From: a virus
Virus record (IMG/VR): IMGVR_UViG_3300031772_000280
Span: 1-23,953 of that record
Length of the DNA stretch: 23,953 nucleotides
Reading direction: 5' to 3' (one strand)
The notes below the pieces were generated by a model. It was not told where the DNA came from. It ran no database searches and worked only from the letters and a program-made list of their open reading frames with translations. How positions within the stretch are numbered: the stretch's first letter is position 1; each line of letters starts with the position of its first letter. This document shows positions 1 through 23,953 of the stretch, piece by piece. Position numbers and translations under genes: made by a program.

Positions 1-402
1 GCTCTCCTTGGAGGAACTGCGACATTCGGGTTCCATAAAACTTATGCAGTTTTAGCAAGTGCAGGAGCTCTCCTTGGAGGAACTGCTGATATTATTTATA
101 ATATTGGTAGAATAATTAGTGGTTCAGGGGGGGTACTTGCTGGAGGAATAGCAAATATACAAACGCATCACGGGCAAATAATTTCTCCAATTGGTGGATG
201 TATAATTGGGGGTGTAGGTACAGTATTAAGAGGAAATACTACTAAAGGAGTTTATGGGGGGATTATTGGGGGAGAGGCTATTATTTTTTCTAGCCAACTT
301 CCGTCTTATATTTCAGGTAATGGGGGATTTATACTAGGAGGAACGTCTGTAAATATAGCCCAAATATATTTTAAAGAACTTAAAATAATAGGAGAAATAC
401 AA
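1..402 (+). repeat. Six ~66-bp degenerate tandem repeats encoding a 22-residue glycine motif
   Basis: The protein repeat is visible in the DNA. A perfect 20-bp copy, GCTCTCCTTGGAGGAACTGC, occurs at 1-20 and again at 67-86, 66 bp apart. The four later units have diverged at the base level but keep the GG core in frame. The array probably continues upstream of the window. Confidence 0.85.
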
Positions 403-489
403 ACTAATTCTTGCACAGGAGTTATAAAAATACTGGAAACTGAAATGGGCTTGAGGTCAAATAGTATTCATGCTAAAGTGTTGATGTAA
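1..489 (+). CDS. Glycine-rich repeat protein, C-terminal part (5' end outside window)
   Basis: The reading frame is open from base 1 to the TAA at 487-489 (162 residues), so this is the 3' end of a longer gene. About residues 1-130 form six imperfect repeats. Each carries a hydrophobic-GG-small core (LLGGTA, LLGGTA, LAGGIA, IIGGVG, IIGGEA, ILGGTS), with the GG pairs at residues 4, 26, 48, 70, 90 and 113, a period of about 22. The last 30 residues are non-repetitive and end in AKVLM. Such short Gly-rich beta-prone repeats occur in phage tail fibres and other virion proteins, so a fibre or other virion surface role next to the lysis genes is inferred. No catalytic motif is visible and I cannot name the family. 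Confidence 0.8.
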   Translation, partial: ALLGGTATFGFHKTYAVLASAGALLGGTADIIYNIGRIISGSGGVLAGGIANIQTHHGQIISPIGGCIIGGVGTVLRGNTTKGVYGGIIGGEAIIFSSQLPSYISGNGGFILGGTSVNIAQIYFKELKIIGEIQTNSCTGVIKILETEMGLRSNSIHAKVLM

Positions 490-521
490 GAAAATAAAAA
501 AGTAAATGGGGTATTCACATA

Positions 522-911
522 ATGAAACAACTCAACGAGAGAACTTCAGCAGTTTTAGCATTATCATTTACCGATTTAGTAGGCAAAAAAGTAGTACCAA
601 TAAGCGGTAAATACCAGATTGTAGATAAAGAATCAGGGACTATACTAAAAGTATGGACGGATTTTGCTCCGAGTTTGGCTACGTACGAGATTAATATTAA
701 TGAAGAATACAATAGGATAATAGACGATTCCAATAATATAGAGGTCAGAATAGTTTCGATAGTAGTACAATATAGTTTAAACCGACAAACAACATCTGAG
801 TTTTGGTATGAAATAATCAATTTATATAATATACCTCCTACAATTGAGACAAGTTCAACAGGGGGATACTCATTAGGCGGAACTGCATTAATTGTGGGAA
901 CGCATATATAG
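522..911 (+). CDS. Small virion-associated protein (beta-rich) with a glycine-repeat tail
   Basis: The 129-residue product starts MKQLNERTSA. It looks like a small phage structural protein type I have seen in podoviral and siphoviral late regions: an N-terminal strand pattern ('vtftD..g....p....Y.I.d..sG'), then a polar middle, then 'VRIVSIVVQYS' and 'FWYEIINLYNI' near residues 87-117. That pattern suggests an immunoglobulin-like beta sandwich, but the function is unknown. The last ~18 residues (GGYSLGGTALIVGTHI) look like one unit of the 22-residue glycine repeat of the upstream gene. The ribosome binding site is weak (GGGG about 10 bases before ATG). The stop codon lies within the next gene's Shine-Dalgarno region, so the two are co-translated. 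Confidence 0.8.
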   Translation: MKQLNERTSAVLALSFTDLVGKKVVPISGKYQIVDKESGTILKVWTDFAPSLATYEININEEYNRIIDDSNNIEVRIVSIVVQYSLNRQTTSEFWYEIINLYNIPPTIETSSTGGYSLGGTALIVGTHI

Positions 912-922
912 GAGGAATTACT

Positions 923-1195
923 ATGGCTACGTGCAAAGAACATGGGGTATTAGTTCAGAAAGTTGATGATATGCACACCCAGATGCTGGATAAGTTTAAA
1001 GTCACATATGTATTTCTTGGGGCAATAGGTACTATTATGACCGCTATTCTGGTTACACTTGTGCTTAATTTGGGCTCCTATAATGCGATAGTTGTCCGTC
1101 TTGACCATGCAGAAAAACAAGTATACGCCCTACAAGAAACGATTAAAACTTTTTTTATACCTAGACAAGCGAAGGAGACATTATGGAAATTTTAG
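923..1195 (+). CDS. Holin-like single-span membrane protein
   Basis: The protein has 90 residues. A polar N-terminus of about 25 residues is followed by one strong membrane segment (about residues 27-50, YVFLGAIGTIMTAILVTLVL) and a charged, probably helical C-terminus rich in Q, E and K. This topology resembles small phage holins or holin-associated proteins of the XhlA/BhlA kind, and the gene sits two genes before an endolysin. A holin role is therefore inferred from topology and context, not from a diagnostic motif. The Shine-Dalgarno is consensus (AGGAGG at 910-915). The 3' end overlaps the next gene by 13 bases. Confidence 0.7.
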   Translation: MATCKEHGVLVQKVDDMHTQMLDKFKVTYVFLGAIGTIMTAILVTLVLNLGSYNAIVVRLDHAEKQVYALQETIKTFFIPRQAKETLWKF

Positions 1196-1833
1196 ATAGA
1201 ATTGGGGAAAAAGTAAAAGCAATTATCGCCATAGGTAGGGACAAGATATTTCCAGTTATGTCCAAAATAGTTAGTACCCCTCTGGTTTATAAAATAGGTT
1301 GTGCAGTTGTTATTATCTTAGGCATAGGTTATGCAGAATGGTCCTATTTTGGAGAGAGTAAAATCAGTAGTAAAATATTTACTATCCCCACAGCGGCGAA
1401 AGGACTTACAAATGTCCCAAAAATTAATGGACCCACAGTAGCGGTTAGGATACTTCCAAAAGCGATAATAGCTAAAAAGTATCCAACTGCCAAAATCACA
1501 GAAGATGAAGAAGCTGTAGATACATCGACAGTTCCTGCGTCTAGAAATTCGCATACAAGCGTTTCTGTTATCAATAAAAAAACGGGGGAAGTTACAACAC
1601 AAATAAGGGAAAATCCCAGCCCGTGGGTTTCACTTGAACACACCAATACCATAGGTATAGGGGCAGAAATAGATGTACATGGCGGGCAAAAGGCTAGATT
1701 ATTCTATAAACGAGATTTACTTAGGATCAAAGATATGTATATACAGGGTGAGGTACAGGGGAAACTTCCGATAAATGGATCCAATGGAAAAACAGAAGCA
1801 GCAGTTTCACTAAATGCAGAATGGAGATTTTAA
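1183..1833 (+). CDS. Membrane-anchored lysis-region protein with barrel-like C-terminus
   Basis: The 216-residue product begins with an amphipathic segment (residues 1-25) and one membrane span (about 34-52). A Pro/Lys-rich periplasmic-type linker follows. The last ~70 residues have the alternating polar/aromatic pattern of outer-membrane beta hairpins ('TIGIGAEIDV', 'ARLFYKRDLLRIKDMYIQGEV', 'AAVSLNAEWRF') and end in Phe, as do many outer-membrane proteins. I recall similar proteins next to phage endolysins, with an unknown role. A bridge between inner and outer membrane, functionally like a spanin, is a plausible inference. No lipobox is seen. ATG 1183 follows GAAGGAG. The stop abuts the amidase start (TAA then ATG). 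Confidence 0.72.
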   Translation: MEILDRIGEKVKAIIAIGRDKIFPVMSKIVSTPLVYKIGCAVVIILGIGYAEWSYFGESKISSKIFTIPTAAKGLTNVPKINGPTVAVRILPKAIIAKKYPTAKITEDEEAVDTSTVPASRNSHTSVSVINKKTGEVTTQIRENPSPWVSLEHTNTIGIGAEIDVHGGQKARLFYKRDLLRIKDMYIQGEVQGKLPINGSNGKTEAAVSLNAEWRF

Positions 1834-2322
1834 ATGACTAGACAAATTGACTATATTGTAATTCATGAGGCCGATTGTGCATTGTTAAAACCAAGTGGGG
1901 CGGAATTTACTATTACAGATATTGACCATTGGCATATTGAACGCGGTTTTAAACGGCAGAGAAGTTGGGTTACGCAATTTAACCCAACTATTAAAGCGTG
2001 TGGGTATCAGTATGTTATCGGTGTAAGAGGAACACTCTGGACGGGGCGTAATGAGGACGAGACACCAGCAGCAGTACAAGGACATAATCACGATTCTATT
2101 AATATATGTTTAATTGGTAAAGGTAAATATACAGCAGCTCAATGGGTTGGATTAAAAGAACTTGTTTCTAGACTCATAGATAGATTTCCAACAGCAATGG
2201 TCAAAGGACATCGTGAATTTGATACCGCTATTGCCCAGGGCAAAACCTGTCCTGATTTCGATGTACAAGTATGGATAAAGAATAATATGGAACCAGTGCC
2301 AAACCATGTTCAAGAGCTATAA
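1834..2322 (+). CDS. Endolysin: N-acetylmuramoyl-L-alanine amidase, T7-lysozyme type
   Basis: This 162-residue protein matches the Amidase_2/PGRP fold of T7 lysozyme (151 residues). It would cut the amide bond between muramic acid and the peptide stem of peptidoglycan. The zinc ligands appear as H11 (IVIHEADC), H126 (KGHREFD) and C139 (GKTCPDFD). K137, two residues before the cysteine, matches T7's catalytic Lys128, and Y58 in GYQYVIG matches Tyr46. 'VQGHNHDSINICLIG' (residues 81-95) is the family's strand segment. There is no signal peptide or separate cell-wall binding domain, so export would depend on a holin. It is the last gene of the lysis module and directly precedes the terminase. In T7 this protein also inhibits RNA polymerase; whether that applies here cannot be judged. 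Confidence 0.95.
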   Translation: MTRQIDYIVIHEADCALLKPSGAEFTITDIDHWHIERGFKRQRSWVTQFNPTIKACGYQYVIGVRGTLWTGRNEDETPAAVQGHNHDSINICLIGKGKYTAAQWVGLKELVSRLIDRFPTAMVKGHREFDTAIAQGKTCPDFDVQVWIKNNMEPVPNHVQEL

Positions 2323-2358
2323 CATTAATTATATTACTAAAGCTGAAAGGATATACTA

Positions 2359-3843
2359 ATGGGATTTGAATTTAAATATTCCGCACCTGCTACAGTATCT
2401 AAATTTATACAATCTATTCATAAGAACGCTTTTATACTCGGTCCAATTGGTTCAGGTAAATCTGTTGGTTGTTGCATAAAAATATTTAGAATAGCACTAA
2501 GCCAGGCTCCAGGCAAGGACGGAGTAAGACGTACAAGGTTTACCATTGTTAGAAACACAAGGGACCAGTTAAATGATACTACCCTAAAGACTTGGCAGAA
2601 GTGGTTCCCTGATGGACCTCTAGGAAAGTATAAAGTATCGGATCGTACCTATGTTATGAATTTTATACCCCCTGATGGAATACCAGTTCATAGCGAAGTT
2701 ATGTTCAGAGCTCTTGACGATGCTGCTGACGTTGCCAAAGTTCTTTCTATGGAAGTAACTGCAGCATGGTTAAACGAATGCCGTGAGATACCCAGAGAGA
2801 TCGTAGAAGCACTAGGTAGTAGATGCGGACGATACCCGGACGACGAACAACGACCAGATGATATGCCCAAAGCGCAATGGCCTACGTACTATGGTTTATT
2901 TGGGGATACAAACGCCCCAGAAGAAGATTCGTACTGGGCTCATGTATTTGACCATACCTCGATTGATGAAGATAACGAGAACTCAGTACTGGTATGTGAA
3001 ACATTTGTTCAACCTGCAGGAGATTCTCCACACCCAGAAAATATAGAGCATTTACCAGTGGGATATTATGAACAGAATGGTAGGTCTGACGAATGGTTTA
3101 GAACTATGGTTCAGGTCCAATATGCGAGATCTATTAAAGGGAAACCAGTATATGAAAAAACATTTAGACCAGAACGGCACATTTCTAAAGTGCAGTTAAA
3201 ATACAATCCAAACCTCCCGCTTATCATAGGGCAAGATTGCGCAAGGTCTCCAGCTGCAGTATTTATGCAGATGAACCCGAATGGAAGGATTAATATTTTG
3301 TCAGAGGCCACAGGGTTTGATATGGGGGCTAAAACTTTTATTAGTATGAAAATACGACCAGTACTACGAAATAGAGGGTTTGAGGGTTCCTTAGTTTTTA
3401 TTGGAGACCCAAGTTGGGTGCAACAAAATAATACAGATGATAATTCATGGAAAAAAGAATTAACCGCGCAGTTTAAGAAAGATGAAAATAACCATGTTAA
3501 ATCAGCAGAAACTAACGACCCTATCCGTAGGATCACGGCTCTTGACGATGCGCTTAGAACCTATCCTGAGGGGGACCCTTTAGTTATGATTGACCCCTCA
3601 TGTACGTGGTTACTCCAAGGGTTGAGAAGCAGATATAGGTACGGAAGAATTAAGGGTTCGGATAATAAGTATCATGACCGCCCAGAGAAAAATAACTGGT
3701 CGCATGTGGTAGAAGCGGCCCAATATGCAGTGTTGTTTCTCACTGGTAAATATTATAGGGTTGATGATTATATAAAAATAAACTACAATATGTTCACTAA
3801 CAGAACAACATATAGACCTGCGGATTCACGAGTAGGCTATTAA
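2359..3843 (+). CDS. terL: Terminase large subunit
   Basis: This is the DNA-packaging motor ATPase and nuclease, 494 residues, usual for the family. Walker A is GPIGSGKS at residues 28-35. The Walker B region is AAWLNE at 135-140, where E140 is the likely catalytic carboxylate and Asn stands in the usual Asp position. Following text 'CREIPREIVEALGSRCGRYP' is typical of this terminase group. The C-terminal nuclease is marked by D293 (IIGQD) and D350 (VFIGDPS). The segment around residues 410-430 (IDPSC...LLQGLRSRYRYGR) is also typical. A start at ATG 2359 follows AAAGG at 2347-2351. No small subunit is recognisable in the window. Confidence 0.95.
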   Translation: MGFEFKYSAPATVSKFIQSIHKNAFILGPIGSGKSVGCCIKIFRIALSQAPGKDGVRRTRFTIVRNTRDQLNDTTLKTWQKWFPDGPLGKYKVSDRTYVMNFIPPDGIPVHSEVMFRALDDAADVAKVLSMEVTAAWLNECREIPREIVEALGSRCGRYPDDEQRPDDMPKAQWPTYYGLFGDTNAPEEDSYWAHVFDHTSIDEDNENSVLVCETFVQPAGDSPHPENIEHLPVGYYEQNGRSDEWFRTMVQVQYARSIKGKPVYEKTFRPERHISKVQLKYNPNLPLIIGQDCARSPAAVFMQMNPNGRINILSEATGFDMGAKTFISMKIRPVLRNRGFEGSLVFIGDPSWVQQNNTDDNSWKKELTAQFKKDENNHVKSAETNDPIRRITALDDALRTYPEGDPLVMIDPSCTWLLQGLRSRYRYGRIKGSDNKYHDRPEKNNWSHVVEAAQYAVLFLTGKYYRVDDYIKINYNMFTNRTTYRPADSRVGY

Positions 3844-3853
3844 GGAGATAATC

Positions 3854-6004
3854 ATGGAGTTCAATGAAGAGGCATTATCTAAATTAGGATGTACCATGAA
3901 AGCCAAGTTCGATACGGCAGCTGCAGATAGAGTAGTTCTGGAACAGCAATGGCTTAAAAATCTTCGCCAGTATAGGGGTAAGTATGATCCAGAGGTAGAG
4001 GATCTAATTCCAAAAGAACGTAGTAAAGTATACCCACGAGACACATATGTAAAAATTGTTACCTTCGTCGCAAAAATGATGGAGATGATGTTCCCCGCAA
4101 CAGAAAGTAATTACAGTATCAATGCTACCCCTTACCCAGATATTTCCCAGGAAAACTTACAGAGTATCATTGATGGCTTACGTAATGAGAAAAAACAGGC
4201 GATGATGTCACAGGTTCAACAGAATCCTGAAATGGCCCAACAGATGCAGGACCCTGCAGTATTTGAACCAGAGGCTAAAGATATTGAACTTGCAGTAAAA
4301 ACGTTTGCTGATGAACGCGCTGATAATATGATGAAAGAATGCCAGGATCAATTAGCTGAAATAGATCATCCAGATTTGAGTAAACGAGTATTGAGTAGTG
4401 GAGCTAAATATGGGTTTGGAATTACAAAAGGACCCTTGGTTAAATATGAAAAAACAAGAGAATGGGTGAGAGGAGCCGATGGAGTATTTACTGCAGTAGA
4501 AAACGAAGAACCTCGCCCATACTATGAACACGTAAAGGTATGGGATATATTCCCAGATCTCGCTGCTAAACATTGGCATGATCAAGAAGGTATATTTGAG
4601 CGTATCGTATTTGCGCGCCACCAACTCGCTGCACTCGCAGATCGTGAAGATATGATATCCAAAAATATCAAGAAGTACTTACGGGATAATACTGCTGGTA
4701 ACTATAAATCAAGAGCATTTGAAACACAACTAAATGTCCTTAATCTTACAGCTAATCTAAACAAAAGGGATGCTCGTAAGTATGAGGTTATTCGTTATTT
4801 TGGATATCTTTCTGGTCACGAGCTTAAAGCTATTGGAGTTAAAATAGGGGATAATAAGCTGCACCAAGATATACTATCAGATATATGGTTGCTTGAGAAT
4901 ACCCCTATTAAAGCAGAACTCGCAGCATTTGGGGAAAAACCAAGCGATATGTACCATGCCTTTATTCATATGGACGATGAAGATTCGGGCCTAACAGGTA
5001 TCGGTCTCCCAGAAATTCTGCGCGATACACAGATGTCAAGATGTGGAGTCCGCAGAATGATTATGGATAATGGGGCAGCAGTTGCAGGTCCTATATGGGA
5101 AGTAAATGAAGACCTCCTATCTAGAGGTAAAGAGGTTCCCACTATTCACTCGTTCGCAACTATATACCGCGAAGGTACAGGACCTGATGCCCAGGTACAG
5201 GCTATCCGTCAATTGAATACGGAATCACATCTTTCGGAGTTACTCGCTGTTGAGGCTGAGCTTAAAAAGGATATTGATGTAGAGAGTAACCTACCCTCTT
5301 GGACAGTCGGTAATGCACAACCCTTAGGAGAAGCATTTAGAACTTCACAGAACATGTCACAAATGACAGGTGGAGCAAACATTATTACAAAAGATAACGT
5401 TCGCAGTTTTGATAATTATACTAAATCCCTTATAGGGTCACTGGTAAATTGGAACATGGAATTTAATAGTCGCGAAGAGATTAAGGGTGATTATGAAGTA
5501 CAACCTAGAGGTACTATTTCATTAGTGGCTAAAGAAGTACGTGGGGCAGCATTGGATCAATTAGCTTCTACTATGACTCCAGAAGATCGTCAGTATGTGG
5601 ATGGCAGGGAACTATTAATATCAAGATTTAAATCGCGTGATCTTGATCCTAATATTGTTAAGACAAAAGAAGTATGCGCCCAAATTGATTCAAGTAATGC
5701 TCAAGCAGCAGCAGCTAAATCGCAGTTAGAAGATGGTATGACCACAGCTAAAACTCAGGATCTATCGGCTAAAGCACAAAAAACTACAGTTGAGGCTCAA
5801 GCAACTCAATCTCAGAATCAGGCAAAAATTGCGGAATTGCTATCTAAGGTAGAAGGGAATTTAGCTAGCGCAAAATCAATGAAAGAAAAATCAACCCTGG
5901 AAACAATGAAAACACTACTCGAAACTTTGAAAGGAGAAGAAACAAGTGGACAACCTACGCAGAACAGAAGTAGAAGCAAAACTACGAAACCTACAAATAA
6001 GTGA
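3854..6004 (+). CDS. Portal protein, podovirus type
   Basis: The 716-residue protein fits the large portals of podoviruses (P22 portal, about 725 residues). It would form the dodecameric ring through which DNA enters and leaves. The N-terminus has helices rich in basic and aromatic residues and the 'RSKVYPRDTYVKIVTFVAKM' type segment (about residues 57-76). The 'DSGLTGIGLPEILRDTQMS' segment (about 376-394) is characteristic of these portals. The C-terminus (about 610-716) is Ala/Gln/Lys-rich and helical, compatible with a barrel or coiled coil inside the capsid. The gene starts 10 bases after the terminase stop with AAGGAG overlapping that stop, and its last 59 bases overlap the next gene. 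Confidence 0.92.
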   Translation: MEFNEEALSKLGCTMKAKFDTAAADRVVLEQQWLKNLRQYRGKYDPEVEDLIPKERSKVYPRDTYVKIVTFVAKMMEMMFPATESNYSINATPYPDISQENLQSIIDGLRNEKKQAMMSQVQQNPEMAQQMQDPAVFEPEAKDIELAVKTFADERADNMMKECQDQLAEIDHPDLSKRVLSSGAKYGFGITKGPLVKYEKTREWVRGADGVFTAVENEEPRPYYEHVKVWDIFPDLAAKHWHDQEGIFERIVFARHQLAALADREDMISKNIKKYLRDNTAGNYKSRAFETQLNVLNLTANLNKRDARKYEVIRYFGYLSGHELKAIGVKIGDNKLHQDILSDIWLLENTPIKAELAAFGEKPSDMYHAFIHMDDEDSGLTGIGLPEILRDTQMSRCGVRRMIMDNGAAVAGPIWEVNEDLLSRGKEVPTIHSFATIYREGTGPDAQVQAIRQLNTESHLSELLAVEAELKKDIDVESNLPSWTVGNAQPLGEAFRTSQNMSQMTGGANIITKDNVRSFDNYTKSLIGSLVNWNMEFNSREEIKGDYEVQPRGTISLVAKEVRGAALDQLASTMTPEDRQYVDGRELLISRFKSRDLDPNIVKTKEVCAQIDSSNAQAAAAKSQLEDGMTTAKTQDLSAKAQKTTVEAQATQSQNQAKIAELLSKVEGNLASAKSMKEKSTLETMKTLLETLKGEETSGQPTQNRSRSKTTKPTNK
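5931..5936 (+). promoter_or_regulatory. Shine-Dalgarno inside the portal gene for a GTG-start gene
   Basis: AAGGAG lies 9 bases before GTG 5946. It supports translation of the small overlapping gene from GTG rather than from a later codon. Confidence 0.65.
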
Positions 6005-6137
6005 GTATGGAATGCTATTAAAAGAATGGGTACAGGGAGAATTTGAAACAGTAAAAGAAAAATTAGTAGATGATCCATCTGAACAAAATGCAGGAAAGGG
6101 GCGGGTGTTAAGAAAAATTTATAAAACACTTTTTTAA
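5946..6137 (+). CDS. Small hypothetical protein overlapping the portal 3' end
   Basis: The 63-residue product starts at GTG and has a good AAGGAG 9 bases upstream. It is charged and probably helical, with no membrane segment: LRRTEVEAKLRNLQISEYG, then a Lys/Glu-rich part, then the basic end GRVLRKIYKTLF. The first 59 bases share DNA with the portal C-terminus in another frame. The remaining 133 bases are unique, read open to a TAA, and have the same A-rich composition as neighbouring genes, which argues that it is real. The function is unknown; small genes in this place occur between portal and scaffold in other phages. Confidence 0.68.
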   Translation: MDNLRRTEVEAKLRNLQISEYGMLLKEWVQGEFETVKEKLVDDPSEQNAGKGRVLRKIYKTLF

Positions 6138-6143
6138 ATACCC

Positions 6144-6171
6144 TTGCTTTACGCTAAGTAACTAATATACT
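6144..6171 (+). promoter_or_regulatory. Sigma70-like promoter upstream of scaffold and capsid
   Basis: TTGCTT (6144-6149), a 16-base spacer, and TATACT (6166-6171) lie in the only sizeable gap (60 bases) before the scaffold gene. Predicted transcription starts near 6178, just upstream of AAAGGAG (6182-6188) and ATG 6198. The -35 lies in CCCTTGC, which recurs at the second promoter near 14768. Confidence 0.7.
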
Positions 6172-6197
6172 ATATATGCAGAAAGGAGTTTATTTTT

Positions 6198-7073
6198 ATG
6201 ATTAAAAAATTAGAGGAAGTTGAACCCACAACGAATGATGAATTTGACAAGTTTTTTGCTGATGCAATTATTGAGAAAGGGGAAGAGACTATAGAAGAGA
6301 TTCCTGAGGAGGAACCAAAACCAAAAGAAGAGATTCCTGAAGAGGAACCAAAACCGAAAGAAGAGATTCCTGAAGAGGAACCAAAACTGAAAGAAGAGAT
6401 TCCTGAAGTAAAAGAAGAACCAAAAGAAGATCCAAGAATTGCAGAGCTTATGAATAAGATTGCGCTTTTGGAAAAGCAAGTAGCAGAACCAGCAAAGAAA
6501 GAAGAAGCACCTAAGGGGCCAACTCCTGAGGAAATCGCAGCGCTGAAAGATGAAGAGGTATTCGTAAAGAAATTCGAAGAAGACTGGGGCGATCATGCAG
6601 CGATGTTTAAAATTCAGCAGAAAAAAATTATCGACTCAGTAACAGATGTTCTTTCTAAAACGCTTGGGCCAATAGTCGAAAAAATTAATAAGACCGAATC
6701 AGTAGTAGCTGAAACTGAATCTGAGAAATTGATGAACGCTGTTTTATCAGTTCATAAAGATGCGATCACACTACTCCCTGAGATTGAGAAGTGGTCGAAA
6801 TCACTTCCTAAGTATCAGCAGAAAGCCGCAGATGATATCCTGGATAAAGGGACTCCGAAAGATATCATTGAGCTTTATGATTCGTTTAAAGAAGCAACAG
6901 GCAGAAATAAGAAAGAAGAAACCCCTGTTGTTCCACCAAAAGAATCAGATGAAGACAAACACCGGAGGCTCAAATCCCTTGAATCTCCAAGAGCCTCGCG
7001 CACTGGAGTAGCGGCAGCTGTAGATCCAACAGACTTTAACGGAGCATTTGAAGAAGCTTTGAAAGTCGTATAA
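6198..7073 (+). CDS. Capsid assembly scaffold-like protein
   Basis: The 291-residue protein is strongly acidic and Glu/Lys/Pro-rich, lies immediately before the major capsid gene, and has no enzymatic motif: the usual profile of a phage scaffold. Residues 33-71 hold an 11-residue tandem repeat (EEIPEEEPKPK, three copies plus a partial fourth). A coiled-coil-like stretch follows (about 78-95, RIAELMNKIALLEKQVAE). The middle is helical. The C-terminus ends DFNGAFEEALKVV after a short basic/Ser-rich part (KHRRLKSLESPRASR), where scaffolds often bind the coat. AAAGGAG precedes ATG 6198 by 9 bases, and the promoter just upstream would drive this gene and the capsid gene. Confidence 0.82.
   Translation: MIKKLEEVEPTTNDEFDKFFADAIIEKGEETIEEIPEEEPKPKEEIPEEEPKPKEEIPEEEPKLKEEIPEVKEEPKEDPRIAELMNKIALLEKQVAEPAKKEEAPKGPTPEEIAALKDEEVFVKKFEEDWGDHAAMFKIQQKKIIDSVTDVLSKTLGPIVEKINKTESVVAETESEKLMNAVLSVHKDAITLLPEIEKWSKSLPKYQQKAADDILDKGTPKDIIELYDSFKEATGRNKKEETPVVPPKESDEDKHRRLKSLESPRASRTGVAAAVDPTDFNGAFEEALKVV
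6294..6410 (+). repeat. 33-bp in-frame tandem repeat, 3.5 copies
   Basis: Units start at 6294, 6327 and 6360, with a partial unit at 6393-6410. Each full unit encodes EEIPEEEPKPK or its variant ending PKLK. Copies differ at only one to three bases, so expansion looks recent. Being 33 bp long, gain or loss of a unit keeps the reading frame. Confidence 0.95.
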
Positions 7074-7091
7074 TACAAAAAGGAGTTAGTC

Positions 7092-8084
7092 ATGGCAATC
7101 ACAGTTTATGGAGACATTACCCCGCGTACCGCTGCTTACGCAGTGGCTCAGTTGCTCAAAAGAGCTCTTCCTTACCTCGTACTTGAAAAATGGGGACAAG
7201 CATATCCTATCCCATCGAACAGCACAAAGGTAGCGAAATTCCGTCGGTATGAGGCACTTCCTCTTGCGACCACACCACTTTCTGAGGGCGTAACTCCTTC
7301 AGGTAAAAACCCTGTAGTAACAGACTACACTGCAACACTGGCACAGTATGGCGATTTCGTCATTATCACTGACGTAATTATGGATACCCATGAAGATCCA
7401 GTCCTGCAACAGTATATGCAGATCATCGCAGAACAAGCTGCTCAGACCGTTGAGTCTGTACGTTTCAACATCCTGAAAGCTGGTACAAACGTTTTCTATG
7501 CAAACGGGACAGTTCGTACAGACGTTAATACGGCTATTACCCTGGGTATGCAGCGCAAGATTACTCGTGCATTCAAACGTCAGAACGCTGGTTACATTAC
7601 TCAGCAGACTGCAAGTTCTCCTTCGTATGGAACACTGCCAACACGCGCTGGTTACATTGGTTACATTCATCCAGATGTCGAGAACGATGTACGCGCAATT
7701 TCTGGATTTAAAGATGCTGTAAACTATGCATCGCAGGTCCCTGCTGACGAGTTCGAAATTGGCGCAGTTGAGGATACACGTTATATCCGTTCTACCGTAG
7801 CAACTTCGTTTGCTGATGGTGGCGGTGCAAAAGGTCTGATGGTTTCGACTACTGGCGTTTTGGCTGACGTATACCCTATCCTGTTCTTTGCAAAAGATGC
7901 TTATGGTCTGGTTCCACTGAAGGGTAAAGATTCTATTACCCCTATGGTTAAGAATCCGAATCAGCCAGTACAGGGTGATGAATTGGGTCAGAGAGGGTTC
8001 GTAAGCTGGAAGGTAATGACCACAGCTGTTATCCTTAACCAACTCTGGATGGCACGTCTTGAGTGTGCAGCAACAGAACTATAA
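7092..8084 (+). CDS. Major capsid protein, N4-gp56-like family
   Basis: The 330-residue product resembles major capsid proteins of the N4-gp56 family (HK97-type fold, the main shell subunit). Recognisable text includes an N-terminal 'TAAYAVAQLLKRALPYLVLEKWGQAYPIP', the 'KVAKFRRYEALPL' strand, 'PLSEGVTPSG' at about residues 63-72 and 'TATLAQYGDFVIITDV' at about 80-95. The central 'GYIGYIHPDVENDVRAI' and late 'GFVSWKVMTTAVILNQLWMARLE' segments also fit. It lies directly after the scaffold with AGGAG at 7081-7085. Codon use looks richer in G/C-ending codons than the tail genes, as expected for the most highly expressed gene. Confidence 0.92.
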   Translation: MAITVYGDITPRTAAYAVAQLLKRALPYLVLEKWGQAYPIPSNSTKVAKFRRYEALPLATTPLSEGVTPSGKNPVVTDYTATLAQYGDFVIITDVIMDTHEDPVLQQYMQIIAEQAAQTVESVRFNILKAGTNVFYANGTVRTDVNTAITLGMQRKITRAFKRQNAGYITQQTASSPSYGTLPTRAGYIGYIHPDVENDVRAISGFKDAVNYASQVPADEFEIGAVEDTRYIRSTVATSFADGGGAKGLMVSTTGVLADVYPILFFAKDAYGLVPLKGKDSITPMVKNPNQPVQGDELGQRGFVSWKVMTTAVILNQLWMARLECAATEL

Positions 8085-8095
8085 TATTAACCTAA

Positions 8096-8123
8096 GGGGT
8101 CTATCGGAATACCGATAGACCTC
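8096..8123 (+). other. Perfect stem-loop between capsid and accessory protein genes
   Basis: GGTCTATCGG (8098-8107) pairs fully with CCGATAGACC (8112-8121) around an AATA loop. G8097-U8122 and G8096-C8123 extend the stem to 12 pairs. No run of T follows (TCCACAACTT), so this is not a classical intrinsic terminator. A stabilising or processing hairpin at the capsid mRNA 3' end, or a partial attenuator, is inferred. Confidence 0.8.
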
Positions 8124-8149
8124 CACAACTTATTAAAAGGAGAATTACC

Positions 8150-8653
8150 ATGTTATATTATGCTTCAGCAGTAGGACTTGGCGATGTTTTTGGTTCAGTA
8201 CTAAGATCGATTATCGGTACACGTAATTTTATTAGCGGGGCTCTTGGTGTTGGCACAAACAAACACCATATTGATCTTGACGCTGCAGTTGATTTTTGTA
8301 TTGATGGTGTACTTAAACACGTAGCTATTACCGCAGACTGTTTTACACATACCGACGTAACAGTTCAGCCTGCATATACAACTAAAGCATATCTTTGCTG
8401 CTTTGATGCAAGCGGTACAGCTTTGGTTGTTGCTGGTAATGCGTGTACTACGGATTCTGGTTTGGTTAATATTACTTCTAATACTGGTGTAGCTAAACTT
8501 CCTCCAGTACCCGCAGGTTATTGCCCAATTGGTTATGTTAAAGTAGTAACAGCAAATACTACGTTTACTCCTGGTACATCTGACCACGATAAAGCTGCAT
8601 GCACATTTACTTTTGTTGATCTGTCTTGCATTCCAGCATCTACAGTAGTGTAA
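8150..8653 (+). CDS. Probable capsid accessory / decoration protein
   Basis: The 167-residue product follows the capsid gene. It has the beta-rich, Thr/Val/Ala-rich make-up of small capsid accessory proteins found behind N4-gp56-type capsids. 'LDAAVDFCIDGVLKH' (about 45-59), 'YLCCFDASGTALV' (about 82-94), and 'KLPPVPAGYCPIGYVKVVT' (about 122-140) match my memory of that group. It has eight cysteines, unusual for a cytoplasmically assembled phage protein. No enzyme motif or clear membrane span is seen. Decoration or shell stabilisation is inferred from position and pattern. AAAAGGAG precedes ATG 8150. Confidence 0.68.
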   Translation: MLYYASAVGLGDVFGSVLRSIIGTRNFISGALGVGTNKHHIDLDAAVDFCIDGVLKHVAITADCFTHTDVTVQPAYTTKAYLCCFDASGTALVVAGNACTTDSGLVNITSNTGVAKLPPVPAGYCPIGYVKVVTANTTFTPGTSDHDKAACTFTFVDLSCIPASTVV

Positions 8654-8667
8654 GGGGGAAATAAACC

Positions 8668-9114
8668 ATGTCAACCAAAGTTAGTGTAATGTCCAAAGCA
8701 CATAATCCCGATCAAATTGATCTTTTTGAAGCGATTCTAAATGATATGACGACACTGCGTACAGCACTCGCAGCCTCAGATATGGTTGCGTTTGTGGCTA
8801 ATGTTACTGCGATGCAAGCGGATATCGCAGCATTGAGAGGATGTTTGCTTAGGGTCCAAGCTGATGAATCAGCCTTGCGCACAACAGTAGCAGCTGTCCA
8901 GACCGATGTAGCGGCTATATACACTGGGTACGCAGCTCTGGTAGCAAAACTTAATTTAGATGTTGGTGTAACCGACGCAGACTATGCTAATCCAGCGGCT
9001 AAGACTTCTGCTGCTCCTGCAGCATTAACCTCGTCTGCTCCAGCAGCTGTTACGTCTGCAGTTCCAGCAGCTATTTCTGTTACTGATCCAGACGCGCTTA
9101 CTCTTATTATGTAG
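8668..9114 (+). CDS. Ala-rich coiled-coil structural protein with Pro/Ala repeat tail
   Basis: The 148-residue protein has residues ~18-95 helical with coiled-coil spacing (LRTALAASDM, VTAMQADIAALRGCLL, LRTTVAAVQTDVAAI). It then has 'LVAKLNLDVGVTDADYAN' (about 91-108), a segment shared by many phage capsid-associated proteins. From residue 113 a Pro/Ala-rich tail of three 8-residue repeats leads to SVTDPDALTLIM. A virion accessory role with the preceding gene is inferred, since both sit between the capsid gene and the terminator. GGGGGA at 8653-8658 serves as ribosome binding site. No function is proposed beyond this. Confidence 0.7.
   Translation: MSTKVSVMSKAHNPDQIDLFEAILNDMTTLRTALAASDMVAFVANVTAMQADIAALRGCLLRVQADESALRTTVAAVQTDVAAIYTGYAALVAKLNLDVGVTDADYANPAAKTSAAPAALTSSAPAAVTSAVPAAISVTDPDALTLIM
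9004..9075 (+). repeat. Three degenerate 24-bp repeats encoding an 8-residue Pro/Ala unit
   Basis: Units at 9004-9027, 9028-9051 and 9052-9075 encode TSAAPAAL, TSSAPAAV and TSAVPAAI. A fourth, decayed unit (SVTDPDAL) may follow. The DNA has diverged more than the protein, which suggests selection on the amino-acid pattern. Confidence 0.75.
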
Positions 9115-9119
9115 GAAGT

Positions 9120-9159
9120 AAACAGGGTGGGAACTCACGAGCCCACCCTGTTTTTATTT
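9120..9159 (+). terminator. Strong intrinsic terminator closing the capsid transcription unit
   Basis: A 12-bp stem (9120-9131 with 9142-9153, core ACAGGGTGGG / CCCACCCTGT), 10-base loop and T-rich tail (TTTTTATTT from 9151) lie 6 bases after the preceding stop. This is a textbook intrinsic terminator. Downstream neck and tail genes would receive only read-through transcripts, which would set capsid expression above tail expression. Confidence 0.93.
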
Positions 9160-9160
9160 G

Positions 9161-9166
9161 AAGGAG
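9161..9166 (+). promoter_or_regulatory. Shine-Dalgarno fixing the start at ATG 9173
   Basis: AAGGAG sits 6 bases before ATG 9173. It excludes the in-frame TTG at 9158, which lies inside the terminator T-tail and upstream of this site. Confidence 0.85.
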
Positions 9167-9172
9167 TCTATC

Positions 9173-9451
9173 ATGGGGATTTATTGTAAGGAAATGATTA
9201 AAATAGGTAAGGCATCAGATGGATATGTTATTGAGGTATGTGTCCCTAAGAAATGTGACGAAAAGAAAAAAGGTAGGATAGAACCTATGAGATCAATGGA
9301 ATTTGAGGAAATGTTTGTTGCTAAGAATGAGGATGAAGTAGCAGCAAAGATCAAAGAAATTCTTCCTAAACTTGACGGTGAATATAGTACAGAGAAAGAA
9401 TTTGCAGCAGCGTTTGGCAAAGCAGTAATGGAGGAAAAGGAAGATGATTAA
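9173..9451 (+). CDS. Small hypothetical phage protein
   Basis: The 92-residue protein starts MGIYCKEMIK. It is charged, with two apparent strands (KIGKASDGYVIEVCVP at about 10-25, then FEEMFVAKNEDEVAAKIKEIL at about 44-64). This 'nGyiv.v ... vf..~dEv' pattern occurs in many small phage proteins of unknown function located between capsid and neck genes. The C-terminus is Glu/Lys-rich (KAVMEEKEDD). Three Cys occur in the first 28 residues (C5, C23, C28) but do not form a recognisable zinc motif. The 3' end overlaps the next gene by 8 bases, indicating translational coupling. Confidence 0.75.
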   Translation: MGIYCKEMIKIGKASDGYVIEVCVPKKCDEKKKGRIEPMRSMEFEEMFVAKNEDEVAAKIKEILPKLDGEYSTEKEFAAAFGKAVMEEKEDD

Positions 9452-9707
9452 CAACTTCCCTCCACCTTCAGTAGTAAATGCAGTTCGTGATCTTGGGCAA
9501 CGTAGAGTAGATAAGATCATGAATGAAATGAATATTAAAGATATTCCAGAAGAGGAACTATGTGTTTTATCAGAAGAACATGGAGATTATTTTGTACTCT
9601 CAATTAATGGGGTTGTAAAACATCTACCAACTGGTGTAAAATTACATTTATCAGAAGCAGAGAAGCACGTTCTTCGGAACGCAAATATCATTGAAGAAAA
9701 GGAGTAA
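9444..9707 (+). CDS. Small hypothetical protein in the neck region
   Basis: The 87-residue product begins MINNFPPPSVVNAV. The N-terminal half is helical and charged (VRDLGQRRVDKIMNEMNIKDIPEEEL). The second half has two strands around 'YFVLSINGVVKHLPTGVKLHLSEAEKHVL'. It is not recognised. It overlaps the gene before it by 8 bases, with an AAGGAAG site inside that gene, and is followed 5 bases later by another small gene. The three form one small-gene cluster between capsid and connector. Confidence 0.72.
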   Translation: MINNFPPPSVVNAVRDLGQRRVDKIMNEMNIKDIPEEELCVLSEEHGDYFVLSINGVVKHLPTGVKLHLSEAEKHVLRNANIIEEKE

Positions 9708-9712
9708 CAGTT

Positions 9713-10072
9713 ATGAGTGAAGATTTTGGCTTCGGGCCTGGAGTAACCCAATCTGAGAACGAAAGTAAAGCAGTAGTAATCAACCCAAAGGGTCCAGGAA
9801 AGAACACAATTAAAGCGCAGAAACGGTATGATATTAGAATTGATCCTCAAGATGGAGAACCAAGAGATATCAAGATAGGCGTAAATGGTAAGGTGTATCA
9901 AATATGGAGAGGTGTAGTTGTAGCCGTTCCTGAGGAAGTAGTAGAAGTATTGAAGAATGCAGTTGCTGCAAAACTCGTTACCATGTTTGATCCAAAGAGT
10001 GGCGCACCTACTGGACAAGAATGGCAAGATCAATCAGCGGTCCCTTATTCTATCCTTAGAGGTCCTTACTAA
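9713..10072 (+). CDS. Conserved small phage protein of the neck cluster
   Basis: The 119-residue protein has a disordered, Gly/Ser/Asn-rich N-terminus and then a core (about 40-95): 'YDIRIDPQDGEPRDIKIGVNGKVYQIWRG' and 'VVVAVPEEVVEVLKNAV'. The 'v.vgvNG..y.I.RG..v.VPe.vv..L' pattern is one I associate with small proteins beside phage connectors. No biochemical role is known to me. AAAAGGAG lies 8-9 bases before ATG 9713. It is probably translated with the adaptor gene that follows. Confidence 0.72.
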   Translation: MSEDFGFGPGVTQSENESKAVVINPKGPGKNTIKAQKRYDIRIDPQDGEPRDIKIGVNGKVYQIWRGVVVAVPEEVVEVLKNAVAAKLVTMFDPKSGAPTGQEWQDQSAVPYSILRGPY

Positions 10073-10083
10073 GAGGTACGGTC

Positions 10084-10758
10084 ATGAACAAGAAAGAAAT
10101 ACGCAATGAGTTCAGAACATTGATTGATGATCTTATTCAACCTTATGGGTGGGATGATACTATTGTTGATGCATATCTATCTGAAGGGATGGATGCTCTT
10201 TGCGAGGATACTGGTTTTTTCATAGATTTTTCGAATTACAAAATTATAACCATAGCCAATACCCCTTCCTATGAAGTTGATGCTTCAGGTAGGGTCATTG
10301 AGGTTCTTGAAGTTTGGAACGCCACAACGAATACACGACTATCGCAGTTTGACGAAAGTGATCGTCCTGACTTGATCCCGATTTGGGACTCTCCAGCGAC
10401 TACACCTTTTTCATGGCAGTGCGATCAGGAAACAGGATTCATTACTATGTTTCCTGTACCTAGTACAGATGGTCAAATATTTAAACTGAGGGTGTGGCGT
10501 AGAGAAGTAATTCCATTTGAAGACCTGGGGGAGGAAGATAGCCCAAAGATTCCCCCTACTATTCATCGTGGGATTATTGAGTATGCAGCGTTTAAGGCTT
10601 ATATGCATCATGACCGCGAACAAACGAATATGCCTAAAGCGTTAGATCATAAAAATCTGTATGATATGTTGTATGTAGCACGAGGTAAGAAACTATTCAA
10701 GCGGCAAAAGGCAACGCATATTCGTTGCGCTCCTGACAAGTTATACACCTTTCGATAA
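10084..10758 (+). CDS. Head-tail adaptor (connector) protein
   Basis: The 224-residue protein resembles podoviral adaptors (P22 gp4 / T7 gp11 role), which bind under the portal and link it to the tail. The N-terminal helices (IRNEFRTLIDDLIQPYGWDD, then DAYLSEGMDALCEDTGFF, residues 6-46) and a central beta segment follow the expected pattern: 'YEVDASGRVIEVLEVWN' at about 63-79 and 'PVPSTDGQIFKLRVWR' at about 125-140. So do the C-terminal helices (IHRGIIEYAAFKAYMHHD, about 160-177). The name rests on pattern and gene order. The stop overlaps the next start (TAATG). Confidence 0.75.
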   Translation: MNKKEIRNEFRTLIDDLIQPYGWDDTIVDAYLSEGMDALCEDTGFFIDFSNYKIITIANTPSYEVDASGRVIEVLEVWNATTNTRLSQFDESDRPDLIPIWDSPATTPFSWQCDQETGFITMFPVPSTDGQIFKLRVWRREVIPFEDLGEEDSPKIPPTIHRGIIEYAAFKAYMHHDREQTNMPKALDHKNLYDMLYVARGKKLFKRQKATHIRCAPDKLYTFR

Positions 10759-11696
10759 TGGCAACTAAAACTATATCATATCAAAATTGTTTGGGTATAA
10801 ACACACGAAAGAATTTAGAAGATATTAAATCTCCTATAGCACCAAAGCCTTACCCTGCAGAGTTTGATGCATTGGCATATGAAGTTAGTGTTGCGAATAA
10901 TATTGATATTGACGCTGCTAGTATGCCCTCACGAAGAAACGGATTCGAAGCGTTAGATGAAGTCCCTACATATAGCCTATGGGCTAACCACGAAAAAACT
11001 ATAGCCTTTTGTGTAAGGAATTCGTTTATATGTCGGATCTTATTGGACCTTACATTCAACCCATTACGGGAGGTACAGAGCAATGATTTCATCTTCCAAG
11101 AAACTCCAGACGGTATATACGCATCTAATGGGCAATCCATTTACTGTATCAAGGATCTATCGGTTGATGATCTGCTTCTGGTAGACCAACCATTTAAAGC
11201 GCAAATGCCTGCATGCACTATTATGGAATATTTCCGTGGGCGTTTGTATGCAGTTGTTGGAAAGGTATTATGGTTTTCTGATGCGTTTAGATTCTTTAAA
11301 CGTGATATGAGAACTAATTTTAAAGTATTCCCCTACGACATTGATATGGTAGCTGCTACAATTGATGGACTGTATGTATCTGCAGGGGGAATTACTTATT
11401 TCCTCGTAGGGGATAATCCACATAAGTTTGATCTTCGTTCGATAGCTGGAGTAGGAGCTATACGAGGTAGTAGGGCTTATATCTCAGGGACAAGGATTAA
11501 AGAGGGTCTGTATACAGGGCTGGTTCCAGTATGGGCTACACCTGATGGAATATGCTACGGATACCCTGCGGGTAAACTATCAATACCAACAGCGAGTAAA
11601 TACATTATGCCAACCGGTTCTATAGGAGCAAGTCTTGTTAGACCAATGGAAGACAAACAAAATGGGTATACCCAAATTATTTCAACGGTAAGATAA
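10758..11696 (+). CDS. Tail protein, propeller-like (DNA stabilisation / nozzle candidate)
   Basis: The 312-residue protein starts at the ATG that shares a base with the adaptor stop. After ~70 residues it shows recurring strand units such as 'TYSLWANHEKTIAFCV', 'QETPDGIYASNGQSIYCI', 'YFRGRLYAVVGKVLWFSD', 'ATIDGLYVSAGGITYFLVG' and 'VWATPDGICYGYPAGKL'. They resemble blades of a beta-propeller. Podoviral tail proteins under the adaptor (P22 gp10, T7 gp12) contain propellers and plug or extend the channel. This one is shorter than either (472 and 794 residues). Function is inferred from position and fold pattern. Confidence 0.62.
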   Translation: MATKTISYQNCLGINTRKNLEDIKSPIAPKPYPAEFDALAYEVSVANNIDIDAASMPSRRNGFEALDEVPTYSLWANHEKTIAFCVRNSFICRILLDLTFNPLREVQSNDFIFQETPDGIYASNGQSIYCIKDLSVDDLLLVDQPFKAQMPACTIMEYFRGRLYAVVGKVLWFSDAFRFFKRDMRTNFKVFPYDIDMVAATIDGLYVSAGGITYFLVGDNPHKFDLRSIAGVGAIRGSRAYISGTRIKEGLYTGLVPVWATPDGICYGYPAGKLSIPTASKYIMPTGSIGASLVRPMEDKQNGYTQIISTVR

Positions 11697-11708
11697 AAGG
11701 AGAAGAAT

Positions 11709-12470
11709 ATGTCACTACGAGAAAGTACAGGGTTCAGAAATTTTAGGCAGCAGTATGGAAGTACCAAGCGCGGTTTGGCAGGTGGCATTCTCCAGATCTA
11801 TAGCGGGGCTCAACCCACAACTGCAGATGATGCTCCGAACGGATCGTTGCTTAATACAATCACATTGGCCTCAGGAACACATACACCTGAAACGCTGTCC
11901 TCAGGTACGGTAACGTTAACTGGTGGAGCTGCAGGATCAGTGGACACCATCACGGTTGATAGTATTGATATCCTGGGTGGGGCTGTTAATTACAATGCCT
12001 CTTTGACACAAACAGCCGCAGACGTTGCTGCTAAGATTAATACAACTCTGAGTTCTCCTGAGTACACAGCAACTGCTTCGGGTGCGATTATTACAATCAG
12101 TGCTGTACCAGGAACCGGTACACAACCAAATACAAAAGTTGTGGTATGTACATCTACAACGATTACAAACTCAACAGCTAATATGGCCAGTGGTGTTGCC
12201 TCAGTCAATGGCCTAACCTATGGACTTTCCGCAGCTGGTGTATTGGCAAAGTCTGGTATCTGGTCAGGTGTTGCTGTTCTTGACGGTACGCCTGGATGGT
12301 TTAGATTTGTTCGCGCTGCTGCTGATGCATCAGGTGCTTCGACTACAGCTATTCGTATTGATGGTAGTATTAGTTCATCAAGCGCAGACCTCAACATTAA
12401 CCCTTGCACAAGTATCAATGGTATCACACTGACAATTGATTCATTCACTTTTACCGAGGCTGCTGCATAA
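11709..12470 (+). CDS. Phage tail/appendage protein with inserted beta domain
   Basis: The 253-residue product has the frame of a widespread small phage structural protein. Its start is 'STGFRNFRQQYGSTKRGLAGGILQIYSGAQPTTADDA' (residues 6-42). Its end is 'GLTYGLSAAGVLAKSGIWSGVAVLDGTPGWFRFVR' (168-202), then 'STTAIRIDGSIS', 'ADLNI' and 'TIDSFTFT'. Between these lies an extra domain (about 58-165) rich in Thr, Ser and Gly. Its 'SVDTITVDSIDILGGAVNYNASLTQTAADVAAKINTT' resembles a separate beta-domain found on other virion proteins. No catalytic residues are seen. It probably forms part of the tail surface. AAAGGAGA precedes ATG 11709. Confidence 0.7.
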   Translation: MSLRESTGFRNFRQQYGSTKRGLAGGILQIYSGAQPTTADDAPNGSLLNTITLASGTHTPETLSSGTVTLTGGAAGSVDTITVDSIDILGGAVNYNASLTQTAADVAAKINTTLSSPEYTATASGAIITISAVPGTGTQPNTKVVVCTSTTITNSTANMASGVASVNGLTYGLSAAGVLAKSGIWSGVAVLDGTPGWFRFVRAAADASGASTTAIRIDGSISSSSADLNINPCTSINGITLTIDSFTFTEAAA

Positions 12471-12485
12471 TATTTCGGGGATAAT

Positions 12486-13391
12486 ATGACTCTTTCATAT
12501 GCATCTATTATATTCCCTGTACTGGGTGGTGCTGGCAGCAGCACTGCCCAGATGCAGTCTGGTTCAGGGGGTTTAACCTTCTCTGGGATATCTGGTTTTG
12601 GTAACACCTCACATAATAGTATAGGATCAGGTAGTCCAAAACTGACAGGTTTAGAAATAAACATCGTCGCTGGAGGGAACGGAAGTCTTGTACTTAATAG
12701 TATAGAGAGCACTGGAGCTGCACATATTGCCTCTAAATGTACAGGCAGCGTCAATGTAGCTAAACTTAGTAGTTATGGTCTTGGGTCAGTTGGTCAGGTA
12801 GGAAAAGGCAGTATTAGCTTAGATAAATTATTTGTAGTAGGATCTGCCCATTATATATCTTCAGCACAGGGAGCAATTATATTTCCCGTACTTGAAGCTG
12901 AGGGATATAGTTTTACAGAATTGTTTTATACTACAGTACTAAATCCGCTAAATGCTTCGGTTACAGAGTACACCAATTTTAATTTTAGTTCATACTGTGA
13001 ATTCCCTGCGAATAATTTCCTAGGGGCAAATAGTAACGGAGTGTTTAAACTCTTTACGGGAGATACAGATGATGGTAGTCTGATATCTGCAAGAATGGAG
13101 TTTGGTATAACAGATCTTAGTGACGAAAATAAGAAGCGCGTATGTGACGGATATATCAGTTATCGTGGGGATGGAACACTAGAGATCATGCTAGATGCTG
13201 ATGAACAGGGTAATTATGATATATACAATGTAGTACCTATCGGGGACATGCGGCTCAGAAACTATAGGTTTAAAACTAGTAAATATCGCCAAGGAAAACT
13301 CTGGACCTTAATAGTCCAGAACAAAGACGGTGCTAATTTGGATATAAATGAGATAGCTTTGTTTTATGATATCCTCTCACGGAGAATATAA
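12486..13391 (+). CDS. Tail protein with 21-residue repeats and a conserved C-terminal domain
   Basis: The protein has 301 residues. About residues 7-143 consist of seven repeats of the form G-x-[hydrophobic]-x-[hydrophobic]-x-x-[LI]-x-x-x-G-[SA], starting near 7, 28, 49, 66, 87, 108 and 129, which mostly gives a 21-residue period. The C-terminal half (about 150-301) carries a pattern I recall from podoviral and siphoviral tail proteins: 'NASVTEYTNFNFSSYCEF', 'NGVFKLFTGDTDDG', 'KKRVCDGYISYRGDGTLEIML', 'LWTLIVQNKDGANLDINEIALF' and a terminal SRRI. A structural tail role is well supported; its exact place is not. Its stop overlaps the next start (TAATG). Confidence 0.75.
   Translation: MTLSYASIIFPVLGGAGSSTAQMQSGSGGLTFSGISGFGNTSHNSIGSGSPKLTGLEINIVAGGNGSLVLNSIESTGAAHIASKCTGSVNVAKLSSYGLGSVGQVGKGSISLDKLFVVGSAHYISSAQGAIIFPVLEAEGYSFTELFYTTVLNPLNASVTEYTNFNFSSYCEFPANNFLGANSNGVFKLFTGDTDDGSLISARMEFGITDLSDENKKRVCDGYISYRGDGTLEIMLDADEQGNYDIYNVVPIGDMRLRNYRFKTSKYRQGKLWTLIVQNKDGANLDINEIALFYDILSRRI
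12504..12914 (+). repeat. Seven ~63-bp degenerate repeats encoding a 21-residue unit
   Basis: The repeats are clear in protein (GSLVLNSIESTG, GSVNVAKLSSYG, GSISLDKLFVVG, GAIIFPVLEAEG at exact 21-residue steps) but poorly conserved in DNA. The first and last units share the words IIFPVL. Confidence 0.8.
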
Positions 13392-14758
13392 TGGGACTAG
13401 GCGATCAGCATAGGATCAGAATACACAATGGACTACAGCATGACGCACAACCATACATGGAACAAGCTAGGGCGATCATGCATCAAACCCGCGAACAAAT
13501 CTTGTTGTCTCCTGTAGGGCTTACCACATATCAAATACATAGAGAACTTGACGATGGTACTGTTATTAACTGTCTTAAAGTTGGAGATCAAGAAGTAACT
13601 GATGTATACCTAGTAACTAAAATCGAGAAAGAAGAGAAAAAGAAAGAAGAACCCCAATTTTGTCCTCTGGCTATTTTGGTATATAAGGAGCTAGATAATT
13701 CAGGCGACCACGGGTATCTTTTCCTGGATTGGGATTTAGTACCTACGTACTATATGGAATCCGCAGAAGTAAGAGAAAATTATTTTGCCACAACCCCGCT
13801 GTATCTATATGAAGAAGAAACTATTACCGGCCCTGTTACAACTGGCACAACGGACCAATTACCTATTGACACTATGCCCTCTCAATATTTTTATGGACAA
13901 GCTACAACCAGCGACTATTTTTATTGGTTCAATGCTACTTCAACTACTAATACAGTAGGAACTCCTACATGGTATTATGTATCGGATAATAGCACTTATG
14001 GTACTGAAGCAGGTACGCCAACTAGAACCTTGTACCAGCATAATACTTATATCTACGGACAGCGCAAGTTTAGCGGTATGGATTATTTACATAACTCATA
14101 TACTCTTACCGAGGGTGGAGGGTATGGGGCAGAATTATTTGGTAATAGATATGTAAAGTGGTACTGGAAAGAAAACTATGATAGTAACAAAGTATCCATA
14201 TACGAACAATTTAGGTATTACCATTGGGAAGGAGTATCCCATTCTGCTCTGGATGGGGCGGTTATAATAAATGGAGCCTCACACCATATGTATACTCAAA
14301 TTTATGATGCGACTATTCCAGAAAACCCTAGTTTGTCCCCCATATGGAACACCGTAGGCACTGGAGAAAATGTTAAAGACTATAGGGGTACTGCATATGA
14401 ATACCCAGAAAAAACAAAATACGATGTAGCGAATTATGGGGCGACGCTAAATATAGATTATAAGGTATATTCAGAACAGATGGATTATTATATACCCCAA
14501 GACGACGCAGTAAACATGGAGCGTAAGGAGCTATGTCTAGTAGGTTCGGCTCTGTTTGTTGATAATGCAGATGGTAATACAGCAACGTCACAATTACTTT
14601 ACTATCATTTAGTACAAGATAACAAGTACACGTCACGTAGATTTCCTGCAAACGGAATTATAAAATTTGGGTCTAAACAATACTACGGAGTTAAGTATAG
14701 ATTTGATACTTACGAAAACCATGCGCTGATCTTGTTTATGATGCGGAAAAAAGTATAA
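13391..14758 (+). CDS. Tyrosine-rich tail protein
   Basis: The 455-residue product is not recognised. Tyrosine makes up about a tenth of it (47 by eye), with many Thr, Asn and Trp. Residues ~1-70 contain helical, His-rich text (HRIRIHNGLQHDAQPYMEQA) and then a charged linker (EKEEKKKEEP at about 78-87). The rest is beta-prone with motifs such as 'PSQYFYGQATTSDYFYWFN' and 'YWKENYDSNKVSIYEQFRYYH'. The composition is that of an extended virion surface protein, and the gene closes the tail operon before a new promoter, so a tail fibre or receptor-contact role is inferred. The start overlaps the previous stop (TAATG). Confidence 0.7.
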   Translation: MGLGDQHRIRIHNGLQHDAQPYMEQARAIMHQTREQILLSPVGLTTYQIHRELDDGTVINCLKVGDQEVTDVYLVTKIEKEEKKKEEPQFCPLAILVYKELDNSGDHGYLFLDWDLVPTYYMESAEVRENYFATTPLYLYEEETITGPVTTGTTDQLPIDTMPSQYFYGQATTSDYFYWFNATSTTNTVGTPTWYYVSDNSTYGTEAGTPTRTLYQHNTYIYGQRKFSGMDYLHNSYTLTEGGGYGAELFGNRYVKWYWKENYDSNKVSIYEQFRYYHWEGVSHSALDGAVIINGASHHMYTQIYDATIPENPSLSPIWNTVGTGENVKDYRGTAYEYPEKTKYDVANYGATLNIDYKVYSEQMDYYIPQDDAVNMERKELCLVGSALFVDNADGNTATSQLLYYHLVQDNKYTSRRFPANGIIKFGSKQYYGVKYRFDTYENHALILFMMRKKV

Positions 14759-14769
14759 TAATTTAACCC

Positions 14770-14798
14770 TTGCCATATAAGTGAATTCATCATATAAT
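14770..14798 (+). promoter_or_regulatory. Sigma70-like promoter for the ejection-protein operon
   Basis: TTGCCA (14770-14775), a 17-base spacer, and a perfect TATAAT (14793-14798) lie in the 68-base gap after the tail genes. Predicted start is near 14805, just upstream of GGAGG (14815-14819) and ATG 14827. The -35 again lies in CCCTTGC. Confidence 0.82.
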
Positions 14799-14815
14799 TG
14801 TAGCATAATTATATG
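14791..14815 (+). other. Inverted repeat spanning the -10 box and transcription start
   Basis: CATATAAT (14791-14798) is matched by ATTATATG (14808-14815) with 9 bases between. The left arm contains the -10 hexamer and the right arm abuts the Shine-Dalgarno. It could be an operator, though A/T-rich palindromes also arise by chance. Confidence 0.45.
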
Positions 14816-14826
14816 GAGGTTTTATT

Positions 14827-15999
14827 ATGTCAGTTTCTAGTAACCCAGCATCAGAATCAGGTACTATTGTTGTTGAACGTTTTAATACGGGCATGAACTT
14901 AGCTATCACTGCTTTTGCTCAAAATACTGCGCTTACTCAAATGCTACAAGCTTTTGCTACTAGTCTAATGGAACATGCTAAACCATTGGATAATATCCCT
15001 CTTATTGAAGCCCCAACATATAAAGAACTTGATGCAATGTTTAATCTATCAAAACCAGTAGTTCCAACTATTGGTGACTTCCCCGCACTACCAACTATCA
15101 ACGCAGCCCCTACCGCTAATTTCTCTTACAGTGAATCTGCATATACTTCTTCAGTAGAAGACGCACTACGGGTAAAACTCGTTGATAAGATTACTAATGG
15201 TGGCACAGGTCTTGGTGCAGCAGTAGAGCAAGGGATATGGGATAGAGAAAAGGAACGAGCCCTGCTAGATCACAAGGATGCAATTGATCGTATGTCTGGA
15301 GAAGTTGCATCTAATGGGTTCCCTATGCCAGATGGTGTTATCTCTGCCATGCTGATTGATCTTGAGACTAAGTACAATGATGCTCGGCTCACTTCAAATA
15401 GAGATATCGCAACCAAACAAGCAGAACTTGCTTATAATGCGACTCAGAAATTTATCGATTCAGGTATTTCCTTTGAAGGAACTGAGCAGACATATGCAAC
15501 CACAATGCGTAGTCGTTTGCTCGAAGCAGCTAAAGCAGGTCCTGAAATAGCAGTATCTTTATATAGGGCTGAGGTAGAACGGATCAATGTATATGTTGCC
15601 CAATATAATGCAATCGCGACTAAGACAAATGCTCAGGCTGATATATTTAGATCGCAAGTACAAATGTATTCATCTGAAGCAGATGTTAAGACCAAAATTA
15701 TTGGTTCGTCGGTTTCTAAATATTCTGCAGAAGTCGATGCTGTTGCCAAAGCAAATTCTTCAGAAGTAAATAGGGATGATCTTCTTGTCCGTCAACTTGC
15801 TACTTTCCTGAACCTGCAGCTTGAAGCTTTGAAATCTGTAACACAAGTAAACTCACAGATCGCAGCCTCGGCATTAACTGGCATGAGTGCAAATGCAAGT
15901 ATCGGAACAAGTGCAAATTCATCTGAATCTGATAATAGAACCACACAACAACAACTCGGAATTAATTATTCTGATATTACGTATCATAATCCTGAATAA
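14827..15999 (+). CDS. Helical virion protein, probable internal or ejection protein
   Basis: The 390-residue product has a Pro/Ala-rich linker (about 78-102) and then a long helical part. The text 'LRVKLVDKITNGGTGLGAAVEQGIWDREKERAL' (about 116-148) and 'ASNGFPMPDGVISAML' (about 161-176) match a phage structural family I know from larger (often >600-residue) members. In those the segments read 'NGGTGL..~vE~~lw~R' and 'A~rGF.lP.G'. Repeated helical segments containing Y-x-A-E-V-x-x-x (about 220-310) follow. The C-terminus is Ser/Asn-rich. This is a short member. It opens the promoter-driven operon with the giant protein, so an internal or ejection role is inferred. Confidence 0.7.
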   Translation: MSVSSNPASESGTIVVERFNTGMNLAITAFAQNTALTQMLQAFATSLMEHAKPLDNIPLIEAPTYKELDAMFNLSKPVVPTIGDFPALPTINAAPTANFSYSESAYTSSVEDALRVKLVDKITNGGTGLGAAVEQGIWDREKERALLDHKDAIDRMSGEVASNGFPMPDGVISAMLIDLETKYNDARLTSNRDIATKQAELAYNATQKFIDSGISFEGTEQTYATTMRSRLLEAAKAGPEIAVSLYRAEVERINVYVAQYNAIATKTNAQADIFRSQVQMYSSEADVKTKIIGSSVSKYSAEVDAVAKANSSEVNRDDLLVRQLATFLNLQLEALKSVTQVNSQIAASALTGMSANASIGTSANSSESDNRTTQQQLGINYSDITYHNPE

Positions 16000-16014
16000 T
16001 AAGGAGCAAACATC

Positions 16015-17181
16015 ATGGCAAATATATTTAATCGTAATCCGTCTGGGGCATTAACTGGAATAAACCTAGAAGGGCTAAAAGAATTTATGAACCAACCTGC
16101 CCCATTAACTGGGATCGGGGGGGTTTCAAATACTCCTACTGATAATTCAAAAATTGGGAATAATGCAACACTTCAGGGTGTACTCGGTAATGTTCAGATC
16201 CCACAACAACCAATTAATCCTAATTTCACTGGGGCACCCCCACAATTAACTAATGTTGCTCCAGCACCAACTCCAACTGTAGTTTCTAGACCAGCATCGT
16301 TTAGGAATGCTACTAAAGCGCCCGGTGCTCCTCCTGCGGTAGCGACTCCTGCAATTCTTGGTACACCTTTTAACGCAGGAGAAGGTAGTAGGATAATGGA
16401 GAACGGAATAGATACTATTCGTGGGTTGCCAGGGCATGTTGCAATTGCTCCTACAGCAACTCCAAAAGGATTGTTTGGGGGCTACAATAGTCCTGAGGCA
16501 ATAAATACACAACGACAGCTTGCAAGTGAATTACAAAGTGCTCTGATGCACATGAACCCAGAAAAACGTTTTGGTACTAGCATGTCCCCTTCGGGTTTAG
16601 GTTATTCTTCAGGTTCAGGAATAAAAGCATTACCAACTCTATTGGCTGGAATAGAAAAAATGTATGGTGGGCAGGCCGCACAGTCTGGAACTGAGGCTCA
16701 ATTAGGCGTAACAGCAAGTCATGATACAGATCTCGCCCAACAAGCTCAGTCAAAAATAGGACTAGAAAAACAAGAACTCCCAAGTAAAATAGCTCTTAAT
16801 CAGGCACACGGTACTTATTTTAGAGAAATGGCTAAAGCTGCAAATACTAAAGCTGATAAGGCTGGAGCTGGAGCAGGCGGTGCACTAGATAGAATAGCTG
16901 CTAAAGCAGAAGCAGCAGATGAATTGGCTAAAATGAAAGCGGGACTTAGTTCCGATGCCAAGATTGAAAATTATCTTATGACCCAAGGTTTTCCCTTTGA
17001 TCCTATGTCAGTTACCAAATTTAAACAAGGCCAAGAATTCACACAACCGGCAGAGGGTAAAAAACATTGGTTCAAAGCTAATGTACCTGAATCGTTAGGA
17101 GGTTGGGCTCCTAAAGGATCAATTGTTGTTGGTACTGATCCTAAAGGCAATCCAATATTCGCAGCAAAACCTAAAAAATAA
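16015..17181 (+). CDS. Probable internal virion protein, low-complexity and helical
   Basis: The 388-residue product is not recognised by family. Residues 1-110 are Pro/Asn/Gly-rich and probably disordered, with two LTGI motifs (about 13 and 31). Residues 160-310 are helical and Ala/Gln/Lys-rich ('QLASELQSALMHM', 'DLAQQAQSKIGLEKQ', 'DRIAAKAEAADELAKMKAGL'). The end (about 330-388) is basic with strands (HWFKANVPESLGGWAPKGSIVVGTD). It lies between two probable ejection proteins in one operon, the place where podoviruses encode their middle internal proteins. GGAGC precedes ATG 16015, and the next gene starts 12 bases after its stop. Confidence 0.65.
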   Translation: MANIFNRNPSGALTGINLEGLKEFMNQPAPLTGIGGVSNTPTDNSKIGNNATLQGVLGNVQIPQQPINPNFTGAPPQLTNVAPAPTPTVVSRPASFRNATKAPGAPPAVATPAILGTPFNAGEGSRIMENGIDTIRGLPGHVAIAPTATPKGLFGGYNSPEAINTQRQLASELQSALMHMNPEKRFGTSMSPSGLGYSSGSGIKALPTLLAGIEKMYGGQAAQSGTEAQLGVTASHDTDLAQQAQSKIGLEKQELPSKIALNQAHGTYFREMAKAANTKADKAGAGAGGALDRIAAKAEAADELAKMKAGLSSDAKIENYLMTQGFPFDPMSVTKFKQGQEFTQPAEGKKHWFKANVPESLGGWAPKGSIVVGTDPKGNPIFAAKPKK

Positions 17182-17193
17182 AAGGAATTATAT

Positions 17194-20100
17194 ATGTCCG
17201 AATATTTTACTTTAGACGAAAAAGGCAACAGAGTACCCTATAACGAACCTCTTCCTGAGAAAACAACTACTGTAGAGGAAACACTTAAAGCCCCCGCACG
17301 TATTCTAGGCAAAACTGTTGATATTTTAGGCGAACAGGCGCAAGGTTTAATCCGTCATTTTCGAAGTTCGCAAAATACTTCGATTGCCCCGTTGGAGCAA
17401 GTAAGCCCACAGTCCACAATCAACATGAGGAACTGGGGTAAAAACCTTGCTGCAGCCAGCGAAATAGCCCCTGCATATAGGGCTGAACACCCTATTATTT
17501 CTACTGCTGGCGATATAGCAGAAACATTACCTGGGACACTCGCTGCTTTCGCAAACCCAGCTGGTGTTATAACAGGTCCTGCTGCTTTTTTCGGTGGTCA
17601 ATATGAGAAGTCATATCGATCTGGAATAGAGCATGGTCTGCCAGAAGTATCAGCTCGTAGTGCTGCTCAAGCTCCTGCTACTATTGCAGGTATTGGGGCT
17701 GCATTAATGGGCCCAGTTGCTAAAGTTGCAGGAGGTTTAGTCCCAGCTGCTAGAACAGCAGAAGAACTAATACGTCCTGCTATTTCCACCTCGCTACAAC
17801 GTGGCCTTGCTGGTATTGCAGCAGACACATTGGTTATGCAGGGCCAAACAGCAGGTATCGCAGAAGCTGAGAAAGCAACAGGTGCTCGTCCTGAGGCTAA
17901 TGCTATGGAAGAAGTATGGAAAAATCCTACTGCATGGGTATCAGCTATAATGATGGGTGCAGGATTCAGAGGGCTTAGTGGCATGCAGAAAGCCTTGGAA
18001 CTTCGTAGCCTACGTTCTGCTATGTCTAATCCTGAATATCCTTCCCAGAAGCGTATGCTTGCTGCTGAGAAGATTCAGAACGCATTGAGGGAAACAGATC
18101 CAGTAGCTGCAGAGCAGTTTGGTGCAAAAGCACTAGAGGCTATTAATAATAAACAGGCAATGCCCTTTGGCTTGGAAAAACCAAAAGAAAAAATTATCAA
18201 CGCACTTGAAGAAAAAGTAGCTAACCCAGAATCCAACTTTGAAGACAATCTGGCAAAAGCCATGACTGAACCTATTGAAAAACCTATAACCCCAGGCATT
18301 CATCCAGAACTACATAATTCTTTAGCCTTCAGTGTGAGCAAAGGAATTGACCCAAACGTTGATATGGCAAGTACCAAAAAGACTGAGGACTACTTGAAAC
18401 AACAAGGGATTGAGTACAAAAGAGTCCAAGGTGTTTACAAGGGTACTCCAGAAGAATCTTTTGTAGTTTCTAATACTCCGGCAAATGCAAAAATTGTAAA
18501 TCGTATCGCTACTAAATTTAACCAAGATTCGATAATACATACCGATGCCGAGGGCAATGTCAAACTTATATATAATAATGGCGAAGAAAAATTTATTGGA
18601 GCAATGCGAGAAGTATCCCCAGAAGAAACTAAAACTCTTCAGTCATATACATTTGATCCCAAATCGGGAAAATATTTTAGTACATCGGAGGCGCAAAATG
18701 CCACTCAAGAAGGGGGCATGGAGCAAGGAACAAAATTTCAGGGAGTTAACACAGGCAATAAAGGAGTAGGATTATCTCCTGCATTCATGGATGCGTACCT
18801 CAAACAAGTAACGAAAGATCGTAAATTCGCAACGGAAGAAAATGCATCAGGTGAATCAGCAGCATCGCTTGAGGCTATAAGAAGATCTGGAAATGAACCT
18901 CCTCGCCTACGTTTTGATACACGTTCTGGCAAAGGTAACATTCTTCGAGGTGTTGATGCTGTTGATTTTCAGCCTAGCCCATATGAAATAGTTATCCAAC
19001 GCACAGGTAGGGACGGTGAAATGTCTATAGTATCCCAAGGTGCTAAAGTAACCGATTCTATGCTCACTAGGGCATTATCAAAATATCGTGCTTCTGTTGA
19101 AGAAGGTATTGGCAAACAGGAATCTACCCCAGAAGCAGGTATCGCTCTATCTAACCCCAGTAAAAAAGTAATTGGTTTGGATATTGACGGTGTGTTTAAT
19201 ATCAACGATGGTAAGGGTACAGTAGATCCTTCTAGAGTTATTGAATTTAATAAAATTCTAAACCAGAATGGAAACCCCGACATCGTACTTGGTTCTACTT
19301 GGAGAGAATCAGCATTACTTAAAAATGATATAGCTGAAGCTCAAGCAGTTGTTGATAGTCTTGGAATTAAAGCAAGGGTTGTGGGGGTTACTCCAGATCT
19401 TGGTGGTGACGCTAACATGGGTTCTCGTGGTGCTGAGTACAAAGCATGGGAAGACGCATACGGGCGTAAGTATGGATCTGAACTTGTTGCAGTACTAGAT
19501 GATCGTGCGGATCTTACAGAACTCGGCCCTCGCCACATTAAGACAGAGAATGGACTTAGCGAAGACACATTGAATCAATTAGCTTCAGCACTCAAACCGG
19601 CACCAACTCTTACAAAAGGGATCGTACAGAAAACATTTCCTAAATCGGAAGTAAGTGAAACTCCTGAAGGTTTTATGGTAAAGACTCCTGGTGGTACTGA
19701 GATGCTAGTAAAAGAGCAATCAGTTATTATCATGACTCCTCGTGAACGTGTAGCCGCAGAAAAGGCTTATGGGCGTGAACTCACAGCTAGCGAAGAACCA
19801 ATAGCAGCAATTGAACTTGGGCTTGATACTATCTTAAGCCTTACTCCTCGTGGGGTTAAAGCCATTGACCATGAAAAATGGCATTGGGCAGAATATGCTG
19901 CATTAAGTAAAAAAGAACTGGATATTGTTTCCAAAAAGTATATAACCGAAGAAGCTCGTGCTGATGCATACCAAGAATATATTAACAAACTAGGCAAAAA
20001 TCTTAATGCTAAACCTGCTAATAAGATTGAGGCTATATGGCAGAAGATGGTTGATTTTTACCAAAAAGTTAAATCTATGTTTGTACTGAGCGAACAAGAC

Positions 20101-22836
20101 GTATTTGGTAGGTTAGCAAAAGGTGAGATGGAAACACGAGCTCCAAAATACGGGGAAACTACCAAGGAATATCTTCAAGCTTTAGCCTCATTAAGTAAAA
20201 CGCCAAAGAACGCAGTAGAAGCTTGGAATATTCCAAGCACTCCTGAAGTTCCTATTAAATACTCTATCCAAGATATGGCTAAAAGTGTTAAAGAAAGTAA
20301 ATTCGTGGAAGACGATGTTAAACCCAAAGCAATTAATGCGATTAATAACATAAGAGAAGTAGGCGATCAAGCCCTACGTGCATTTGCTCCTGCTGCTCGT
20401 TCGGAGCAAGCCTTCCAGACACAAGCAGAATTTCGTAATGTTCTTGGGGAGATGTGGAATAAACAACTTCAGGCTTCAACTAAATTAGATAAGATTATGA
20501 AGGATATTAGAGGAGAAGTTTCCACAGTATCCTCAGTGCTTGACAATATCCGTTCTCAGGGTAAGACTTTAGCTGATACTTATTTCTCCAAAATGCCTGA
20601 AGGCGAAGCACATGAATTTATGGCGCGTATGGATAAAGGGCTAAACCAAGTTGATGCCCCACGCCAAGCCATTGCTGATTTTATGAAAACTTCATTTGAT
20701 TCCAGAGTACAAGCTATTCAAGAATTAGGTACTGGTCTACTCACAAACATCCAAACAGGGGAGGGGGAAAATCCATTTTTCCCTCGGTACTGGGAAAAAG
20801 GAGAAGAAGCACAAAAGACTATTTATTCTAATATATCCAAACGCCCTCTTGAAGGCGGCAAAGCATTTGCCAAACAGAGAGTGTTTGACGATATTTATGC
20901 AGGTATAAACGCTGGATACAAACTGGTATCTAATAATCCTGTTGACCTTTTCTTTATGAAACTTGGAGAACTTGATCGATATATTGCTACCCATAAAATG
21001 CTTCAGGCATTAGAGAACGAGGGCATTGCTCGTCTAGTCCCTGCCGGTGAGGGAATGGAGCAAGGAGAAACCAATATACTTGGAACCTATGGTACGGTAA
21101 AACGTGCTGAGGTAGACCCTAATGGTGTACAGCTTCTCGGTTCAGAAAAATCTTACAGGTACGCTGTACGTGATGATGTTGCACAGTTAGTTAATAACTA
21201 CCTTTCTCAGAATCTATATAATAATAAGTACACCGGGAAAGCGTTCTCAGGATATATGAACATAGCTAATAATCTTAATCAAATGCAACTTGGGGTAGGA
21301 TCTTTATTCCACGGCGGGTTTACTACTCTTGAAGCAATTATTAGCCACGCAGCCTTAGGAATTAAAGCTATTTCTAATGGTGAAATTACCAGAGGTGTAA
21401 AATATATAGCCGCCGCTCCTGCGGAAGCATGGAGAAACCCGCAAATAGGAAATAAAGTATTATCCGAAATGGCAACCCCAGGGAGCGAAGGTATTTCTAT
21501 GGGGATGAATATTCCATTGATAGCTGAAAATGCTGTTCTCGCTGGGGCTAGAAAAGGAATGGACACAAGATTCCAAACACATACAACAGAAAAAATGTTT
21601 GAGGCATGGTCTAATGGGAACAAAATAGGTGCAGTTATTAGATCACCACTCGCTATGGTGGAACAGATGGCGCGTCCTCTTATGGAATATCTTGTGCCTA
21701 GACAAAAATTTGGAGTTTTTGCCGATATGAGCTCCTATTGGATGAACGAACATCCAAATGCTTCTTTTAGCGAAAGACGTGATGCGATGCAAGAAATATG
21801 GAACCGTGTTGATTCACGTCTAGGCCAAGTTGTTTATGATCGACTATTTGTAAATAACATAGCCAAAAATTTTGTGCAAGGGGCCATTCGTGCTCCAGGT
21901 TGGACTGGGGGTACTATACTAGAACTTAGTGGAGGTATTAAAGATATTGGAACTATGATTAAAAATGTAGCCCACGGGGAAAAGCCTAATATGTCTGACC
22001 GCACAGCATACGGAGTATCTTTGGTTTTGACCACAATGATTGCCAATGGCTTACTAACCGCCCTGTTTACCGGAGAAGCCCCTGAGGGAAAGGACTTTGT
22101 AGCCTTTAGGACAGGTAATACCGACGAACATGGATTTGAAGAACGTTTTATGCTCCCTACTTACATGAAGGACGTTCTCGCCTATAGCGAAGCCCCAAGT
22201 ACTACCCTAGCAAATAAACTACATCCCGCTATTGGGCTAGTAAAGAACTTAGCAACCAATAAAGACTATTATGGTACTGAAATCATCCACGAAGGCGATA
22301 ATATAATCTCCCAAGCTGCTCAAGTTGCGGGGTTTACTATCAAACAATATCAACCTTTTTGGGTACGAGGCGTACAAAAAGAATCAGAACGTGGAGGTGG
22401 GGCTATGGCATTAGGAGCTCCATTTATTGGTATTATGCCAGCTCCTTCCGACCTTAATAGAACACCAGCAGAACGTATGATTCGTGGGTTTGTGTCCGAA
22501 CGTATGCCTAAAACATCTAAGACTAATGTAGAATTTGAACGGAGTAGAATGCTCACTAAACTTACTTCTGAATTTAGACAGCAAAATCCAGATGCAGAAA
22601 AAGACTTGCACGAAGCAATCGCTAATGGTATTATCAGTACAGTTGCTTCCAAAAGTATAAAAAATGCAGCTAAATTATCTCCACTTGAATCTGGATTTAA
22701 AAGATTGTCTCTTGAAGAAGCGCGGAAAGTAATGGAGCGAGCAACACCTGAAGAAAGAACTATACTATCACCCATTTTAAAAAACAAGGAAGCACATGCC
22801 AAAAAACTCTATCCCAATGCGGAAGAGAATCTCTAA
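17194..22836 (+). CDS. Giant multi-domain ejection protein: DUF3293-like, HAD-like and zincin domains plus conserved phage C-terminus
   Basis: The 1880-residue protein is by far the largest in the window, the size of internal proteins that podoviruses eject with their DNA. Order: hydrophobic stretches near 104-130, 160-185 and 245-262; a DUF3293-like region (about 400-500; PEESFVV 419-425, KFNQDSII 441-448); a HAD-like domain (about 658-815) with DIDG at 663-666, GSTWR 700-704 and D769-D770; a zincin motif HEKWH at 893-897 with E919/E920 and 'ARADAYQEY' following; then a long helical part. The last ~350 residues hold marks of phage ejection proteins (perhaps LPD38): 'APGWTGG', 'LPTYMKDVLAY' (~1654), 'NKDYYGTEI' (~1689), 'GIMPAPSDLN' (~1747). 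No transglycosylase motif was seen. Roles are inferred. Confidence 0.82.
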   Translation: MSEYFTLDEKGNRVPYNEPLPEKTTTVEETLKAPARILGKTVDILGEQAQGLIRHFRSSQNTSIAPLEQVSPQSTINMRNWGKNLAAASEIAPAYRAEHPIISTAGDIAETLPGTLAAFANPAGVITGPAAFFGGQYEKSYRSGIEHGLPEVSARSAAQAPATIAGIGAALMGPVAKVAGGLVPAARTAEELIRPAISTSLQRGLAGIAADTLVMQGQTAGIAEAEKATGARPEANAMEEVWKNPTAWVSAIMMGAGFRGLSGMQKALELRSLRSAMSNPEYPSQKRMLAAEKIQNALRETDPVAAEQFGAKALEAINNKQAMPFGLEKPKEKIINALEEKVANPESNFEDNLAKAMTEPIEKPITPGIHPELHNSLAFSVSKGIDPNVDMASTKKTEDYLKQQGIEYKRVQGVYKGTPEESFVVSNTPANAKIVNRIATKFNQDSIIHTDAEGNVKLIYNNGEEKFIGAMREVSPEETKTLQSYTFDPKSGKYFSTSEAQNATQEGGMEQGTKFQGVNTGNKGVGLSPAFMDAYLKQVTKDRKFATEENASGESAASLEAIRRSGNEPPRLRFDTRSGKGNILRGVDAVDFQPSPYEIVIQRTGRDGEMSIVSQGAKVTDSMLTRALSKYRASVEEGIGKQESTPEAGIALSNPSKKVIGLDIDGVFNINDGKGTVDPSRVIEFNKILNQNGNPDIVLGSTWRESALLKNDIAEAQAVVDSLGIKARVVGVTPDLGGDANMGSRGAEYKAWEDAYGRKYGSELVAVLDDRADLTELGPRHIKTENGLSEDTLNQLASALKPAPTLTKGIVQKTFPKSEVSETPEGFMVKTPGGTEMLVKEQSVIIMTPRERVAAEKAYGRELTASEEPIAAIELGLDTILSLTPRGVKAIDHEKWHWAEYAALSKKELDIVSKKYITEEARADAYQEYINKLGKNLNAKPANKIEAIWQKMVDFYQKVKSMFVLSEQDVFGRLAKGEMETRAPKYGETTKEYLQALASLSKTPKNAVEAWNIPSTPEVPIKYSIQDMAKSVKESKFVEDDVKPKAINAINNIREVGDQALRAFAPAARSEQAFQTQAEFRNVLGEMWNKQLQASTKLDKIMKDIRGEVSTVSSVLDNIRSQGKTLADTYFSKMPEGEAHEFMARMDKGLNQVDAPRQAIADFMKTSFDSRVQAIQELGTGLLTNIQTGEGENPFFPRYWEKGEEAQKTIYSNISKRPLEGGKAFAKQRVFDDIYAGINAGYKLVSNNPVDLFFMKLGELDRYIATHKMLQALENEGIARLVPAGEGMEQGETNILGTYGTVKRAEVDPNGVQLLGSEKSYRYAVRDDVAQLVNNYLSQNLYNNKYTGKAFSGYMNIANNLNQMQLGVGSLFHGGFTTLEAIISHAALGIKAISNGEITRGVKYIAAAPAEAWRNPQIGNKVLSEMATPGSEGISMGMNIPLIAENAVLAGARKGMDTRFQTHTTEKMFEAWSNGNKIGAVIRSPLAMVEQMARPLMEYLVPRQKFGVFADMSSYWMNEHPNASFSERRDAMQEIWNRVDSRLGQVVYDRLFVNNIAKNFVQGAIRAPGWTGGTILELSGGIKDIGTMIKNVAHGEKPNMSDRTAYGVSLVLTTMIANGLLTALFTGEAPEGKDFVAFRTGNTDEHGFEERFMLPTYMKDVLAYSEAPSTTLANKLHPAIGLVKNLATNKDYYGTEIIHEGDNIISQAAQVAGFTIKQYQPFWVRGVQKESERGGGAMALGAPFIGIMPAPSDLNRTPAERMIRGFVSERMPKTSKTNVEFERSRMLTKLTSEFRQQNPDAEKDLHEAIANGIISTVASKSIKNAAKLSPLESGFKRLSLEEARKVMERATPEERTILSPILKNKEAHAKKLYPNAEENL

Positions 22837-22840
22837 CACA

Positions 22841-22850
22841 AGGAAGGTGA
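22841..22850 (+). promoter_or_regulatory. Shine-Dalgarno deciding the start of the small metallopeptidase
   Basis: AGGAAGGTGA lies directly before ATG 22853 and includes AAGGTGA, a long match to the 16S rRNA anti-SD. An in-frame ATG at 22796 lies inside the giant gene with no comparable site, so 22853 is preferred. Confidence 0.8.
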
Positions 22851-22852
22851 TT

Positions 22853-23344
22853 ATGAACGCACAAGTGATGATGAAAAAATGGCAGCGACGTTTGGGTTTG
22901 GGAAATTGGGAGATAGATTTTCAAGTATTATCCCCGGAAGAATATCAACAAACTGAACAAATGTTAGGAGTAGAGCCAGGAGGCTCACAAGCATTAGTGT
23001 CCCCCTGTGCAGATCGTGCTGAAGCACAAATGAATCTCAGAGAAGGAAGTGATCGTCCTGAACTATCTATTATCCACGAATTAATTCATCTTAATCAGAA
23101 CGGCATGAATGAGATTATGACGCAAATGGTAAATAGTATTGATAGCAAAGTACTCGCTAATTCACTTGTGGAATTATACATCGCTGCGCATGAATGTAGT
23201 GTCCATAGTACTGCACGAGCTTTTTACAATCTTCAAAATAGCTACGAACTACAAATATCTAAACTCAAAAAACAACTTATATCAGAGAAAGAAGTACTTG
23301 TGGAGAAAGAAGTAACCCCGATGGGTTTTAGACTGGATGAATAG
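22853..23344 (+). CDS. Small HExxH zinc metallopeptidase (phage zincin)
   Basis: The 163-residue product has 'GLGNWEIDFQVLS' (15-27), an 'AEAQMNLRE' strand (56-64), and 'LSIIHELIHLNQNG' (71-84). The HELIH motif is at 75-79; H75 and H79 bind zinc and E76 is the catalytic base. E107 (LVELYIAA) is the likely third ligand, with H113 and E114 as alternatives. This strand-HExxH layout is that of small phage zincins, often of unknown substrate. The C-terminus (130-155) is a charged coiled-coil-like helix. It could process virion or host proteins. It starts 16 bases after the giant gene and so shares its transcript. Confidence 0.8.
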   Translation: MNAQVMMKKWQRRLGLGNWEIDFQVLSPEEYQQTEQMLGVEPGGSQALVSPCADRAEAQMNLREGSDRPELSIIHELIHLNQNGMNEIMTQMVNSIDSKVLANSLVELYIAAHECSVHSTARAFYNLQNSYELQISKLKKQLISEKEVLVEKEVTPMGFRLDE

Positions 23345-23352
23345 GAGAAAAT

Positions 23353-23583
23353 ATGTCAGTATCCTCAGCGTTTGCTTCCTTTCGGGAAAGCATAAACAAT
23401 TTAATCCGCAACGATAAACCAGAATGTGCTACCGATGTTATCTTTATATTTGGAATGTTGGTACTTTTAGCCTTGCAACTTTATGCTACTTTCGCACTCA
23501 CTACAATTCCTTATTTTGAAGTAATGCTCGCAGCAATTAGCACATGTAAAATGTTTAAAGCATTTGTGAAAAAGGAGAATTAA
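23353..23583 (+). CDS. Small membrane protein, possible second holin or entry protein
   Basis: The 76-residue product has a polar N-terminus, a strong membrane segment (about 27-50, TDVIFIFGMLVLLALQLYATFAL) and a second, amphipathic or hydrophobic stretch (about 53-70). It ends in a basic tail (KAFVKKEN). The form fits a class II-type holin (two spans, charged end), but it lies far from the endolysin, and another holin candidate is adjacent to the endolysin at 923-1195. It could instead be a membrane partner of the metallopeptidase or of the ejection proteins. AGGAG precedes ATG 23353. Confidence 0.7.
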   Translation: MSVSSAFASFRESINNLIRNDKPECATDVIFIFGMLVLLALQLYATFALTTIPYFEVMLAAISTCKMFKAFVKKEN

Positions 23584-23588
23584 CTATT

Positions 23589-23666
23589 ATGAAAGAGCAC
23601 AAGGGTAGGGGGTTTAGGGCTCCAGCCAAAAAAAGTAACCCTAATTTGAAAAAAGTTAAGGGGTAA
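23589..23666 (+). CDS. Very small basic peptide (25 residues)
   Basis: ATG 23589 to TAA 23664-23666 encodes 25 residues with nine Lys/Arg before the last two residues: MKEHKGRGFRAP, then AKKSNPNLKKVKG. AAGGAG at 23572-23577 lies 11 bases upstream, inside the end of the previous gene. It is the last gene before the terminator. It is too short for a fold call. The high positive charge suggests nucleic-acid binding or a minor virion peptide. It may be a chance frame, but the Shine-Dalgarno, tight spacing and terminator 4 bases beyond the stop favour a real gene. Confidence 0.5.
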   Translation: MKEHKGRGFRAPAKKSNPNLKKVKG

Positions 23667-23670
23667 TATC

Positions 23671-23704
23671 GAAGGGGGGTTTAACCCCCCCTTCTTTATT
23701 TTAA
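23671..23704 (+). terminator. Intrinsic terminator ending the late operon
   Basis: GAAGGGGGG (23671-23679) pairs with CCCCCCTTC (23686-23694) around TTTAAC, followed by TTTATTTTAA. It terminates plus-strand transcription. On the minus strand the same stem has no T-run after it, so it acts mainly in one direction. Its T-tail overlaps the end of the convergent gene. Confidence 0.88.
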
Positions 23705-23938
23705 GGCATATACTTTATAATGTCTCGCTCTACCATCCCAATCCCTCTTTACGTATCTATCTTTTACCAATATTGTACCAGCGCGTACCCCTTCTCTTAA
23801 TAGTTTTTGTGTTTTTATTAGACTAATATTTAGAAGAATACCTATTTCTGTAGTAGTAAGCCCCTCAGATACATCATTGGTAGTAGCAAGCTCAAGAGCT
23901 TTCCGCCATTCTTCGTAAGTAATATCTGTTTGCATCAT
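23696..23938 (-). CDS. Small winged helix-turn-helix regulator
   Basis: The 80-residue minus-strand protein has 'GLTTTEIGILLNISLIKTQKLLREGVRAGTI' (26-56), a helix-turn-helix of the MarR/winged-helix kind. A wing of two strands follows (LVKDRYVKRDWDGRARHYKVYAL). It would bind DNA. Two ATGs lie in tandem (23938 and 23935). GGAGG (plus-strand 23943-23947) is 4 bases from the outer and 7 bases from the inner, so the inner one may be used. It converges on the late operon and is the only minus-strand gene, so it probably belongs to a differently timed (early or middle) unit whose promoter lies beyond the window. Confidence 0.82.
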   Translation of the reverse strand: MMQTDITYEEWRKALELATTNDVSEGLTTTEIGILLNISLIKTQKLLREGVRAGTILVKDRYVKRDWDGRARHYKVYALK

Positions 23939-23953
23939 TCTGCCTCCGGTCGG

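Follow-up and report, generated by a model that had tools for sequence, protein, structure and literature searches.

Why would a giant phage protein encoded among virion structural genes carry a HAD-like domain of the RNA-repair-associated type, and what would this domain do there? The question is raised by a viral DNA stretch of 23,953 nucleotides (IMG/VR record IMGVR_UViG_3300031772_000280; hereafter the window), in which the last large gene of the structural module (17194–22836, + strand) encodes a protein of 1880 aa. The first-pass annotation called this product a virion ejection protein, located a HAD-like domain in it, and suggested RNA end healing as its role. Based on the ORF list, the translation, giant genes at equivalent positions in other phages, and a conserved C-terminal family, we consider the product a polyvalent-type virion protein. 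The whole explanation, in which a backbone carries a SAM lyase and a HAD as cargo together with a releasing zincin, seems to us moderately probable.

The giant protein contains a HAD_SAK_2 domain at residues ~656–802 (19159–19599, +), as defined by PF18143, a structure model, and Foldseek. In the window's own record, PF18143 matched residues 659–791 with 42.1 bits (E 1.7e-12); the score was 36.6 bits with the whole protein and 41.5 bits with the isolated region, compared with a curated cut-off of 27.5 bits. The HAD region also matched PHROG 1818 (E 4.5e-10). A chance motif match is ruled out as an explanation by these profile E-values. The landmarks DIDG (663–666), GSTWR (700–704), and VLDD (767–770) are all present where the first-pass annotation had placed them, and HIKTENGLS lies further downstream. 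The coding pattern for DIDGVFN had one match in the window and none in 100 shuffles. In an alignment of nine HADs, two of them from the window protein and its counterpart in a 61-kb relative (L002) and seven encoded by standalone genes of phages, 12 residues are invariant in all sequences (D663, D665, S701, W703, R704, R745, G746, E748, D769, D770, D773, and G787). Catalytic motifs I (DIDGVFN, 19180–19200, + strand; D663 as the nucleophile, and D665), II (GSTWR, 19291–19305, +; S701, with R704), and IV (LDD, 19495–19503, +; D769 and D770) are intact. The RGxE segment (R745, G746, and E748; 19426–19437, +) is a candidate for the motif III region, in which R745 may act as the base. AlphaFold modeled the domain (pLDDT 79.6, pTM 0.73) with a Rossmann-like HAD fold, and a Foldseek search with the model retrieved viral HAD proteins (15 matches at E 1e-3 or better, best E 1e-7). 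The HAD_SAK assignment and the HAD fold, both anticipated from the motifs, were thus confirmed by the HMM search and by structure prediction, respectively. Sequence comparison of the HAD and the SAM lyase with the PDB gave no meaningful match.

An exact-peptide search for close relatives led to a single locus, L002, and the HAD-bearing architecture is represented by these two genomes, the window being a 24-kb fragment. Between the two, the dN of the HAD is 0.17 with saturated synonymous sites, compared with 0.165 for the backbone, 0.40 for the SAM lyase, and 0.52 for the N-terminus. The HAD is under strong purifying selection, its value being level with that of the backbone. The same values rule out a pseudogene or an unselected insertion. 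Between the SAM-lyase and HAD regions, the L002 protein (residues ~515–700) is ~150 residues longer than the window protein, which suggests turnover of cargo or linker.

The giant protein contains a second enzyme domain; the first-pass annotation overlooked it, as it did the zincin-like region and the conserved C-terminal backbone. This SAM lyase domain at residues 386–497, or ~377–497 at its widest (18322–18684, +), matches PF23780 (S-AdoMet_lyase) with 53–59.6 bits against a cut-off of 28 (E 9.0e-18). In an alignment with phage SAMases, including that of T3, G413, Y415, E420, and Q444 correspond to SAM-binding or catalytic residues of Svi3-3, in which the SAM-binding residues are defined and E69 is critical (PMC7877911). 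The catalytic Glu420 is present in the window protein. The L002 SAM lyase (9099–9470) has Lys at this position; therefore, it may be inactive, and cargo may decay. The window domain shares the site-defining G, Y, E, and Q with T3 SAMase and Svi3-3 (PMC7877911). However, the known phage SAM lyases are small proteins, that of T3 being expressed early, whereas the window's forms one domain within a presumed virion protein. Since the known enzymes are trimers, this single domain would probably need intermolecular assembly. Phage SAM lyases neutralise restriction-modification and BREX (PMC12255297).

A zincin-like region (residues ~866–960; 19789–20073, +) is located between the cargo and the backbone. 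It contains HEKWH at residues 893–897 (19870–19884, +) and EARAD (E919/E920) downstream. The HEKWH region shows weak, significant homology to the HEAFH regions of two other backbone giants (E 3e-5 and 8e-5). It had no Pfam match, and its structure model was of low confidence and too poor for use. As judged from its sequence, the region fits a zincin-like metallopeptidase; polyvalent proteins carry zincin-like peptidases more often than any other domain (PMC5512222), although not obligatorily. The gene directly following the giant gene (22796–23344, +) encodes a 182-aa protein with a HELIH motif, and its homolog adjoins the giant gene in L002. This protein is possibly a separate metallopeptidase able to process the giant protein.

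The C-terminal ~740 residues (~1127–1873; 20572–22812, +) constitute the conserved backbone, a presumed packaging and ejection scaffold supported by hmmsearch (E down to 6e-147) and without a Pfam match. Its family was traced from the motif VDNR-G-VYDN-F, which we took to be typical of the C-termini of large phage proteins and then tested. A degenerate DNA pattern for the motif identified 116 stretches in the viral collection, and a profile built from the window protein and that of L002 recognized the proteins encoded there at E-values as low as 1e-147. While a first scan of the genome collection with full-length alignment returned nothing, alignment-based scans gave 150 relatives in viruses, of which 80 were kept, and 16 contigs of bacterial genomes, the latter from Bacteroidetes, Verrucomicrobia, Nitrospirae, Acidobacteria, Firmicutes (Megasphaera paucivorans), and others. 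A tblastn search of 50,697 cultured-phage records gave no match to the backbone. Within the searched set of metagenomic phages and diverse bacterial contigs, the backbone was found in 183 recovered reading frames (E below 1e-3), which represent fewer independent proteins because some contigs were fetched twice. The backbone is C-terminal in the recovered frames, and the part preceding it ranges from almost nothing to ~3300 residues. The Pfam cargo domains in these N-termini include InPase, LPD1, LPD5, ART-PolyVal, ddrB-ParB, RadC, and GGDEF, and further MuF_C, phage lysozyme, Kinase-PolyVal, 2H (2_5_RNA_ligase2), and Acb1; the Acb1-like anti-CBASS domain occurs in one member. Because the variable N-termini of the backbone relatives carry known polyvalent cargo, the most fitting reading of the window protein is that of an injected virion protein of the polyvalent kind. 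The closest backbone match is a prophage-like giant protein of >3700 aa in Megasphaera paucivorans DSM 16981 (L174, 2–11152), a cultured bacterium that may serve as a laboratory model for the backbone.

Local models of the HAD and the SAM lyase detected neither domain on any of the 183 frames other than those of the window and L002. The HAD is therefore dispensable for the backbone. This distribution bears on a phage-side function, in which the HAD would be a protein phosphatase or else a folding or spacer module, catalytically quiet, that is needed for packaging or ejecting the giant protein. Two observations are consistent with such a function: the HAD is as conserved as the backbone, and the fold library lists a HAD fold for several large proteins of phages that bear the annotation prohead protease. 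We regard it as improbable, however, since every catalytic residue is kept, which would be needless for a spacer, and the HAD is lacking on the other backbone frames. A Pfam scan of the records of 50 relatives for HAD_SAK_2 was also empty, in a search that detected no positive control.

The genomic context of the giant gene is that of a late structural module. Terminase, portal-like, major capsid, adaptor, and head-closure genes are located upstream on the same strand. Phages with a related capsid protein (41–47% identity) or a related neighbor gene encode a giant protein in this module as well, mostly at the equivalent place; three of these syntenic giants have Pfam polyvalent domains, and all six examined have at least one HExxH. 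The window protein showed no significant homology to the syntenic giants of Pun_Y3, Rollin, StenR_269, LKA5, 8P, and ctwe8250; therefore, the position is kept while the sequence differs. For the window's other genes, synteny around the backbone relatives was uninformative, since flanks of 10 kb seldom extend as far as the capsid genes; the capsid family of the window turned up in 2 of 25 relatives. The terminase of the L002 phage (L039, 5509–7971, − strand) has an apparent intein in the Walker A region, and the window terminase (2359–3843) is without an intein. As for the label of virion ejection protein, the placement of a giant protein in a late structural module holds, and proteins of this kind have been proposed to be injected (PMC5512222), whereas ejection itself is deduced from gene order and the backbone family.

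The polyvalent proteins that Iyer et al. (2017, PMC5512222) outlined in phages and conjugative elements are giant multidomain proteins encoded next to structural genes, with unrelated enzyme domains and an HExxH domain. The window protein likewise combines two disparate enzyme domains, the SAM lyase and the HAD, in one large polypeptide encoded with virion structural genes, and its backbone homologs carry LPD, ART-PolyVal, ddrB-ParB, InPase, RadC, and GGDEF domains. Unlike these homologs, it has no Pfam polyvalent domain itself, and HAD_SAK and SAM lyase are absent from the main text of that study. It also resembles the N4-type virion RNA polymerase and P1 DarB/DdrB, giant ejected or packaged proteins with enzyme cargo and a zincin domain as described there (PMC5512222). 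The likeness considered here is one of architecture, and the cargo differs. The StenR_269 protein at the equivalent gene position is annotated as a virion-associated RNA polymerase.

We propose a delivery mechanism that follows the published model in which multidomain proteins are injected and processed by a zincin (PMC5512222). The backbone would allow the giant protein to enter the particle and to leave it along with the DNA, with the N-terminal half as cargo. The zincin-like domain probably cuts the polypeptide, and the cargo would thereby be freed. The SAM lyase may destroy S-adenosylmethionine or the SAM-AMP messenger and would thus blunt defences that depend on methylation, type I restriction and BREX among them. 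During the first minutes of infection, the HAD, as an uncapped Mg-dependent phosphatase, may strip nucleotides or the ends of nucleic acids of their terminal phosphates; RNA ends made by host nucleases would be the most likely substrate. Injected counter-defence proteins are known from T4, in which Ip2 and Ip3 block restriction enzymes (PMC12373910). Alternatively, the giant protein could be made late and its cargo could stay outside the cell, for example in the particle or at the envelope. We consider this very unlikely because the SAM lyase, the HAD, and the cargo of the relatives (ART, ddrB-ParB, GGDEF, Acb1, and InPase) need cytoplasmic substrates.

The substrate of the HAD can be approached through its fold, its motifs, and its standalone homologs. 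In the PDB, Foldseek ranked T4 polynucleotide kinase/phosphatase (Pnkp) first for the HAD model (E 5e-3, probability 0.99), while no PDB match passed E 1e-3, and a profile comparison of the HAD with T4 Pnkp by hhalign showed no relation (probability 0.1%). The link to T4 Pnkp is therefore at the fold level only. Unlike T4 Pnkp, the window protein has neither a kinase domain nor a ligase partner that could be found: searches of the 61-kb relative for the RNA ligase families PF09414 (6 of 14 positive controls detected) and PF09511 (no positive control detected in that search) were negative. The HAD shares motifs and fold with the standalone phage HADs of HAD_SAK_2 and PHROG 1818, with ~25–35% identity to those of T4-like, Vibrio, and other phages. 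These are separate accessory genes of ~140–190 aa, whereas the window HAD is embedded in a structural-module giant. In the handful of neighborhoods examined, none of the standalone homologs is next to an RNA ligase. In KVP40 (L046, 2492–4134) and QD01 (L044, 3004–4613), the standalone HAD_SAK_2 gene lies directly upstream of natV, which encodes an NMN adenylyltransferase/ADP-ribose pyrophosphatase, and Vibrio phage 1.081.O has the same HAD–natV gene order. The standalone HAD gene of RAS14 adjoins a COG3236 gene, and the remaining neighborhoods are uninformative. The natV adjacency hints at NAD-related metabolism for the HAD_SAK_2 family.

Because the neighborhoods examined do not confirm RNA-end trimming, a nucleotide substrate stays a serious rival. 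The injected HAD could be a small-molecule phosphatase or nucleotidase whose substrates are nucleotides derived from NAD/ADP-ribose or cyclic-nucleotide defence signaling, possibly together with a SAM lyase acting on SAM-AMP. The natV and COG3236 neighbors are in line with this possibility, as are cargo domains on the same backbone aimed at nucleotide signaling (Acb1, GGDEF, and InPase), and SAM-AMP lyases with the same fold as the SAM lyase are established anti-CRISPR candidates (PMC12255297). On balance we find it doubtful, however, given that these neighborhoods are few and that published predictions favor RNA ends: SAK-type ('Swiss-army-knife') phage HADs have been assigned, as standalone genes, to RNA-end phosphate trimming (PMC7824862, PMC9503650). 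The motif spacing also argues against it. D665 and S701 are separated by 36 residues, and no cap insertion is apparent from motif I to motif II; HADs without an obvious cap often, indeed usually, act on large, macromolecular substrates. For the RNA end healing suggested by the first-pass annotation, membership in HAD_SAK_2 stands, while neither the Pnkp profile nor the neighbors of the examined standalone homologs bear it out. An RNA repair role for this HAD is a guess from family naming and the published predictions, and trimming of RNA ends is kept here as the preferred reading on that footing.

Polyvalent proteins as a kind and both enzyme families were already known. The combination of a SAM lyase with a HAD, HAD_SAK as embedded virion cargo, and the backbone as a broad chassis appear to be undescribed in the main text of PMC5512222 and in the other text covered. 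We tentatively suggest, as a possibility short of probable, that the backbone is a widespread delivery chassis that swaps counter-defence cargo, and that this branch delivers an enzyme that destroys SAM together with a phosphatase for nucleic-acid ends or nucleotides, both pre-made, before phage gene expression. If this is true, SAM lyases and SAK-type HADs, known as early-expressed or standalone genes, would also be delivered pre-made in the particle. The unsettled function of HAD_SAK_2 would become testable in a defined setting. The backbone would further offer a route to new counter-defence enzymes, in which anything encoded upstream of it is a candidate.
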